Shown: one piece after another, positions 1 to 64,000 of the stretch
Layout of the letters: every line of letters starts with the position of its first letter
Numbering within the stretch: position 1 is the first letter of the stretch
From: Verrucomicrobiota bacterium
Lineage (GTDB): Bacteria > Verrucomicrobiota > Verrucomicrobiia > Verrucomicrobiales > Akkermansiaceae
Direction of reading: 5' to 3'
Assembly: GCA_004294095.1 (NCBI GenBank)
Contig: RDZR01000030.1
Span: 1 to 64,000 of the forward strand
Length of the DNA: 64,000 nucleotides
Made by a program: the position numbers and the translations under genes
The notes under the pieces: generated by a model
Seen by the model: only the letters and a program-made list of their open reading frames with translations
Told to the model about the DNA's origin: nothing
Database searches by the model: none

Positions 1-222
1 CTCATCCATGAAAATCTGGTTTGAAAGTTGCGTCTTTTTGACGTTTTCTAACAACTTTGTTCCCGTGGTGATTTGCGGGTTGCGCGCCTCACCCATGAAG
101 AGGCAGTTGCGTCGATAGATCCCCTGTTGGTTGCGAGGAATGCCGTCAAACAATGCGACGGTGCTTTTGACAGCATCCGCTTGGTGAGGCAGATCCGGGT
201 CGAAATGGAATGTGACGCGCAT
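1..222 (-). CDS. res: Type III restriction enzyme Res subunit, N-terminal fragment
   Basis: Only the first 74 residues lie in the window; the frame runs open through base 1. The start ATG is at 222-220. The N-terminus reads MRVTFHFDPDLPHQADAV, followed by VALFDGIPRNQ. This matches the typical opening of type III Res proteins, in which a beta strand, a Q-D-A helix and a LFxGxP segment precede the DEAD-box helicase core. The helicase and nuclease motifs lie outside the window, so the call rests on this short match and on the Mod methyltransferase two genes upstream on the same strand. The known family role is ATP-dependent translocation and cleavage of DNA in a complex with Mod. Confidence 0.7.
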   Translation of the reverse strand, partial: MRVTFHFDPDLPHQADAVKSTVALFDGIPRNQQGIYRRNCLFMGEARNPQITTGTKLLENVKKTQLSNQIFMDE

Positions 223-223
223 G

Positions 224-256
224 AAAAGGATGAAGTATGAGTTATGAATGATGAAG
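224..256 (+). repeat. AAGGATGAA / AATGATGAA repeat, left flank of S23 gene
   Basis: The plus strand carries AAGGATGAAG, then TATGAG, then AATGATGAAG. The same words recur in the opposite orientation at 634-649 on the other side of the four-helix-bundle gene, so that gene has imperfect inverted flanks. Related copies are at 3471-3486 and 3641-3710. Confidence 0.6.
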
Positions 257-258
257 AT

Positions 259-627
259 TTAGAGGCCGTCTTTTGTCTTCTTTGAGATCGTGGTGAAGAT
301 GGCGAGGAGTTGGTTGGTTTCGTCTTGGAGGGACGCGAGCTTGGTTGGCGTGACGATTCCGGATTCGGTTAGTAGCTCTAGCCAGTAGGCGGTTTCATCC
401 AGTTCTTTGAGACAATCGCCGACTTTTGAGATGAATTCAGCTTTTGAGCGGGCGCGGTAGGCTTCGCGGTAATTCGCTCCAACGGATGTGCCTGAGCGTA
501 GCACTTGCTTGCCTAACACCCGTGCTTCTTCCGTTTTCGGCAATGCTACAAACATCCGAACGATCCGAAGGCCAAAAACCTTCGTCCGCTCTCTCAATTC
601 CTGTGGCTCTTTCTCTTCTTTCATCAT
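259..627 (-). CDS. Four-helix-bundle protein, S23/Avd family
   Basis: This 122-residue protein matches the S23 family (TIGR02436-like), first known from 23S rRNA intervening sequences; the diversity-generating retroelement accessory protein Avd belongs to the same fold. Recognisable features are an early F-x-x-R-I-V-R-M-F helix, the conserved QVLRSGTSVGANYREA segment (about residues 42-57), and the later ELDETAYWLELL helix. The fold is known to form pentameric helical bundles, and its cellular role is mostly unknown. It lies between mod (gap 21 bp) and res (gap 36 bp), an unusual place since mod and res are usually adjacent. No reverse transcriptase or template/variable repeat is nearby, so a retroelement role is not supported. 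Confidence 0.85.
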   Translation of the reverse strand: MMKEEKEPQELRERTKVFGLRIVRMFVALPKTEEARVLGKQVLRSGTSVGANYREAYRARSKAEFISKVGDCLKELDETAYWLELLTESGIVTPTKLASLQDETNQLLAIFTTISKKTKDGL

Positions 628-633
628 TCAACC

Positions 634-649
634 TTCATCATTCATCCTT
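634..649 (-). repeat. AAGGATGAATGATGAA repeat, right flank of S23 gene
   Basis: On the minus strand this 16-mer overlaps the stop codon of mod by one base and precedes the S23 start by a few bases. An identical 16-mer stands on the plus strand at 3471-3486. It may double as a ribosome binding region, because AAGG occurs twice just before the S23 ATG-ATG start. Confidence 0.65.
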
Positions 650-2754
650 TAAATAAATTCCACGGTGTAAGCGGTTCCAAGGTCGCCGTGGTGTTTATGG
701 ATCTCTGCTTTGAGGCGGCGGAAGGTTTCATCCTTGAGGGCGATGTCGGTTCCGAATGCCGAGTCGCGGAAGAAATACTTGTTCGGCGTCGGTTCGATGG
801 CTGCGAGGGATTCGACGAGTTTCTGAGTGATTTTTTCCTCCAGGCAGATGAGGTAGGCATCCGCGAAGAGGTAAGTGCGTTTGGCCGTTGTGATAGGTTT
901 GGTGATGGTGCCAGTGAGCGGGATGTTGGATTGCCGAAGCATCAACTCATAGACCACGTCGGTGTCCGTGTAGCCAGGGACGAAATCGAGTGCGTCTTGC
1001 GTGGTTAGGCCAGCTTCTGCAATGATGTCCTCGCCGCGTAGGTCTTTCTTGAGCCAGTTGATCTTGGTGTCCTCGATGCGGAAGGACTTGAAGCCGATGT
1101 CGAGTGCGTCTGGGGCGATGATGTAGGGATTGGTTTCCTCAACGGCGGCATCGTCCAGTTTGAGCTTGCCGCCTTTTTTCGAATCGAGTGCTTTTCGTTC
1201 TTCCCAATCGGCTTGTTTGGATCGCAACTCCTGGTTGATTATTTTACCAGTGCGACGGATTCGTTCTTTTCCGATTTCGGGTATGCTTTTGAAGCCAGCT
1301 TTTGATGCTTCGCTGTCTTCGCCGCAGCTCTCTGAGAGCTGCGCCAATATAAATTTTCGAACTCCTCCATCTTCGGCATTAAGCTGCATGACGGCATGTG
1401 CTGTGGTTGCACTGCCAGAAAAGAAATCCAGAATGATGTCGTCTTTGTTTGTCAGATATTGACACAAACGGTTGATGTCTCTCCAGTTTTTTGGGTTTTC
1501 AAACACACGAGATCCAAAAATTTCGACGAATTCCATAGTTGCCGTTTGGGCATAACTAAAATTAACACTTCTCATTACTTGGCCTTCACCATCAAATAGG
1601 TATCTGGCTTGTCTCGGCATTGTAGTGTGATCTTCTCCAAAGACTACTCTTCCTGATTTCACTGCGGCGTCAAAGCCTGCTTTAGTTGGATATACCCATC
1701 CTCCTTTAGGTTGCTTGCAAGGCTTTCCTGTCACAGGGTGCGTTACTTCGTAATGAGGACCTTTGCCGCCAGGCCATGAAATATCACCATCATCTCGGTA
1801 TGGCCCTTTGGGTCCGACTTTTGAGAACCTGCCAATTTTTTTGAATTCATCACTTTCAGGAATCACGTTAAAGTATTTTCTCCACTCCTGCTGGATTTGG
1901 TCGTAATTATCTCCATGTTCTTCTTTTAGGCTCAGATAGATTTCCAAGGCCTTTTCAATTCCATATTTTGGCTCTCTAAATACTACATCCTGAATGCGAA
2001 GCAGTTCCGGGTTTTTAGCATAAACTACCATGTATTCATGGCCTACGGAAAAGTAGCGTGCATCATTTTTTCTATTTTTATCCCAGACCAATGTGGCTAA
2101 TTCATTGGTTTCCCCAAAGACTTCCTTGCAGAGTCTTTTTAGATTATCAATTTCAGCATCATCGATGCTAATTAATATTACTCCGTCATCCCTGAGTAAG
2201 TCCTTCGCTGCTCTGAGCCGAGGATACATCATGTCCAGCCAACGGGCATGAAATCGATTGGAGGTTTTTTCGTTTTTAACCAACCGTTTTCCCTCTTCAT
2301 TTACCGTTCCTTCCTCTTGGTCACTTTCCTCTCTCTTCGCTGTGAAATTGTCTCTATATACGAAGTCCTTCCCTGTGTTGTATGGCGGATCGATATAGAT
2401 CATTTTCACCTCTCCATAGTAATTCTGTCGGAGAAGTTTCAGAGCTTCGAGGTTGTCACCTTCGATGTAAATGTTCTGCGTGGTCTCGCTGTTTATCCCA
2501 TCGTCCTTGAGCGCGAGTGTTTTGCCGAGCAGCGGCTTAAAGGCTTCTTTCTTCGCCGCCTGTTTGCCGACCCAGTTCAGTTCGTAGGTTTCGTCTCCGG
2601 GCTTGATTTCCTCGAAGTCCCCGAGTTCGGCGCGAAGAGCTTCCATGTCGAGCCCGCCGTCCTTCACGGCGGCTGGGAAGAGTTCGCTGAGTTTGGCGAG
2701 GTTTTCCGAAATGGGATCGGAGATTTGTTGGGGAACTTTCGGGTAGTCAGGCAT
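649..2754 (-). CDS. mod: Type III DNA methyltransferase Mod (adenine-specific)
   Basis: This 701-residue protein has the amino-methyltransferase motif DPPYNTG at residues 122-128 and the SAM-binding motif DFFSGSATTAHAV at about 443-455. The catalytic motif precedes the SAM motif, which is the beta-class arrangement of type III Mod subunits. A target-recognition region fits between them (about 220-420). The family methylates adenine in an asymmetric site and directs the Res subunit. The start ATG is 4 bases after the stop of the PIN-domain gene, so the two are probably co-transcribed and translationally coupled. Length is usual for the family and both motifs look intact, so activity is likely. 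Confidence 0.95.
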   Translation of the reverse strand: MPDYPKVPQQISDPISENLAKLSELFPAAVKDGGLDMEALRAELGDFEEIKPGDETYELNWVGKQAAKKEAFKPLLGKTLALKDDGINSETTQNIYIEGDNLEALKLLRQNYYGEVKMIYIDPPYNTGKDFVYRDNFTAKREESDQEEGTVNEEGKRLVKNEKTSNRFHARWLDMMYPRLRAAKDLLRDDGVILISIDDAEIDNLKRLCKEVFGETNELATLVWDKNRKNDARYFSVGHEYMVVYAKNPELLRIQDVVFREPKYGIEKALEIYLSLKEEHGDNYDQIQQEWRKYFNVIPESDEFKKIGRFSKVGPKGPYRDDGDISWPGGKGPHYEVTHPVTGKPCKQPKGGWVYPTKAGFDAAVKSGRVVFGEDHTTMPRQARYLFDGEGQVMRSVNFSYAQTATMEFVEIFGSRVFENPKNWRDINRLCQYLTNKDDIILDFFSGSATTAHAVMQLNAEDGGVRKFILAQLSESCGEDSEASKAGFKSIPEIGKERIRRTGKIINQELRSKQADWEERKALDSKKGGKLKLDDAAVEETNPYIIAPDALDIGFKSFRIEDTKINWLKKDLRGEDIIAEAGLTTQDALDFVPGYTDTDVVYELMLRQSNIPLTGTITKPITTAKRTYLFADAYLICLEEKITQKLVESLAAIEPTPNKYFFRDSAFGTDIALKDETFRRLKAEIHKHHGDLGTAYTVEFI

Positions 2755-2758
2755 GGAG

Positions 2759-3172
2759 TTAGTTTTTCAAAAATGGGTTGATGACACGAACGGTGTCGTA
2801 GTTTTGCCCAGGGTTGAGGTCTTCGGACAAGAGCTCAATGCAGCCCGCGGAGGCTGCGGCGGCGAGGATGGCGGCATCCCAGTAGGAAGTCTGGTAGCGT
2901 TTTTTGATGTCGAGGGCATCCTGCATGATCTGCACGGTGAGTGGGACGATGCGGTGTCGCAGCCAGTATTGGATGAGTGCGGTGGCCTCTTGGTGGGTCA
3001 GAGGGTCGGTGCGGGTGGGTCGTGTGGCCTGGACATAGAATTCTTGGAGCACCTGCACTGAGAGGGTTAGGTTTGGGTCGTTCAGGATTGCTTTGGCCTT
3101 TTGGTTTTTTTCAGCTTCCTCGCTTTGGGTGGAGATTGCGTAGAGGAGAATGTTGGTATCGACGAAGGTCAT
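2759..3172 (-). CDS. vapC: PIN-domain ribonuclease, VapC-like toxin
   Basis: This 137-residue protein opens with FVDTNILLYA (acidic Asp5) and also has QEFYV (Glu44), SYWDAAILAAA (Asp99) and LLSEDL (Glu117/Asp118). These acidic positions are the metal-binding residues of PIN nucleases. Its ATG shares one base with the stop codon of the upstream antitoxin gene (TGATG), the usual arrangement for a toxin-antitoxin pair. VapC toxins cut tRNA or rRNA; the target here cannot be read from sequence. The pair sits inside the restriction-modification operon, directly before mod. Confidence 0.88.
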   Translation of the reverse strand: MTFVDTNILLYAISTQSEEAEKNQKAKAILNDPNLTLSVQVLQEFYVQATRPTRTDPLTHQEATALIQYWLRHRIVPLTVQIMQDALDIKKRYQTSYWDAAILAAAASAGCIELLSEDLNPGQNYDTVRVINPFLKN

Positions 3173-3420
3173 CAGCGGCGGCTTTCGTAGAGGGCTTCGC
3201 GGGATAGGTTATCACGGCATGAGAAGGCGGGGTGGCGGCTGGCGATTTCCGCGAGCAAGGTGTCCAGCTCGGGCGCGGGTTTTTCGTTGAGTGTCTCGGT
3301 GGCCGCGAGGGTCTGAAGGTATTGTTTCACGAGGGAGGAGACGGACGTATCGCGCCGGGCGGCGGCAATGCGCGCCTTGCGGTAGGTTTCCTCATCGAGG
3401 GAGAGGGTGATATTTTTCAT
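3172..3420 (-). CDS. vapB: Ribbon-helix-helix antitoxin, VapB-like
   Basis: This 82-residue protein has a ribbon-helix-helix N-terminus: strand KNITLSLDEETY, then helices AARRDTSVSSLVKQYLQTL (about residues 1-40). The remainder (about 45-82) is polar and is the likely toxin-binding tail. It overlaps the vapC start by one base. Such antitoxins neutralise the PIN toxin and repress their own promoter, so an operator is expected in 3421-3530; I could not define one. Confidence 0.82.
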   Translation of the reverse strand: MKNITLSLDEETYRKARIAAARRDTSVSSLVKQYLQTLAATETLNEKPAPELDTLLAEIASRHPAFSCRDNLSREALYESRR

Positions 3421-3470
3421 AAATTTTGTGTATCACGGTTTCACAGTAACACAAGAAATTATGAAATATG

Positions 3471-3486
3471 AAGGATGAATGATGAA
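3471..3486 (+). repeat. AAGGATGAATGATGAA repeat, solo copy
   Basis: This is an exact copy of the 16-mer beside the S23 gene (634-649), here on the plus strand and 51 bp upstream of vapB. With the array at 3641-3710 it forms an inverted pair around about 150 bp that contains no convincing gene. Confidence 0.65.
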
Positions 3487-3640
3487 AGTTGAGAGAGGGA
3501 GGGAAGTTTTTGGGCTTATTAGGGTGAGATAGGTAAAATGTGTTGTGCTTATCATGGAGAGTTTGGGTCGGGGGGATATTTATCTACGAAAAACACGAAG
3601 AACACGAAAGGAAGACGGAGGTGTTGATTTCAAAAGATTT
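3487..3640. other. Intergenic spacer between inverted ATGAAGGATG-type repeats
   Basis: No gene is supported here. The segment holds a short direct-repeat stretch, CACGAAGAACACGAAAG, near 3594-3610. From memory, strings of this type are often seen beside four-helix-bundle and GxxExxY genes. It may be an emptied or decayed copy of the element that carries the S23 gene at 259-627; this is inference. Confidence 0.35.
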
Positions 3641-3710
3641 CATCCTTCATCCTTCATCCTTCATCCTTCATCCTTCATCCTTCATCCTTCATCCTTCATC
3701 CTTCATCCTT
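3641..3710. repeat. Tandem 7-bp repeat, 10 perfect copies of CATCCTT
   Basis: Seventy bases made of ten uninterrupted CATCCTT units (AAGGATG on the minus strand, which is the transcribed sense of this operon). Each unit contains a Shine-Dalgarno-like AAGGA run and an ATG. Because 7 is not a multiple of 3, the array passes through all frames and meets TGA in each. The 3' end of the DUF4391-like gene (stop at 3689-3691) lies inside the array. Confidence 0.95.
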
Positions 3711-4402
3711 ATTGCTTCGATGGCGGTTTTGATGGCGGTGTTGAGGGTGGCTTTTTCGGCGAGGGAACGGGTGCGGTCTTTTTTGGTTCTGAGGGATTGG
3801 AGTTCGGTGAGGGCGCGGAACAGGGCAAGGATGGTGGGGCCGTGGAACCAGAGCTTGGTATCGAATAGCTGGGGTGCGCCGATGAAGATCTTGGGGTGAT
3901 CGAGGAGGAAGGCTTTGGCCATGGCTTCCAGGTAGTGGTCGCGCTTGTTGAGTCGGTTGATTAGCGCAGTGTGACGGAGCGGTGCGAGTGATGCGGCGGC
4001 AGCGTGAATTTCTGTGCAATAGGAGTCGGTGACGACGACGGCGTTTTCTTCGGTAAGGCTCAGGCGTTTGTGGGCGAAGGAGAGGGCGAAGCGCCCGCTG
4101 CCGTCGCGGAGGTGGAGGACTGCGTGCTCCTTCATCTGGGGCTGGATGGTGCGAGCTGCGAAGTCTGCTTGGCGAAGATCGGTGAGTTCGATGTCGAGGA
4201 AGATAATGGCTTGGCAGCGGTATTCATCGGTGATGAGCGATGGGATGTCCGTGCCTGTGAGTTGGTGGGTGAGTGTGGCTTTACGAAGAATTTTGCGCAG
4301 GCGGGCGCGTTGCGCCGTGGGCAGTGTGGACGGAGTGAAGGATTTGAGATTGAGGCGTTTGCCGTTGGATTCGACGCGCCAGGTTTCGGGGAGGTCGATC
4401 AT
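3689..4402 (-). CDS. DUF4391-like protein of the restriction operon
   Basis: This 237-residue protein opens with a short MIDLPETW segment, has a central IIFLDIELTDLRQADFAARTI stretch in beta-strand style, and ends in a helical tail. Size, the leading LP motif and position between an SNF2-type helicase and a type III Mod fit DUF4391 proteins, but the match is from memory and moderate. Its ATG overlaps the helicase stop codon by four bases (ATGA), so it is translationally coupled. The last residues (RMKDEG) and the stop are encoded by the 7-bp tandem repeat, so the native C-terminus may have been replaced when the array expanded or inserted. Function unknown. Confidence 0.55.
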   Translation of the reverse strand: MIDLPETWRVESNGKRLNLKSFTPSTLPTAQRARLRKILRKATLTHQLTGTDIPSLITDEYRCQAIIFLDIELTDLRQADFAARTIQPQMKEHAVLHLRDGSGRFALSFAHKRLSLTEENAVVVTDSYCTEIHAAAASLAPLRHTALINRLNKRDHYLEAMAKAFLLDHPKIFIGAPQLFDTKLWFHGPTILALFRALTELQSLRTKKDRTRSLAEKATLNTAIKTAIEAIRMKDEG

Positions 4403-7400
4403 GAGCGGAGGACGAGGAAGGAGATGAGTTCGAAGTCGTCCATGTCCTGTCCCGCGAAGGGGTTATCGTAGCCGCCGAAGTCAAAGACGGTGGATTCGGA
4501 TTGGGCGGCCTCGTGGCCTTGGATGGATTCGATGGCCTGGTTGAGAAGCTGGGAGCATGCGGACATGTCCTTGCAGTGGTTGGTTTCAGCGAGGAAGGAA
4601 CTGACGAGTTCCGGGAACGGTGTGCTTTGGCCGCGTGTGGATCGGCGCATGAATTTCAGGAGTTCGCGGGCTTGCCCTTTGCCAATGGGCGCGGAACCTT
4701 GGTCGGAAACGTAAACGAGGTAGTATGGGTAGAGGGAGCTATCGCTCTTGGGTTTTTGGGCGAGGTTTCGGTGTTTGAAGCAGAAGAGGACGCCGTGTTT
4801 TCTATCAGAATCTTCCGGTGCGTGGGTGATCGAGTAGATACCGCTGGGTGTCTGGCGGATTTCCGAGGTGTGCTTGAGATACTCGCTCAATTCATGAAGG
4901 TAGTCGTTCATGTTGAGATCTGTGAGCGATAGGTTTTCGTTGGCATCCTCCAATTCAATGACTTCGTCCTTGAGACGGGCGAGTTGGCGGGAACGGAATG
5001 AGATGTCGTTCATTTCCGGGCTGAGGTCATTCTCTCCCCCAGTAGCTGTTAGATTCACGCCGATCATTTTGCGTTTCACGCGCTCTTCGAGGCTGAGGTA
5101 TTCGTTGAGATCCAGATCGGGGAAGAAGTTGATCATTTTGATCTGGGTGTTCGTGGAGCCGATACGGTCGATACGCCCGAAACGTTGGATGAGTGTGACG
5201 GGGTTCCACTGGACATCGTAATTGATGACGCAGTCGCAGTCCTGAAGGTTCTGGCCTTCAGAGATACAGTCGGTTCCGATGAGGATGTCCACCTGTTCGG
5301 TGGCGGGGATTTCACGGCGGAGTTTGGAACGTGGGGAGAATGCGGAGAGGACGTTGTGGAATGTGGGAGCGACTTTGGGGTTGTTCACCCGTGGGGTATC
5401 CGAGCCGTAGATGAGCGCGGTGGTGAGGTCGTGGGTTGCCTTGAGGTCGGCGGCGAGTTCCTGATAGAGGTAGAGGGCGGTGTCCGCGAAGGCCGAGAAG
5501 ATCAGGATCTTCCGGTTGCCGGGGTTGTAGGGCATGGCGGTGATCTTTTCCGTGATCAGGCCGCGTAAGGTGTGGAGTTTGTGGTCGCGTTTTTCGTGGA
5601 GGATGGCTTTCGCGTCGGCGATAATTCCGGTGAGTAGATGGCGGTCTGCGTTGAGATCACGCAGGTATTCATCGACCATGAGGTGGGAGACTTTGATGTC
5701 GTATTTGTAGTCGAGGCCGGGGGCTTCATCCTCGGGGTTTTCAGCGTCTTCGATGTATTCGGCGCTGATGTCGCCGTCCTGGCTTTGGAGGGTATTGATG
5801 AACGCGTCGATTTTTTGAGTGAGACGTTGAAGGGTCAGGTGGAATGCTGCCACGGAACTGTCCAAGCGTTTGAAGAGGTTGAAGCGGTGCATCTTCGCGG
5901 TTTGGAATTCGCGGTCTTCGTGGCTGAAGATGACTTTATTGTTGTAGGTGGTCTGGTATTTTTCCCGGTAGTAAGCGCGGAACTCCGGCTTGATGTATTT
6001 CATCGGGATGTAAACGGCGAGAAGCAGCTCTTCGAGACGAAGGTTGGTGTTCTTGAAGTCGAGAAGCTCTTGGCGAGAGTCGATGTATGGGGTGTAGGTG
6101 TCGGGTTTGAGTTTTGTGGGAAACGGGCCGACGTCCGAGGATGAGTAGTGCTCGGTGATGTGCTTGCGGCTTCTGGATATTGTTAGAAGTTCAAGAATTT
6201 TGTAAAAGTCGGATGGGATGGCATCGAGCAGTTCGGCTTTGATTTTGGGTTCGCTCTCGTTCCAAGCGTTGATGGCGCGTGTGGTTTGTTGAAGGGTGTT
6301 TTGAACGCTGTGAATACCCTCGTTTTCAAATGCAGCATCGTTGTCGGCGGTGATGATGCTGATTTGGTTGCGCAGGTCGGTGAGGGAGTTGTTGACGGGT
6401 GTCGCGGAGAGAAGAAGAACTTTGGTGTTTTGGTTTTGTTGGATCACCTCCCTGAGCAAGCGTTGGTAACGTGTGAAGCCTTCTTCTTTTTCGACGCGGT
6501 TTCTGAAGTTGTGGGATTCGTCGATGACGACGAGGTCGAATTTCCCCCAGTCGAAACGGGAGAGGTCAAATCCACTGCGTGAATCCCCTCGCGTGCGCGA
6601 GAGGTCGGTGTGGAACATGATCTTGTAGTGGAATGTCTCGTTCAGGGTGCTGTCCTTGTAGGCACCACGGAAGGAATTCCAGTTGTCGTAGAGTTTTGGT
6701 GGGGTCAGAACGAGGACGTTGTCTTGGCGCAACTCGAAGTATTTGATGACGGCTAATGCCTCGAAGGTTTTTCCGAGTCCAACACTATCGGCGATGATGC
6801 AGCCGTTGTATTTGTTGATTTTCTGGATGGCGGAAAGGACGCAGTCTTTCTGGAAATCGTAGAGCATGTTCCAGATGGCGGTGCGCTTGAAGTCCAACGC
6901 GTCTTGCTCGAAGCGGGCGATGCCTTGGTCAAGCTGGTGTCCGAAGAGTTCGTTCAGGGTAAAGTAGTAGAGGAATTCGGGTGAGTGTTCTTTGTAGAGT
7001 GATTGCAGCCTGGTCAGGATTTCCTCTTTGTAGTCGAAAGTGAGATCCGGGTTGTTCCAGATCATGTCGAATTTGTGACGGGCAGCTTCGATCTGGGATT
7101 TGTCCATCGACTCGCTGATGATGCTGTCGAAGTTGATGTTGTGATGACCGGTGCGTGTGTTCTGGGCGGTCAGTTCGAGGGAGGAGGACCCCTGGATCAT
7201 GAAGTCCGCATCGACGAGGAGGATGTTGCCTTTGATTTTACATACGGGCGTCGTGCGCCGGATGTCGACGTGGGAGCGGATGAAGGCGGCCATCTGCCGG
7301 GCCTGCTCGAAGTGCTGGAGTTTGTTTTTTTGGGTAATGTCGTAGGCGTTGAAGAGCGCGTCGTTTGGGTTGATCTCGAATTCCCGTGCGAGTTCACCGA

Positions 7401-7578
7401 CGGGGAGGAACACCTCCTTGTCGCGGAGCAAGAGGTGGATGGAGTCCACGCGCTCAAGGCTGGATTCCAAGAGAGAGAAGACCGAGAGCGTGAGCTTGTC
7501 GTTGATGATGTTGACCGCAGAACCCGCCTCGTTTTTGTGGAGGTAAGCGCGAAGTTTATTTAGGAGTGCGGTTTCCAT
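4399..7578 (-). CDS. SNF2-type helicase with N-terminal PLD-like domain
   Basis: A 1,059-residue superfamily 2 ATPase. Counted from Met at 7578-7576, Walker A SVGLGKT is at 265-271, Walker B DESH at 353-356, SAT at 391-393, GTDCISEGQN at 768-777 and motif VI QRFGRIDR at 798-805. The N-terminal about 170 residues resemble a phospholipase D-like module: a CKIKG...DADFMIQGSSSLE segment ending at about residue 135, in which the HxK histidine is replaced by Cys. The HKD nuclease therefore looks degenerate. The frame extends 28 codons further to 7662, but the extra part is hydrophobic and unlike the family. It heads the operon, and its stop overlaps the DUF4391-like start. A role in a type III-like defence locus is inferred from context. 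Confidence 0.88.
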   Translation of the reverse strand: METALLNKLRAYLHKNEAGSAVNIINDKLTLSVFSLLESSLERVDSIHLLLRDKEVFLPVGELAREFEINPNDALFNAYDITQKNKLQHFEQARQMAAFIRSHVDIRRTTPVCKIKGNILLVDADFMIQGSSSLELTAQNTRTGHHNINFDSIISESMDKSQIEAARHKFDMIWNNPDLTFDYKEEILTRLQSLYKEHSPEFLYYFTLNELFGHQLDQGIARFEQDALDFKRTAIWNMLYDFQKDCVLSAIQKINKYNGCIIADSVGLGKTFEALAVIKYFELRQDNVLVLTPPKLYDNWNSFRGAYKDSTLNETFHYKIMFHTDLSRTRGDSRSGFDLSRFDWGKFDLVVIDESHNFRNRVEKEEGFTRYQRLLREVIQQNQNTKVLLLSATPVNNSLTDLRNQISIITADNDAAFENEGIHSVQNTLQQTTRAINAWNESEPKIKAELLDAIPSDFYKILELLTISRSRKHITEHYSSSDVGPFPTKLKPDTYTPYIDSRQELLDFKNTNLRLEELLLAVYIPMKYIKPEFRAYYREKYQTTYNNKVIFSHEDREFQTAKMHRFNLFKRLDSSVAAFHLTLQRLTQKIDAFINTLQSQDGDISAEYIEDAENPEDEAPGLDYKYDIKVSHLMVDEYLRDLNADRHLLTGIIADAKAILHEKRDHKLHTLRGLITEKITAMPYNPGNRKILIFSAFADTALYLYQELAADLKATHDLTTALIYGSDTPRVNNPKVAPTFHNVLSAFSPRSKLRREIPATEQVDILIGTDCISEGQNLQDCDCVINYDVQWNPVTLIQRFGRIDRIGSTNTQIKMINFFPDLDLNEYLSLEERVKRKMIGVNLTATGGENDLSPEMNDISFRSRQLARLKDEVIELEDANENLSLTDLNMNDYLHELSEYLKHTSEIRQTPSGIYSITHAPEDSDRKHGVLFCFKHRNLAQKPKSDSSLYPYYLVYVSDQGSAPIGKGQARELLKFMRRSTRGQSTPFPELVSSFLAETNHCKDMSACSQLLNQAIESIQGHEAAQSESTVFDFGGYDNPFAGQDMDDFELISFLVLRS

Positions 7579-7830
7579 TGGTGTCTGCAGTGAGCGATAC
7601 ACAAGTATGAACGAATACCAGCAGATGTTGACGGTGAATAAAACCTTCAAATTACCATACAAATATTAAAGTGTCGGCACGAAAATTGTTTCGATCTACT
7701 CTACTTTGCTAGCATGACTCATGACTCAGATAGTTTTTTCATCCCGGTGCATTCTACTTGGCTCAATGTGGCGACACGTAAAATTCCGCCATCGCTTTGA
7801 CAAGGCTAACAAAGCCAGTTAGTCATCGCC
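7579..7830. other. Divergent intergenic region, island/backbone boundary
   Basis: This AT-rich 252-bp spacer separates the minus-strand restriction operon from plus-strand asnS and must hold promoters for both. I found no hexamer pair good enough to call. The abundant TGTTAGA-type word begins at its right end (CTAACA near 7806) and continues to the right; to the left it is at chance level. This is therefore a plausible right boundary of acquired DNA. No tRNA or direct-repeat attachment site was seen. Confidence 0.4.
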
Positions 7831-9192
7831 ATGCGAACGCTCATCCGTCACGTCCTCTCACGCACCGAAGCAAGTGCGGACTTGCAAGTCGCCGGATGGG
7901 TCCGCACGCGGCGCGATGCGAAGGGATTTTCATTCATCGAATTGAATGACGGAAGTTGTTTGGGAAATTTGCAAATCGTCGCGGATGCCGGCATTTCTGG
8001 ATTTGAGGAAATCGGGCAAATGACCGTCGGCGCATCGATCCACGTGCAGGGATGCCTCACGCCATCGCCCGCGGCGGGCCAAAGATGGGAGCTCAAAGCA
8101 AGCTCACTGCGGCTGTTAGGTAAATCACCGGAAGACTACCCGTTGCAAAAAAAAGGCCATAGCCACGAATTCTTGCGCAGCATCGGCCACTTGCGTCCGC
8201 GAACGAATCTTTACGGTGCGATGTTCCGCATCCGCAGCCGACTTGCGTTTGCGATTCACCAGTTTTTTCAAGAGCGCGATTTTTTCTACATCCACACGCC
8301 GATTCTCACCACCAGTGATTGCGAGGGCGCGGGTGAGATGTTCCGCGTCACCACTTTACCGAATGATCGCATGGGGCATGATGCGGAAGACTTTTTCGGC
8401 AAGCGTGCATTTCTAACAGTCAGCGGCCAGTTGGAAGGTGAAGCATTTGCAACCGCGCTTTCTAACATTTATACCTTTGGCCCAACCTTTCGGGCTGAAA
8501 ATTCTAACACATCGAGGCATGCGGCGGAGTTCTGGATGATCGAGCCTGAAATGGCTTTTTGCGATCTCCAAGGCGATATGGAGCTGGCTGAGGCGATGAT
8601 CAATCATCTGGTCAAACACGCGCTTAACCACCAAGATGGTGATTTGGAAATTTTTGAAAAATTCATCGATCCAACGTTGCGCACGCGCCTCGAATCGGTC
8701 GCCAGCCAAGCCTTCGAACGCATCTCCTACACGGATGCTGTTAGATTGTTAGAAAAAAGCGGACAAGCATTTCACTATCCGGTGAGTTACGGCCTGAATC
8801 TTCAATCAGAACACGAGCGCTGGCTTACCGAAGTGTATTTTAAAAAGCCGACGACGGTTTTTAACTACCCGAAAGAAATCAAACCCTTCTACATGCGCAC
8901 CAATGACGATGGCCGCACGGTCACGGCCATGGATCTGTTAGTTCCAGGGATTGGCGAAATCATCGGCGGTAGCCAACGGGAAGAACGGCTCGATGTTTTG
9001 TTAGGAAATATGCGCCACCACCACCTCGATCTCGATACTTACTCATGGTATGCAGATTTGCGGAAATACGGCAGTGTGCCGCACGCGGGATTTGGGCTCG
9101 GCTTTGAGCGGCTTTTGATGTTCGTCACCGGGATGCCGAACATTCGCGATGTGATTCCATTCGCGCGCACTCCCGGTCACTGTGAGTTCTAA
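7831..9192 (+). CDS. asnS: Asparaginyl-tRNA synthetase
   Basis: This 453-residue class IIb synthetase charges tRNA-Asn in the cytoplasm. An N-terminal OB-fold carries VAGWVRTRRDAKGFSFIELN (about residues 20-40). The catalytic core has motif 2 around FRAENSNTSRH and motif 3 at GFGLGFER (420-427). The C-terminus RDVIPFARTPGHCEF is characteristic of AsnRS and separates it from AspRS and LysRS. Length is normal. The engB start follows 4 bases after the stop codon, so the two genes are probably co-transcribed. Several TGTTAGA words lie inside the gene, including two overlapping Leu codon contexts near 8740. Confidence 0.97.
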   Translation: MRTLIRHVLSRTEASADLQVAGWVRTRRDAKGFSFIELNDGSCLGNLQIVADAGISGFEEIGQMTVGASIHVQGCLTPSPAAGQRWELKASSLRLLGKSPEDYPLQKKGHSHEFLRSIGHLRPRTNLYGAMFRIRSRLAFAIHQFFQERDFFYIHTPILTTSDCEGAGEMFRVTTLPNDRMGHDAEDFFGKRAFLTVSGQLEGEAFATALSNIYTFGPTFRAENSNTSRHAAEFWMIEPEMAFCDLQGDMELAEAMINHLVKHALNHQDGDLEIFEKFIDPTLRTRLESVASQAFERISYTDAVRLLEKSGQAFHYPVSYGLNLQSEHERWLTEVYFKKPTTVFNYPKEIKPFYMRTNDDGRTVTAMDLLVPGIGEIIGGSQREERLDVLLGNMRHHHLDLDTYSWYADLRKYGSVPHAGFGLGFERLLMFVTGMPNIRDVIPFARTPGHCEF

Positions 9193-9196
9193 CAAA

Positions 9197-9787
9197 ATGA
9201 AAATTCGTTCTGCTATTTTTAAGATGGGTGCATGCGATGTGGCATCATGCCCGCAATGGAATTTGCCAGAATTCGCATTTATTGGTCGCTCCAATGTTGG
9301 GAAATCATCATTGGTCAACATGCTCACAGGCCATTCAAGTTTGGCGAAAGTTTCGGCAACGCCGGGGAAAACCCAGCAGTTGAATTTCTTTGAAATCAAT
9401 GCCACATGGGCACTTGTGGATCTGCCCGGATATGGATTTGCGAAAGTGGCACTCAGCAAAAAATCAGAATTTAATCGAGCCGCGGCAGATTACATTCAGC
9501 AACGCAGCGGACTGCGGCATTTGTTTGTGCTGATCGATTCGCGGCTGCCCCCACAAGCGATCGATCTCGGGTTTCTCGCATGGCTCGCGCCACTGCAAGT
9601 TGCGCATACGTTGGTTTTCACCAAGGCGGATAAACAAAGCGCGCGCAAAACAACAGAAACGGTGGAGCAATTTCTAACAAGTTTGGATGAGCATCGTTTG
9701 CCGAGTCCGCAAGCAATTGTGACCTCGGTGAAATCCAAGGATGGTCGCAAGCCATTGCTGGCCGTCATCGCAAATTTACTCGATTAA
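9197..9787 (+). CDS. engB: Ribosome biogenesis GTPase EngB (YsxC/YihA)
   Basis: A 196-residue TRAFAC-class GTPase needed for large-subunit assembly. G1 GRSNVGKSS at 30-38, G2 TPGKT at 55-59, G3 DLPGYG at 75-80 and G4 TKAD at 142-145 are all present, and the spacing and length are typical of EngB. I chose ATG 9197, four bases after the asnS stop; an in-frame GTG at 9182 inside asnS would add five residues. It converges on the 9,784 glycosidase gene with a 4-bp tail overlap. Confidence 0.95.
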   Translation: MKIRSAIFKMGACDVASCPQWNLPEFAFIGRSNVGKSSLVNMLTGHSSLAKVSATPGKTQQLNFFEINATWALVDLPGYGFAKVALSKKSEFNRAAADYIQQRSGLRHLFVLIDSRLPPQAIDLGFLAWLAPLQVAHTLVFTKADKQSARKTTETVEQFLTSLDEHRLPSPQAIVTSVKSKDGRKPLLAVIANLLD

Positions 9788-12231
9788 TCTGGCAGCAACT
9801 GCAGTAGCTCGATCCCGTATAGATCGACGTAATGATTGGCCATTTTACCACCTCCGGGAAATGCGGTGTAGCGTTCATTGTGAGAGAGGGCGCTCATGTT
9901 TCGCGTCCATTCATCCGCTCGAATCCGGAACTGATAGGAAATGTTAGAATCGAGCTGCATGCGGATCGGAGTTGTTAGATCACGGCGCTTCCAATCGCCC
10001 GATTGAGGCATGACAATCACGTGAGTAGAGATGACTGAGCCGTTGGCACCATTCAGCACATCGAGGCGTTTAATCCCGCAACTGATGCCGGTGTTGATCG
10101 GTCCGTGGCCATTGGCAAAGGCGACTTGCAATAAATGCCAACCGTCCACTTTCGGTTGAAATGCTTTGAAAGTGGCTACGTCTTCCGGTTTGCCCCAATC
10201 GGATAGATGAGACTCATGAATGATTTTCCCACCAGTCGTTTCTGCATCTTTAATTCCCAAAGTATGCCGCCGTCCTTCGATTTCTAACCGGCGGCTGGGA
10301 GTTGGATGAGAAATGAGTTTGGATTTTTGATCGATCGCTTCCACCGCGTAGGCATGCAGCCGTTCAGCACTTCCGGGCTCGGGATCTTGCCAAGTGAGAG
10401 CGTCGAGATCGGCAGCAATCATCACGCCATCGCGAAAGACCCGAAAGTGGTGCTGCATCGGCTGATCATGCGAAAAACGGACCGTCACCTTGCCATTTTG
10501 GAGAGTGACTCCAACACCATCCCAACGCGGAGTTTTGGGCGCAAAATCATCTAACGGATTTACTTTCCGCAGTGGAAAAGGTTTGGATGATCCCGCCTTG
10601 AGCGTGATTATCCATGTGTTCTTTGCAGACAATTGCGCACTCGTTTGCCATGCCTGCGGATCGATCTCTAATCCATTCAGGCTCATCTTCTCAATTTCTA
10701 ACATGCCGCCGCTTGGAGCCGTTTCTGGCAATTCTAACTCCACATCGATGATTTTTCCATGATACGATAAGTTTCGTAATTGGATCACACGTTGAGGAAA
10801 ACGAGGCAATTGCTCAGCAGGAAACTTGGGTAAAAAACGAATTCCTTCGAGCCGGATTTGCCGACCGAAAAGAACGTCATGAAAGATGCCAAGCGTGCCA
10901 GCCACGGACCATAATTGCCGCCTTGAATTCACCTCTGGCCCTTCGATGCCGTTGTGCGAAGCCATCGCAGCACCTGTGACGAAATCAAAGTTCTCCATGT
11001 TGGATAAATTTTCCGTGATTCCCTTGAGAATCGAATCGATCCCAGCCGCCGCAGCAGCCGAGTGGCCACTTGCAGCAGCAGCACGCACCCAGTAGCTGGT
11101 GACAAATGGCCAAATACCACAATTATGGTAAATCGGAACACCCGGCTCTTGCGGGCTCACCACCGGCGGGCCATGCGGGCCGATCGGGTAATTTGATAGC
11201 ATCTCGATCGCTTGTTCTTTGCTCGGCAGACCTTCGAGAATGGCAAGGCATGTTCCTAACAAATCGCGGCGCGATAACCGCTGCTTGTTAGACGAATCCT
11301 GCCACAGAATGGCGGCGTATTGTTTTGCTTGCGTATCATAAAATTCACGCTGGATGGCGGCCCTCAATTCGCTTGCCTGCGCGGTGAATTGTAGCGGCTC
11401 ACCGATAAACTGTGCCAATCGATCTGCCGTTTCCATGGCGATGAGAAATGCGACGTTGGTAGAGAGTGATTTGCTCGCGGCGATGGGCCCCACGTCCTGC
11501 GCCGCACTCGCTGGATAGGTCTGCTCGCGCCAATCTAGAAATGATTGCTCACCACGATAAAGTCCATCGCTCGGATCGAGTAATACTTGGCGATCTTGAG
11601 CGAGAGTGCCTAACAAAATTGGCAGCGCTCGCTTTGCCACTTCTTTCTGCCGAGTCGGTTCTAACAGCGAAATAGTGGACCTCAAGCCAAGTGCCCAAAT
11701 AACTCGATCACTCGAAACTGGCCAACTCCCGCCCGAGCCGGTGTCTTGCACGATTTGCTTCTCAGCGCCTCCATGCAGCCCATCTTTTAGCCCAGATGTT
11801 TTGAAAAACAGCGAATCAATTGCCCGCTGCGGATCCATCGCTGCGAGACCCAAATCACACGAATATGCAAGATCGCGAGTCCACACATACGTCCATTTTT
11901 CTCCTGTCTGATAAGCATTGAGTGGAATCGGCGCACCCTCTTGATACGCCCCATCGCGGATCGAATCCACCGCATTGAGTCGCGCCTCATGGCAGGCCAG
12001 TGCGTGAGCGACATCGAGCGCATCATTTCCGGAATAAAGCCGTGGATCCGTTGCATGTTCCTTGAAATTCATCACTCCGTCCGCTGGCAAATTGTCGCGC
12101 AACGGTTTTTTACTACGCATCTCGTAGTTGCGCAAACCGCCTTCATCCGCTTTTACCTGCAATGATGTCTCGGCACCGAGAGCGGCGATGATCGGCGCCA
12201 AAGCTGCACAAATCAAACAGGCGCGCTTCAT
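9784..12231 (-). CDS. Secreted six-hairpin glycosidase-like protein
   Basis: An 815-residue protein with a signal peptide (about residues 1-20, cleavage near ALGA-ET). An (alpha/alpha)6 glycosidase-type domain covers about 60-480; visible elements include EKWTYVWTRDLAYSCDLG, GGSWPVSSDRVIWALG, YHNCGIWPFVTSYW and a late QLWSVAGTLGI helix. This pattern suits the six-hairpin families near amylo-alpha-1,6-glucosidase/GH63 and acts on oligosaccharides in the periplasm or outside. The last 300 residues look like beta-rich accessory domains. I cannot name the GH family. Its ATG overlaps the stop of the PotD-like gene by four bases (ATGA), so the two are translated together. Confidence 0.7.
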   Translation of the reverse strand: MKRACLICAALAPIIAALGAETSLQVKADEGGLRNYEMRSKKPLRDNLPADGVMNFKEHATDPRLYSGNDALDVAHALACHEARLNAVDSIRDGAYQEGAPIPLNAYQTGEKWTYVWTRDLAYSCDLGLAAMDPQRAIDSLFFKTSGLKDGLHGGAEKQIVQDTGSGGSWPVSSDRVIWALGLRSTISLLEPTRQKEVAKRALPILLGTLAQDRQVLLDPSDGLYRGEQSFLDWREQTYPASAAQDVGPIAASKSLSTNVAFLIAMETADRLAQFIGEPLQFTAQASELRAAIQREFYDTQAKQYAAILWQDSSNKQRLSRRDLLGTCLAILEGLPSKEQAIEMLSNYPIGPHGPPVVSPQEPGVPIYHNCGIWPFVTSYWVRAAAASGHSAAAAAGIDSILKGITENLSNMENFDFVTGAAMASHNGIEGPEVNSRRQLWSVAGTLGIFHDVLFGRQIRLEGIRFLPKFPAEQLPRFPQRVIQLRNLSYHGKIIDVELELPETAPSGGMLEIEKMSLNGLEIDPQAWQTSAQLSAKNTWIITLKAGSSKPFPLRKVNPLDDFAPKTPRWDGVGVTLQNGKVTVRFSHDQPMQHHFRVFRDGVMIAADLDALTWQDPEPGSAERLHAYAVEAIDQKSKLISHPTPSRRLEIEGRRHTLGIKDAETTGGKIIHESHLSDWGKPEDVATFKAFQPKVDGWHLLQVAFANGHGPINTGISCGIKRLDVLNGANGSVISTHVIVMPQSGDWKRRDLTTPIRMQLDSNISYQFRIRADEWTRNMSALSHNERYTAFPGGGKMANHYVDLYGIELLQLLPD

Positions 12232-13268
12232 GAGGCTTTGACTTCATCCCATGTCTTGGACCACAGCGAGAGAGCATCACCAAGATCGTCAGTGGCTTCA
12301 CATTTTGCGAAAACCTCGTCTGCTGGAAACAATGCTTCATTGCCGCGGAAGTCTTCCGTAAGCAGAGGATACGCGGTTTTGTTAGGCGCATGACACGCAA
12401 TGTTTTGCATGTTCTGAGCGGCGTTGTGTGGATCCGTGAAAAAATCGATAAACGCATGCGCGAGATCGCTCTGTGCCGATGTCTTCATGATGCAAAAATC
12501 ATCGCAGGTAAAAGCGGATCCTTCTTTGGGAATGCCGAGCGCGATGTCTGCATTTTCGTCGGCGACTTGGAGTAAATCGCTCGGGTATCCTTGCACGAGA
12601 TGGAATTCTCCTGAGACGATTCCGCCTTTGTATTGCTCGCTATCAAACTTGGCGATATTTGCCTTCCACCTGCGCACGAGATCGCGGGCTTGAGCGAGCT
12701 GCGCCGGATCGGCCGAGTTCAAGCTGAAGCCGAGCGTGAGCAAGGCGGCACCTAACACTTCGCGCATGTCATCTAACAATGTGGAGCGTCCTTTGAGCGC
12801 TTCATTTAAATACAATTCGTAGGTCGCAACCGTGCCGACAGGGGCTTTGCTTTTTAGCCAAGCAAGGCAGGTGCAGGCCATCATGTAAGGCACCGAGAAT
12901 TCCATTTTGGGATCGAGTGCTCGCGCTAAATAGAGCGGATCGACGTGGCTCAAGTTCGGAACTTTTGCGGCTTGGATCGGTTGCAGGAGATCTTTTCTTA
13001 CCATGGCTTTAATCATGTAAGAAGATGGCGTGAGCAAATCGTAACCAGTGGCACCGGCACTCAATTTTGCAAACATCGCTTCATTCGAATCGAAGGTGTC
13101 GATCAAGACTTTGCAGCCCATTTTTTTTTCAAACGCCGCAACGAGCGTGAGATCAATATAATCTGCCCATGTGTAAAGACGGAGTTCAGATGCTTCTGTT
13201 TTGGAGCATCCAATCAAACTGGCAGCGGAAGCGGCGGCGGCGGTGCTTAGAAAATTTCGACGGTTCAT
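12228..13268 (-). CDS. potD: PotD/PotF-type polyamine-binding lipoprotein
   Basis: A 346-residue extracytoplasmic solute-binding protein. The N-terminus MNRRNFLSTAAAASAASLIG with a following Cys combines a twin-arginine motif with a lipobox (LIGC), so a membrane-anchored, Tat-exported lipoprotein is likely. The mature part starts with ELRLYTWADYIDLTLVAAFE and has a YDLLTPSSYMIKAM strand, both typical of spermidine/putrescine-binding proteins (type II PBP fold). No ABC permease or ATPase gene is adjacent, which is odd for this family. It is coupled to the downstream secreted glycosidase. I took the start at 13268; 12 more in-frame residues upstream do not fit a signal peptide. Confidence 0.85.
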   Translation of the reverse strand: MNRRNFLSTAAAASAASLIGCSKTEASELRLYTWADYIDLTLVAAFEKKMGCKVLIDTFDSNEAMFAKLSAGATGYDLLTPSSYMIKAMVRKDLLQPIQAAKVPNLSHVDPLYLARALDPKMEFSVPYMMACTCLAWLKSKAPVGTVATYELYLNEALKGRSTLLDDMREVLGAALLTLGFSLNSADPAQLAQARDLVRRWKANIAKFDSEQYKGGIVSGEFHLVQGYPSDLLQVADENADIALGIPKEGSAFTCDDFCIMKTSAQSDLAHAFIDFFTDPHNAAQNMQNIACHAPNKTAYPLLTEDFRGNEALFPADEVFAKCEATDDLGDALSLWSKTWDEVKAS

Positions 13269-13395
13269 AGCGATGGAATGAGTGATGCGATGGCAAATAA
13301 ACACAAGATGCCAATTTCACGCCATGAAAATTTTTCGTGAGCGCTATCAGTTGATCGGTTGAAAAATACACCAGAGTCGCCAACGTATTCACTTT

Positions 13396-14763
13396 ATGAC
13401 GCAAAATCACGATCGCCGCCATTTCATCAAAACTTCGGGAGCCGCTTCGTTAGCGATGCTAGCTGCGGCACATGGCGTAGAGAGCCAACCTGCTGAGAAA
13501 TTACGTGTGCTGTGCATTGGCGTGGTAGGCTCGATTGGGACGGCGGACAGGCACAACGTCGCTTCGCACCCACGCGCTGAGATCACGGGACTTTGCGATG
13601 TGAATTCCATCGCTTTGGAAAGTGCTGCGCTTGAGCACCCCGCTGCGTTTACGTGTAAAGATTACCGCGAAGCATTTACGAAATATGGAGACCGTTTTGA
13701 TGCAGTCGTCGTCGCAACCCCAGACCACAGCCACGCATCGATCATGCTCATGGCAATGCTGCATCACAAGCACGTCTATGGCCAGAAGCCGTTGGTCCAT
13801 CAGTTAGAAGAGTTGCAAATGTTAGAACGCGCGCTTGATGCCCGCCCTAAGCTTTGCACGCAAATGGCGAATCAACGCATTGCAATTCCCGGACGCCGCG
13901 CGGCTGTGGAAATTTTACGCAGTGGCGTGCTTGGAAAAGCGATTTCCGCACACGTTTGGGTCAGCTCGCCGAATCATCGCGATTATTTTAATCTCGATCG
14001 TGTTCTAGCCGAGCCGAGTGAGCCACCTGCGGCGCTCGATTGGAATTTATGGCTCTGCGGGGCGCCGAAAGTCCCCTATCGCGTGGGCATTGAGCCGCTC
14101 GTCTGGCGTTCGTGGTGGGATTATGGCAGCAATGGTCTAGGTGATTGGGGATGTCATGTGCTCGACGTGCTTTTTTACGGCTACGATGAACTTAAATCAC
14201 CCATCGCTGTGCTAACTTCCGCGCCGGCGGCGGAAAAGCCGATGTTCCATTATCATCCATGCCGCTCGACGTTGACGTATGAGGTGGATTCTCCGAATTT
14301 TGCCCACAAAATTTTCCCTATCCATTTTAGCGATTCCGGCCAAGCCACATCGCGTGCCTCACTTGGCCTGCCTGCCGGAGAATTTCCGAATGACAACATG
14401 ACGCTGGTGGTTTGTGAAAATGGCATCCTCGCTCTCGCCGTCGATGGTGAGTTGGAAATTTGGCGCGATGGGAAAATGACTCTTGGCTTGGAAATGCCCG
14501 GATTGCCCGCGTTTCCAGAAATCAACCACTGGCATCAATGGGTCGATGGCTGCATCGGTGCGATCGATAAGGTGCGCAGTCCATTCCGCGATGGCATTCG
14601 CATCACCGAGCCAGGCATTCTCGCAGTGCGGGCTGCGCGTTTTCCAAATCAAGAACTACGCTGGGATCGCGCTAACCTACGCTTTACGAATCACGAAGAA
14701 GCGAGCGCAACCCTCGTGCGCTGCAATTACCGAGAAGGATTTAGGCCGCCTGAAGTTATCTAA
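13396..14763 (+). CDS. Tat-exported Gfo/Idh/MocA oxidoreductase
   Basis: A 455-residue protein with Tat motif DRRHFIK (6-12) and a hydrophobic stretch ending near residue 30. The NAD(P)-binding Rossmann segment LRVLCIGVVGSIG (36-48) and VVVATPDHSHA (about 104-114) match Gfo/Idh/MocA enzymes. The family's EKP motif is QKP here (130-132), a change at a conserved position. Such exported paralogues are numerous in Verrucomicrobia and Planctomycetes and are thought to act on sugars or inositols in the periplasm with bound cofactor. The substrate is unknown. The TAA stop lies inside a CTAACA word. Confidence 0.88.
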   Translation: MTQNHDRRHFIKTSGAASLAMLAAAHGVESQPAEKLRVLCIGVVGSIGTADRHNVASHPRAEITGLCDVNSIALESAALEHPAAFTCKDYREAFTKYGDRFDAVVVATPDHSHASIMLMAMLHHKHVYGQKPLVHQLEELQMLERALDARPKLCTQMANQRIAIPGRRAAVEILRSGVLGKAISAHVWVSSPNHRDYFNLDRVLAEPSEPPAALDWNLWLCGAPKVPYRVGIEPLVWRSWWDYGSNGLGDWGCHVLDVLFYGYDELKSPIAVLTSAPAAEKPMFHYHPCRSTLTYEVDSPNFAHKIFPIHFSDSGQATSRASLGLPAGEFPNDNMTLVVCENGILALAVDGELEIWRDGKMTLGLEMPGLPAFPEINHWHQWVDGCIGAIDKVRSPFRDGIRITEPGILAVRAARFPNQELRWDRANLRFTNHEEASATLVRCNYREGFRPPEVI

Positions 14764-14816
14764 CAGATGGCGGTTTTCGCTTGGGGCAGTGGTGGATCAC
14801 TCGCTATCATTTTGAT

Positions 14817-16934
14817 GTGGCCTTGAAAAAGAAGATAACTCGCTGGCGGTGTGATGGAAAGTTTTTCCGTGAGCTTGACCAGCCAGTGACCTTGCGTGGC
14901 ATCACGTATGGTCCATTCCCCGGCGGCTGGCCGGAACGATTCTCAAACGATTTTTCGCTGATGACCGAAGTCGGCATCAATGCGATTCGTTTGTATGAAA
15001 TGCCAACTCAAGAAATGTTAGATGAGGCGCACAATTTTGGACTACGCATCTTCGGCGGGCTAAACTGGCAACAAAATACCGATTTTCTAACAGAACCAAA
15101 GCACCTCAGCGCGGCAGTCATTCAACTCACCACTTCACTGCGCGAAATTGCGGATCATCCTGCTCTAGCCGGCATTTTCATTGGCAATGAAATCGCTAGT
15201 GATCTCGTGCGTTGGATGGGTCCATACCGCGTGCGCTTGGCCTTGGAGCAGCTGATTGCCGCAGGGCGCGCCTGTGCGCCGGATCTTCTTTTTGCGTATG
15301 CGAATTATCCGAGCACTGAATATCTTGAGCCGGAAAATGCAGATTTCACCGCGCTTAATCTCTACTTGGAAAATGAGGACGCGCTGCGCCGTTACTTGCC
15401 GCGCATCCATCATCTCGCGGGAGATCGTCCGGTCGTGATTTCTGAATTTGGTTTAGATAGCCGCCGCAATGGACTCCAAGCACAAGCCGAAACCTTGCGC
15501 TGGGCAGCTCAAGCAATCATCGATCATCAACACGTCGGCATGTTCGCCTATGCATGGAGTGATCGATGGTGGAACCGCAGCGAGGCAGTGCTCGATTGGG
15601 ATTTTGGACTGTTAGATCGAAGCGGAAATCCCAAGCCAGCACTTTCATTCTATCAGAAAATCACTCCAAAACAATTTTCCTCCCAAGAGAAAATTTCTCT
15701 TATCATTTGTTCACGCAACGGCCGCCTGCGACTGCCTGCATGTCTCGATGCGGTAAAAATGTTAGATGATGGCAACTATGAAGTGATTGTCGTTGATGAC
15801 GGATCGAGTGATGGCACGGCAGATTGGTTGCGCCAGCACGCGACGTTCGCCAAGATCATCGAGCTACCAGCGAGCGGCCTGAGTGCGGCGCGTAATGCAG
15901 GTGCCTTGGCGGCATCCGGCGAAATTCTTGCTTTTACTGACGACGATTGCCGCCCGGATCGGCTTTGGTTGCACGGCCTTCGGGAAAAATTTTCCCAAGG
16001 CGGCTGGCACGCAATCGGCGGGCCGAATTTACCACCTGACCCGGAATCGTGGAGCCAAGCGATCGTGACTGCAGCACCTGGAGCGCCGAGTCATGTGATG
16101 TTAGATGACGTCGAGGCTGAGCATTTGCCCGGATGCAATCTCGCAGTTTTAAAAAGCGCGTTTCTCAGCATCGGCGGCTTTGACTCGGCATTTGAAACGG
16201 CTGGCGACGATGTGGACTTTTGTTGGCGGCTGAGCAATGCCGGTTTCCGCATGGGATTTTCACCTGCGGCATTCGTCTGGCATGACCGCCGCCCGACGCT
16301 GATTGGTTACCTGCGCCAACAGCTCGGCTACGGGCGAGCAGAACGCCTACTAATTGCCAAACATCCACAGCAATTTTCTAACAAAGGCACCACATTATGG
16401 CGGGGCACCATTTATCATGGAGACCCCACGCGTGCTTTTGCGGATTCCATCATCTATTATGGCGAAATGGGCACCGCTGGATATCAATCCATTACGGATC
16501 GCATGCAGCCCACTCGCTCATTGCATGCAAACTTTACGAATGATTTTTCCGCGATGGTGCTTGGCCTTATCCGTTGGTTACAGCCTCGCTTGCGCTCGTG
16601 GGCAAGAGTCCGCCGCTTTTCATGGCAATCTAGTCTTTCAAAAAATAAGCGGGGCAAAAATGGTTCCATCGAAGAAATGAGTAGGCCGTTTGTGAATGAA
16701 TTGGCCCGCCTCGATGTGTTAGATTCTCTTCTCCTTCGTGGCTGGAGATCGTTAGGCCCACATGATCCATGGGACTTGGAAAAACAAAATACCCGCTTCC
16801 TCTGCGCCATCATTCCCGGCAGCCGTGCGGGCGAGGGCCGCCTGTTGATTCGCATGCAGCACGCGAATCCATCGATGCGTGATGAAGTGAGTGGCTTGAT
16901 CGATGATTTAACCTCGCCGCCAAATCGCGGCTAA
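14817..16934 (+). CDS. Fusion: GH clan-A domain plus GT2 glycosyltransferase
   Basis: A protein of about 705 residues. The first about 280 residues form a TIM-barrel-like glycoside hydrolase: LRGITYGPFPGGW, then GNE with Glu125 (candidate acid/base) and SEFG with Glu210 (candidate nucleophile), the spacing used by clan GH-A. Residues about 290-560 are a GT2 glycosyltransferase: VDDGSSDGT (326-334), the metal-binding TDDDC (374-378) and later GDDVDFCWRL. No membrane segments are obvious. The start is uncertain: GTG 14817 was chosen, the frame is also open to TTG 14781, and no good ribosome site is visible. A role in making or remodelling a surface glucan is inference. It overlaps the BASS gene tail by 27 bp. 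Confidence 0.8.
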   Translation: MALKKKITRWRCDGKFFRELDQPVTLRGITYGPFPGGWPERFSNDFSLMTEVGINAIRLYEMPTQEMLDEAHNFGLRIFGGLNWQQNTDFLTEPKHLSAAVIQLTTSLREIADHPALAGIFIGNEIASDLVRWMGPYRVRLALEQLIAAGRACAPDLLFAYANYPSTEYLEPENADFTALNLYLENEDALRRYLPRIHHLAGDRPVVISEFGLDSRRNGLQAQAETLRWAAQAIIDHQHVGMFAYAWSDRWWNRSEAVLDWDFGLLDRSGNPKPALSFYQKITPKQFSSQEKISLIICSRNGRLRLPACLDAVKMLDDGNYEVIVVDDGSSDGTADWLRQHATFAKIIELPASGLSAARNAGALAASGEILAFTDDDCRPDRLWLHGLREKFSQGGWHAIGGPNLPPDPESWSQAIVTAAPGAPSHVMLDDVEAEHLPGCNLAVLKSAFLSIGGFDSAFETAGDDVDFCWRLSNAGFRMGFSPAAFVWHDRRPTLIGYLRQQLGYGRAERLLIAKHPQQFSNKGTTLWRGTIYHGDPTRAFADSIIYYGEMGTAGYQSITDRMQPTRSLHANFTNDFSAMVLGLIRWLQPRLRSWARVRRFSWQSSLSKNKRGKNGSIEEMSRPFVNELARLDVLDSLLLRGWRSLGPHDPWDLEKQNTRFLCAIIPGSRAGEGRLLIRMQHANPSMRDEVSGLIDDLTSPPNRG

Positions 16935-17849
16935 CAGACTGCCGATCAAGCAATGATACACTGCGGAAATTGCGGCCGGCACCGGTGCCAGCGCTAACTG
17001 TGGGAAATGCTTGGTGGCCAGTGCGGCACCTAACCCGCTATTTTGCATTCCTACTTCAATCGAAATGGTGCGCCGCAAGGGTTCATCGCATCTGCAGAGC
17101 CATGCAAATAAATACCCTAACAGAAAACCTGCGGCGTGCAGTAAAAAAACTGATAGAAAAAGTGGCATTGCCGCGGAGGCAATTTCTGGCTGTTTTCCCG
17201 CGACGATGCAGCCAACGATGAGCACGATAATCACCGCGCTTGCGAGCGGCCCGAGTGCTCCGATCACCGGTGCTAATTTTTCCGACTGCTTCTGCCGCGA
17301 TAGCCACGAATTGATCGCAATGCCCAGAATCATCGGCAGCATCACCACAATCACCATCGAGCGCAATAAGGCAAATGGATCGATTTTGATCCACTGCCCC
17401 GCTAGCCAATGTGTTAGATAGGGCGTGGCCACAATCGAGACGATGGTCGAGCACATCGTGAGTAAAACGCTGAGTGGCACGTTGGCCTTTGCTAAATAAC
17501 AAATCACATTCGAGGCGGTGCCACCCGGGCAACAGGCCACTAAAATCAAACCTACGGCGAGTCCAGTTTCCAAACCAAATACGCGGGCAATCGTCCACCC
17601 ACAAAGTGGCATGATTAGAAATTGGGCAGCCACTCCTAAGGCCACCAGCTTCGGCTGGCGAGCAACGGCTGCGAAGTCGGCCACCCGCAATGTGAGACCC
17701 ATGCCTAACATGATGAGGCCAAGCCCAATTTCAATCCATGGCCTAAACCAAATCCAGGCACTCGGTTGAAGCCACGCCCAACCACAGCCGAGAATGATCC
17801 AAAGTGGAAATGCCGCAGTAAGTCGATTGATGAAGCCCAGCCAATTCAT
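16908..17849 (-). CDS. Bile acid:sodium symporter family (BASS) transporter
   Basis: A 313-residue inner-membrane protein with about nine or ten hydrophobic segments. The conserved CCPGGTASNVICYLAKANVP segment (about residues 100-119) and the later EVGMQNSGLGAALA segment are the two crossover and sodium-site motifs of the BASS superfamily. Substrates of bacterial members range from bile acids to keto acids and pantoate; none can be assigned here. The start at 17849 (MNWLGF) is preferred over an ORF extension to 17885. It is divergent from menC. Confidence 0.88.
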   Translation of the reverse strand: MNWLGFINRLTAAFPLWIILGCGWAWLQPSAWIWFRPWIEIGLGLIMLGMGLTLRVADFAAVARQPKLVALGVAAQFLIMPLCGWTIARVFGLETGLAVGLILVACCPGGTASNVICYLAKANVPLSVLLTMCSTIVSIVATPYLTHWLAGQWIKIDPFALLRSMVIVVMLPMILGIAINSWLSRQKQSEKLAPVIGALGPLASAVIIVLIVGCIVAGKQPEIASAAMPLFLSVFLLHAAGFLLGYLFAWLCRCDEPLRRTISIEVGMQNSGLGAALATKHFPQLALAPVPAAISAVYHCLIGSLLAAIWRRG

Positions 17850-17983
17850 GTTCAGAGGAATCTTGCATGGCTGAGGACATGTCACTTCAATTCGATTTCA
17901 TTCATCGCCGATCATTTGACGCATTGCATCTGAAACAGGATCAAGCGATGTTGCTTCACCAACCGATGCCTCAGATGCCCATC

Positions 17984-18925
17984 ATGATTTCCCCGTATCG
18001 CTTGCGAGCGAATCGCTTCGTCAATGCGATATCAAATCGGATGTCATTTGATGGAGTTTTGTTAGAAATAAATGGTGGCTATGGCTGCATTCATCCATGG
18101 CCAGAGTTGGGAGATCCACCACTCGATCGCTGCCTAACAGATCTTGCTGGCGAGAGACGTTGGGCGATTGTGCGCAGAGCGTTGCGCTGCATCGAATTTG
18201 ATCGTGCGGCCCGTGAGCACGATGAATCATTATTCGAGGAAATGGAAATTCCCCGGAGTCATGCCACGCTTTCCGATGCATCGTTAGAAAGTGTATCGGC
18301 CGCGGTGGAGGCTGGATTTGATGCGATCAAAATCAAATGTGGCAGAGATTTGAAAAAGGAAGCGGAATTTCTAACACAAGCGGCTAAGGAATTTTCCAAT
18401 TTATCATGGCGCTTAGATTTTAATGAATCGCTCGATGCGGAGCACGTCGCTTATTTCCTCGATGCGATTCCGTCTGAAGTGCGCACGAAAATTGATTTTC
18501 TCGAAGACCCCTGCCCCTATGCGGATGGACCGTGGAGATCAATCTATCAGAAATATGGCATTCGATTGGCTGTCGATCACGAAGCTGCGCCTGGTCGTGA
18601 CTCGGCACACATTTTGGTGGTGAAACCAGCGGTGGATGAGCCGATGTTGCTTGCCGAAGCGGCTGATCGAGCGCAGCAACGATTGGTCGTGACCAGTTAC
18701 ATGGATCATCCGTTAGGTCAGGCCTTCGCAGCATGGGAGGCGGCTCGGATCGCGCTGGAATTCCCGCACTTGCTCGGCACCTGTGGCTTGCAAACTCATA
18801 CGATATTCAAGCCGGACGCATTTACCGAAGCGTTGGGTCCATGGTCGCCAAATTTCCAAGTTCCTGCCGGCACTGGCTTAGGTTTTGACGATCAACTTCA
18901 CGCATTGCCATGGACCCCGCTCTAA
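17984..18925 (+). CDS. menC: o-Succinylbenzoate synthase
   Basis: About 313 residues, enolase superfamily. It dehydrates SHCHC to o-succinylbenzoate in menaquinone synthesis. Visible family landmarks are GYGCIHPWPELGD near the N-terminus, the catalytic lysine in AIKIKCG, metal ligands in WRLDFNES, FLEDPC and LAVDHEA, and the second lysine in LVVKPA. ATG 17984 (MISPYRLR) gives the usual MenC N-terminus; the frame is open to 17867, and 39 extra residues would be unusual. The menE start overlaps its 3' end by 16 bp, so the two form an operon. Confidence 0.9.
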   Translation: MISPYRLRANRFVNAISNRMSFDGVLLEINGGYGCIHPWPELGDPPLDRCLTDLAGERRWAIVRRALRCIEFDRAAREHDESLFEEMEIPRSHATLSDASLESVSAAVEAGFDAIKIKCGRDLKKEAEFLTQAAKEFSNLSWRLDFNESLDAEHVAYFLDAIPSEVRTKIDFLEDPCPYADGPWRSIYQKYGIRLAVDHEAAPGRDSAHILVVKPAVDEPMLLAEAADRAQQRLVVTSYMDHPLGQAFAAWEAARIALEFPHLLGTCGLQTHTIFKPDAFTEALGPWSPNFQVPAGTGLGFDDQLHALPWTPL

Positions 18926-20043
18926 TCATGCATCAGGCATTTTGGCGCGATGCGATGCCTATTTGGCTCGGCGTCGATGAACCACCATGCGATTTCGCGG
19001 GCGAGGAGTTGCAGTCTTGTGTCATGTTTCAAACGTCGGGCAGCAGCGGCAGGCCAAAGTGGGTGGCTCTTAAAAAAACCGCGCTGCTCCACTCCGCTGC
19101 CGCGGTCAATGCGCACTTACGGGTGAACTCACAAAGCCGCTGGGCTCTTGCTTTGCCCATACATCATGTCGGCGGCTTCGGCGTCGCTTGCCGCGCTTAT
19201 CTAACAGGTGCACAACTCGCGGTGTTTCAACAACGCTGGCAACCTAGAGCATTCGCGGATTGGTTAGATGCTGAGAAATCAACGCACACCTCGTTGGTTC
19301 CTACCCAAATCCACGATTTGGTGGTCCAGCAAATCACTGCGCCAGCATCGCTCAACGCAGTCGTCGTCGGTGGTGGCCTGTTAGATTCTGCAACGGGCCA
19401 AGCAGCGCGGGAGCTTGGTTGGCCGGTATTAGCGAGCTATGGCATGACCGAGGCCGCATCACAAATTGCCACACAATCAATCGATGCGTTAGAAAAAATC
19501 TATCAGCCATTTCCGCTTCGGGTTCTGCCGCATTGGAAAGTGGAAACGAATCATGAAATGCGCATTTCCATCGGCGGTCCTGCCTTGTTTCATGGATTTG
19601 TGGAAATTGATTCCAGCGGAGACATCCATTTTGCGCCCGCAGGTCCGCTTTATTTAACCCAAGACTGCGGCGACTTTTCTAACAACCAGTTTTTTTCAAT
19701 CACTCGCACGGACGCGTGTGTGAAAATTTTAGGAGAATTGTTAGATCCACGGCAGATTGAGCAAAAACTTGCCGCATGGGCGAACGTCAATGCTCCCTCT
19801 TCATCGTGGGCCGTCATCCCACTGCCAGATCGGCGCACAGGCCACCGCCTCGCACTTGCCTACGAGGCGCCGATTGCGGAGGAGCATATTGCAAATTTGT
19901 TAGAAAAATACAATGCACAAGCTACCGGTTATGCCCGCATTCACCAATCGATTCGGTTAGATCGATTGCCGCGAGTCGGTGCGTTAGGGAAAATTTCTTA
20001 CTCGCAGCTTATCGCTCAGTGCGAGGCATTATCCGCTGAGTGA
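18910..20043 (+). CDS. menE: o-Succinylbenzoate-CoA ligase
   Basis: A 377-residue AMP-binding (ANL) enzyme that activates o-succinylbenzoate with CoA, the step after MenC. The AMP-binding signature FQTSGSSGRPK is at about residues 40-50. LASYGMTEAAS and the C-terminal GKISYSQL lysine motif are present. It is short compared with typical MenE (about 450), mainly at the N-terminus, but both core motifs are intact. It overlaps menC by 16 bp and converges on mrpG with a 28-bp overlap. Other menaquinone genes are not in the window. Confidence 0.9.
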   Translation: MDPALIMHQAFWRDAMPIWLGVDEPPCDFAGEELQSCVMFQTSGSSGRPKWVALKKTALLHSAAAVNAHLRVNSQSRWALALPIHHVGGFGVACRAYLTGAQLAVFQQRWQPRAFADWLDAEKSTHTSLVPTQIHDLVVQQITAPASLNAVVVGGGLLDSATGQAARELGWPVLASYGMTEAASQIATQSIDALEKIYQPFPLRVLPHWKVETNHEMRISIGGPALFHGFVEIDSSGDIHFAPAGPLYLTQDCGDFSNNQFFSITRTDACVKILGELLDPRQIEQKLAAWANVNAPSSSWAVIPLPDRRTGHRLALAYEAPIAEEHIANLLEKYNAQATGYARIHQSIRLDRLPRVGALGKISYSQLIAQCEALSAE

Positions 20044-20330
20044 TCTTGCTCTTCCGATTTCCGACTGCGCGCGGCATCTGCGAGTGCCTGAGATGCCACC
20101 GGCAACGTGAGAAATACGGCAATCACTGAAAAGACCGCTTTAGCAATTTGATTGGCCTGCGGGAAATGCACGCAAAATGCCACCAGCAGCAGCAGCAAAC
20201 CAAAGGCACTCGCCTTCGTCGCCGGATGCGTGCGCGCAAAAAAGTCTGGAAAGCGCAAAACCCCAACCGATGCTAACAGAATCGACAGGCACCCTAACAA
20301 ACAACAGGCGGCAGTAATGAAATCAATCAT
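20016..20330 (-). CDS. mrpG: Mrp Na+/H+ antiporter subunit G
   Basis: A 104-residue membrane protein with three hydrophobic helices. The segment VGVLRFPDFFARTHPATKA (about 22-40) is the family hallmark of MrpG/MnhG. It is the last gene of the mrp operon and overlaps mrpF by four bases (ATGA). The polar tail overlaps menE on the opposite strand. Confidence 0.93.
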   Translation of the reverse strand: MIDFITAACCLLGCLSILLASVGVLRFPDFFARTHPATKASAFGLLLLLVAFCVHFPQANQIAKAVFSVIAVFLTLPVASQALADAARSRKSEEQDHSADNASH

Positions 20331-20596
20331 GCATTCGGATTTTTAGAAATTGCTCGGGCCATCGCCACCGTGCCGAAAAATACAAACACGCCCAGCACCA
20401 TCACCACATCGAGGAAAACCGCTTGTTCGGAAGAAATCGCGTAAATCAAAATCGCGGCACCGACGATGATCGAAAGCAAGTCCGCAGCCAACACACGATC
20501 CGCCGCCGTCGGCCCGCGGAAAAAACGCAATGCGGTCAACACCAACGAAAGTGCCAGCATCCCAAAACACAGAGGATAAATGATGGATTCAAGCAT
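20327..20596 (-). CDS. mrpF: Mrp Na+/H+ antiporter subunit F
   Basis: An 89-residue, three-helix membrane protein. RFFRGPTAADRVLAADLL (about residues 24-41) is the conserved MrpF segment, with an acidic residue (ADR) known to matter in the family. It overlaps mrpE by 8 bp upstream and mrpG by 4 bp downstream. Confidence 0.93.
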   Translation of the reverse strand: MLESIIYPLCFGMLALSLVLTALRFFRGPTAADRVLAADLLSIIVGAAILIYAISSEQAVFLDVVMVLGVFVFFGTVAMARAISKNPNA

Positions 20597-20924
20597 GGCG
20601 GTTAGGAAAAACTCGGAGTAAAGGCGCTTCGATTCGGGATTTCATCTCAGCGATGGCTGCTCCCTGATCCGGCGCATCTAACAGGTGAACACACAGCACA
20701 CCCCGATCCGGATCGAGCGCCACACTCAGGCTGCCCGGCGTCATCGAAACCAAACAGGCAAACAAAAATCGTGGAAAATCTCCACGCAAGGTGAGTGGCA
20801 CATCGACGAAACATGACTGCGGATTGACATCGCGCTTCATCACCCAACACATCAGATTCCAAGTGGATAAGATCACTTCCCACAGGTAGAGAAAAATGAA
20901 GTAAATGGCGTAAAAAATTCTCAT
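20589..20924 (-). CDS. mrpE: Mrp Na+/H+ antiporter subunit E
   Basis: A 111-residue protein with an N-terminal membrane helix pair (IFYAIYFIFLYLWEVILS) and a soluble C-terminal part carrying NPQSCFVDVPL, SMTPGSLSV and VLCVHLLDA, the recognised MrpE pattern. The start at 20924 overlaps the mrpD stop by four bases; a longer frame to 21092 is only a shadow of mrpD. Acts in the multi-subunit cation/proton antiporter complex. Confidence 0.92.
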   Translation of the reverse strand: MRIFYAIYFIFLYLWEVILSTWNLMCWVMKRDVNPQSCFVDVPLTLRGDFPRFLFACLVSMTPGSLSVALDPDRGVLCVHLLDAPDQGAAIAEMKSRIEAPLLRVFPNRHA

Positions 20925-22438
20925 GGTGCGTTGGGAGTTGGCATCGATTTTCCTGAGACCGCTTCGGTGTAGATCGATGGATTCATGAGCTGATCTGCCG
21001 CACGCTCGGCGAAGGCGAAGAAGGTGCCAGGAAATAATCCAAAGAGCACAGTGCAAAGCGCGAGCCCAATCGCAGGCAAGGTCATGGTCCACGGAACTGG
21101 GCGCATTCGTATCGGTTCCCCAGACGGTGGCGATTTCCAGAATGCCTCATTCCAAATTTTGATCATCGAATAAAGTGTGAGAAGTCCCACGGCGGATGCC
21201 ATGAAAACGGTGAACCACGCGTTAAGTGCAATGCCTTCTCGAATCAGTGCGAATTTAGCAAAAAATCCCGAGAGTGGTGGAATGCCGCCGAGTGACATTG
21301 CTGGAATCAAAAAAAGCACTGCCAAAGCGGGCGCATGCTGATAGAGGCCGCCCGTTTTTTTCAACGCTTGCGTGCCAAGTTTGCGCCCGATGATGCCACC
21401 TATCAGAAATAAATTGGCCTTCACCAAAATGTGGTGGAGCACGTAGAACACCGTCGCCGCCATCGCCGCTTTGGTGAAAAATGCCAGACCGACGACCATG
21501 TATCCAATTTGACTAATGATGTGGAATGAAAGAATCCGCGGGATGTAAAACTGACTCGCCGCGCCCAGCACACCGGTGAGCATGGTGAGAATTCCAAGCG
21601 GCAATAAAATGTCGCCGATGAATTCCTGCTGACCATGAAATACCAAGGCAAAGGCTCTCACCAGCGCGTAAACACCCACCTTGGTCAGGAGCGCTGCGAA
21701 GACCGCCGCCACCGGAGTCGGCGTGACATGATACGAAGATGGCAACCAGAAATAAAATGGGAACATGCCAGCTTTGATGCCGAAGGCGACGAGAAATAAA
21801 ACGGCCGTCGAGCGCACCGTGAGCTGATCCGGATGGTTTGCCAGCTTGAGAGCAAGGTCGGACATATTGAGCGTGCCGACCAACCCGTAGAGCACTCCCA
21901 AGCCGATCAAGAAAAACAACGAGGCAATGAAATTTAAAACTAAATATTTCAACGCGCCTTGCAACTGCCTGCGCCCACCCGGCAGCGCAATTAAGATGAA
22001 TGATGACATCAGCATCACCTCGAACCACACGTAAAGATTGAATAAATCACCTGTTAGAAATGCGCCATTCACCCCAAACAACATTGCCATAAACAGTGGC
22101 GTGAAGTAGCCGCGAAACCTCGCCGTGCCCGCGCCGATTGCGTAAATGGAAACCACCAAGCCAATCAACGCCGTAATGATCACCATCGATGCAGAAAATA
22201 AATCCGCGACCAACGTGATCCCCAGCGGCACCGGCCAATCACCTGCATTGAGCACCATCACCGGCTGCACCGAAAGTTGCTGAAGAATCACCACGGAAGC
22301 GGCTAACATCATCAAACAAGTCACCGCACATAACCCGAGGCGCAGCCGCTCACTGGCACGCCCAAGGCAGAGCAGCACAGCCGTCGCGAAAAACGGAAGG
22401 ATAAGCGGTATGGAGAGCCAAAGTGAATCTACCGGCAT
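20921..22438 (-). CDS. mrpD: Mrp Na+/H+ antiporter subunit D
   Basis: A 505-residue, about 14-helix protein related to complex I NuoL/M/N proton channels. Landmarks are LFNLYVWFEVMLMSSFILIA (channel Glu), the KAGMFPFYFWLPSSYHVTPT segment with its conserved lysine, and the helix with FHIISQIGYMVVG. It lies 3 bp after the mrpC stop and overlaps mrpE by 4 bp. It is one of the two ion-pumping subunits. Confidence 0.95.
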   Translation of the reverse strand: MPVDSLWLSIPLILPFFATAVLLCLGRASERLRLGLCAVTCLMMLAASVVILQQLSVQPVMVLNAGDWPVPLGITLVADLFSASMVIITALIGLVVSIYAIGAGTARFRGYFTPLFMAMLFGVNGAFLTGDLFNLYVWFEVMLMSSFILIALPGGRRQLQGALKYLVLNFIASLFFLIGLGVLYGLVGTLNMSDLALKLANHPDQLTVRSTAVLFLVAFGIKAGMFPFYFWLPSSYHVTPTPVAAVFAALLTKVGVYALVRAFALVFHGQQEFIGDILLPLGILTMLTGVLGAASQFYIPRILSFHIISQIGYMVVGLAFFTKAAMAATVFYVLHHILVKANLFLIGGIIGRKLGTQALKKTGGLYQHAPALAVLFLIPAMSLGGIPPLSGFFAKFALIREGIALNAWFTVFMASAVGLLTLYSMIKIWNEAFWKSPPSGEPIRMRPVPWTMTLPAIGLALCTVLFGLFPGTFFAFAERAADQLMNPSIYTEAVSGKSMPTPNAP

Positions 22439-22441
22439 GAA

Positions 22442-22792
22442 TTAATCTTCTGAATGAGTGTAGGTATTGATATCGCCGCTACGGGACTTCTGGTAGGTTC
22501 GCAAAACCAATGCGATCGCGAACGCAAGCACCGCAAAGCCGATGACAATTGCCGTCAACACCAACGCCTGTGGCAACGGATCGGCGGCTGCACCCTCGAT
22601 GGTAAGCGCATCCGGCGGAATCACGGGCGGATTGTTTTGCGTCAATCCCGCACCTGAGAAAATCAGTAAATTCGCACCTTGGCCGAGCAAAATTAAACCT
22701 AACAGAACACGCACCAATTGCCGCTGCATCACCAGATAGCAGCCGCATGCAAATAGCACGCCGATGACGATGGGAAGGAGTTGTGAAATCAT
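22442..22792 (-). CDS. mrpC: Mrp Na+/H+ antiporter subunit C
   Basis: A 116-residue, three-helix protein, homologue of NuoK. GQGANLLIFSGAGL and DPLPQALVLTAIVIGFAV are the diagnostic segments. I use ATG 22792 (MISQLLP), whose ATGA overlaps the mrpA-B stop; the longer frame to 22822 is unlikely. Acts in the membrane arm of the antiporter. Confidence 0.94.
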   Translation of the reverse strand: MISQLLPIVIGVLFACGCYLVMQRQLVRVLLGLILLGQGANLLIFSGAGLTQNNPPVIPPDALTIEGAAADPLPQALVLTAIVIGFAVLAFAIALVLRTYQKSRSGDINTYTHSED

Positions 22793-25551
22793 GATCTTGT
22801 GTTGGCTAAGCGTGAAACCCATGCATCGCGTGAGGCTAACAGAACAAGCAACATTCTAGCAGAAACTGCAGCGACGACTAAATAGACACCCACGTCAAAT
22901 GTGAAAGGCGTGCCGATTTTCACCGTGCCTAAAGTGGGCACCCAAATTTCGCCCTTCCACCACATGCCGGTGAAAAATGGTTGGCCTACAAACAACGGCA
23001 ATATCGCCGAGCCGAGTGCCACCAACAGCCCAATGCCGCTCAACTCGACCAAATAGCGCGGTGCCTTGCTCTGCCCACTGACCATCGTGCGCAAGACCCA
23101 CGCGCTGCCGAGCACCAATCCGCCGATGAAGCCACCGCCGGGCAAATTATGGCCTCTTCCTAACAGATAGATCGAAAACAAAACTTGCAATGGAACCATG
23201 AACCGAACGGCCGTCGGCAGCAGGCTATCATTGAAAGAACTGCAAGGAAATGCACCGGAGAGTTGGTGGCGTTTGCGAGCCATTAATGCCGCCACGCCGA
23301 GTCCTGCGAGCGCGAGCACTAAAATTTCCCCCATCGTATCAAATGCGCGGAAGTCCACCAAAATGACATTCACCACGTTGCGCCCATTCGCCTCAGCCAG
23401 CGAGCGTTCGATCAAACCTGGCGAGATTGAGGGTGCCAATTGGTCATGCATCGTCGTCCAGCTCACCGCCCACATGGCGATGCCAAATAGAACCGAAACG
23501 AACATCACACCCCATTGTGGACTACGAATGGCATCCACTTTTATTTTCGGCAACTGATAGATGACCAAAGAAAACAACACCACGGTGAGCGTTTCGACTA
23601 ACAATTGAGTGATCGCCAAATCCGGCGCACCAAACGCGACGAACCACAAAGAAATCGAGTAACCCACACCGCCCATCGCCAAGATTGCCATCAAGCGACT
23701 TTTTGAAAAAATAACGACCACCGAAGAAACCGCCATCAACAGTAACAGAAATGTATCAAAAAAACTGGCTTGATAAAGAGGCGCCGCATTCCACTTAAAT
23801 CCGCTAGAAATGATGGCGTAAATGATCAATGCCGCGCCGCCGCCGACGGTGACTTTTGCATAACCGATCAAGCTGCCGTGCTGAATCCAGCGCGTGATGC
23901 GATCCGCGAGAGAAAGAACGCCATTGAGACTAAACTGGTAGATCCCGCTGGGCGTGAGCCAATGGAAACCAGACATGCCATCATCGAAGCGGCGAATCCG
24001 GTGCTTCATCGCGTAGATCGCAACACCTAACAACAAAGTGAGCACACTGAGCGCCAGCACCGGGGTGAATCCGTGCCACAAGGTCAGCTTGGCCAACTTC
24101 GGGTCACTGCCCAACGCAAGCACTGCTGGAGCGATCAAGATTCGATCGAGCACACTCGGCATGCATCCGAGGACCATGCCAATCACCGCCAATAACGTCG
24201 GCGGCCAGACCAAGCCACGGCCGGGCATGTGAATGTGCTGCGGCGGTTTATCCGTTTTGATAAATGGCCGAATGCCTACGATCATTGCCACTGCAACGCC
24301 CACCGAATTCACGAAAACACCAATCACAACTAACAGCAGCCGGGCACTTTCCGCATCTAACTTTTTTTCATACAAAAGCTCTTTGCTAATGAATCCCAAC
24401 GATGGCGGCACGCCCGACATGCTGAACGCCGCTAGCGCCGCAGCAAACGCCAGCATGGGCATCACTTTGCCCAAGCCATCGAGCCGAGTCACATCGCGAG
24501 TGCCGGTGGAGTGATCGATGGTGCCAGCAATCATGAACAGCGCGCCTTTGTAAAATCCGTGCACGAGAACCAAGAACAGCGCGGTTTTGAGCGAGAAGGC
24601 ATCGCCAAATCCGAGCAGCATCACCAGCATGCCCAGCACACTCACGGTGGAATAGGCCAGAAGGCGTTTCAAATCCTCTTGAATGATTGCCATGATGGCC
24701 CCCGTCAGCATCGTCGCTGCGCCAAATGGCGTGAGAAGCCAACCCCACAAATCCGTATGCGCCATGGCGGGGGAAAGTTTGACTAACAGAATCACGCCCA
24801 CCTTCACCATCGTGGCCGAGTGAAGAAACGCACTGACCGGCGTGGGCGCCGCCATCGCACCCGGCAGCCAGAAGTGGAATGGAAATTGCGCGGATTTCGT
24901 AAAAACACCTAACAGAATGAGCCCCAAGGCCAGCGGAAAATTGGAGCTTTGGCCAATCACCTCAGCCTGCGTCACCCAATCGGAAATCCGAGTGCTGCCG
25001 GTGATCTGAGCAGTCACCAGCAAGCCGCAGAGCAAAGCAAGACCACCGCCGCCAGTGATGAGTAATGCTTGGAGTGCCGCCTTCCGCGCTTTTTCCTCCG
25101 TATGTTTGTAGCCCACTAACAGAAAAGAAGTGATGCTGGTGAGCTCCCAAAAAACAAACGTCACAATCACATCATCCGCCGCAATCACGCCGAACATGGA
25201 CGACATGAAGACCATCAAGATCACAAAGAACCTCACCAGTTGGCGATCGCCATGCAGATATGATCCACCATAAATGCAAATCAGCCCGCCGATGAAGCTG
25301 ACCAACCAGATGAATAAAAGCGAGGTCGAGTCTAACAAAAAACTCAAGCTGACATCCATCGATGGCAGCCATGGCATGGAAAAAGCGATTGGATCCGCTT
25401 GCTGCCATGCAAATGAAGTAAGCCACGCCGCAATCGAAAACGGCACCAGCGAAACTACTGGGCCAATCCACTTGCCATCCGCCAAACGCGCCAACCATGG
25501 GATGAAAAAAATCGCCAACAGCGGCGCCAGAATAATAAAGACAATTTCCAT
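22789..25551 (-). CDS. mrpA: Mrp Na+/H+ antiporter subunit A fused to B
   Basis: A 920-residue, first gene of the operon. The N-terminal two thirds is MrpA (NuoL-like): FWELTSITSFLLVGYKH, SAQFPFHFWLPGAMAAPTPV with the conserved lysine upstream, and the GALFMIAGTIDHSTGTRD loop. A further membrane domain covers about 560-770 (LITQLLVETLTVVLFSLVIY, and the DFRAFDTMGEILVLALAG element). The last about 130 residues are an MrpB domain ending in GTPFTFDVGVYLVVAAVSA. The A-B fusion is known in several phyla. The operon order A/B-C-D-E-F-G with overlaps suggests full stoichiometric expression. Function: sodium/proton exchange for pH and salt tolerance. Confidence 0.95.
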   Translation of the reverse strand: MEIVFIILAPLLAIFFIPWLARLADGKWIGPVVSLVPFSIAAWLTSFAWQQADPIAFSMPWLPSMDVSLSFLLDSTSLLFIWLVSFIGGLICIYGGSYLHGDRQLVRFFVILMVFMSSMFGVIAADDVIVTFVFWELTSITSFLLVGYKHTEEKARKAALQALLITGGGGLALLCGLLVTAQITGSTRISDWVTQAEVIGQSSNFPLALGLILLGVFTKSAQFPFHFWLPGAMAAPTPVSAFLHSATMVKVGVILLVKLSPAMAHTDLWGWLLTPFGAATMLTGAIMAIIQEDLKRLLAYSTVSVLGMLVMLLGFGDAFSLKTALFLVLVHGFYKGALFMIAGTIDHSTGTRDVTRLDGLGKVMPMLAFAAALAAFSMSGVPPSLGFISKELLYEKKLDAESARLLLVVIGVFVNSVGVAVAMIVGIRPFIKTDKPPQHIHMPGRGLVWPPTLLAVIGMVLGCMPSVLDRILIAPAVLALGSDPKLAKLTLWHGFTPVLALSVLTLLLGVAIYAMKHRIRRFDDGMSGFHWLTPSGIYQFSLNGVLSLADRITRWIQHGSLIGYAKVTVGGGAALIIYAIISSGFKWNAAPLYQASFFDTFLLLLMAVSSVVVIFSKSRLMAILAMGGVGYSISLWFVAFGAPDLAITQLLVETLTVVLFSLVIYQLPKIKVDAIRSPQWGVMFVSVLFGIAMWAVSWTTMHDQLAPSISPGLIERSLAEANGRNVVNVILVDFRAFDTMGEILVLALAGLGVAALMARKRHQLSGAFPCSSFNDSLLPTAVRFMVPLQVLFSIYLLGRGHNLPGGGFIGGLVLGSAWVLRTMVSGQSKAPRYLVELSGIGLLVALGSAILPLFVGQPFFTGMWWKGEIWVPTLGTVKIGTPFTFDVGVYLVVAAVSARMLLVLLASRDAWVSRLANTRS

Positions 25552-25706
25552 GAATGAGAGAACTCGTAATGCTTAAGCAAATGCGGTGCCGGATGGTAGT
25601 TCGATTTCCTTGGAGGAGAAATAGAAATTTCTCGGTGATTTCCAGTGAGCCAACGCTTTGCGATGATTCGCGATGCTCGGTGTTGCCAGATCCTCTCTGA
25701 TGCGTC

Positions 25707-27065
25707 ATGCATGGGCATATGACGGGCCGCGAAATTCGTGAATACCTTGAGCAGGCACAAGTCATGCCGAGCAAACAGTTAGGGCAAAATTTTTTGGTCG
25801 ATCCCAACATGGCCAAGTGGATTGTTGCTCAACTCGATCTTCATACGCATGACGCGGTTTGCGAAGTTGGGCCCGGCACCGGTGCGCTGAGCTCCCATCT
25901 CGTCGGCCACGTGAGGAAGCTCATTTTGATCGAATTCGATGCGCGTCTCGCCACGGCTCTGCGCGAGCGCTACCGCGATGAGCCGACCGTCGAAATTCAC
26001 CACGCCGATGGCGCAAAGTGGGATCGCAGGCTGCTTTTTAAACACCGCCCACTGAAATTTTTAGGAAATTTACCGTATTCTTCCGGGGGTGCGATTTTAA
26101 AAAATTTGCTGACGAGGCCGCATCCATTTGATCGCGCGGTGATCATGTTGCAAAAGGAAGTCATTGAAAGATTGGCCGCCGAGCCGGGCTCAAAAAATTA
26201 CGGCATCCTCACGCTGCGGATGCAGGCGCATTGGAAAATTCAGCCCCTACGCAACGTCCCGCCCGAAGCATTTTTCCCGCGACCAACGATTGATTCCTCA
26301 GTGGCCCTGCTGATGCCACGCGGCGATGAGCTGCCGCAAGTCAACGATCGCTACTTCGATACGCTCATCCGCAGCGGCTTTGCACAACGGCGCAAACAAC
26401 TCAAAAAACAACTGCCCAAGGAGGCAAACTGGAGCGAAATTTTCCAACAGTTAGAAATTTCTGAAACCACTCGCGCCGAACAACTTTCCTTGCGCCAATG
26501 GATCGAGCTCGCCCGCGCTTATGATGACCATCCACTCAAATCAACTCCGCAGTCAGCGGATGAATCCTTCGATGTGGTCGATGCGCAAGACCAAGTGATC
26601 GGCCAAGCGACGCGGCGTGAAGTGCACGAAAAAACGCTCTGGCATCGCGCGGTGCACGTCCTTGTTTTTAATGCCAAAGGTGAAGTCCTGCTGCAAAAAC
26701 GCTCGCTCACCAAAGATACCTGCCCGGGCCTGTGGGACTCAAGTGTCTCAGGCCATCTCGATGCGGGGGAAAATTACGCAGAAGCGGCGCGGCGCGAGCT
26801 GTTAGAAGAAATGGGAATTGCCCATGACGGCGAATTGCAGCCTTTGGAAAAAATGGCTCCTTGCGCCGAAACGGGTTGGGAATTTGTCGCGCTCTATCAG
26901 ATTTTCTACGATGGAAAAATCCGCTTCCCGTGCGCGGAAATTGAATCTGCAATGTGGTTTCCCGTGGCAGAAATCAACGCATGGACTGCAGCGAACCCAC
27001 AAGATTTTGCGAGTGGATTTCTCACCTGCTGGCGGGCGTGGTGCAATCACCGCACCCAAGCCTAA
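25707..27065 (+). CDS. ksgA: KsgA 16S rRNA dimethyltransferase fused to a Nudix domain
   Basis: A 452-residue two-domain protein. Residues about 1-270 are RsmA/KsgA: LGQNFLVDP (25-33), SAM-binding EVGPGTGALS (53-62), catalytic NLPY (121-124) and the C-terminal FAQRRKQLKKQL helix. KsgA dimethylates two adjacent adenines near the 3' end of 16S rRNA. A short polar linker leads to residues about 286-452, a Nudix hydrolase of the IDI/YfcD type with a complete Nudix box at 349-371 (G349, E355, R363-E364, E367-E368, G370). The fused frame is continuous. The start could also be ATG 25719 (MTGREIREYL). The Nudix substrate is unknown. Confidence 0.92.
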   Translation: MHGHMTGREIREYLEQAQVMPSKQLGQNFLVDPNMAKWIVAQLDLHTHDAVCEVGPGTGALSSHLVGHVRKLILIEFDARLATALRERYRDEPTVEIHHADGAKWDRRLLFKHRPLKFLGNLPYSSGGAILKNLLTRPHPFDRAVIMLQKEVIERLAAEPGSKNYGILTLRMQAHWKIQPLRNVPPEAFFPRPTIDSSVALLMPRGDELPQVNDRYFDTLIRSGFAQRRKQLKKQLPKEANWSEIFQQLEISETTRAEQLSLRQWIELARAYDDHPLKSTPQSADESFDVVDAQDQVIGQATRREVHEKTLWHRAVHVLVFNAKGEVLLQKRSLTKDTCPGLWDSSVSGHLDAGENYAEAARRELLEEMGIAHDGELQPLEKMAPCAETGWEFVALYQIFYDGKIRFPCAEIESAMWFPVAEINAWTAANPQDFASGFLTCWRAWCNHRTQA

Positions 27066-27085
27066 ATTGACATCAGCCTGGCTGC

Positions 27086-27781
27086 TTACCAATTGATGTT
27101 TTGGCCACGCGTATCGACGTGTGTGAAGCCAGAATAACCACCAATGCCGCCTTTGAATAATCCGCGGTCTCTCAAGCTGCGCGAAGCTGCCGTCACTTGA
27201 CTCGCACTGACGGACATTTCAAAATCCACTGCCACATTAGCTTGATGCCATGAATTCCGCCGCGCACCTGCACAACGGGCATTGTAGCTAGGGCTCCGAT
27301 ATGCAGAAACAACTTCTATCTCAGATTGTCCCATTTCTTGGGAAATACGGTCAATCACTCGCAATGTGTAGCCCATGCGGGACCACCAAACCTTCGGCGG
27401 CAAGGTATTCCAAAGGGAGCCTTTTTGCTTGGCATGTGCGGAAATGAATTGGGCGGTGGAAATGTTCTTCAGCTTCAGGCTGCTGATGTAGCGCGTGTAT
27501 TCCTTAAGTGCTGGGCCTTGCTGATATGCCCACTCCGCTGGCAATCCCGATAAATCAATGCGGTTGCACACCTTAGCCTGTTTCGGCTGCTTGGTATTGA
27601 CGGTCACGTTAGGCCGTTCTGCCGTTTTCCTACCAAATGAAAAAGCGTGGGCTGGCGCCGCGCTTGCAATCAATCCGAGACCCAGAACTCCAAGAGAGCC
27701 GATCGCTTTCCGGCGGTCCAACGGGTGATGGAATTCGCTGGTTGTGTCTTGGGAGTCGGTCTGCTGATTGATTGGAAACAT
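27086..27781 (-). CDS. M15/DUF882-type peptidoglycan peptidase-like protein
   Basis: A 231-residue exported protein. Its N-terminus has DRRKAIGSLGVLGLGLIA (22-39), Tat-like, with AHA as a likely cleavage site near 44-46. The catalytic-type region has SAYRSPSYNARC (159-170), then H179, D186 (ANVAVDF) and HVD (H221, D223), which fit the zinc ligands of D,D-carboxypeptidase M15A/DUF882 proteins. It probably trims peptide cross-links in the cell wall. No operon partner is visible. The gene lies in a stretch almost free of the TGTTAGA word. Confidence 0.82.
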   Translation of the reverse strand: MFPINQQTDSQDTTSEFHHPLDRRKAIGSLGVLGLGLIASAAPAHAFSFGRKTAERPNVTVNTKQPKQAKVCNRIDLSGLPAEWAYQQGPALKEYTRYISSLKLKNISTAQFISAHAKQKGSLWNTLPPKVWWSRMGYTLRVIDRISQEMGQSEIEVVSAYRSPSYNARCAGARRNSWHQANVAVDFEMSVSASQVTAASRSLRDRGLFKGGIGGYSGFTHVDTRGQNINW

Positions 27782-28382
27782 GGCTGGTGAGCAATTTAGG
27801 ATTGGGACGTTTAGACATCAGCTCATTGCGTGCCGAGATCGTTTTTTTCTGCTCTCGTTAGAAAACAATTCACGCACCCAATCAGACGATCGATTTAGCG
27901 CAAGCAAAAAAATACAAAAAATTTGCCTTCAACTAGGGAACATGGTTTTTAAAAAAACGCGCTTTTGACCTAGCCTTCATTTGAAAAGCACACCTTGAGT
28001 TTGAGAAATGCACCCCAAGCGTCACTTTTCCATTAAAAAAATAGGCCGCCGGAGCACCCACCCCGGCGGCCAAGTTGTTCAACACTGCTCACATGCGAAA
28101 TATTTTTCACAAAGAGATGCAAACAACTACTGTTCACCCTTACATGATGATACGAACTTTCATTCGCATCTTCCCTAAAATAGAGTGCAAAAGATTGCGA
28201 ATGTTCAATTTTTGCTGAAAATTTTTTCTTTTGGGCAACCATTCTTTCCTTGACGACCATCAAAAAATAGTTGATGGCTTAACGATTCAAAAAATGCGTG
28301 TTACACGTTTGTTTGAAAATTTGAAAAAACTTATTGTCAAACAAAAAAAACCTGCTCTTCTTATCTCAAACCTGAAAACATT
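27782..28382. other. AT-rich 600-bp intergenic region
   Basis: No protein gene is supported. The region holds a strong minus-strand terminator (28033-28071) that does not belong to any recognised gene, a short palindrome CGTGTTACACG at 28297-28307 that could be an operator, and the leader of the 28,383 gene. A short frame at 28033-28263 runs through the terminator and is rejected. An unannotated minus-strand small RNA between about 28072 and 28340 would explain the terminator. Confidence 0.5.
28033..28071 (-). terminator. Rho-independent terminator, minus strand
   Basis: A perfect 9-bp stem GGCCGCCGG/CCGGCGGCC (28044-28052 and 28063-28071) with a 10-nt loop. On the minus strand it is followed within two bases by a run of seven T (A-run at 28035-28041 on the plus strand). 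Nothing recognised is transcribed into it from the right. Confidence 0.8.
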
Positions 28383-29504
28383 ATGAAAAAAATTACTCTC
28401 TGGACCATTTACCTAGCATCCGCAGTGAGTGCCATTTCGGCGCAGACTGTCACCACTGGTGCAGTTGGGTATAACAGAATTACCTGCCCAACCAACGCAG
28501 ACACCATCGTTGGCGTGCCATTCCAAGCACAAGGCAGCATCGCCTGCCGTTTGAATGCAGCTCCGGCAGTCAGCGGCTCCAAAGCCACTCTAACACTCAA
28601 CCTCAGCACCCTTACCCCAGGCGGCCTAACAGGCCACTACGTGCGCTTCGTCGGCGGCACCCGCGATGGCCGCTGGTATGATGTCCTAACCGCCTCGCCA
28701 GACACAAACACCGCAAGCACCGTCACCATCAATTTGAATGGAGACAATCTCGCTGGCGTGCTCAATGGAAATTCTTTGGTCATTGCTCGTTATTGGACGC
28801 TTGCTACGCTCTTCCCACCTGCTCAAGCAACATCATCTTGGGCTGAGACACCTCCTGGCTCCGGTAACTTTGTGCCTAATGGACATGCGGTTGTTGCGTC
28901 GGGGGGGACTACTGCAAGTCAGCGCCGCACTCAATTAGGTTTGCCGAACTTGACTGGCACAGGCATCGATCGGCCGGGTGTTGATACATTTTACATTACT
29001 GGAGGTGAGTGGCGCAAGCAAGGCATAGCTGGCAATTTTGGGACTACCATTTTGTTTCCGGATTCTCACATGAGCATTAGTCATCCATCGAGCGTAACAC
29101 GTCCTACAATTTTTAGGAGCTTTGGTGACGTGGTTCACACTCCTTTCACGATTCCTTTGGCCACCAATGTGACAGGTAAACGTGACTCCTATATTGCTAT
29201 TCCACGTCCCATTCCACTTCGTCTCAACCAGCTTAATCTTCTCGAATCGGGTGCCTTTGTTCAAAGCGCGAATATATCAGCAAGTGGGCGCCAAGATGAA
29301 CTTTTAGTGTATGCCACACCCAGTTCTTTCTTAAATAAAACTCCAACATCATCTTATTTTGCGTTCGGTGGAAATTGGAGAATTCAAGGTGATACCAATC
29401 CTCAAAATACCGCTATCATTCCTGCAGGAGCTGCAATTACCGTGCGGAAAGCTCCTACATTGGGCGGAGTGACTACTCATTGGCTGAATACTCCCACTTA
29501 TTAA
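28383..29504 (+). CDS. Secreted TIGR02597-like protein
   Basis: A 373-residue protein with a clear signal peptide (MKKITLWTIYLASAVSAISA, cleavage before QTV). The mature part begins TTGAVGYNRITCPTNADTIV, is rich in Thr, Gly and Asn, and appears all-beta. This N-terminal pattern fits, from memory, the TIGR02597 family of exported proteins found as paralogues in Verrucomicrobia. No catalytic motif is visible; a surface or matrix role is possible. A PEP-CTERM gene follows 20 bp downstream and is probably co-transcribed. Only two TGTTAG-type words occur, both in the first 250 bp. Confidence 0.6.
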   Translation: MKKITLWTIYLASAVSAISAQTVTTGAVGYNRITCPTNADTIVGVPFQAQGSIACRLNAAPAVSGSKATLTLNLSTLTPGGLTGHYVRFVGGTRDGRWYDVLTASPDTNTASTVTINLNGDNLAGVLNGNSLVIARYWTLATLFPPAQATSSWAETPPGSGNFVPNGHAVVASGGTTASQRRTQLGLPNLTGTGIDRPGVDTFYITGGEWRKQGIAGNFGTTILFPDSHMSISHPSSVTRPTIFRSFGDVVHTPFTIPLATNVTGKRDSYIAIPRPIPLRLNQLNLLESGAFVQSANISASGRQDELLVYATPSSFLNKTPTSSYFAFGGNWRIQGDTNPQNTAIIPAGAAITVRKAPTLGGVTTHWLNTPTY

Positions 29505-29524
29505 GTAATTACTATAAACAATCC

Positions 29525-30178
29525 ATGAAACCATTAATTTACTCTTTTAGTCTGTTGTCTTTAGTTTGCCTAAACGCATTTGCTGGTTCTTCACTGCAAT
29601 ATGAATATTTTGCGATGAATGACGCAAGCGGTAACCCGATCCTTACCGGCGGCGGTGTCTTTGCAATGATTCTTGATAATGATCAAAACGGATCACTTCC
29701 TGGCGGATTTACCTACACGCCAAATCTTTTTCAAAGTGCAAATCCAACAAATGCATCTGCATTGGCATTAGCCTTTGGCGGGCAAGCTCTCAACGTTGGG
29801 ACTAATATTGGTGGCAATATCATCCATGAGCTTAAAATTATTGATAATCTAGACAGTGGAATTCCAGGCTACATCCAAGGTGTTGCTGCATTCGACGACA
29901 GCTTGATAAATACTCGTTATGGTATTTATTGGTTCCCAGGCTTTGTAGTTGGGCAAACAATACCCACAAATGCTCCATTTCAAGTTGGTGCTGTAGTTGA
30001 TGGCACGCTTGCCGATCTTAGGAGGACAGGATTCGTTACTCCTCCAAACAATGTGGAGCGTGCTTGGTCCGCATCCGACTTTAACATAAATGCCATCGTC
30101 GTCCCAGAGCCTAGCTCGCTGCTTTTGAGCAGTCTTGCTTTATCTGGCTTATTCATTCGTCGCCGCGCAGCGAACTGA
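29525..30178 (+). CDS. PEP-CTERM sorted exported protein
   Basis: A 217-residue protein with an N-terminal signal (KPLIYSFSLLSLVCLNAFAG). The C-terminus has VPEPSS, a hydrophobic helix (LLLSSLALSGLF) and IRRR, the standard PEP-CTERM tripartite sorting signal. Such proteins are exported, processed by an exosortase (not in this window) and tied to exopolysaccharide. The mature domain is not recognised. ATG 29525 was chosen since it gives a proper signal peptide. A terminator follows at 30201-30236. Confidence 0.85.
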   Translation: MKPLIYSFSLLSLVCLNAFAGSSLQYEYFAMNDASGNPILTGGGVFAMILDNDQNGSLPGGFTYTPNLFQSANPTNASALALAFGGQALNVGTNIGGNIIHELKIIDNLDSGIPGYIQGVAAFDDSLINTRYGIYWFPGFVVGQTIPTNAPFQVGAVVDGTLADLRRTGFVTPPNNVERAWSASDFNINAIVVPEPSSLLLSSLALSGLFIRRRAAN

Positions 30179-30200
30179 TCGAGAGAAGGCACTATATTTC

Positions 30201-30236
30201 AAAAGCCTGATTCCTTCTACGGGATCAGGCTTTTTT
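30201..30236 (+). terminator. Rho-independent terminator after PEP-CTERM gene
   Basis: The stem AAAGCCTGATTCC/GGGATCAGGCTTT has one G-T wobble, a short TTCTAC loop and a run of T on the plus strand. It ends the 28,383-30,178 transcription unit. Confidence 0.85.
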
Positions 30237-30386
30237 GATGCTTGCATGGTAGAAACTCTCCGATGGGAGTTCATATGGTGCAACCGTGCTAGGCCTTAGA
30301 ATGATCGGTTAGACAAAGTATGGAAAGCGCAAGAAATGCCATGATGGATTGGCAAGCCCACACAGCCTGAGCATGAGAAATGCGAA

Positions 30387-30827
30387 TTAGGCGATTTCTT
30401 GTTGATGGAATGCCAGCCAGTCATCGAGCTGATTGAGCTGGATCGCATCCAGAATTTTCCCTTCATCTGGGATGTGATTCGCACTGAGAATCGAGGTGCG
30501 CACATCGTCGGTGTGATGGTAACCAACGATGGCAGCATTCAGTGCGTCCACCACGGCGGCATCGACTGAGCCACCACATCGAGCGATGATCCATGCTTCA
30601 CACTGCGGATAGGTCGGTTTTTCGCTTTGGATAAAGTGAGTAAATGCCGCGGCATCGATCTTTAAGGCGCTAAGCACCATCAGATCGTAGCCCGGCGCAC
30701 AGCTTGGATAATCCGGATGGCTTTTGCCAGCGGCAGTAAGCGACGCCTTCTGCCACAACCGCGGCAAATGCAAAATTCCGAGTGGCCCGGCCGTGCCGGA
30801 ACTAATGAGTGGGATGATTTTTGGCAT
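30387..30827 (-). CDS. DUF5069 domain-containing protein
   Basis: A 146-residue cytoplasmic protein. PLGILHLPRLWQKASLTAAG (15-34), a DY pair, GYDLMVLSALKIDAAAF and a final LDDWLAFHQQE match the DUF5069 pattern (iron-sulphur and catalytic motifs absent). The family is common in Verrucomicrobia and Planctomycetes and has no known function. It stands alone on the minus strand. Composition and lack of the TGTTAGA word fit the surrounding word-poor segment. Confidence 0.7.
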   Translation of the reverse strand: MPKIIPLISSGTAGPLGILHLPRLWQKASLTAAGKSHPDYPSCAPGYDLMVLSALKIDAAAFTHFIQSEKPTYPQCEAWIIARCGGSVDAAVVDALNAAIVGYHHTDDVRTSILSANHIPDEGKILDAIQLNQLDDWLAFHQQEIA

Positions 30828-30869
30828 AAATGGTTGGATGGAGATTGAACGCTAAAATCTGGCATTCCT

Positions 30870-30898
30870 TTGACACGGATGCAAGGCAACCATTTTAT
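30870..30898 (+). promoter_or_regulatory. Candidate sigma-70 promoter
   Basis: A perfect TTGACA (30870-30875), a 17-bp spacer and TTTTAT (30893-30898; four of six matches to TATAAT). It points toward the HAD gene at 31130, leaving a long leader that contains two hairpins (30976-30992 and 31009-31079). Confidence 0.35.
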
Positions 30899-30975
30899 TT
30901 TGAGCTTAGAATTCGCGGTGCACACCTGCTTGCACCAAGTTATGAATGAGTCCGCGTCTCTCGCCCTCAAGGAGC

Positions 30976-30992
30976 GTGGGCATCTTGCCCAC
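30976..30992. repeat. Short palindrome GTGGGCA-TCT-TGCCCAC
   Basis: A perfect 7-bp inverted repeat with a 3-nt loop. It stands 17 bp left of the larger inverted repeat at 31009-31079. Similar GGGCATCTTGCCC palindromes are, from memory, common intergenic repeats in related genomes. Confidence 0.75.
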
Positions 30993-31008
30993 ATTCTTCG
31001 GAAGCACA

Positions 31009-31079
31009 GTGGCGGCGGATTGCATCCGCCACGCCAATCGTGCAAAAAAAACGGCTTGGCGGATGCAATCCGCCGCCAC
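31009..31079. repeat. Perfect 23-bp inverted repeat with 25-nt loop
   Basis: The left arm is at 31009-31031 and the right arm at 31057-31079. Each arm is built on GGCGGATTGCATCCGCC-type sequence and is itself partly palindromic. The loop contains an A-run. There is no T-run after the right arm, so it is a poor terminator. It looks like a REP-type intergenic element or the remnant of a MITE. Confidence 0.85.
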
Positions 31080-31129
31080 AGCTCAAATTCACTCTTGTCG
31101 ATCGCGTTCAGAACCACCATTGCACTGAG

Positions 31130-31795
31130 ATGAAAATTGCAGCGGTGATGTTTGATTTTGATGGCGTTTTAGTAGATACCGAGTGGGCCATCTATCAGGC
31201 ATGGAGCCGCACCTATCAGGACTACGGCCAACGTCTTGAATTGGCCGACTACACGCGCTGCATCGGCTCAGACTTTGCGACATGGTCGCCCAAAAATCAG
31301 TTAGAAGAACTCACCAGCCTCGAATTCGATTGGACGGCGCTCGATGCGAACAGGCAGCAAGAAATCATGCGTGATCTTGAGCCCGAAGGCGCCATGAGCG
31401 GTGCCGAAAAATGTCTCGCCACATTGCAGGCAATGCGTGTCCCTTGTGCCGTGGTTTCCAGCTCATCGCACGCATGGGTGGATACGTGGTTGGAAAAAAT
31501 CAAACTCCGCGATTATTTTTCAGCAGTCGTGTGCCGAGGTGATGCGCCGCGCATCAAGCCCGCGCCAGACTTATTTTTGGAAGCGGCTCGATGCCTCGGT
31601 GTCGCCCCGCAGAACACGCTGGTGCTCGAAGATTCTCTCAATGGACTGCGCGCCGCCAAGGCCGCTGGCATGAAAACGTGGATCGTGCCAAATCGCATCA
31701 CCACGGGCTTGGACTTCTCAACGGCAGATGGCGTATTTCCAAATCTTGGTGAAGTAGCAAGCCGCCTAACAGAATCAATCGTAATTTCTTGTTAG
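31130..31795 (+). CDS. HAD phosphatase, beta-phosphoglucomutase-like
   Basis: A 221-residue HAD hydrolase. Motif I FDFDGVLVDTEWA (8-20), motif II VVSSSSHA, motif III lysine in RIKPAPDLF and motif IV VLEDSLNG are present. The helical cap at about 20-85 is the subfamily I type shared with beta-phosphoglucomutase and sugar-phosphate phosphatases; the substrate is open. The start ATG 31130 excludes 30 unlikely residues upstream. It is followed by rph 61 bp downstream on the same strand. Confidence 0.88.
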   Translation: MKIAAVMFDFDGVLVDTEWAIYQAWSRTYQDYGQRLELADYTRCIGSDFATWSPKNQLEELTSLEFDWTALDANRQQEIMRDLEPEGAMSGAEKCLATLQAMRVPCAVVSSSSHAWVDTWLEKIKLRDYFSAVVCRGDAPRIKPAPDLFLEAARCLGVAPQNTLVLEDSLNGLRAAKAAGMKTWIVPNRITTGLDFSTADGVFPNLGEVASRLTESIVISC

Positions 31796-31856
31796 ATTAA
31801 AATTTCTCCAGTGCACAGGCTTGCCATTCATGTGCAGCTTGGCATTGACTCACCAG

Positions 31857-32636
31857 ATGACACGCACCGATGGCCGCCAAGTAGATCAGCTCCGCCCAAT
31901 TTCTTTCATCCCAAACGTGGCCGCGCACGCCACCGGCTCGGTGCTGGTATCGTTTGGCAACACACGCGTCATTTGCTCCGCAACGGTCGAGGAGGATGTG
32001 CCGCGGTGGATGCGTGCACAACGCGTCGAAGGTGGCTGGCTGACGGCTGAATACTCGATGCTGCCTTACTCGACTCTCGAACGCAAAGCACGCGACATCA
32101 ATCGCGGCAAAATCGATGGCCGCTCATCCGAGATCCAGCGCCTCATCGGCCGTGCCCTGCGCGCCGTAGTGGATCTTAAAAAATTCGGGCAACGCACGAT
32201 TTGGATCGATTGCGATGTCTTACAAGCAGATGGCGGCACGCGCACGGCATCCATCACCGGCGGCTGCGTGGCGATGGCGATCGCCTTCAATCGCCTGCTC
32301 GGCGAAGGGAAAATCAAACATTTCCCGCTCAAAAAACTCGTCGCCGCAGTGTCCGCAGGCGTCAACGACGGCACACCCCTGTTAGATCTCGATTATCTCG
32401 AAGACAAAGCGGCGAGTGTGGACTTCAACATCGTCATGACCGAGGCCAATGAATACGTCGAAGTTCAAGGCAGCGGCGAAGAAGCCGTGTTTTCATCTGA
32501 GCAAATGACGGCGATGTTAGATCTTTGCCGCAAGGGCATTGCTGAAATCATTTCACTGCAACGCGCAGCGATTCTCACCGCAGATCGAGCCGCACCAGCG
32601 GACCTTTCCTCGCTGATGGCCGCCTTCAAGAGCTGA
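31857..32636 (+). CDS. rph: Ribonuclease PH
   Basis: A 259-residue phosphorolytic exonuclease that trims tRNA 3' ends. It begins RTDGRQVDQLRPI, carries TVEEDVPRWMR, the EYSMLPYST segment, GRSSEIQRLIGRALR (phosphate-binding arginines) and CDVLQADGGTRTASITGG, which are full RNase PH signatures. The start at 31857 gives the usual N-terminus. Its 3' end overlaps the convergent serS by 11 bp. Confidence 0.96.
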   Translation: MTRTDGRQVDQLRPISFIPNVAAHATGSVLVSFGNTRVICSATVEEDVPRWMRAQRVEGGWLTAEYSMLPYSTLERKARDINRGKIDGRSSEIQRLIGRALRAVVDLKKFGQRTIWIDCDVLQADGGTRTASITGGCVAMAIAFNRLLGEGKIKHFPLKKLVAAVSAGVNDGTPLLDLDYLEDKAASVDFNIVMTEANEYVEVQGSGEEAVFSSEQMTAMLDLCRKGIAEIISLQRAAILTADRAAPADLSSLMAAFKS

Positions 32637-33909
32637 TCGATTCCGCACCGAAATAGGGCACCAACGCAGTCGGAATACGAATCGAGCCATCAGGCATTTG
32701 GCATTGTTCTAACAGCGCTACAAACAAACGCGGCAGCGCGGTGCCAGATCCATTGAGTGTGTATGGAAAACGGTTTTTCCCTTCGCCGTCCTTAAAGCGC
32801 AGCTTCATGCGGCGGGCTTGGTAATCGGTAAAGCATGAGCAGCTTGAGACTTCTAAATATTTCCCATGGCCAGGAGCCCAGACCTCGATGTCGTAAGTTT
32901 TTGCGGAAGCAAATCCCATGTCACCGGTGCACAACGCAATCGTGCGATAGTGCAGACCCAACTGTTGTAAAATCGACTCTGCATCGGCAGTGAGATTTTC
33001 TAACACATCAAATCCATGCTCGGGATGCACGATTTGCACCAGCTCGACTTTATCGAACTGATGCATGCGAATGATGCCTTTGTTATCGCGGCCTGCGGAG
33101 CCTGCCTCGCGGCGAAAACACGGCGTGTAGGCCACCAATCGAATCGGCAACTCTGCCTCGGCGAGCAGGCGATCTCGATACAAATTCGTCACCGGCACTT
33201 CGGCGGTCGGCGCAAGGAACATGCGGTGGATGCCGTGCTCATCTGGATCGGTGCCATACATGTCATCTTCAAATTTTGGCAACTGCCCAGTGCCCTCCAT
33301 GCACTCGCGCTTGACGACGTGCGGCACGTTGACTTCTTCATAGCCGCGAGCGACTTGCTGATCTAACAAAAATTGAATCAACGCGCGTTCTAACTTTGCC
33401 CCGCGTCCACGATAAACGACGTAGCCAGAGCCGGCGATGCGGATGCCGTCCTCCCAAGAAATCAAGCCGTGGAGATTGGCGAGCTCGACGTGGTCTTTCG
33501 GCGCATCGAGTGCAGGCTGCTCGCCCCAAGTGCGGATCACTGGATTGGCCGATTCATCTGCTCCGAGTGGGCATGATGCATCTGGCACATTCGGAATATG
33601 CAGAAGCAGCTCGGTTTGGCTCGCACTAGCGGCTTCGGCCTGCTGATCTAACAGCTCGATTTGTTCATTGATTCCGCGCACTTCAGCTTCGATCGCAGAG
33701 GTGTCATGGCCTTGGCCTTTGGCAGCACCGATTTGCTTGGAGAGCGATTTGCGGCTACTTTGAAGCTGTTGTTTTTGAGTCTCTGCAATGCGCCGCGCCT
33801 CGTCAAAGGCGAGCACTTCATCGATTCGTTTCCAATGATCTGCCCCCCGACATTTGAGACGATCTTGGATGGCAGTTGGGTTTTCGCGAATGGCGCGGAT
33901 ATCGAGCAT
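32626..33909 (-). CDS. serS: Seryl-tRNA synthetase
   Basis: A 427-residue class IIa synthetase. It has an N-terminal tRNA-binding coiled coil (about residues 30-105), motif 2 around PCFRREAGSAGRDNKGI and motif 3 around NGSGTALPRLFVALLEQ. The length and ending are usual. It charges tRNA-Ser and is the source of Ser-tRNA for selenocysteine where present. Confidence 0.97.
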   Translation of the reverse strand: MLDIRAIRENPTAIQDRLKCRGADHWKRIDEVLAFDEARRIAETQKQQLQSSRKSLSKQIGAAKGQGHDTSAIEAEVRGINEQIELLDQQAEAASASQTELLLHIPNVPDASCPLGADESANPVIRTWGEQPALDAPKDHVELANLHGLISWEDGIRIAGSGYVVYRGRGAKLERALIQFLLDQQVARGYEEVNVPHVVKRECMEGTGQLPKFEDDMYGTDPDEHGIHRMFLAPTAEVPVTNLYRDRLLAEAELPIRLVAYTPCFRREAGSAGRDNKGIIRMHQFDKVELVQIVHPEHGFDVLENLTADAESILQQLGLHYRTIALCTGDMGFASAKTYDIEVWAPGHGKYLEVSSCSCFTDYQARRMKLRFKDGEGKNRFPYTLNGSGTALPRLFVALLEQCQMPDGSIRIPTALVPYFGAESISS

Positions 33910-34167
33910 GGCGCGGCAAATTTCACGGGATCGAGCCGTGGAAGCAACGCGAATTTTGGTAGATCTTCATTCTTTGTGGCATCACAAGCCTTTGCTCCTT
34001 CTTTTTTAGCTTCTTCCCGCTGTCATTTTCCATCGCGCCATGCGTATTTTTTGCTTTTTCGACTTTTATTTGTCCAATCTAGGTGTATTTTTAGGTTGTT
34101 CAGTGTTGACTGGATAAAGTTTAGCCAAAAAGCGATCGTGTTAGATTACTGAGGAGATATCTTAACG

Positions 34168-34209
34168 ATGATATGCTTAGTTAAGCTTTTTAAAAGAAAC
34201 GCGCTGTGA
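34168..34209 (+). CDS. Possible 13-residue leader peptide
   Basis: ATG 34168 opens a frame of 13 codons (MICLVKLFKRNAL, stop TGA 34207-34209). AGGAG at 34152-34156 lies about 11 bases upstream, a plausible ribosome site. The stop codon adjoins the left arm of the hairpin at 34197-34236. Position before a strong hairpin is what an attenuator leader would show, but such a short frame can arise by chance. Confidence 0.3.
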   Translation: MICLVKLFKRNAL

Positions 34210-34243
34210 AATCCGGGGGGGGTATCCAGCGCGTTTTTCTTTT
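34197..34243 (+). terminator. Terminator or attenuator hairpin with G8 loop
   Basis: The stem AAACGCGCTG/CAGCGCGTTT (34197-34206 and 34227-34236) is perfect over 10 bp and followed by TTTTTCTTTTTT-type DNA on the plus strand. The 20-nt loop holds a run of eight G (34215-34222). It lies about 50 bp before the GTG start of the NMP kinase. An alternative small stem CTTAAC/GTTAAG (34161-34166, 34180-34185) lies upstream. Confidence 0.7.
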
Positions 34244-34293
34244 TTACGATCCAAACTGGACCGAAAAGTGATCTCAGGTTTGAATGGCCTGCC

Positions 34294-35493
34294 GTGAGTT
34301 CCACTTCGATTCCATCGCCCAAAACGAATGCTGATTTAGAGATCAAAGATGCCCAATTGATTTTTAACCGAGTTTGGCGCGAAATCGAACACGACTATGG
34401 GCGTGAGAAATTGCATTTCCCAAAAGAACTCATCTTGCTTGGCGGTGCTCCGGGATCGGGAAAAGGGACCAATACCGCATTCATTTGCAAAATTCGTGGC
34501 ATCACCGCACCGCCGATTGTGATTAGCGCTCTGTTAGATTCACCAGAAGCAAAGAAGATCAAAGAAAATGGCGGAATGGTGGGCGATGAGGAAGTGCTGC
34601 GCTTGCTATTGCGTGAGCTGCTTCAGCCTGAATTCCGCGACAGTGTGGTGTTAGATGGATTTCCTCGGACCAAAGTGCAAGTCGAGTGCTTGAAGTTATT
34701 TTACGATCAAATGCTGATTTTGCGGCGTGAGTTTGCAGACACGCCGATGGCTCATTATTTCCGCCAGCCGATTTTTCACATCATGGTTTTGTTTGTGGAT
34801 GAGGCCGAGAGCATTGCGCGCCAGCTCAAGCGTGGCCGCGAAGCCATCATTCATAACGACGAAGTGCGGCAGTCCGGCGTGGGTGAATTGGTGGAAGAAC
34901 GAGCAACGGATTTCGATCCTGAACTCGCGCGCAATCGTTACCGCACGTTCAAAGAGAAGACGTATGACGCGTTGCTCTCGCTCAAACAGATTTTTCATTA
35001 CCACTTTATCAATGCTCAAGCGCCGATGGAGGTGGTGCAGCAGAACATCATCAACGAGCTCGATTATCAAAGCTCGCTTGAGTTGGATCCGCGCACGTAT
35101 GACATGCTCAAGCATGTTCCTCTTGCGGATGAGATCGTCATTCATGCACGGCAAGAATTGGTGAAACGGTTAGACTCATATCCAGTGGAGAATGAGTATT
35201 TGTTTAAGCAGGTGTTAGAATTTGTGCAGGATAAAATGATGCCTATTATCAAACGCTACGCGGTTAGCGGACGGGCGATGATCAACACCGAAGATCCACT
35301 GTTTGAAAGTGGCTTGGCGATCACGATGCTCATCGATCTATTTTCGGAACGAGGATTTCGCGCCTCTATGGACATTCATCGCCAGGAAATTCCGCAGCGC
35401 TTTGATATTTCTACTGGAGAAATAGAAACGCGCGAAAAGCGAGTCTATCGCATCATGGTGCTCTTCAACGGCTCACAAATTCGCCGTGGTTAA
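34294..35493 (+). CDS. Nucleoside monophosphate kinase with C-terminal extension
   Basis: A 399-residue protein with a GTG start. Residues about 44-260 are an adenylate kinase-like fold: P-loop GAPGSGKGT (51-59), NMP-binding region around LLDSPEAKKI, DGFPRT (121-126) and a LID-type arginine region (KRGREA ... ERATDFD). The family transfers phosphate from ATP to AMP or another NMP. About 130 residues follow (GRAMINTEDPLFESGLAITM and onward) that are not part of normal Adk and that I cannot assign. Expression may be set by the upstream leader hairpin. It is not a standard adk by length, so a different NMP or regulatory role is possible. Confidence 0.8.
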   Translation: MSSTSIPSPKTNADLEIKDAQLIFNRVWREIEHDYGREKLHFPKELILLGGAPGSGKGTNTAFICKIRGITAPPIVISALLDSPEAKKIKENGGMVGDEEVLRLLLRELLQPEFRDSVVLDGFPRTKVQVECLKLFYDQMLILRREFADTPMAHYFRQPIFHIMVLFVDEAESIARQLKRGREAIIHNDEVRQSGVGELVEERATDFDPELARNRYRTFKEKTYDALLSLKQIFHYHFINAQAPMEVVQQNIINELDYQSSLELDPRTYDMLKHVPLADEIVIHARQELVKRLDSYPVENEYLFKQVLEFVQDKMMPIIKRYAVSGRAMINTEDPLFESGLAITMLIDLFSERGFRASMDIHRQEIPQRFDISTGEIETREKRVYRIMVLFNGSQIRRG

Positions 35494-35494
35494 G

Positions 35495-35950
35495 TTAGAT
35501 TTCCGGAGGTGCCGGGACGATCAGCACAGGATATTTTGATCTTCGAACCATGCCTTCGGCGACGCTTCCTAACAGAATCGATGCGATGACGCCATGGCCG
35601 TGAGAACCCAAGACTACAAGATCTGCGGAACATAATTCGGCTTGTGCTAACAGACAATCAAGTGGGCTGCCTTCTGCGAGATGCCACTCAACAGGTGCTG
35701 AAGAATTTTCCTCGATCGATTTGGCAACGTGTTGCATCTTCTGAGTTGCTCTCACCCGCGCCTCTTCTTGGAGGGCATGCATCGCAGGAAATTCTTGCGG
35801 TGAAAATCCGTAGGCGGCGTAGCTAGGCTCGGCATCGATCACGTGAAAGAGCAACAACTTTGCCTGAAAAGCACGAGCGAGTGAGGAGGCCATTTCCGTC
35901 ACCCCGTGCGTGGCATTGGAAAAATCAATGGCTGCGATAATTGTTTTCAT
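35495..35950 (-). CDS. Universal stress protein (UspA family)
   Basis: A 151-residue single-domain protein. KTIIAAIDFSNATHGV starts it, and the ATP-binding loop GSHGHGVIASILLGSVAEGMVRRS lies near the C-terminus, followed by the final strand YPVLIVPAP. The glycine spacing fits ATP-binding Usp proteins. ATG 35950 is preferred over 33 extra residues upstream. It converges on the NMP kinase gene with one base between. Confidence 0.93.
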   Translation of the reverse strand: MKTIIAAIDFSNATHGVTEMASSLARAFQAKLLLFHVIDAEPSYAAYGFSPQEFPAMHALQEEARVRATQKMQHVAKSIEENSSAPVEWHLAEGSPLDCLLAQAELCSADLVVLGSHGHGVIASILLGSVAEGMVRRSKYPVLIVPAPPEI

Positions 35951-36079
35951 AACCTTAACACTAGCAGAATAAAACTCGGATAGCAACTTTCCAGATTTCC
36001 TCAAATGGTGCACAGCAAATCGGGAATGATGCACAATGGCTATTGGCAATCATCCACTTTTAGCACAAGGTCCGGCATC

Positions 36080-36454
36080 ATGATTCGCTTTCTCCATACC
36101 CGTATTCGCGTGCGCGACTTAGCCGCCTCTGTCGCCTTCTATCAGAAACTTGGCTACCAAGCAGGCGAAATGAAAGCCTCACCGCAGGGCAATTCCTTGG
36201 CGTTTTTACATCTGCCGGAAAACGATGTGTTCTTGGAGTTATGCCACTCGCCCGATTACACCGCTAGTTGTCCAGAGGATCTGATGCACACGGCGCTTGG
36301 AGTGGATGACATCATCGCTTACTGCGACGAGCTGGAGCAGGCAGGTTTGGAAATTTGGCCATCGAAGTGGCGTGAAAAATTTACCCAAGGAGACAAGAAG
36401 ATGGCATTTGTGACCGATCCCGATGGCTACGAGGTGGAGATTTTAGAACGCTAA
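36080..36454 (+). CDS. VOC-family protein, glyoxalase I-like
   Basis: A 124-residue vicinal oxygen chelate protein. Candidate metal ligands are H6 (LHTRIRVRD), E53 (FLELC), H70 (MHTALGVDD) and E120 (YEVEILER), arranged as in lactoylglutathione lyase GloA, with the closing VTDPDGYEVE motif. It may detoxify methylglyoxal, but other VOC activities are possible. The start at 36080 gives the canonical beta strand. Confidence 0.82.
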   Translation: MIRFLHTRIRVRDLAASVAFYQKLGYQAGEMKASPQGNSLAFLHLPENDVFLELCHSPDYTASCPEDLMHTALGVDDIIAYCDELEQAGLEIWPSKWREKFTQGDKKMAFVTDPDGYEVEILER

Positions 36455-36468
36455 TCGAATCGTCCACT

Positions 36469-38067
36469 ATGTTTTTTTCACTTCGCTCTAACTGTTTCTT
36501 TTGCGCATTTCTGTTAGCGTCCGTCGTTGCAGATGCAGACTCATTTTCTTACGATGTGCTGCGGGCTCAAGCGCGCGAATTGGCGCAAAAGCCGCATGCT
36601 GAATTATCGTTAGAACTCGATGATTTTTGGAAAAATCTCAGCTACGATGAACACCGTGATATCCGCTTCCAGATGGACCGCGGACTGTGGGCGGGCGAAT
36701 CACGCACCTTCTCGATCGATTTTTTCCACCCGGGATGGACTGCGAAAAAGATGGTGGACATCTATCAGGTCGATGACGAGAAGTCTCAATTTCTAACATT
36801 TGATCGCACGATGTTTGACTACGGCAAACAAGTGGTGCCCGCAGATGTGCCGCCACCGCCTGACTATGCCGGATGGCGTGCTCGGACGCACCTTAATAGC
36901 AAGGACTACATGGATGAATTTCTCGTTTTTTTGGGTGCGAGTTATTTCCGCGCGATTCCAGCCAATGCGCCCTATGGTCTATCTGCTAGAGGATTATCGA
37001 TCAATAGCGGGTTGCCCGGAGTGCCGGAGGAATTTCCAGATTTCCAAAAGTTTTATTTGGAGAAACCAAGTAAAGGAGCCAAGTCATTGCGCGCGTGGGC
37101 GCTCTTAGGCGGCGATAGTGTCTCCGGGGCTTACCAATTTACCATCACACCCGGCGTGGAAACGGTGATGGATGTCGAAGCCGAAATCACCTTGCGCAAG
37201 CCAGTGCAACAGCTCGGCTTGGCCCCATTTTCAAGCATGTTTTGGTTTGGTGAAAATACCCACCCACGGCCATACGATTTCCGACCGGAAGTGCATGATA
37301 GCGATGGTCTGCTAATGCAGTTAGAAAGCGGAAATATGCATTTTCGCCCGTTAGAACACACCGCTGGGCAATACCGGCATTGTGTATTTTTGTTAGAAAA
37401 ACCTCGCTCGTGGTCATTGGTGCAGCGCGATCGTTCTTTTTTATCTTACGAAGATCCGGAAGCCCGCTATCACGAGCGGCCGAGTGTGACTGTCGAGCCG
37501 CAGCAAGGATTTGATTTGGGCAAATTGCATTTGATCGAGTTGCCCACCAAAGATGAAACGGAAGATAACATCGTGCTGTGTTGGGAGCCGATGCCGGCAT
37601 TGCAAGTTGGCACGCCCTATCACTTTCGCTATCGCTTGCGGTGGCAAAACGAGACGGATGCTTCTGGGCATTTTGCTGTCAAAGCGACTCGTCTTGGGCA
37701 TCCAGTGCAGTTGCCGAATCAAGTGTTGATCGCGGTAGATTTCGCAAAGCCACTCAAGCCGGAATCGAAAAAATCAGAGATGAAATGGGAAGATTTTGAG
37801 AAACTCAAACCCGTGGTTACGATCAATCAAACTCGGGCAAAGTTGCTACACGTCGGCCTAAAAGATGTGAGCATGCCAAACGTGGATGCAATTCCAGCCG
37901 GTCTTGGCCGCGATGATTCTCTCCATATGCCGCAAGTGTTACGCGCGTTTTTTGTGATCGAGCCGGAAACAGATGTGTTAGAAATGGATCTGACATGCGA
38001 GTTGCAAGATGCCTCCGGAAAATGCGTCTCTGAACGCTGGTTGTATCTCTGGCGGCGCACTCATTGA
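36469..38067 (+). CDS. opgG: Periplasmic glucan biosynthesis protein OpgG/MdoG
   Basis: A 532-residue exported protein (signal ending near VADA, about residue 23). FSYDVLRAQARELAQKP, YRDIRF-type YDEHRDIRFQ, LFHPG-like DFFHPGW, the GASYFRAI segment, GLSARGLSINSG and SMFWFGENTHPRPYDFRPEVHDSDG are all strong MdoG/OpgG landmarks. The family (GH186 relatives) shapes or cuts osmoregulated periplasmic beta-glucans. OpgH, its usual partner, is not in the window; the GT2-containing fusion at 14.8 kb is not an OpgH. Confidence 0.94.
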   Translation: MFFSLRSNCFFCAFLLASVVADADSFSYDVLRAQARELAQKPHAELSLELDDFWKNLSYDEHRDIRFQMDRGLWAGESRTFSIDFFHPGWTAKKMVDIYQVDDEKSQFLTFDRTMFDYGKQVVPADVPPPPDYAGWRARTHLNSKDYMDEFLVFLGASYFRAIPANAPYGLSARGLSINSGLPGVPEEFPDFQKFYLEKPSKGAKSLRAWALLGGDSVSGAYQFTITPGVETVMDVEAEITLRKPVQQLGLAPFSSMFWFGENTHPRPYDFRPEVHDSDGLLMQLESGNMHFRPLEHTAGQYRHCVFLLEKPRSWSLVQRDRSFLSYEDPEARYHERPSVTVEPQQGFDLGKLHLIELPTKDETEDNIVLCWEPMPALQVGTPYHFRYRLRWQNETDASGHFAVKATRLGHPVQLPNQVLIAVDFAKPLKPESKKSEMKWEDFEKLKPVVTINQTRAKLLHVGLKDVSMPNVDAIPAGLGRDDSLHMPQVLRAFFVIEPETDVLEMDLTCELQDASGKCVSERWLYLWRRTH

Positions 38068-38074
38068 GCGCATC

Positions 38075-38893
38075 TCACTTTTGACATCGAGGGCACCAAT
38101 AGCTCGAGCGCTGCCCGATCACGCAGTGGCGGATCGTCTCATCGCAGGTCCGGCATGGTTGCCCTTTGCGATCATAGACGAATAACCGCTGCTTGAAATA
38201 TCCGGGCTGGCCATCGCTATTCAGAAAGTCCCGCAGCGTCGTGCCACCCTGATCAATCGCCTCTCTCAAGACTTCTTGGATGGACGAAGCTAGACGCTCA
38301 GCATCTAACAGCCTAAGCCGATTTGCTTTCCGCCGTGGCGAAATACCCGCTCGAAAAAGCGCCTCAGAAGCATAAATATTGCCGACGCCGACGACCACTT
38401 TTGCATCCATGATCACGTTCTTGATGGCAGCCGAACGTTGCTGAATGGCTTGCATCAAATAGTTTGCTGAAAACGCCTCGTCAAACGGTTCAGGCCCCAG
38501 TAATGCCAGCAAAGGATGCTGCGTAGGATCTTTTTCTTTGAGATGTAAAAATATGCCAAAACGCCGCGGGTCATGAAAGCGAAGTTGTTTTCCAGCGCCC
38601 AAAGTGAGTGCCACATGATCGTGTTTTTTCCAGGCCTCTGCCGTGTCTGTTAGACGCAAGCTGCCAGACATGCCCAAGTGAATCAGCAGATGGCTGCCAT
38701 CACTGAGTTGAACTAACAGATATTTCGAGCGTCGAGAAACGGATGTGATTTCGAGACCCTCAATTTCTGCCAAATCACTTGGAATCGGTTGCCGTAAATC
38801 AAAACGGCGCACGATCACCTCGGCGATGCGTTGGCCAAGCACATGCGGCGAAATTCCGCGCAGTGTGGTTTCGACTTCTGGTAATTCAGGCAT
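38075..38893 (-). CDS. mutM: Formamidopyrimidine-DNA glycosylase
   Basis: A 272-residue base-excision repair enzyme removing oxidised purines. The N-terminus PELPEVETTLRGI carries the catalytic proline and glutamate; HLGMSGSLRL, HDPRRFG and VVVGVGNIYASE are conserved. The C-terminal zinc finger has CRTC and CPRC pairs. It converges with opgG, 7 bp apart. Confidence 0.97.
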   Translation of the reverse strand: MPELPEVETTLRGISPHVLGQRIAEVIVRRFDLRQPIPSDLAEIEGLEITSVSRRSKYLLVQLSDGSHLLIHLGMSGSLRLTDTAEAWKKHDHVALTLGAGKQLRFHDPRRFGIFLHLKEKDPTQHPLLALLGPEPFDEAFSANYLMQAIQQRSAAIKNVIMDAKVVVGVGNIYASEALFRAGISPRRKANRLRLLDAERLASSIQEVLREAIDQGGTTLRDFLNSDGQPGYFKQRLFVYDRKGQPCRTCDETIRHCVIGQRSSYWCPRCQK

Positions 38894-39028
38894 CTGATTG
38901 ATCCATCGCCATGGAGGGTAAATTTGTCAACCGATCACTATGCCGGCAAAACCACTGATGCTATAAATAAAAGTGGCTTAAACCAAACCACTGTGGCATC
39001 GATTTACAAAACCAATCCTCTTTTGCTG

Positions 39029-39676
39029 ATGAACTTTCCTCGCTCTTTCTTACTCATCCTCTTCGCTCTAACACTTTTGAGATTCGTCAACCAATCTCAA
39101 GCATCGATGACCTATTCTGTGGACGATGGTGTTTTCGCTAACCACATTTCGGTTGGCGGCTCAGGTCTATTACTCAATGCATTTCAAACAGTCCCTAGCG
39201 GCACTTCGCTGCAGGCAGTGGAAATCGCATTCACCAACCAAAGCCCAATATCATATGCTTTCGACATCGTGCTTTTTTTTGATCCCAACAACGATGGATC
39301 TTTGTTAGATGGTGTTGAAATTTTTAGGGAATCCAATCTAACACCTTCTTCGATCGATCAAGGAATTTTTGTCATGTTTGCTCTACCAGCTGGAGTGGAT
39401 TTCAATGTCGGAGATTGGTTTTTCATCGGTGTGGAAGAAAAGGATGACCAAGAATTGGCCATCAGCACCGATGCCATGGGAGGAAATTTTTCATGGATTG
39501 TCACCCCCGCACCGGATCCAGCCGCTGCGAGCTTGGTCAACACGTTTGCAAATATCAGTCCAGTTTTCGCTCGCGATTTGATGATTCGCGTCGTTGCAGT
39601 GCCAGAAATTTCCAGCAGTCTATTGGTTTCTCTCGGGCTAATCTTTGGGCTCACACGTCGTAACCGTAGCTGCTAA
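39029..39676 (+). CDS. PEP-CTERM-type exported protein
   Basis: A 215-residue protein with signal peptide (FPRSFLLILFALTLLRF then a QSQA-S cleavage region) and a C-terminal sorting tail: VPEISS, a hydrophobic helix and TRRNRS. The central part is rich in beta strands with a DPNNDGSLLDGVEI segment that could bind calcium. The function is unknown; sorting by an exosortase is expected. Start 39029 was chosen for the signal peptide. The downstream nucleotidyltransferase starts right after the stop, so they share a transcript. Confidence 0.8.
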   Translation: MNFPRSFLLILFALTLLRFVNQSQASMTYSVDDGVFANHISVGGSGLLLNAFQTVPSGTSLQAVEIAFTNQSPISYAFDIVLFFDPNNDGSLLDGVEIFRESNLTPSSIDQGIFVMFALPAGVDFNVGDWFFIGVEEKDDQELAISTDAMGGNFSWIVTPAPDPAAASLVNTFANISPVFARDLMIRVVAVPEISSSLLVSLGLIFGLTRRNRSC

Positions 39677-40606
39677 ATGGAAGCACCTCGCGAAATTCAG
39701 CAGGCGTTTTTGTTAGGCGCTGGTTTAGGCAATCGGCTTCAACCGCTGACATCTCGGTTGCCCAAGCCGTTGGTTCCTCTATTTCATCGGCCACTCATTT
39801 CTTGGGCGATGCGGGCGTGTGCTCAGCAATCAATCAATCGATTCGCCATCAATACGCACCATTTGCCCACTTGCTGGAACGAAGAAATACTTCAATCCTC
39901 TTTCCCTGAGTTGGAAAAAGCTACCATCAGTTGGTTTCACGAACCCATTTTGTTAGAGACCGGCGGCGGCCTTAAAAATATCCGTTCATGGATCGAAAAT
40001 CGTCCGACTCTAGTCCATAATGGAGATATTTTTTCCACCATTGCATTGGACCGATTAATTCAAGCACACCATCGCAATGGAATGCTTGCGACACTTGCTC
40101 TTCGCTCATCTGGTGATGCTAAGCACATCGCGATCAATGAAGATGGCTCGCAAGTTTTGGATATTCGCAATTCGTTGGGACGCGCCAACGGCACTCATGT
40201 TTTTACGGGTATTTATTGCGTCCAGCCTGAGATGTTAGATTTTATTCCTGCTGAAGATGTCGTTTCCGTCATTCCGGCATTTCTAAAACTTGCAGAGAAA
40301 GGATTGCTTGGCTGCATCACCTTAGATGATGGGTTCTGGCGAGATTTGGGTGATTTTGATTCTTATCTAACAGCTCACCGCGAACTTTCGTTAGATTCCG
40401 CAATTCACCCAAGGGCGATCATTCATCCGCTCGCACATGTTGAAAATTCAGTCGTAGGCCCGGGCGCAGTCATCGCCGAAGGTGCCCGTATCAATAGTTC
40501 TGTCATTTGGGAAAATACAACGATCGGTTCAAATGCCGAGCTTGATACATGCATCGTTTATTCTAACAAAATAATTGATGGCGCGCATCATCGCCAGTGT
40601 CTTTGA
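39677..40606 (+). CDS. Sugar-phosphate nucleotidyltransferase
   Basis: A 309-residue protein. The N-terminal Rossmann signature FLLGAGLGNRLQPLTSRLPK (about 11-30) and a later HNGDIFS metal site mark an NDP-sugar pyrophosphorylase. A short left-handed beta-helix follows (HPRAIIHPLAHVENSVVGPG and onward, about 240-300). It resembles mannose-1-P guanylyltransferase or N-acetylmuramate-1-P uridylyltransferase (MurU/HddC) types; the sugar cannot be fixed. Its ATG abuts the stop of the PEP-CTERM gene, a possible link to exopolysaccharide. Confidence 0.85.
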   Translation: MEAPREIQQAFLLGAGLGNRLQPLTSRLPKPLVPLFHRPLISWAMRACAQQSINRFAINTHHLPTCWNEEILQSSFPELEKATISWFHEPILLETGGGLKNIRSWIENRPTLVHNGDIFSTIALDRLIQAHHRNGMLATLALRSSGDAKHIAINEDGSQVLDIRNSLGRANGTHVFTGIYCVQPEMLDFIPAEDVVSVIPAFLKLAEKGLLGCITLDDGFWRDLGDFDSYLTAHRELSLDSAIHPRAIIHPLAHVENSVVGPGAVIAEGARINSSVIWENTTIGSNAELDTCIVYSNKIIDGAHHRQCL

Positions 40607-40615
40607 TCAATTCTA

Positions 40616-43576
40616 TCAGATTCCGATGCTTGATAAATCCGGCATTGTCGCGAGATCACGCGCTGCGAAGTGAGCGCGCTCATCCTGATGCGCGGCACCA
40701 ACGGCTAGGCAATGCATGCCGGCGGCCAATGCTGCACTCACTCCAGCTTCTGCATCCTCGACTACCAAACAGGCCTCGGGATCAACTCCAAGTCTTTCGG
40801 CTGCCAGCAGGAATACTTCCGGATGCGGCTTAGAGCGCGTGATGTCATTGCCATCCGCAACGGCATCGAATGCATCTGCTAGACCGATGCGCTGCAAAAT
40901 AGTCGGCGTGTTTTTGCTCGATGATCCAATCGCTACCAGAATACCCGCTTGCTTCAACGAGGCCAACCACTCGCCTGCACCAGGCAAAATATCAGCAGGT
41001 GTGATTTCCTGAAGCAACTCTCGGTAGTATCCATTTTTTCTTTCTGCCAGTGCAATTTTTTCTTCTTCTGAGTATGCTTTATTGCTTTTTTCTAACAGAA
41101 TATCAAGACTCTCCATGCGACTAACACCGCGCAAACGATCGTTATCGGCTTCAGTGAATGGAACGCCTTCCTCATCGGCGAGTCGCTTCCATCCTAAGAA
41201 GTGAAAATGGTCGGTTGAAACAATCACGCCGTCCAAATCAAAGATCACCGCTTTAACCTTTGGTTCTTGGCCGACGCGATCATCAGGCATCGCCACCACC
41301 ACAGGATTCGCCCCAACTTCATGCAAGTTGCCAAAAATGGTTAGATTGATTGAGCCACCTTCAAGCACTTTGAATTCAGCTTCACTCCGGCTCACAGAAA
41401 CCGCGAGCAAGCTGTCATCGCCGACGAGCAATCGGAAGCTGAATCGTTGCCAACCAGGTGGGATCGATGGGCGGAAAGAAAGCACGGGCCCATCGGATTG
41501 CAGTCCGCCAAAGCCATAGATGAGGTTCATCCAAGCGCCGGCCATGGAGGTGACGTGCAGTCCTTCATCCGTGTTGTTATTGTAATCGTCCAAATCAAGC
41601 CGCGATGCGTAGCGTGCGTAATCGTAGGCTTGCTTCAACCTTCCTAAACGTGCGGCTAAGATCGAATGAATCGCAGGTGAAAGGGAAGATTCGTGAGAAC
41701 AACGAGGTTCATAGTAATTCATATTCACACGCAAATCCTCATCACTGAACTCAGATGCAAAAAGGAATTGGAAGAGCAACACATCCGGCTGCTTGATCAA
41801 ATCGTAGCGAAACAAATCGATGTAAGGCCACTTTTTGAGCACTGGAAATTGATCGTCAGGGATCTCTTGGTAATTGATATGCGGTAAATTGAAAAAACCT
41901 TCGTGTTGCTCGTAGATACCACTCGCCTCGTCCTTCATCATTTCCATTCCATCAGCCGCAATTTTCCATGCATTGACTTCTTGTGAAGTCAGTTGAATCC
42001 GCGCTGTTAGATCTGCAAATTTTTCCGGAGATTTCTGCTGCATCAATTGATACGCATCACAAGCAAAGCGCATCGACTTCGCCGCCATGAAATTGGTGTA
42101 TGCATTATTATTCACCATCATGTGCATTTCGTCCGGGCCCATCACGCCCCAGAATCCGAAGCGTCCGGTGCGTTGGCCCCAACCGCCGCGAGAGAGGTAA
42201 AAGCGAGCCACTTGGAAAAGAATTTCAGCGCCGGTATCAAATAAGAACACATCATCTTGCGTGATGTGATGCGTTTTCCACACGCCATAGGCCACCGCAG
42301 CAGAAACATGAATTTCTAAATCGCCATGCTGCCAGACATCGCACGTCTCTTCGCCATCAATCGTGCACATCGGATAACGCGCACCTGTTAGATTGAGCTG
42401 ATTCGCACGGGTCAGAGCCCCAGCAAGCGTGCGGTGGCGATATGCCATCAAATTTTTAGCGGCTGTTGGATTGTTGAACAAATAAAACGGCAGACAATAC
42501 GTTTCCGTATCCCACCACGTGACACCCCAATAATGCTCCCCTGTTAGACCTTTTGCACCGATGTTAAAACGAGAATCAGCGCCGTGATACGTTTGATGGA
42601 GATTGAACAAACAATAGCGGAAGCCTTGTTGATTCGCGTCATCTCCCTCGATCACGATATCGAGATGATCCCAGACTTTTTCCCAGTATTGAAGATGCTC
42701 GGCGAGTGCGGAATCCCACGAACTGTTAGAAAGTCGCTGATCCGCAGCGGCGCTCGCGACTTGCCACACTTGATCATGACTTAACGATACGTCTTTTTCA
42801 CTTTCGAAACTACAGTGGCGAGTGACGCTCACCGCGTTTCCAACAGTTAGATCAATCGTCCCGCGGTGGCCACAGAGCAACGGCTCATCCATCACCTCTG
42901 GCTGCCATGCACCACGAGTCTCAAATGCGGCATAAACGCGGTGGCCGCTGGATTCCGTGCGGCCAAGGCAAGCGATGCGCGATGTGGAGCATGACTTTTG
43001 CACCACTGACCAAGGACGTGTATTTCGCAGATGATAGAGAGTGTTCCAATCAAGGGCCAAAGTCAGCTCAATGCTGCCATCAAAATTAAGCGCCTCAAAG
43101 CGAATGCGCTGCATGCCAAGTCGAGAATCAGTCATCGAAAGAAACCGCTCAAAGGTGATTTTTAACTCACGTCCCTCATTGCTCTGCCACACAAATGAAC
43201 GCTCAAGCACCCCACGCCGCATGTCTATTTTGCGGTTGAAATCTCTAACATTTACACGCGCTAAATCTAACGTAACTCCGTCCCATACAATTTTGGTATT
43301 CAGCCAATCGACGCTATTGACCATGTAGGTCCATTGCTTGGCAAAGCCTTTGAACTCGGTGGCGTAGTGATGATCTCCCCGTTCGTAAATTCCATTAAAA
43401 TACGCACCTTGCATGCTCTCTCCCGAGTAGCCTTCTTCGAAAGACGCACGCGCTCCCATGAATTCATTGGCCAGAGCGAAGATGGATTCACTGCATTTCC
43501 CACGCTCTGTGTGAAATCCTTTTTCCTCGATGATCCACGGGTCGATTTCCAAATAGCTCTTAGCGATTTTTGCCAT
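40616..43576 (-). CDS. Fusion: GH65 disaccharide phosphorylase plus beta-phosphoglucomutase
   Basis: A 986-residue bifunctional enzyme. Residues 1 to about 755 are GH65 (maltose/trehalose/kojibiose phosphorylase type): HYWGVTWWDTETYCLPF, the catalytic acid in MGPDEMHMMVNNNAYTN and a C-terminal beta-sandwich. Residues 774-986 are a HAD beta-phosphoglucomutase: VKAVIFDLDGVIVST, GVSRMESLDILL, GSSSKN, and RSKPHPEVFLLAA. The first domain would split an alpha-glucoside with phosphate into glucose plus beta-glucose-1-P, and the second would turn that into glucose-6-P. It is last in a minus-strand operon with GH1 and an unassigned protein, 18 bp after the latter. Confidence 0.93.
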   Translation of the reverse strand: MAKIAKSYLEIDPWIIEEKGFHTERGKCSESIFALANEFMGARASFEEGYSGESMQGAYFNGIYERGDHHYATEFKGFAKQWTYMVNSVDWLNTKIVWDGVTLDLARVNVRDFNRKIDMRRGVLERSFVWQSNEGRELKITFERFLSMTDSRLGMQRIRFEALNFDGSIELTLALDWNTLYHLRNTRPWSVVQKSCSTSRIACLGRTESSGHRVYAAFETRGAWQPEVMDEPLLCGHRGTIDLTVGNAVSVTRHCSFESEKDVSLSHDQVWQVASAAADQRLSNSSWDSALAEHLQYWEKVWDHLDIVIEGDDANQQGFRYCLFNLHQTYHGADSRFNIGAKGLTGEHYWGVTWWDTETYCLPFYLFNNPTAAKNLMAYRHRTLAGALTRANQLNLTGARYPMCTIDGEETCDVWQHGDLEIHVSAAVAYGVWKTHHITQDDVFLFDTGAEILFQVARFYLSRGGWGQRTGRFGFWGVMGPDEMHMMVNNNAYTNFMAAKSMRFACDAYQLMQQKSPEKFADLTARIQLTSQEVNAWKIAADGMEMMKDEASGIYEQHEGFFNLPHINYQEIPDDQFPVLKKWPYIDLFRYDLIKQPDVLLFQFLFASEFSDEDLRVNMNYYEPRCSHESSLSPAIHSILAARLGRLKQAYDYARYASRLDLDDYNNNTDEGLHVTSMAGAWMNLIYGFGGLQSDGPVLSFRPSIPPGWQRFSFRLLVGDDSLLAVSVSRSEAEFKVLEGGSINLTIFGNLHEVGANPVVVAMPDDRVGQEPKVKAVIFDLDGVIVSTDHFHFLGWKRLADEEGVPFTEADNDRLRGVSRMESLDILLEKSNKAYSEEEKIALAERKNGYYRELLQEITPADILPGAGEWLASLKQAGILVAIGSSSKNTPTILQRIGLADAFDAVADGNDITRSKPHPEVFLLAAERLGVDPEACLVVEDAEAGVSAALAAGMHCLAVGAAHQDERAHFAARDLATMPDLSSIGI

Positions 43577-43594
43577 ATCTGTTAGAATAAAATG

Positions 43595-45832
43595 TTAGAA
43601 TAAAATTTCGTGCTCGATGCTTTCTTGCGGGGCGATGGAGCAAGTCGGCCACTGAGTAAATGCATGAAGCGGCAGTGCTTGCTGTCTCTGCTCGGTGGAT
43701 TCCACGCAGATCCGCACTTGGATTGCATGATTTCCTGGATTGTGGATGGCGAATTTCACCGCGCGTGCTGACTTCTCAATCACGCTGATGTTTACCGCAT
43801 CGAGAGCCGTGATGGATCCATTTTCCGGCTGATAGTAAATCGTCGGAAGTTCCAATGCGGAAAGCAGCACGCTCACTTCGCACCAGCATGGGCCGTAAAA
43901 AATTTCTCCAACAGGTTCTAACCAATCAGACATGTTGACTCGCTCACAGATCCAGCCAGCAGGCATCGGCCCTTTGCCATAGCGAGCTAAGATCGGACGA
44001 TCTTCTCGCGAGACATATTGTGGCAAGGCAGATGCAATTTCACGAGCCAAGTTGAGATAGAACGAGTTGCCGGTTTTGCGAAAAAGGCGGAAGAGTGAAT
44101 CGCCTGATAGAGTGCAAATCCCTGGCGAGGAATGTTTATTTTGCACACTCGCGATCACCGTGCCGGTCGTCGCCATCTGCATCGCGCCAAAGGTGGAAGC
44201 CGTCGGGAACACAAAATCGTATGGCACACACCAAGTTGCACAATAGGCCGCCACCGCTTCTGCGCGTTTTGTCCACTCGCCATCATGCGCCTCCATCAGC
44301 GCAACCATGCTTTCTAACAGGCCAAATGCAGATTCACTATCAGGCGCGGAAAGAATTTCTCCTGGCCCACCCGTGGTGTATCCTTGGCTTGAAAATTTTT
44401 CCCAGAAATAAGTGCCAATCTCGCTGGCAGCCGTTCCGAGTTCTGGGCGATTTAAGACCACCGATGCGAGGCACAATGCCGCAGGAGTGATCGCCGCGGA
44501 ATCGGACCCACCGACGATGAGATCGCCTGTATCTTCATCCACAAATTGGCCGATCTGGCGTTCCTTTTTCCACAATCTAACAAATGCATCCGCACACCGA
44601 GAGGCAGCATCGCGCCACAATTGCGGTGCGGGTGTCTGCGTGTGTTTGTCGCGCCAATCGATGCTCTTTAATAAAAACAACAAAGCATCTCCACTCTTCC
44701 GAGTCATGTGCCAACGCTGTCCTTTCGAGTGACCAAATGAATCGTCTAACCACTCAAATTGATCATACAAGCTTTTGAAAAATCCCGAGCTCGAAATCGC
44801 ATTTTCACAAACCCAATCCAAGGTCCGCGTTGCCCGCTCGCTCGTGAGATGATCGCCATCCACGATCAGCGGATAATTCACAATCGCGCCGCCCACCCAG
44901 CCAGATTGCCAATGCATCGGGCGCTCCTCCGTCACCGGACCCAGCGAGTAAAGATTGGCGGATGCGCTCCAGTTATCGCGATTGGTTTTTTCTTCAATCA
45001 ACCGCGCTGCGCTCGATAGCGCGAACGGTGTGCGCGGCAAACTTGGCGCAGAGATCTCACTGCGAATCTGGTTAAGGACTTCATACAAGCCAGCTCTGGA
45101 AGTGCATGGGAAAATATAGCTGCGCACTTGCAGCAATGCAGCTTCCCATTCACACCAATTGGGTGCTCGATCTGGACTTGGGCGGTCGGTTTGAAAGCAA
45201 TGATAACGCGTGCCCTCGCGGATGCCGGGCGCACTGATTCTCAATACCGCACGATTTCCGTTAGAATCAATTTCCACATCAAGCCCCGTATTTCCAAAAC
45301 GCGTCGCCTGCGGGGTGATTAACCACATCCCAAGCTGCCGGTGTGGATCGTAAAACCCGATTGCCGGCACTGAACAGTCTGCGCTTAAAAGTTGTAAAAA
45401 GCCGCCAACTTCATTCTCCGGCATGCGCGGAATATCGCCAATCAACGTCGGCACATCAGGTCCGGAATCACCCGTTTTTGCTGCAATCGGTGGGTATCCA
45501 GCTTGAGGGCGGCAGGCAAATCGATTGCCATCGTATGCGCCTGCTGGAATCACAAAATAATGCTGCGGCGTCCATGAATCGATTGGAAATTCGAGTGCAA
45601 ACCCAACTTGCTCAGCCTTTTGATCTTTTCCTGTTAGAGCACAATTTAACCATATGTCTTGGCCTTGGAGCGGACCATTTAGTGCGCGCTGGGTAAGTGA
45701 AAGAGTCCACTCCACTCCCGCGAAGGTTGAGATGCCAGAGTGCTCGATGCGTTGCTCATCGACGCGAGTTGAATCATCGTAACGTGCGAGGCGAATAATC
45801 GGCGAGGTGATTTCTGATAGATTGGACGACAT
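43595..45832 (-). CDS. Unassigned (alpha/alpha)6 glycosidase-like protein
   Basis: A 745-residue cytoplasmic protein without a signal peptide. The first about 250 residues look beta-rich and the middle part (about 280-640) has repeated helix pairs with aromatic and acidic loops (SGWVGGAIVNYPLIVDGDHL, GFFKSLYDQFEWLDDSFG, GGPGEILSAPDSESAFGLLE), as in six-hairpin glycosidases. I do not recognise the family. Position between a GH1 and a GH65 gene suggests a role in cutting the same oligosaccharide. The start was set at 45832 (MSSNLSEI), which overlaps nothing; the longer frame overlaps the GH1 end by 14 bp. Confidence 0.55.
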   Translation of the reverse strand: MSSNLSEITSPIIRLARYDDSTRVDEQRIEHSGISTFAGVEWTLSLTQRALNGPLQGQDIWLNCALTGKDQKAEQVGFALEFPIDSWTPQHYFVIPAGAYDGNRFACRPQAGYPPIAAKTGDSGPDVPTLIGDIPRMPENEVGGFLQLLSADCSVPAIGFYDPHRQLGMWLITPQATRFGNTGLDVEIDSNGNRAVLRISAPGIREGTRYHCFQTDRPSPDRAPNWCEWEAALLQVRSYIFPCTSRAGLYEVLNQIRSEISAPSLPRTPFALSSAARLIEEKTNRDNWSASANLYSLGPVTEERPMHWQSGWVGGAIVNYPLIVDGDHLTSERATRTLDWVCENAISSSGFFKSLYDQFEWLDDSFGHSKGQRWHMTRKSGDALLFLLKSIDWRDKHTQTPAPQLWRDAASRCADAFVRLWKKERQIGQFVDEDTGDLIVGGSDSAAITPAALCLASVVLNRPELGTAASEIGTYFWEKFSSQGYTTGGPGEILSAPDSESAFGLLESMVALMEAHDGEWTKRAEAVAAYCATWCVPYDFVFPTASTFGAMQMATTGTVIASVQNKHSSPGICTLSGDSLFRLFRKTGNSFYLNLAREIASALPQYVSREDRPILARYGKGPMPAGWICERVNMSDWLEPVGEIFYGPCWCEVSVLLSALELPTIYYQPENGSITALDAVNISVIEKSARAVKFAIHNPGNHAIQVRICVESTEQRQQALPLHAFTQWPTCSIAPQESIEHEILF

Positions 45833-45842
45833 ATAAAAATTG

Positions 45843-47291
45843 TTAGAGATTAGCACCGTTGGATTCGATGACGTTGCGATACCAGTGCGCAGAATCTTTC
45901 AACGTGCGTTTTTGTGTGGCGTAATCGACATGCACGATGCCAAATCGCGGCTTATAGCCCTCCGCCCACTCAAAATTGTCCATCAGTGACCATTGGAAAT
46001 ATCCACCTACCGGATATCCTTCTTCTGCTAGACGACGGAAACCTAACAAATAACGGTGCAAGTAGTCGATGCGCGCACCATCGTGCACGCAGCCATCGAT
46101 TCCTACCCAATCAAGATTGCAAAATCCATTTTCGGTAACGACCAGCGGCAACTTGCCTTGGCCGTAGCGATCGCTGTAAAATCTGCCTTTCCAGTAAAGA
46201 GCTTCTGGGGCCAACATCAGCCATGAAAGCAAGCCCGTTGGATGTTCTTGCGGATAAGCCAAGTCCTCCGGCGCGGCAGATGCCGCCGAGCCGCCACCCG
46301 CTAGCGAGGTAGCAGACTGCGAATCTGTTAGACCGGCTTGGCCTGCGCGCACACGAATTCCAGAATAGCAATTATAACCGATGAAATCTAACGGTTGGTG
46401 AATCAACGTCATGTCCTCCTCGCTTGGATGGTGCCATTTTTCGCCAAAAACACGCGGCGCCTCATCTGGATATTTTCCGAGAAATACCGGATCCATCCAA
46501 AGTGCCACATCCCATAACGATTGGCCAGCCACCGTGAATAGCGATTTTCTAGCAGCTTCGATGTTCTCTGGAGTTTCGGTATCGGGAATTTTCGCATAGC
46601 CAGCCGGTGCCATGCCAATGTGGACTGGCTGAGCGCACGCCGCGCGCAAGGCCAGCGTGCCATTGCCGTGAGCCAGCAGCGTGTGATGCACACAACGAAG
46701 TCCCTCTGTGGTGGACATTTTGAAACCAGGCGCATGATTGCCATCTTTATAGCCAGCAACGATGAAAACCGATGGCTCATTGAGCGTCATCCACCAGCCC
46801 ACCCGATCGCCTAACTCGCGGCCCATGAGATCCGCATATTCGGCAAACCAATGATGAATATCGCGATTCATCCAACCACCTTGATGATGCAAATGAAGTG
46901 GCAAATCCCAATGATAAAGCGTGGCGCACGGTTGAATTCCTGCGTCTAACAGTTCATCGACCAGTGCCTGATAGAAGTCCAATCCTTTTCGATTGATCGC
47001 ACCGGTTCCCTGCGGAATCACCCGTGGCCAAGAAATTGAAAATCGATACGCCTTGAGGCCCATTTCTTTCATCATCGCGATGTCACTCTTAAACCGATGA
47101 TAATGATCGCAAGCGACATCGCCCGTCACACCACCCGAGACGGCGCCTTCCTTGCGGCACATCATGTCCCAAATCGATGGTCCCTTGCCGTCCAGATCAT
47201 GAGCACCTTCTATCTGATAGGCAGCCGTTGCGGCACCCCACAAAAAATTGCTTGGAAATGTGGGCGCGCTGGATGGGTTTTTAGAATTCAT
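45843..47291 (-). CDS. bglB: GH1 beta-glucosidase
   Basis: A 482-residue family 1 glycosidase. FLWGAATAAYQIEGA is at about 16-30, the acid/base glutamate E172 in TLNEPSVF, the nucleophile E387 in VTENGF, and GGYFQWSLMDNFEWAEGY near the end. A Ser/Ala/Gly-rich insert (about 323-343) is unusual for the family. No signal peptide, so it acts on sugar taken up by the cell. The start at 47291 excludes 63 residues unlike GH1. First gene of the disaccharide operon, divergent from the pseudokinase gene. Confidence 0.95.
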   Translation of the reverse strand: MNSKNPSSAPTFPSNFLWGAATAAYQIEGAHDLDGKGPSIWDMMCRKEGAVSGGVTGDVACDHYHRFKSDIAMMKEMGLKAYRFSISWPRVIPQGTGAINRKGLDFYQALVDELLDAGIQPCATLYHWDLPLHLHHQGGWMNRDIHHWFAEYADLMGRELGDRVGWWMTLNEPSVFIVAGYKDGNHAPGFKMSTTEGLRCVHHTLLAHGNGTLALRAACAQPVHIGMAPAGYAKIPDTETPENIEAARKSLFTVAGQSLWDVALWMDPVFLGKYPDEAPRVFGEKWHHPSEEDMTLIHQPLDFIGYNCYSGIRVRAGQAGLTDSQSATSLAGGGSAASAAPEDLAYPQEHPTGLLSWLMLAPEALYWKGRFYSDRYGQGKLPLVVTENGFCNLDWVGIDGCVHDGARIDYLHRYLLGFRRLAEEGYPVGGYFQWSLMDNFEWAEGYKPRFGIVHVDYATQKRTLKDSAHWYRNVIESNGANL

Positions 47292-47455
47292 TGAACGGAA
47301 AAATGAAAGCTCGTTTTCAAGTGAGCGATCGCGAGACACAAGAAAAAACCATGTGAACCGTGAACGCATTTGTGTTTTTACCTGTTCTGAGAATCCATTC
47401 TCACGAGTGCTTGATTCTTTGCCAGATCGTAATTTTATGCTAGGCTGCGCGCTAG

Positions 47456-49966
47456 ATGGAAGAGTCGCAGACACAATCAAAACATCGATCGGAGTGGACC
47501 GGCACCGGCCCGTTCGGCAACGTCTATCCGCTCGAAGATGATGCTGGCAGCGAGATGGCCGTGAAAGTCATCAATCTACACCATGTAGCACTTCCTCGTC
47601 TGCAAGAGGTTTTTGAAAAAATTGGCGATGAGCGATGTCCGCCCGGCGTGATGCCGATGCGTTCATGGTCAAATGAGGGCGACCGCGCGATGTGGGGAAT
47701 GCCACTTATTTTGCAGGCAGACGAAAGTGGACAAGCATTGCCGAACAGCCTGCAAATTCAGCTAGGCAAGCATCCTGGAAACGAGACCTCCACGATGATT
47801 TTAGAAATCGCTGCCGCCCTCGCCCGTCTTCACGAGTGCGGAGTGGTTCATGGAAATTTAAAGCCATCTAACCTATTATTGGGGCCGGATCATAAATGGC
47901 TCGTCGCAGATGCCGGACTTGGGAATCAGCCGGGTGCAGCCGACATGCCATTTACCGATGCCATTCTCTATCAGGCACCGGATCAACTTCGCATCAATGG
48001 CAATCCTGAGATCACGCCGGATCCAAAGTGGGATGTTTATGCTTTTGGTGCATTAGCATATCGCGCTCTAACAGGAAAATTCCCGAGGTGCCATGATGTG
48101 TTTTGCCAAGTCACACCACTCGGCAACCAAGCCGTGCGATCTGGGGTGCATGCAAATTTAGAGCAAATCGCTCAGAACTTAGAAGCTAATCCGTTGCTTA
48201 GTTGGAGCCACTCGCCACTTGATCAAACAGAGCAGCATCTACGGCAATGGATCGAGCGTTGCCTTGTGTTAGATCCTGCAGATCGTCCGGCAAACATGAA
48301 CATCGTCGCCAATGAATTGACGATCGATTTGTCTTATATTTCGCATGTTACCAGTGCTTTAAATCCACCTGCTCGCTCAAACTTGGCATGGTGGGCGATG
48401 GCCTTCGCAGCGGTTTTCGCATTGATATTTGCCTTGCTCTGGATCGGCACGAGCAAAGCATTAATCGAAGCGCGCTTGCAATTATTAGCCAGTTCTGATC
48501 AAGCCTCAAAGGACTTAGAAACAGCACTGGCCCTGAAATCCGGTGCAGAAAATCTTGAGCGCAAGGTTGATCAAAAACTGCAATACGAACGTGAAGTGGC
48601 AGACATCAGTCTCAGTGCCTCGCGGCTGATGGGTGATCGGCTTTTTTCTTGGGCCATGGAAAAAGGCAATCGCCGCTTACCGCCGCTCGATGGGCGAGAA
48701 TTGCGGCTCAAACAGTTAGAAACATTCTATCAAGATTTTTTGAAATCGTCGGCCACTAATCAAATGCTCGACGCAGAACGCAAACGGGCAAAATTGCATC
48801 TAGCAGAAATTTCTCTAGCACTCGGCGATGCCAGCACGGCAGAGCAGCGTTTAGGAGAAGTGATGGAATCAATGGACCGCCAGCCGCAAAACGCTGAGAT
48901 GCGACTACGGATGGCAACCAATGCGCTACTCTTTGCATTGATGCGCCAAAGCAACAACCACGCAGAAACCGGCAAAGCCTTTGAAAATGCACGGCTTACT
49001 CTTGGCAAAGTGCCCAAAAGCGATGTCGATCAAGCGCGTTACGACCAATTAACTGCGGTGCTTGATTTGCATGAAGCACAATGGCTGGCATCGCGTGGCA
49101 ATGAACCCAAAGCACTCGAACAACTGCTTACGGCAACTCAAACACTCAATCGCCTTGCCGACGAGCATCCTCAATCCGTCATCCTTCGCTCGGAACTCGC
49201 AGCGTGTTATTTATCATCGGCAACATTGTTAGAAGGCATGGGTAATCTCGGCGATGCGCACGAAGCACGAGCACTGGCATCGAGCGAAATTGCCACCATG
49301 CTGCGGGACCACCCTAAAGATTTCGATCTGAGGCAGAAGCTGAGTTCATGTTACTTTTACATGGCTGAGCAAGCCGTGCTCTCGGCTGATCTAACATCCG
49401 CAGATCGCCTATCATCAGAAGCTTTGAAAATCATCGATGAGTTGCTTGCTGAGCAGCCTGAGCAAATTGATATCAGCGTAAAAAAAGCTGGCCTGTTAGG
49501 CTTGCAGGCTGGATTGCTACGCGATCGAGGATTTTCCAAAGAAGCATTTGCTGGCTACGAGCAGGCGATCCGCACGCTTGATGGAATTCTCGCATCATCC
49601 CCAGATCACGCGATGGCGCAATACAGGATGGCGCAACTTTGGTGGCAACAAGGACGAATGCTCGGCATGTCCGGTGATCGTAAAGCGGAAATTGATCATA
49701 TTTCTAAAGCCAATCATTTGTTAGAAAAAATGACCATTGCTCAAAGCGCCGACGGCCCGCGGCCAGCGATGATTCAATATGCCACGGCATATCTGTTAGG
49801 AGATCTCGGCCACGCGCTTCAAATGGCGGACCGCACCGCCGAGGCAAAGCAAGTATTTCAACAAGCCATTGATGTGTGGCAAGATCTCGCCACTTCTCGT
49901 CCACAAAGCGAGGAATTTAGCGAAGGCTTGGCATGGTGCCGGCAGCGATTCGACGATTTGAAATGA
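47456..49966 (+). CDS. Membrane-anchored pseudokinase-like protein with TPR-type region
   Basis: An 836-residue protein. Residues about 10-290 have a bacterial Ser/Thr kinase fold: glycine loop GTGPFGNVY (16-24), AVKV lysine K37, DAG in place of DFG (152-154), APD (174-176) and DVYAFG (193-198). The catalytic HRD is HGN (132-134), so the usual catalytic Asp is Asn. It is therefore probably a pseudokinase or a very weak kinase. One membrane helix lies at about 311-331. The remaining 500 residues are alpha-helical with TPR-like pairs (for example ALEQLLTATQTLNRLADEHP), probably a sensor or scaffold. No partner phosphatase or operon was seen. Confidence 0.85.
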   Translation: MEESQTQSKHRSEWTGTGPFGNVYPLEDDAGSEMAVKVINLHHVALPRLQEVFEKIGDERCPPGVMPMRSWSNEGDRAMWGMPLILQADESGQALPNSLQIQLGKHPGNETSTMILEIAAALARLHECGVVHGNLKPSNLLLGPDHKWLVADAGLGNQPGAADMPFTDAILYQAPDQLRINGNPEITPDPKWDVYAFGALAYRALTGKFPRCHDVFCQVTPLGNQAVRSGVHANLEQIAQNLEANPLLSWSHSPLDQTEQHLRQWIERCLVLDPADRPANMNIVANELTIDLSYISHVTSALNPPARSNLAWWAMAFAAVFALIFALLWIGTSKALIEARLQLLASSDQASKDLETALALKSGAENLERKVDQKLQYEREVADISLSASRLMGDRLFSWAMEKGNRRLPPLDGRELRLKQLETFYQDFLKSSATNQMLDAERKRAKLHLAEISLALGDASTAEQRLGEVMESMDRQPQNAEMRLRMATNALLFALMRQSNNHAETGKAFENARLTLGKVPKSDVDQARYDQLTAVLDLHEAQWLASRGNEPKALEQLLTATQTLNRLADEHPQSVILRSELAACYLSSATLLEGMGNLGDAHEARALASSEIATMLRDHPKDFDLRQKLSSCYFYMAEQAVLSADLTSADRLSSEALKIIDELLAEQPEQIDISVKKAGLLGLQAGLLRDRGFSKEAFAGYEQAIRTLDGILASSPDHAMAQYRMAQLWWQQGRMLGMSGDRKAEIDHISKANHLLEKMTIAQSADGPRPAMIQYATAYLLGDLGHALQMADRTAEAKQVFQQAIDVWQDLATSRPQSEEFSEGLAWCRQRFDDLK

Positions 49967-50003
49967 GCGTTGATTTTTTGAGAGACTCGCCCAGCTTTCT
50001 GGC

Positions 50004-50567
50004 ATGGCAGCTAGCAAAGCAATGAAGGAAAATCGTGTGGTGGTGAAAGTTTTTTTGTATGGGATCCAACCGCAGATTTGGCGCCGATTTTCAATTTCCC
50101 TCGATGTGACTTTTATTCAATTGAGCGATTCGATTCAAGCCGCAGTCGGCTGGGAAAATAAACACCCGCATGAGTTCCGCCACGGCAAAGGGAAAAACCT
50201 AACAGACGTGATTGGGCCTATCGGCTTGGAGGATCAAACGCCAGGAGAGTTTGCCGATGAAGCAGTGCTCACCGTCGCCACATTTCTCGGCAAGCGCCGC
50301 CTGCCGATTCGGATGTTATACCGCTACGATTTTGCGGATGAGTGGATTCACGAAGTGGTTTTTGAGAAAAAAATCATCGGCGATGGGCCGCCTGAAATGC
50401 TGGATGGAGCACGCAATGCGCCGCCCGAAGATTTCGGCGGAACATTTCAATACATGCAGGCATTGCATGGCGAAATCGAGTGGATGCACCCAGGCTATGA
50501 TCCTGAAGCGTTCGATGTGGCCAACGTTTCATTCGCTCGCAAGGCGACGAAGGCCAAGAAAAAGTAA
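50004..50567 (+). CDS. Plasmid pRiA4b ORF-3 family protein
   Basis: A 187-residue protein. The opening VVVKVFLYGIQPQIWRRFSI, then SIQAAVGWENKHPHEFR, LYRYDFADEWIHEVVFEK and the C-terminal FDVANVSFARKA match the pRiA4b ORF-3 (TnpR-like) family. The name refers to plasmid and insertion-element passengers, yet no transposase or element ends are near. The function is unknown. A Lys-rich tail ends the protein. Confidence 0.85.
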   Translation: MAASKAMKENRVVVKVFLYGIQPQIWRRFSISLDVTFIQLSDSIQAAVGWENKHPHEFRHGKGKNLTDVIGPIGLEDQTPGEFADEAVLTVATFLGKRRLPIRMLYRYDFADEWIHEVVFEKKIIGDGPPEMLDGARNAPPEDFGGTFQYMQALHGEIEWMHPGYDPEAFDVANVSFARKATKAKKK

Positions 50568-50604
50568 GTTGTCCTCACACTGATTTCCCTTCACGAACGT
50601 CCCC

Positions 50605-52074
50605 ATGCGCATTCAGGAATTAGCCAAAGAACACGCTCTGTTAGAATCATGTGCCGAGGTGCTAAGTTGGGATGAAGAAACTTATCTTCCAGCAAATGCA
50701 TTGGCTCATCGCGCCGATCAAGTGGCATGGCTGCATTCGCGCGCTCACGAATTGGTCACCTCTGCGGAGTGGGAAGATGCCTTGAACGAGGCGCTTGAAA
50801 ATGATTCTAACAAAAATTCGCGGGACGTTCAAAATTTACGATTGCTCGAACGTGAGTTACGGCGTGCGAAGTGCCTACCCATCGAGTTAATCAATCGCGA
50901 GTCAGTGGCATGTTCTAAAGGAAAACACGCATGGGCCAAAGCACGGGAGAAATCCCATTTCCCAGATTTTTTGCCACACCTTGAAGTTTTGTTAGATATC
51001 GCTCGCGAAAAAGCAGAACTTTGGGGCTACTCGGGCGAAGCGTATGACGCGCTGTTAGAAAATTACGAAAGGAATACCAGCACCGCGCAGATCGTCGCCT
51101 GCTTTGCTGCGCTCGAGCCCGCCGTCATTGAAATTTCGACTGCCGCTATCCAGCATGGAAAAATGCGCACCACATTGCTGCCAGCGGGCCCATATCCGGT
51201 GGCCGCGCAAATGGAGTTGAATGCTCGGGTGGCCGCAGCCGTGGGATTTGATTTTGATTCCGGCCGGATCGATACGACGGCACATCCATTTTGCACCACG
51301 CTCGGCCCACGCGATATCCGGATCACCACGCGTTATGATGAAAATGACTTCACCTCGTCCTTGTTTGGCGTGCTCCATGAAGCTGGCCACGGATTGTATG
51401 AGCAAGGCTTGCCGGTTGACGATTTTGGTCTGCCATCGGGAAAAGCCGTCTCGCTCGGAATTCACGAATCGCAATCTCGCTTGTGGGAAAATCACGTCGG
51501 TCGCTCACGCGCATTTTGGCATGTTTGGTATCCAAAAGCGCAGGAAATTTTTCCTCAATTGAAATCATTTCCGTTAGAAGATTTCATGCATTATTTGTGG
51601 CGTGCTGAACATTCACAAATTCGCGTGGAGGCAGATGAGGCGACTTATGATTTGCACATTTTCCTCCGGGTAGATCTGGAACGCCGCTTGCTCGCAGGCA
51701 ATCTAACAGCACGAGATTTGCCAGAAGCTTGGAACGCTGGATACACCGCGCGCTTTGGCTTCGCTCCGGAGGATGACCGCCACGGATGCTTGCAAGATAT
51801 TCATTGGGCGATGGGCGGCATCGGATATTTTGCAACTTACACTCTTGGGAACATGCACGCCGCGCAGCTCTTCGCAGCGGCGATGAAAGATGCTTCCATC
51901 GCCAATGAATTCGCTACGGGAAATTTTTCACCTTTGTTAGATTGGCTCAGAAATGCAGTGCATCGCCACGGCGGATTGATCGATCCCTGGGACTTGATCA
52001 CTTCTGCAACGGGCGTGGCACCCAATTCATCTCCCTACATTCATCACCTACGCAATCGATACCTCGGCTCATGA
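50605..52074 (+). CDS. M32 metallocarboxypeptidase (Taq type)
   Basis: A 489-residue zinc peptidase removing C-terminal residues. The zinc motif HEAGH is at 258-262; upstream TAHPFCTTLGPRDIRIT and downstream GIHESQSRLWENHVGRSRAFW are the conserved M32 segments. All-helical fold, cytoplasmic, usual length. The tmk start overlaps its stop by four bases (ATGA), so the two are translated together. Confidence 0.96.
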   Translation: MRIQELAKEHALLESCAEVLSWDEETYLPANALAHRADQVAWLHSRAHELVTSAEWEDALNEALENDSNKNSRDVQNLRLLERELRRAKCLPIELINRESVACSKGKHAWAKAREKSHFPDFLPHLEVLLDIAREKAELWGYSGEAYDALLENYERNTSTAQIVACFAALEPAVIEISTAAIQHGKMRTTLLPAGPYPVAAQMELNARVAAAVGFDFDSGRIDTTAHPFCTTLGPRDIRITTRYDENDFTSSLFGVLHEAGHGLYEQGLPVDDFGLPSGKAVSLGIHESQSRLWENHVGRSRAFWHVWYPKAQEIFPQLKSFPLEDFMHYLWRAEHSQIRVEADEATYDLHIFLRVDLERRLLAGNLTARDLPEAWNAGYTARFGFAPEDDRHGCLQDIHWAMGGIGYFATYTLGNMHAAQLFAAAMKDASIANEFATGNFSPLLDWLRNAVHRHGGLIDPWDLITSATGVAPNSSPYIHHLRNRYLGS

Positions 52075-52682
52075 AAAAGCGCGGATTTTTAATTGTGTTA
52101 GAGGGCATCGATGGCACCGGGAAATCCAGCCAAGCGGCTCATTTGAAAAAGTGGTTAGAAGACTGCGGGCACAAGGTCGTCGCCAGCCGTGAGCCGACAG
52201 ATGGTCCTTGGGGGAAAAAACTCCGCGAGTCTGCGATGCTTGGACGCATGACTGCCGAAGAAGAGCTCGATTACTTTCTCAAAGATCGCAAACAACACGT
52301 GGATGAACTCATCGAGCCATCGCTCGCTGCGGGGAAAATCGTAATTCTGGATCGTTATTATTTTTCCACCATGGCCTATCAAGGCGCGCGCGGTTTTGAT
52401 CCTCTTGAAATCCGGCGGCGGAATGAAGAATTCGCCCCGCGGCCGGATCTGTTAGTCATTCTGGATTTACCAGTCGAAGATGCCCATCAACGGATCGGCG
52501 TGCGAGGTGATGCGACCAATGAATTCGAGAAACGTGAAGCACTGCAAACATGCCGCGAGATTTTTCTTTCCTTGAGAAACGAACCATTCGCGGTGGTGAT
52601 TGATAGCCACTCGAGCTGCGATGAAGTGGCTGAGAAAATCACCGAAGCAGTTAGATATTTTTTAGGAAATGTTAGAAACTAA
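52071..52682 (+). CDS. tmk: Thymidylate kinase
   Basis: A 203-residue dTMP kinase. The P-loop LEGIDGTGKSSQ lies at about 10-21, REPTDGPWGKKLRE binds the nucleotide, ILDRYYFSTMAYQGARG carries the DRY motif, and LDLPVEDAHQRI follows. The start at 52071 (MKKRGFL) overlaps the M32 peptidase stop. It makes dTDP for DNA synthesis. Tail-to-tail overlap of 21 bp with the next gene. Confidence 0.95.
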   Translation: MKKRGFLIVLEGIDGTGKSSQAAHLKKWLEDCGHKVVASREPTDGPWGKKLRESAMLGRMTAEEELDYFLKDRKQHVDELIEPSLAAGKIVILDRYYFSTMAYQGARGFDPLEIRRRNEEFAPRPDLLVILDLPVEDAHQRIGVRGDATNEFEKREALQTCREIFLSLRNEPFAVVIDSHSSCDEVAEKITEAVRYFLGNVRN

Positions 52683-53765
52683 TTCTTCGGGCTCCAAAAA
52701 ATCCATGCGGTAGCGAAGCAAGCAACCAACGCCGCCGTGACTGTTGAGCAATTCATCTCCTTCGCACACTTCGATCGGAACGCCTCTGGCAGTCGCTAGC
52801 CTGACCAATTCCTCTCTCTCAGCGATGTTCAATTCCTCAGAAATCACCAGTTCTGATGCCGCGCCGTATTCGATGGCTTGAAGCGTTTTCGCGGTGCCGA
52901 CGGTGGCAAGACCATTGCGGCATAATTGCTGGTGCAATCGTTCCACCGTGCTGTGAGATTCTATCTGCTCCACCTCGATAAATGCTTCAATCGCATGCTC
53001 TAACACCATCGAGTAATCTTGCCCGTTGGGTGCTTGTAGAACGGTATCCACCACTCGCGCTTCAAGCTCTTTGGGCAATGCACTGCGCAGCGCACTGACG
53101 TTGCGCGGATGACCTGCTAGAATGAGATGATTGTGCCCGCGTTTAGCCATCAGGCTGGAAATAATTTCCACTTGGTCTTTCAGAAACCGGCGGTCGTTTT
53201 CGCGTTTTTTGTCGTGGAAATGCTCGCGCGTCCACTCGCGGCCCACCCGTTGATTCATCTCTGGGCGAGAGGCTAAAATTTGCTCACTAATCGCACCTAA
53301 GGTGATTTCAAAAATCCGCGAGCTATCATCGGTATTGATGATCACCACGAAGCGATAAAAGCGATCTTTGAGTTGCACTAACGGAAAAATGGCGGGTAAC
53401 TCGCCGACGTGAAAATGATTCTCCATCGTCGCGCTGAATGGGAGAAAGAGCAGCAACGGCTTTTCACCCACACGACAAAATGCAGCCACTGATTTCACCG
53501 AATCCGGCCATGTTTGGCGGAACATGAGTTGAGTTTCCTGGCGCGCTTGATCGAAGGACGCGCGCCTTGAGCTTGGAATCGCACTTCGTGCAATGGTGCT
53601 CCACTGGTTGAATTTGCTGCGCAAGGCATCCGTGCATTCTCGTAAATCAAAAAATGCGCTGATGACTGAGTCTTCGGTTTCTTCCAAGGTGGCGAGTGCT
53701 TCAATATGCCGATGCAGAACTTGCATTTCTTGGAATGTGGCATGGATCTTGGGCTCTATTAGCAT
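52662..53765 (-). CDS. Bacterial release-factor-like (baeRF) family protein
   Basis: A 367-residue protein resembling bacterial homologues of archaeo-eukaryotic release factor 1: a middle strand-turn-helix HLILAGHPRNVSALRSALP and a final domain with AASELVISEELN, ELVRLATARGVPIEVCEGDE and GVGCLLRYRMDF, as in the eRF1 C-terminal/Pelota fold. The catalytic GGQ motif is not visible. Proposed roles of the family are ribosome rescue and stress response. No operon partner. Confidence 0.72.
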   Translation of the reverse strand: MLIEPKIHATFQEMQVLHRHIEALATLEETEDSVISAFFDLRECTDALRSKFNQWSTIARSAIPSSRRASFDQARQETQLMFRQTWPDSVKSVAAFCRVGEKPLLLFLPFSATMENHFHVGELPAIFPLVQLKDRFYRFVVIINTDDSSRIFEITLGAISEQILASRPEMNQRVGREWTREHFHDKKRENDRRFLKDQVEIISSLMAKRGHNHLILAGHPRNVSALRSALPKELEARVVDTVLQAPNGQDYSMVLEHAIEAFIEVEQIESHSTVERLHQQLCRNGLATVGTAKTLQAIEYGAASELVISEELNIAEREELVRLATARGVPIEVCEGDELLNSHGGVGCLLRYRMDFLEPEELVSNIS

Positions 53766-53788
53766 TCTCGCAATTTACGGAGTGCACG

Positions 53789-54958
53789 TCAGCTGACTAA
53801 TGGAAAGCCTGAATAATTTTCCACCTTGGCTGGAGCATCGAGCCAACTGGAGACGGCCGCGGCGGCTTTGACGTGGGCACCGATGCCGCCGAGCATCGCG
53901 GCGGTGGTGATCAATTGCTCGCGAAGATGATCGCGTATCTCAGGCGAGCGCAGCATTTCGGTAAGCGTCTCGGCAATCGCTCGCGGTTCCGCTGCATCTT
54001 GGATGAACTCTCGGACAATCATTCTATCTGCTAGAATATTCACGAGGCCGATGTAGGGAATTTTCACCAACCTTTTTCCTAACTGATAGGTCAGCGGTGC
54101 TACGCGATATACCAGACAATACGGCAATTGGTAATAGGCGGCCTCCAACGTCGCCGTGCCACTTGCGATGACTGCACAGGTCGCTCGCTGCATCAGCAGA
54201 TGACTCCCGCCATCGCTTACTTCAATTGGCACTCCCGCACCTTGAGTTTCTAACAACGCACGGATCTGCTCCGCGAGTTTGGGCGTGGCTGCCGGAACTT
54301 GGAATGTGGCTTGAGGGAAATTCTGATAGATTTTTCTAGCAGAATCGATCATCAGCGGAAATAACCTCGCCACTTCCCTTTCGCGGCTACCAGGGAACAA
54401 GCCGACGAGTGTTTGCTCACGAGGCACTTTTACGCGAGCTGCTTCAAGTTCATCGACAATTGGGTGGCCGACAAACGTGGTTTTTAATCCAGCTTTTTCG
54501 AAAATTGGTTTTTCAAATGGGAAAAGGCAGAGCAATTCGTCTAACATTTTCGCCATTTTGGGAATGCGAGATTGGTGCCATGCCCAGACTTGCGGGCTGA
54601 TGTAATAAACAATTTTCGTCTGTGGATATTCGTGCCGGACGGCCTCGGCGAAGCGCAGGTTAAATCCAGGATAGTCGATCAGCAGCAGCACGTCCGGCGG
54701 CCACGTTTCTAACATTTCTAACATCGCTGCGAATCGTTCTTTGAACCATGGATAGCGTTTCAATACTTCCCACACGCCCATGACCGCTGCGTCTTCGACC
54801 CAATCGGTGATTCCCTCGCCACCGGCGGCTCTCATCGCCGCGCCACCAAAGCCGCGAATTTGCAACTCCGGGTGCTGCGGACGCAGAGCGCGCAACAGGC
54901 CAGCGCCGTGAGCATCGCCACTCAATTCTCCCGCAATTACAAACAGCCGTTTTGCCAT
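53789..54958 (-). CDS. lpxB: Lipid-A-disaccharide synthase
   Basis: A 389-residue GT19 enzyme joining UDP-diacylglucosamine and lipid X. KRLFVIAGELSGDAHGAGLL opens it; IDYPGFNLRFAEAVRH, YYISPQVWAWHQSRIPKM, VGLFPGSREREVARLFP and ASGTATLEAAYYQLP are diagnostic. A peripheral inner-membrane enzyme, evidence for lipopolysaccharide. Divergent from the permease gene. Confidence 0.97.
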   Translation of the reverse strand: MAKRLFVIAGELSGDAHGAGLLRALRPQHPELQIRGFGGAAMRAAGGEGITDWVEDAAVMGVWEVLKRYPWFKERFAAMLEMLETWPPDVLLLIDYPGFNLRFAEAVRHEYPQTKIVYYISPQVWAWHQSRIPKMAKMLDELLCLFPFEKPIFEKAGLKTTFVGHPIVDELEAARVKVPREQTLVGLFPGSREREVARLFPLMIDSARKIYQNFPQATFQVPAATPKLAEQIRALLETQGAGVPIEVSDGGSHLLMQRATCAVIASGTATLEAAYYQLPYCLVYRVAPLTYQLGKRLVKIPYIGLVNILADRMIVREFIQDAAEPRAIAETLTEMLRSPEIRDHLREQLITTAAMLGGIGAHVKAAAAVSSWLDAPAKVENYSGFPLVS

Positions 54959-55096
54959 CGAAAAAAGTTAGGAAATGCCGCGAGCTTCACCAATCAAAAA
55001 TCTCAACCGAGGCAAAAATCGAATCATCCATTCACGTGGCAGGTAAAAGAAGTGGCTCGTCATCGACATTGGTGGATCCAGCTACTATTTTTTTGC

Positions 55097-56263
55097 ATGC
55101 CTGATGGTTTTACCAACCCTCCGCCGCAACGAGATCGCGATGCACTGCGCCGCTCGTTGTTGAGCACGAGCCCGCGGATGTTGGTGCCGACAGTGGAGCT
55201 AAAGTCGTGTTGTGCTGGTGCGCAGGAGCCTGCGGCGGCATGTTGCGGAGGAGCGGGCAAAAGACGCCCGGATTTTTTGTTGTGGGGATCGCTGGCGATA
55301 TTTCTCGTCGGTATTGGGCTGCATTTATTTTTTTCCGGAGTGCCGCAGTGGGTCCATCTTTTTGGGCATACCTGCCATGAATTGCTGGCGAAAACGTGGT
55401 GGGGTTTGCTGGCTGGGATCGTGGCAGTCGCGATCATCGGCCGAGTGCCTAAGGAGTTGGTGGCCGCGGCACTGGGACGTGGCGGCAGCATGTCTGGACT
55501 TGCTCGAGCGGTGGGAGCGGGCGTGCTGTTAGATTTGTGCAATCACGGCATTCTTATGGTGGGCATGAGTCTCTACAAACGAGGTGCCTCACTCGGCCAG
55601 ACGCTTGCATTTCTAATCGCCAGCCCATGGAATTCACTGTCACTGACGCTGATTCTCGCCGCGCTGATCGGCTGGAAATGGGTGCTTATTTTCATCGTGC
55701 TCTCGATGGTCGTCGCACTGATCACTGGCTGGTTGGCGGATCGTTTGGTAGGCGCAGGAAAATTGCCGCCGAACCCGAATTCCATCGATTTACCGAAAAA
55801 TTACCGTGCGTGGCCGGCCGTGCGCGAAGTCGGCCACTCGCTGCGGCCCAGTTGGGAAAATTACCGGCGTTTGCTGCGTGAGGGGCTGGCGGGATCGAGG
55901 ATGGTTCTGCGCTGGGTGCTATTCGGATTTGTGCTCACTGCGGCGATCCGCGCGCTGGTGCCGTTAGAGATATTTCAACACTACTTCGGCCCTGGTCTGA
56001 TGGGATTATTGCTGACCTTAGGCGCCACGACGGTGATCGAGGTCTGCTCCGAAGGATCATCTCCCATCGCGGCGGACTTGCTCACACGGGCTCATGCGCC
56101 GGGCAATGCCTTCGTTTTTCTAATGGCAGGTGCCGCTACCGATTACACTGAAATCGCCAGCCTACGCGAGACGACGGGCTCGTGGAAAGCCACGCTGGCC
56201 ATGCCTTTGCTGACTGTGCCGCAAATTTTACTAATCGGTTGGCTGATCCAGAGCGGCGGCTAA
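55097..56263 (+). CDS. SO_0444-type permease (DUF318), putative metal efflux
   Basis: A 388-residue integral membrane protein with about eight helices. The N-terminal cytoplasmic part has two Cys pairs (KSCCAG and AACCGG, about residues 37-51) that could bind copper or zinc. Membrane motifs LCNHGILMVGMSLY, FLIASPWNSLSLT and VIEVCSEGSSPIAADLL match the permease family, of which SO_0444 members are described as Cu/Zn efflux proteins. Start 55097 was chosen; the frame extends upstream over lpxB. The TAA stop lies within a CTAACA word. Confidence 0.82.
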   Translation: MPDGFTNPPPQRDRDALRRSLLSTSPRMLVPTVELKSCCAGAQEPAAACCGGAGKRRPDFLLWGSLAIFLVGIGLHLFFSGVPQWVHLFGHTCHELLAKTWWGLLAGIVAVAIIGRVPKELVAAALGRGGSMSGLARAVGAGVLLDLCNHGILMVGMSLYKRGASLGQTLAFLIASPWNSLSLTLILAALIGWKWVLIFIVLSMVVALITGWLADRLVGAGKLPPNPNSIDLPKNYRAWPAVREVGHSLRPSWENYRRLLREGLAGSRMVLRWVLFGFVLTAAIRALVPLEIFQHYFGPGLMGLLLTLGATTVIEVCSEGSSPIAADLLTRAHAPGNAFVFLMAGAATDYTEIASLRETTGSWKATLAMPLLTVPQILLIGWLIQSGG

Positions 56264-56376
56264 CAGCTCGGAAAAAAATGAAAGTTTAGGCAATACTTGC
56301 GTGGCGCATCGATTTGCATACTGAAATCAAGCTGAACTGCTTTGAAATAAAATCCAAGAATCAGCAGGGAAGAGCG

Positions 56377-56405
56377 TTGACGCACTGAATTTTTCTCTCC
56401 AAATT
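56377..56405 (+). promoter_or_regulatory. Candidate promoter of the skp-lpxD unit
   Basis: TTGACG (56377-56382), a 17-bp spacer and CAAATT (56400-56405), 39 bp before the skp start. The -10 is weak, so the call is tentative. Confidence 0.25.
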
Positions 56406-56444
56406 GCCTAAGAACTTTTTTCGCAACCACTACACCAACCCATC

Positions 56445-57095
56445 ATGTCATTTTTCCGTCGTTTACTTTCCATTGGCCTTGCTGCCTCACTTGCTTCGAT
56501 GGCATACGCCCAAGAAGGCAAGCTCAACATCGCCACGGTGGATATGCAGGAGCTTTTCAAGCAATACTACCGCACCAACGAGGCGCAAAAGCAGATCAAT
56601 GTGGAGCGCGCGCGCATCCAGAAGGATAACAATGAGCGTCTTGGCCGTATCCGTGAGTTGGAAAATACGTTAGGCAATCTTCGCAAGCAGTTAGAAGATC
56701 CGGCGTTGAATGATTCCAAAAAACAAGCGCTCTTCAAAGATTGGCAGATGCAGCAACAAGAAGGCATCGCTTTGGACCGCGAGCGCCGCGAATTTTTGCA
56801 ACGCCGCAATCAGGCGCTTAACGAAAAAATGCTTCAACGCATGAAGGGGATTTTAGAAGAAATCCGCAAATTGGTTGAGGAAAAGGCGAAGGCTGAAAAC
56901 TTTGATTATGTTTTTGACAAATCCGGCATGAGCACTTCCCAAGTTCCATTTTTGCTTTACACCAAAGATGCGACGGACGTCACAGCGGTCTTGCTCAAAG
57001 ACTTGAACAAGGATGCCCCTGCGGAATCCTTGCCAGTTGAAGGCGAAACCGAACCAGAAATGCCGAAGGTCGAGGCACCACCTGCTTCGGAATAA
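56445..57095 (+). CDS. skp: Periplasmic chaperone Skp/OmpH family
   Basis: A 216-residue exported protein (signal MSFFRRLLSIGLAASLAS, cleavage near AYA-QE). The start of the mature part, IATVDMQELFKQYY, is followed by a long coiled coil rich in Arg, Gln and Glu (about 50-150) and a closing strand FDYVFDKSG, the tentacle architecture of Skp. It guides outer-membrane proteins through the periplasm. An acidic Pro-rich tail (about 190-216) is extra. lpxD follows 43 bp downstream, a conserved pairing. Confidence 0.9.
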   Translation: MSFFRRLLSIGLAASLASMAYAQEGKLNIATVDMQELFKQYYRTNEAQKQINVERARIQKDNNERLGRIRELENTLGNLRKQLEDPALNDSKKQALFKDWQMQQQEGIALDRERREFLQRRNQALNEKMLQRMKGILEEIRKLVEEKAKAENFDYVFDKSGMSTSQVPFLLYTKDATDVTAVLLKDLNKDAPAESLPVEGETEPEMPKVEAPPASE

Positions 57096-57138
57096 ATCTC
57101 AGCTTATTTCAAGAATCACTCTTATCGCTCATTCCTGA

Positions 57139-58179
57139 GTGGCTGCTCACATCACGCTATCCCAGCTCGCTGAGTGGATCGGTGGCGACATCGTGAGAGG
57201 CGAACCAGAGCGTGCTTTCAGCGGAATTGCAGCTCTGGGCGATGCTCAGCCGGGCGATGTGAGTTTTTTCGGTAATGAAAAATACCGGGCTCAATTGCAA
57301 GTGACGGCAGCGGGCGTGGTGATCGTGCCGCCGGGTGCGCATGAGGCACCCGCGCATGTGGCTTTGTTAGAGGTGGCGAATCCATCATTGGCATTTTCCA
57401 TCGTCGTCAACCATTTCGCTGCGAGAGCAAGAAAGTTCGAGCCCGGCATTCATCCGAGTGCGTATGTCGATCCGACGGCGGAGCTCGCGGCAAACAGCGT
57501 GCGAGTGCAAGCAGGCGCGGTCGTGCTCGCAGGTGCGAAAATTGCAGCTGGCTGCGATATTGGACCAAACGCAGTGATCGGCGAGGATGTGGTGATGGGC
57601 AACGATTGCCAAGTGATGGCCAACGTGAGTGTGCGAGAGCGATGCATTCTCGGCAAGCGCGTGATCTTGCAACCCGGAGCAGTAATCGGCTCGGATGGTT
57701 ACGGCTATGAGTTTTCGGATGGCCGCCATGTGAAGATCGATCAAGTCGGCATTGTGGAAATTGCCGATGATGTGGAAATTGGTGCGAACTCGACGATTGA
57801 CCGCGCGCGCTTCGGTAAAACGTTCATCGGAGCGGGCACGAAAATCGATAACTTGGTGCAAATTGGGCATAATGTAACTCTCGGCAAGCACTGCCTCATC
57901 GTTTCCCAAACTGGAATTTCCGGCAGCAGCACTTTGGAAGATTACGTCACCTGTGCTGGGCAATCCGGCATTGGTGGCCATGTGACGGTCGGTTGTAAAT
58001 CGGTGATCACCGCCCGCACGGCGGTCACTACCGATTTAAAAGGTGGTGAAGTATATTCCGGAAAGCCGGCGTTGTTGATGCGCGAGGATTTGAAAGTTCA
58101 AGCACTCGTGCGGAGATTACCTAAACTGTTAGAACGCATTCGAGCCTTAGAAAAAAAGTCGCCATCATCTGACGGCTGA
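57139..58179 (+). CDS. lpxD: UDP-3-O-acylglucosamine N-acyltransferase
   Basis: A 346-residue enzyme adding the N-linked acyl chain in lipid A synthesis. An N-terminal uridine-binding domain (ITLSQLAEWIGGDIVRG, DVSFFGNEKY) precedes a left-handed beta-helix of hexapeptide repeats (about 100-320). GSDGYGYEFSDGRHVKIDQV contains the conserved region before the catalytic His in NLVQIGHNV. GTG start at 57139. Same strand as skp. Confidence 0.96.
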   Translation: MAAHITLSQLAEWIGGDIVRGEPERAFSGIAALGDAQPGDVSFFGNEKYRAQLQVTAAGVVIVPPGAHEAPAHVALLEVANPSLAFSIVVNHFAARARKFEPGIHPSAYVDPTAELAANSVRVQAGAVVLAGAKIAAGCDIGPNAVIGEDVVMGNDCQVMANVSVRERCILGKRVILQPGAVIGSDGYGYEFSDGRHVKIDQVGIVEIADDVEIGANSTIDRARFGKTFIGAGTKIDNLVQIGHNVTLGKHCLIVSQTGISGSSTLEDYVTCAGQSGIGGHVTVGCKSVITARTAVTTDLKGGEVYSGKPALLMREDLKVQALVRRLPKLLERIRALEKKSPSSDG

Positions 58180-58198
58180 CCATCACGGGCATCTCGAA

Positions 58199-58951
58199 TC
58201 AGCCTCTGGCACCGAGGCGATAGAACGCCCATCGCAGCTCTTCATTGTATGAATGCATGTCTGAGTAGCTTTCATCGATCGATTGCTTGCGCAGCAAATG
58301 GCCAAGACGTGCAGGCGGAAGTAACTGATAGAGATCGCTGAGCAAAATCTTCAAATCGAGTTGCTTGATCAGGCGAATGACACGATCGCCATAAAACATC
58401 ATATTTCCGTTATCGAGCACAAATGACAGTCTGTGAGGTGGCGAGGTGAAGAAAAAATCGATGCGGAATCTAACTGATTTTTTGAGTTTCCGCTCGGGCT
58501 GGTTGTCGAGCCATGGCACATAACCATCAGGATCCACTTCCAATTCGACTGGGCTGATCCTGCCGACAGAATTCAACTTTACGTGATGGAACATGCCTGC
58601 CGAGATGAAGACCAACTCACTGCGTGATTTTTGAAATGACAGCGATCCCGAGGTGGCGAAAAAAAGCTCTTCGTCATGGATGCTCAATCTTTGGCAGCGT
58701 ATTTCTTCAAAAAGCGATGGAATCTCATGGTCAGGGACAACGTCGCTACCAATCTTTTGCAAACTTAAGTTAGCTTTCAGCGCGGTGGCATCTGCGTGCG
58801 ATAGCCCCGAACGGACAATTCCATACCACGAACGTAGTATTTGAATGCAATCGAGACTAGGGATCGATGGGATGTTAGAACAAGCGCGCTCTAAATCTTC
58901 GCGGGTCGGTTTGCCATCGAGATCATGGAGTAATACGCTGAAGGTCATCAT
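58199..58951 (-). CDS. Conserved-looking hypothetical protein
   Basis: A 250-residue protein I do not recognise. Residues about 45-75 (SGLSHADATALKANLSLQKI then GSDVVPD) look like a small alpha/beta module of the ribosomal L12/ClpS-like type used for protein contacts. The C-terminal half has mixed strands and DRVIRLIKQLDLKILLSDLYQ helix. No signal, membrane segment or catalytic motif. It stands alone between lpxD and the peroxiredoxin. Likely a real gene from length, the word usage and codon pattern. Confidence 0.6.
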   Translation of the reverse strand: MMTFSVLLHDLDGKPTREDLERACSNIPSIPSLDCIQILRSWYGIVRSGLSHADATALKANLSLQKIGSDVVPDHEIPSLFEEIRCQRLSIHDEELFFATSGSLSFQKSRSELVFISAGMFHHVKLNSVGRISPVELEVDPDGYVPWLDNQPERKLKKSVRFRIDFFFTSPPHRLSFVLDNGNMMFYGDRVIRLIKQLDLKILLSDLYQLLPPARLGHLLRKQSIDESYSDMHSYNEELRWAFYRLGARG

Positions 58952-58990
58952 TTGTTAGAGCCTTGGGTATATCCGAGGCAACACACAAAA

Positions 58991-59506
58991 TCAATCCGCT
59001 TTCAAAAATTTTAGGACATCTGCCGCCTGCTCCGCGGTGGATGCGCTGAGGTCTCTCCACACGAGTTTGCCATCTTTGAAAAGAAATGCTTGGCGCGAAG
59101 AAAAGCCCAATGTCGTCGGCACGCCAAAGGCAAGAATGACTGATTTGTCATGATCCGCGAGCAGGTCAAATGGCAATTTATATTTCGCCTTAAATACTTT
59201 TTGCTCGGCAACTTTATCAGAACTGACGCCATACACGCTCACACCAATTTCGGTGAGTTTGGCATACGCATCGCGCAAGCTGCACGCTTGTTTCGTGCAC
59301 CCCGGCGTGTCTGCTTTGGGATAAAAATAAACAAATAAGTAGCCGGTCTTCTTCGCCCCATCGGAAAAATCGACGAGTTGATCATCTTGATTTTTCTGAG
59401 ATACCGCTGGGAGTGCTGCACCAATTTCGAGCGGGTCAGCCACTGCGGCTGTAGCAAAAACTGCGGCGGACGCGCTGGTGACGAGCCGATGGATGGTGTT
59501 GATCAT
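58991..59506 (-). CDS. bcp: Exported Bcp-type peroxiredoxin
   Basis: A 171-residue thioredoxin-fold protein. After a signal-like segment (RLVTSASAAVFATAAVA) come FVYFYPKADTPGCTKQACSL with the peroxidatic Cys and, five residues on, the resolving Cys, the Bcp/PrxQ arrangement. YGVSSDKVAEQKVF and LPFDLLADHDKSV are also typical. A periplasmic location is inferred. Starts at 59506 or 59521 are both possible. It reduces hydroperoxides. Confidence 0.88.
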   Translation of the reverse strand: MINTIHRLVTSASAAVFATAAVADPLEIGAALPAVSQKNQDDQLVDFSDGAKKTGYLFVYFYPKADTPGCTKQACSLRDAYAKLTEIGVSVYGVSSDKVAEQKVFKAKYKLPFDLLADHDKSVILAFGVPTTLGFSSRQAFLFKDGKLVWRDLSASTAEQAADVLKFLKAD

Positions 59507-59603
59507 TTGGCAAACTCGCATGCATTTGAATTTATGCAATCGCTTGATCCGCAAATTTGTGTCTTGTTGCGCCTTCACGATTTATTCAGGGTAAAGCAGC
59601 ACG

Positions 59604-61370
59604 ATGGTGAAGGCACATGACGAGTCTGAAGTTGTTTATTTGGGCATTGCTGCCTCGCCCGGAATCGCGATCTCTCCGGTGCACGTCATCGCTCGCGGCT
59701 TCAAAGCGCCCGATGTCTATGCGATTGAGGAAAGTCTCGTGCCGCATGAGCAAGCCCGCTTGAATGAAGCGTTGGAGCAAACTAAAAAGCAACTGATCGA
59801 TTTACAAAAACGGTTAGAAAATCTAACAGGTGATAATGAGGCTGCTATTTTTGAAGCCCACGTAATGATTTTGGAAGACCGCAATTTGGTCAACCGCGTG
59901 ATGGAAGCAATTGCGGACCGCCAGCAAAATGCAGAATATGCCTTTTACGCTGTGATGCAAAATTTTCTGGAAGCGATGCGCAGGATCCACGATCCCTATC
60001 TGCGAGAGCGCACCGCGGACATTGAAGACGTGGCTCAACGGGTGCTGCGAAATTTTGATGCCAACGACGATGGTCGCGTGAGCGGGCCGGATGATGCGCA
60101 TTTGCTCATCGCTTATGATTTATCGCCATCCGATACGGCATCGATGAATCGGCGCCATGTGCTTGGTTTTGCCACAGAGCTTGGCAGTGTGAATTCGCAC
60201 ACCGCGATTTTGGCTCGCTCGTTCGGCATTCCTGCGGTGGTCGGCTTGGACGGATCTGTGATCGATATGGTGACGCTTACGCCCGGGATTTTAGACGGAT
60301 ATTCCGGCAAGCTGATCTTGCATCCCACGGCGGAAACGCTCGCCCGCTACCGCAAGCTGATCGAACAAAAAGAGCAAATTCGCAGCTCGCTCAATGCCAA
60401 GCGCAATGCCGCGACGGAGACGATCGATGGTCGCGAGCTGATGCTATCGGCCAATATCGAAATCGTCGAAGAGCTGCCAATGGTCAAGCGCAGCGGAGCG
60501 AAGGGAGTTGGCCTCTATCGCACAGAATTTTTACTGCTCAATGCGGATGAAATGCCAGATGAGTTGGAGCAAGCGAAAGTTTACAGCCAAGTTGTTTCTG
60601 AATTGAAACCGCACCGCGTGATCATCCGCACCTTGGATGCGGGTGGAGATAAATTGCCGGTGGAGCCATTGACGGATCAGGAGCCGAATCCCTTTCTCGG
60701 CTGGCGAGGCATCCGCGTTTCCTTGGCGAGGCCGGCGATGTTCCGCGAGCAAATTCGTGCCATTCTGCGGGCCAGTGCTCACGGCAAAGTCTCGGTGATG
60801 TTCCCAATGATTTCCGGCTTATCGGAAGTTTGGCGAGGCAAAGAAATGGTCAAGCGCTGCATGGATGAATTGGAAAAGGAGAACATCGCTTTTGATGCGG
60901 AGTTGCCCGTTGGCGTGATGATTGAAGTTCCCGCCGCGGCCATCTGCGCAGATCTGTTAGCCAAAGAAGTGGATTTCTTTTCGATCGGCACCAACGATCT
61001 GATTCAATACACCGTCGCCGTAGATCGGGTCAATCCACACGTCGCCGAGCTCTATCGTCCGACGCATCCAGCGGTGATCCGCTTGATCAAGCGCACGATC
61101 GACGCGGCGACAGAGCATGGGATTTGGACGGGAATTTGCGGTGAGGTGGCGGGTGATATTCGCCTCACGCCGCTGTTGATTGGCCTCGGCATTGAAGAGC
61201 TTTCCGTCGGGCCGCAGCAGGTGCCTCGCGTGGGCCAAGCGATTCGCTCTTTGAGCTATGCGGAATGTGCTGCAATGTCCGATGAAGCCTTGCGGCACCC
61301 AAGAAGCCAAGGGATTTTAGATCTTTCCATGGCATTGGCACGCAAGCATTACGCGGATTTGTTAGATTAG
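59604..61370 (+). CDS. ptsI: PEP-protein phosphotransferase (PTS Enzyme I)
   Basis: A 588-residue Enzyme I. An N-terminal HPr-binding/phosphohistidine domain carries GSVNSHTAILARSFGIPAVV with active His199. The PEP-binding barrel has VGLYRTEFLLLN, RTLDAGGDK, NPFLGWRGIRVSL, FSIGTNDLIQYT and GICGEVAGD with the catalytic Cys. No GAF domain, so PtsI type rather than PtsP. HPr and EII genes are absent here. In sugar-PTS-poor phyla such EI proteins often serve regulatory phosphorelays; this is inference. Confidence 0.95.
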   Translation: MVKAHDESEVVYLGIAASPGIAISPVHVIARGFKAPDVYAIEESLVPHEQARLNEALEQTKKQLIDLQKRLENLTGDNEAAIFEAHVMILEDRNLVNRVMEAIADRQQNAEYAFYAVMQNFLEAMRRIHDPYLRERTADIEDVAQRVLRNFDANDDGRVSGPDDAHLLIAYDLSPSDTASMNRRHVLGFATELGSVNSHTAILARSFGIPAVVGLDGSVIDMVTLTPGILDGYSGKLILHPTAETLARYRKLIEQKEQIRSSLNAKRNAATETIDGRELMLSANIEIVEELPMVKRSGAKGVGLYRTEFLLLNADEMPDELEQAKVYSQVVSELKPHRVIIRTLDAGGDKLPVEPLTDQEPNPFLGWRGIRVSLARPAMFREQIRAILRASAHGKVSVMFPMISGLSEVWRGKEMVKRCMDELEKENIAFDAELPVGVMIEVPAAAICADLLAKEVDFFSIGTNDLIQYTVAVDRVNPHVAELYRPTHPAVIRLIKRTIDAATEHGIWTGICGEVAGDIRLTPLLIGLGIEELSVGPQQVPRVGQAIRSLSYAECAAMSDEALRHPRSQGILDLSMALARKHYADLLD

Positions 61371-61667
61371 TGGAAATTCTCCATCACGATCTTCGCCGAC
61401 CCATCCGAGTTTACCAAACGCGCGTAAAATCGATTCTCTAGGTTCTTGTTCATCCTCTTCTTCCTCGGCAATTTCGACCGTGGCACTGCTGCTCAAACCG
61501 CGCACCGATTCAATGCTAATCACAGTGAGGTAGCTATCCAGATAGATCCAATCTCCCCATGATTTTTGTTCGTGGCGCGGCACTAAGTGCTCTTGGCGAA
61601 GGGAATTGAGAATTTCTTTGAGTGTGGTGGGCGGGGAGGATTCGGGAACTTTGACTAAAATTTCCAT
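61362..61667 (-). CDS. Small acidic hypothetical protein
   Basis: A 101-residue protein, not recognised. It starts EILVKVPESSPPTTLKEILN, has a WGDWIYLDSYLTVISIESV strand pair, an acidic run EEEEDEQEP (about 69-77) and a closing LGWVGEDRDGE. It overlaps the end of ptsI by 9 bp. A start and stop that fit between ptsI and the ABC exporter suggest a real gene. Confidence 0.6.
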   Translation of the reverse strand: MEILVKVPESSPPTTLKEILNSLRQEHLVPRHEQKSWGDWIYLDSYLTVISIESVRGLSSSATVEIAEEEEDEQEPRESILRAFGKLGWVGEDRDGEFPLI

Positions 61668-61714
61668 AACTAGGTGGGGTGAAACTGAACTCTATGAAAT
61701 CGAGACGCAGAGGT

Positions 61715-63439
61715 CTAGCTTTTGAGCGCAAAAGACGCACTGCATAGCTTGGCATACGCGCCACCTTGAGCGACAAGCTCAGAGTGCTTTCCTTGCTCAA
61801 TAACAGATCCTTTTTCTAACACAATAATGCGGTCTGCTTTTTCCACCGTGGAGAGGCGGTGGGCGATGACAAAGCATGTGCGGTCTTTGCGCAAACGCTG
61901 AAGGGCCTCTTGAATGAGGCGCTCAGTCTGATTATCCAGAGCAGATGTGGCTTCATCTAACAGCAAAATAGCGGGATTTTTTAACAAGGCACGGGCAATA
62001 GAAATTCGTTGCTTTTCACCACCGGAAAAGCGCACTCCACGTTCACCGGCGATCGTATCGAGCCGCTCGGTCGACTGGCGCACGAAGTCTGCGGCGTTGG
62101 CAGATTCGAGAGCTGCCCACAGTTCTTCATCGCTGGCATCTGCTTTCCCGAGCAATAAATTTTCGCGCACACTGGCGTTGAAAAGAAAGCTATCTTGAGT
62201 GACGTAGCCGAGTTGATCACGCAGCCATTCTTTGGAGAGCGTGTTGAGCAAATGGCCGTCGAGTGTGATGCGCCCGCTGGTTGGTTCGTAAAAACGGGTG
62301 AGCAAATTGAGCACGGTCGATTTTCCCGCGCCGGTGGCACCGACGAGGGCGAGCGTTTGGCCCGGCAGGACTTCGATGCTAATGTCTGTTAGAGTTGGCG
62401 ATTTTTCGCGATAACAAAACGAGACGTTCTCAAATTTCACATGCCCAGAAATCGATTTAGGCCGCGAGCCTTCGGTGATGTGAGACTCATCGGACGTGTC
62501 TAAAATATCAAAAATGCGCTGCGCAGAAACAATCCCGCGAGTGAACGTTTGGGATAGTGCATTGATCTTGGAAATGGGATCAAAAAGTGAGCCCCATGCG
62601 GCAATGAAGGCGATCACGGTGCCAACCGACATTTTTTCTTGCAGCGTCCAATATGCACCGCAGGCGACGACAAGAATGATGCCCGATTCCGCAATGAATG
62701 AAACGCTCGGCCAGACCAACGATTGCCCGCGCATCACTTGCAAGTGCTTGTCTCCAACTTTTTGCGAAGCCACATCAAAATCGTGCAAAGCGGCGGGCTC
62801 CACGGTGTAGGCTTTGATTTGGCGGATACCTGATAGATTGTCGTGAAGCACGGCATTGAGTGCGGATGAGGCTTCTGAGGATTCGCGCCACATCGGTTCT
62901 GAGCGCCGGCTCCACCATGCTGTTAGAAGACCAATGATTGGGAGCGGCAGTAGCGTGACCAATGTCAACTGCCACGAATGATACGCCATGAAACCGATGA
63001 CGATGATGAATTGCAGCACGGCGGCGATGGCTTGATCGACGCCTTCGATGATCACGCGATTGGTAGCCGGCACATCCGTGGAAATGCGCGACATGATTTC
63101 ACCCGATGAATTCGAATCGAACCATTTTACCGGAAGCCGTTGCAATTTGTCGTATAGCTCTAGCCGGATCAGATGGGTGAGTTTGAGCTCTAACGCGTGG
63201 TTTAGGTAAGTGCGTCCCGTAACCAATGCCTGCCGTAACAGCAATGCCGCGATGCCAACGGCGGCGGTAGGTAGGATGAGATCCGGCCGATTCTTGGCGA
63301 TGATCACATCGATAAACTGCATGGTAATTCCAGGCAAAACTAACACTAACAGAGTGCACGAAATCGCCATCAGCAGAGACAGCGCGCTTCTGTTAGGAAA
63401 GCGAAAGGTGTGTTTGAGAATGCGCTTGAGGGTTTTCAT
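61715..63439 (-). CDS. msbA: ABC exporter, MsbA-like (half transporter)
   Basis: A 574-residue fused permease-ATPase. Six membrane helices in the first about 320 residues, then a nucleotide-binding domain with Walker A GATGAGKS, signature RFSGGEKQR, Walker B ILLLDEATSALD and the H-loop IAHRLSTV. The length and linker match lipid A flippase MsbA and related multidrug exporters. With lpxB and lpxD nearby, lipid A export is reasonable but drug export cannot be excluded. Confidence 0.88.
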   Translation of the reverse strand: MKTLKRILKHTFRFPNRSALSLLMAISCTLLVLVLPGITMQFIDVIIAKNRPDLILPTAAVGIAALLLRQALVTGRTYLNHALELKLTHLIRLELYDKLQRLPVKWFDSNSSGEIMSRISTDVPATNRVIIEGVDQAIAAVLQFIIVIGFMAYHSWQLTLVTLLPLPIIGLLTAWWSRRSEPMWRESSEASSALNAVLHDNLSGIRQIKAYTVEPAALHDFDVASQKVGDKHLQVMRGQSLVWPSVSFIAESGIILVVACGAYWTLQEKMSVGTVIAFIAAWGSLFDPISKINALSQTFTRGIVSAQRIFDILDTSDESHITEGSRPKSISGHVKFENVSFCYREKSPTLTDISIEVLPGQTLALVGATGAGKSTVLNLLTRFYEPTSGRITLDGHLLNTLSKEWLRDQLGYVTQDSFLFNASVRENLLLGKADASDEELWAALESANAADFVRQSTERLDTIAGERGVRFSGGEKQRISIARALLKNPAILLLDEATSALDNQTERLIQEALQRLRKDRTCFVIAHRLSTVEKADRIIVLEKGSVIEQGKHSELVAQGGAYAKLCSASFALKS

Positions 63440-63454
63440 GCAGAATCAAATCAC

Positions 63455-64000
63455 TCAAACGGGCGGCCCATCCATGCGAGCACGAACTTCCGCAAATTGT
63501 GGCTTGATGCGCTTGAAAATAATTTCAAGACGGCGATCAAATGAGGAAAAAGCACTCTTCATCGCATTGAGTGATAGTTTCTCCAAATCATTGAGCGATA
63601 AATCAAACAACTCGGTGGCGAGGGTTGTTTCTTGAGTCATGCTGGTGTCACTCATCAGCCGATCGTCCGTATTCAAGCAGACGCGAAATCCTCGACGGAA
63701 AAAGATGCCGAAGGGGTGCTCTTCCAAGCTGCTGCATGCTCCAGTGTGCAAATTACTCAAGAGGCACATTTCTAACGGAACTCTTCGATCGAGCACATAC
63801 TGCGCTAATTTTCCCAACTGCATGGTGCCGTCTGCGCTGATTTCGATGTCATCGCGCAGCCGCGTGGCATGGCCTAACCGATGTGCGCCGCAGTATTGCA
63901 ATGCCTGCCAAATCGATGCAGGCCCGTAGGCTTCCCCTGCGTGAATCGTGATGTAAAAATTTGCCCGCTCAATCGCTTGGAATGCCTCGACGTGTTTTTT
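63455..64000 (-). CDS. Adenosine deaminase-like protein, C-terminal part
   Basis: The 181 residues in the window lack the N-terminus, which lies beyond base 64000. TIHAGEAYGPASIW carries the conserved HAGE catalytic segment, AHRLGHATRL the metal His, LEMCLLSNLHTGA and CLNTDDRLMSDTSM the Asp-Asp zinc site. This is the ADA/AMP deaminase fold. It would deaminate adenosine in purine salvage; related adenine or aminofutalosine deaminases share these motifs. Confidence 0.88.
   Translation of the reverse strand, partial: KKHVEAFQAIERANFYITIHAGEAYGPASIWQALQYCGAHRLGHATRLRDDIEISADGTMQLGKLAQYVLDRRVPLEMCLLSNLHTGACSSLEEHPFGIFFRRGFRVCLNTDDRLMSDTSMTQETTLATELFDLSLNDLEKLSLNAMKSAFSSFDRRLEIIFKRIKPQFAEVRARMDGPPV

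Follow-up and report, generated by a model that had tools for sequence, protein, structure and literature searches.

The stretch of DNA analysed here, henceforth the window, comprises positions 1 to 64,000 of contig RDZR01000030.1 from a Verrucomicrobiota bacterium of the family Akkermansiaceae. Positions 1-7662 resemble a defence operon with a SNF2-type helicase gene, a DUF4391 gene, a PIN/DUF6364 gene pair, mod and res. A gene of the S23 family lies between mod and res, and arrays of seven-nucleotide units border it on both sides. The relevant features are as follows.

1-222, minus strand: 5' end of a res-like gene (ORF), downstream of the putative cassette and cut by the contig end
223-648, minus strand: the whole insert from the mod stop to the res start, 426 bp
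225-255, minus strand: 3' arm of the putative S23 cassette, reading TTCATCATTCATAACTCATACTTCATCCTTT in gene sense; made of heptamers that repeat 620-650 in inverted form
259-627, minus strand: S23 (23S_rRNA_IVP) four-helix-bundle gene of 122 amino acids, start at 627 or 624, SVGANYREA clade
620-650, minus strand: 5' arm of the putative cassette, AAAGGATGAATGATGAAGGTTGAATGATGAA; shares bases with the S23 start and with the stop codon of mod (649-651)
649-2754, minus strand: mod (N6_N4_Mtase) gene, upstream of the putative cassette, PF01555 with 110.7 bits
2759-3420: PIN/DUF6364 gene pair
3461-3710, no strand assigned: S23-less inverted array of window-S23 heptamers, between the PIN/DUF6364 pair and the DUF4391 gene
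3461-3496: forward heptamer units of this S23-less array
3586-3609: AACACGAA-type 9-nt units inside it
3639-3710: its ten perfect reverse units (TTCATCC)
3689-4402: DUF4391 gene
4399-7662: SNF2-type helicase gene

With 69.7 bits against a curated cut-off of 33.8, the ORF at 259-627 is a member of the PF05635 family, and the structure PDB 2rld matches its product with E=2.7e-23. The ORF at 1-222 has no Pfam match on its own; we call it res because its full-length counterpart is the 817-aa ORF that follows mod in a related genome, G114. The S23 gene exactly bridges the mod stop codon and the ATG of the next gene (222-220), filling the gap between mod and res, and the original prediction that it interrupts this gene pair is thus borne out.

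The same prediction had described short words at one end of the S23 gene that recur inverted at the other end, at 634-649. A repeat search of the window confirmed real inverted arms, at 225-255 and 620-650, that are 31 nt long and 81% complementary; the copy at 634-649 covers just the right arm's outer half. Nor are the words isolated, since 7-nt units follow one another along each arm, and TRF finds a period of 7 at 620-649. Allowing up to two mismatches, GGATGAATGATGAA has 15 matches in the window versus 1.2 expected, a number reached by none of 100 shuffles. Across the 3.0-Mb host genome (G000), the heptamer word of the window has 20 matches versus none for a reversed control word. These fall in about six places, two of which are flanks of S23 genes: the window S23 gene, a second S23 gene on contig C9, the array at 3461-3710 of the window, another S23-less inverted array at C9:20042-20109, the start of contig C77 and one weak site on C66. 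A third S23 gene of the host, on contig C5, sits at a contig end beside AAATCTC repeats that are direct, not inverted. RNA folding of the window insert predicts that the two arms pair with each other (z -2.24).

The closest orthologues of mod within the order were sought and their junctions with res compared. In G114 the junction lacks S23, is 18 bp long and reads TTTAA GCCTCACTTTCTGATTCC ATG. The mod stop of G162 leads directly into GGATGAAGGATGAATTATGAATTATGAAA and then into a RhuM gene (PF13310), behind which at least 12 TTCATAA units reach the contig end. A single mod-res position is thus found in three states, empty (G114), with S23 (the window) and with RhuM (G162), and the heptamers adjoining RhuM are those of the window, i.e., arms and S23 are separable.

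Relatives of the window S23 gene, 62-85% identical in protein, occupy about five defence-gene contexts, in every case with GGATGAA- or GGTTGAA-type units (neighbouring genes at these sites were named from translated sequences, not from profile matches). The closest relative, 85% identical and found in G310, precedes pglX. Other copies lie after a SNF2 helicase gene and before an AlbA-like gene (G016), after a SNF2 helicase gene like that of G016 (G317, where the contig ends downstream before a 3' arm is reached), before hsdS (G329) and in another defence-like operon (G024). The copy on host contig C9 (L064, about 12700-13400 of the locus) is inside a broken hsdM-like gene whose middle part is missing. 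Codon substitutions indicate purifying selection on the S23 protein: dN/dS is 0.05-0.15 between the window gene and its relatives and 0.03-0.18 among the six closest S23 genes, for which most dS values are near saturation, and the least diverged pair, G016/G317, has a dS of 0.37 and a dN/dS of 0.07.

Two further observations were made at these sites. Contig C9 carries, 7.6 kb from the hsdM-located copy, an inverted element of 60 bp without S23. In G310, a Y1-type transposase-like gene splits pglX just downstream of S23 (L354, G310:C67, about 2233-3274, reverse strand).

Both lines of comparison put forward with the original prediction, i.e., mod-res loci of relatives and the flanks of other S23 genes, support its reading as a small mobile cassette. 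S23 is neither always present at the junction nor devoid of shared flanks elsewhere, since G114 and G162 lack the gene and the closest S23 relatives in five genomes and on C9 carry heptamers of the same type next to different genes (G317 without a 3' arm). On these grounds, we consider it probable that the window contains one copy of a small mobile cassette consisting of an S23 gene between inverted heptamer-repeat arms. Counting against this reading are the S23 loci that lack clear arms, the GGATGAA arrays of genomes in which no full-length window-type S23 gene occurs, the RhuM gene beside the heptamers of G162 and the direct repeats at the C5 copy.

Presence and absence could also be followed at two core operon junctions. 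Between metK and ahcY, both named from sequence, empty sites measure 21-43 bp and filled sites 450-544 bp. Flanks are 96.8% identical between an empty site of 21 bp (G257) and a filled one of 520 bp (G332), and 95.5% identical between an S23-filled site of 515 bp (G017) and one with an S23-less insert of 99 bp (G015). The nuoI-nuoJ junction was found empty (16-20 bp), with a solo arm, with an S23-less inverted insert (81-97 bp) and with S23. As read from these junctions and from mod-res, sites in close relatives switch among empty, S23-filled, other-gene-filled and S23-less states. Pairs of empty and occupied sites place the insertion just after the stop codon, with a native leader too diverged to delimit a target duplication. 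The metK-ahcY junction hosts two S23 clades that are about 50% identical and have different arms (AGACAG/AGACAC versus TTCAAGT), both arms matching within each; orthologous copies have AGACAG or AGACAC in both arms, kept in step.

Such conservation, together with the preferred position just after a stop codon between co-directional operon genes, would also be expected of a non-mobile regulatory device, in which the arms fold into an mRNA hairpin enclosing S23 whose cleavage, e.g., by RNase III, sets operon stoichiometry, while the variation among genomes reflects vertical inheritance and losses. The predicted pairing of the arms in RNA and the known cleavage of 23S intervening sequence stems by RNase III (PMC4990558) are in line with this idea. 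We nevertheless find it improbable, as one S23 clade occurs with the same heptamers at unrelated junctions, some copies lie inside coding genes, one copy is an internal-deletion derivative, and empty and filled sites coexist within nearly identical flanks.

To what extent such arms accompany S23 genes in general was assessed by comparing each 5' flank with the reverse complement of the gene's own 3' flank, with a score of at least 16 counted as arms. PF05635 genes occur in 37 of 39 related genomes, in which the mean score was 21.3 for a gene's own pair of flanks, versus 9.9 when flanks were mismatched and 9.4 in 367 control genes. Scores of at least 16 directly outside the ORF were reached by 78% of S23 genes versus 1.9% of control genes, which rules out that arms are a general trait of intergenic DNA in these genomes. 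For class-2 S23 genes, the subclass of the window gene (SVGANYREA and relatives), the proportions are 76% versus 8.8%. A scan of named genomes, for which a narrow S23 alignment was used as a broad one proved too diverse, recovered S23 loci from Planctomycetota, Clostridia, Bacteroidota, Acidobacteria, several Proteobacteria, Nitrospirae, KSB1, candidate-phyla-radiation bacteria and others, and arms were present at 75% of the 72 usable loci from many phyla versus 4.8% of mismatched pairs. About a quarter of S23 loci have no clear arms. A search of 20 distant S23 loci against Rfam, mostly loci whose arms were unclear or whose match frame was broken, gave no rRNA match.

The arms have a median length of 35 nt, are purine-rich on the 5' side and repeat with a period of 7, as the identity at lag 7 in related genomes is 0.56 versus about 0.25-0.30 at most other lags. 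Across the 103 elements with clear periodicity, the heptamers have a YRR core in common (3.03 bits versus a null of 2.54, sd 0.10). Transcriptional orientation is biased, with 129 S23 genes co-directional with both neighbours versus 10 opposite to both.

Heptameric simple-sequence repeats are over-represented in several bacteria for no known reason (PMC4692102, PMC4679880), and one could suppose that neutral repeats pile up in intergenic DNA by slippage and meet S23 genes incidentally. This account is contradicted by the complementary inverted arms at both ends of S23 genes and their near-absence from control genes; moreover, arms are built likewise in many phyla, with clade-specific words, and we regard the slippage account as scarcely credible.

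That words belong to clades became apparent when arm similarity was compared with S23 identity for pairs from different genomes and, by a strict synteny filter, different junctions. Mean similarity was 6.9 below 30% S23 identity, then 7.3, 7.8 and 8.5, and rose to 12.1 at 60-70% and 14.5 above 70%. The 54 pairs with at least 60% identity averaged 12.31 versus 7.27 (sd 0.51) after permutation, and none of 10,000 permutations was as high, in a tree-blind test on pairs that are not phylogenetically independent. Arms of S23 genes less than 50% identical had baseline similarity both at the same junction (6.9) and in the same genome (7.5), values that rule out the junction or the genome as what sets the arm sequence. 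By these comparisons, arm sequence tracks the S23 clade, not the site or the genome, as S23 appears at new sites.

This pattern bears on a further alternative, in which the arrays existed beforehand as sites of recombination or capture, where small genes such as S23, RhuM, ORF6N and others are swapped in by homologous or slippage-type recombination, S23 having no role in movement. The RhuM gene beside the same heptamers at the mod-res site would fit, as would an ORF6N gene (PF10543, L139:3048-3642) between related heptamers. RhuM (PF13310, L067:114-1155), like ORF6N, lies between arrays, i.e., other cargo occurs. Many arrays without S23 can likewise be counted for this alternative. Against it, arms follow S23 identity across sites and genomes, not the site, and S23 genes make up most of the arm-flanked genes among the 803 at the fetched loci, which had, however, been chosen for S23. 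We give the capture-site alternative little credence.

Several copies of the putative cassette lack a complete S23 gene. Between the arms of one locus (G325:C8), a window-type S23 gene has cleanly lost its interior, so that MKDEGNPDL is joined to RDENHQLLAIFTTISKKAK (deletion joint MKDEGNPDL/RDENHQ), at a junction resembling that of G016 and G317. Elsewhere, a short S23-less element is inserted in frame into a pglX-like gene (L385, G273:C6) with its heptamers translated (TKDEGRRMKDE...), which recalls Rickettsia palindromic elements. Two S23-less elements of G324 share the same interior at different places (L392, G324:C242, and L395, G324:C513); these are just two copies, so the interior is not highly repeated in that genome. 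Each has a host-like palindrome right at its left end, perhaps left behind when a copying step folded back (n=2). Such S23-less and internally deleted copies fit movement in trans, as far as their structure can be read. Four genomes (G324, G325, G273 and G019) contain many GGATGAA arrays and no full-length window-type S23 gene, so the notion that a cognate S23 is required wherever these arrays occur is unsupported; GGATGAA arrays can exist, or once spread, without window-type S23.

Inverted arms also flank a second type of single small gene. GxxExxY genes (PF13366, PD-(D/E)XK; L416-L445) have arms often built from 9-nt units such as CGCCAAGAG, and 93% of 28 loci score at least 16 versus 28% of mismatched pairs, the latter value being high because the 9-nt units are more alike. 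Some of these genes occupy the same operon junctions as S23 cassettes, e.g., before pheT (L416, L419, L427, L428).

S23 proteins are widespread and have been solved structurally. To our knowledge S23 is not a transposase, and we know of no transposase-like catalytic site in it. For the preferred reading, a small mobile S23 cassette, we propose a mechanism to which we give roughly even chances. A ring of five four-helix bundles would bind the cassette's own heptamer array, as hairpin DNA or RNA. Bound S23 would mark both ends for a mobilising activity, which might come from a nuclease of the host, from a transposase (Y1 or another type) or from a copying enzyme, and the same activity would move S23-less copies in trans. 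Y1_Tnp domains occur in 38 of the 39 related genomes, which speaks neither for nor against a Y1 transposase in this role. An oligomer reading arrayed 7-nt units would explain the period, the inverted layout and the tie between clade and unit, and each S23 protein should then be specific for its own cassette's heptamers and fail to recognise those of other clades. From the anatomy of the insert, we infer that co-directional operons may tolerate an insertion just behind a stop codon by virtue of arm pairing in the mRNA, which would fold the insert out of the way much as the inverted ends of 23S intervening sequences do. A homopentameric ring has been described for the S23 family member of X. campestris, as cited in PMC4990558, and PDB 2rld contains five chains.

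Among known systems, the closest are the intervening sequences (IVS) of 23S rRNA in Coxiella and Leptospira, in which an S23 ORF is located between complementary inverted ends in about 430-450 bp and which have been suggested to be selfish or mobile (PMC4990558). The window S23 ORF is likewise enclosed by complementary ends predicted to pair in RNA as a stem. In contrast to IVS, the cassettes lie between or inside protein genes rather than in 23S rRNA, their arms are heptamer arrays whose units are specific to a clade, and derivatives without S23 exist, as does other cargo. Heptamer arrays are known from intergenic DNA, as GGGAATC and GGGGA(C/T)T in Xanthomonas and Nostoc and as TAACTGA in Beggiatoaceae, cyanobacteria and Bacteroidetes (PMC4692102, PMC4679880). 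All resemble cassette arms in being tandem 7-nt units, which in Xanthomonas often form convergent inverted pairs, yet the term S23 is absent from the main text of both papers, whereas the cassette arrays are tied to S23 genes. Our literature search, which covered open-licence papers, found no paper linking S23 to heptamers.

Like MITEs and REP-RAYT elements, the cassettes are small inverted-repeat elements with gene-less copies beside fuller ones and internal deletion derivatives, and the G325:C8 fusion and the S23-less copies correspond to the non-autonomous internal-deletion copies of insertion sequences (IS) and MITEs. Their ends, however, are not the constant sequence typical of IS and MITEs: they are shared within one clade but vary from element to element in step with the S23 clade. 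The bAvd proteins of diversity-generating retroelements form a pentamer of four-helix bundles that looks related and may bind nucleic acid. Unlike in these retroelements, no reverse transcriptase was seen beside the window S23 gene, among the Pfam matches of the seven genes scanned near it. The GxxExxY genes share the layout of single small genes between inverted arms, although their fold is unrelated to that of S23 and their arms often use 9-nt units.

Together, the comparisons could point to a bacteria-wide, previously unrecognised class of mobile elements, a proposal that might equally turn out right or wrong: single small genes, S23 and in parallel GxxExxY, between inverted arrays of 7-nt or often 9-nt units, S23 reading the heptamer specific to its lineage (a YRR core and four variable bases) as the end, with 23S IVS as a special case and the heptamers of Xanthomonas, Nostoc and Beggiatoa as a footprint. 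Such a class would be set apart by lacking the rRNA location of IVS and the constant ends of IS and MITEs, by having no evident mobilising enzyme and by the tie between clade and unit, for which no precedent was found. The 23S IVS may be a special case of it, and would be one were their stems of the heptamer type. The data suggest that small cassettes enter defence operons, and junctions of core operons as well, with no recognised transposase involved, and they tie together three subjects, the S23 proteins, the heptamer repeats of bacteria and the spread of IVS.
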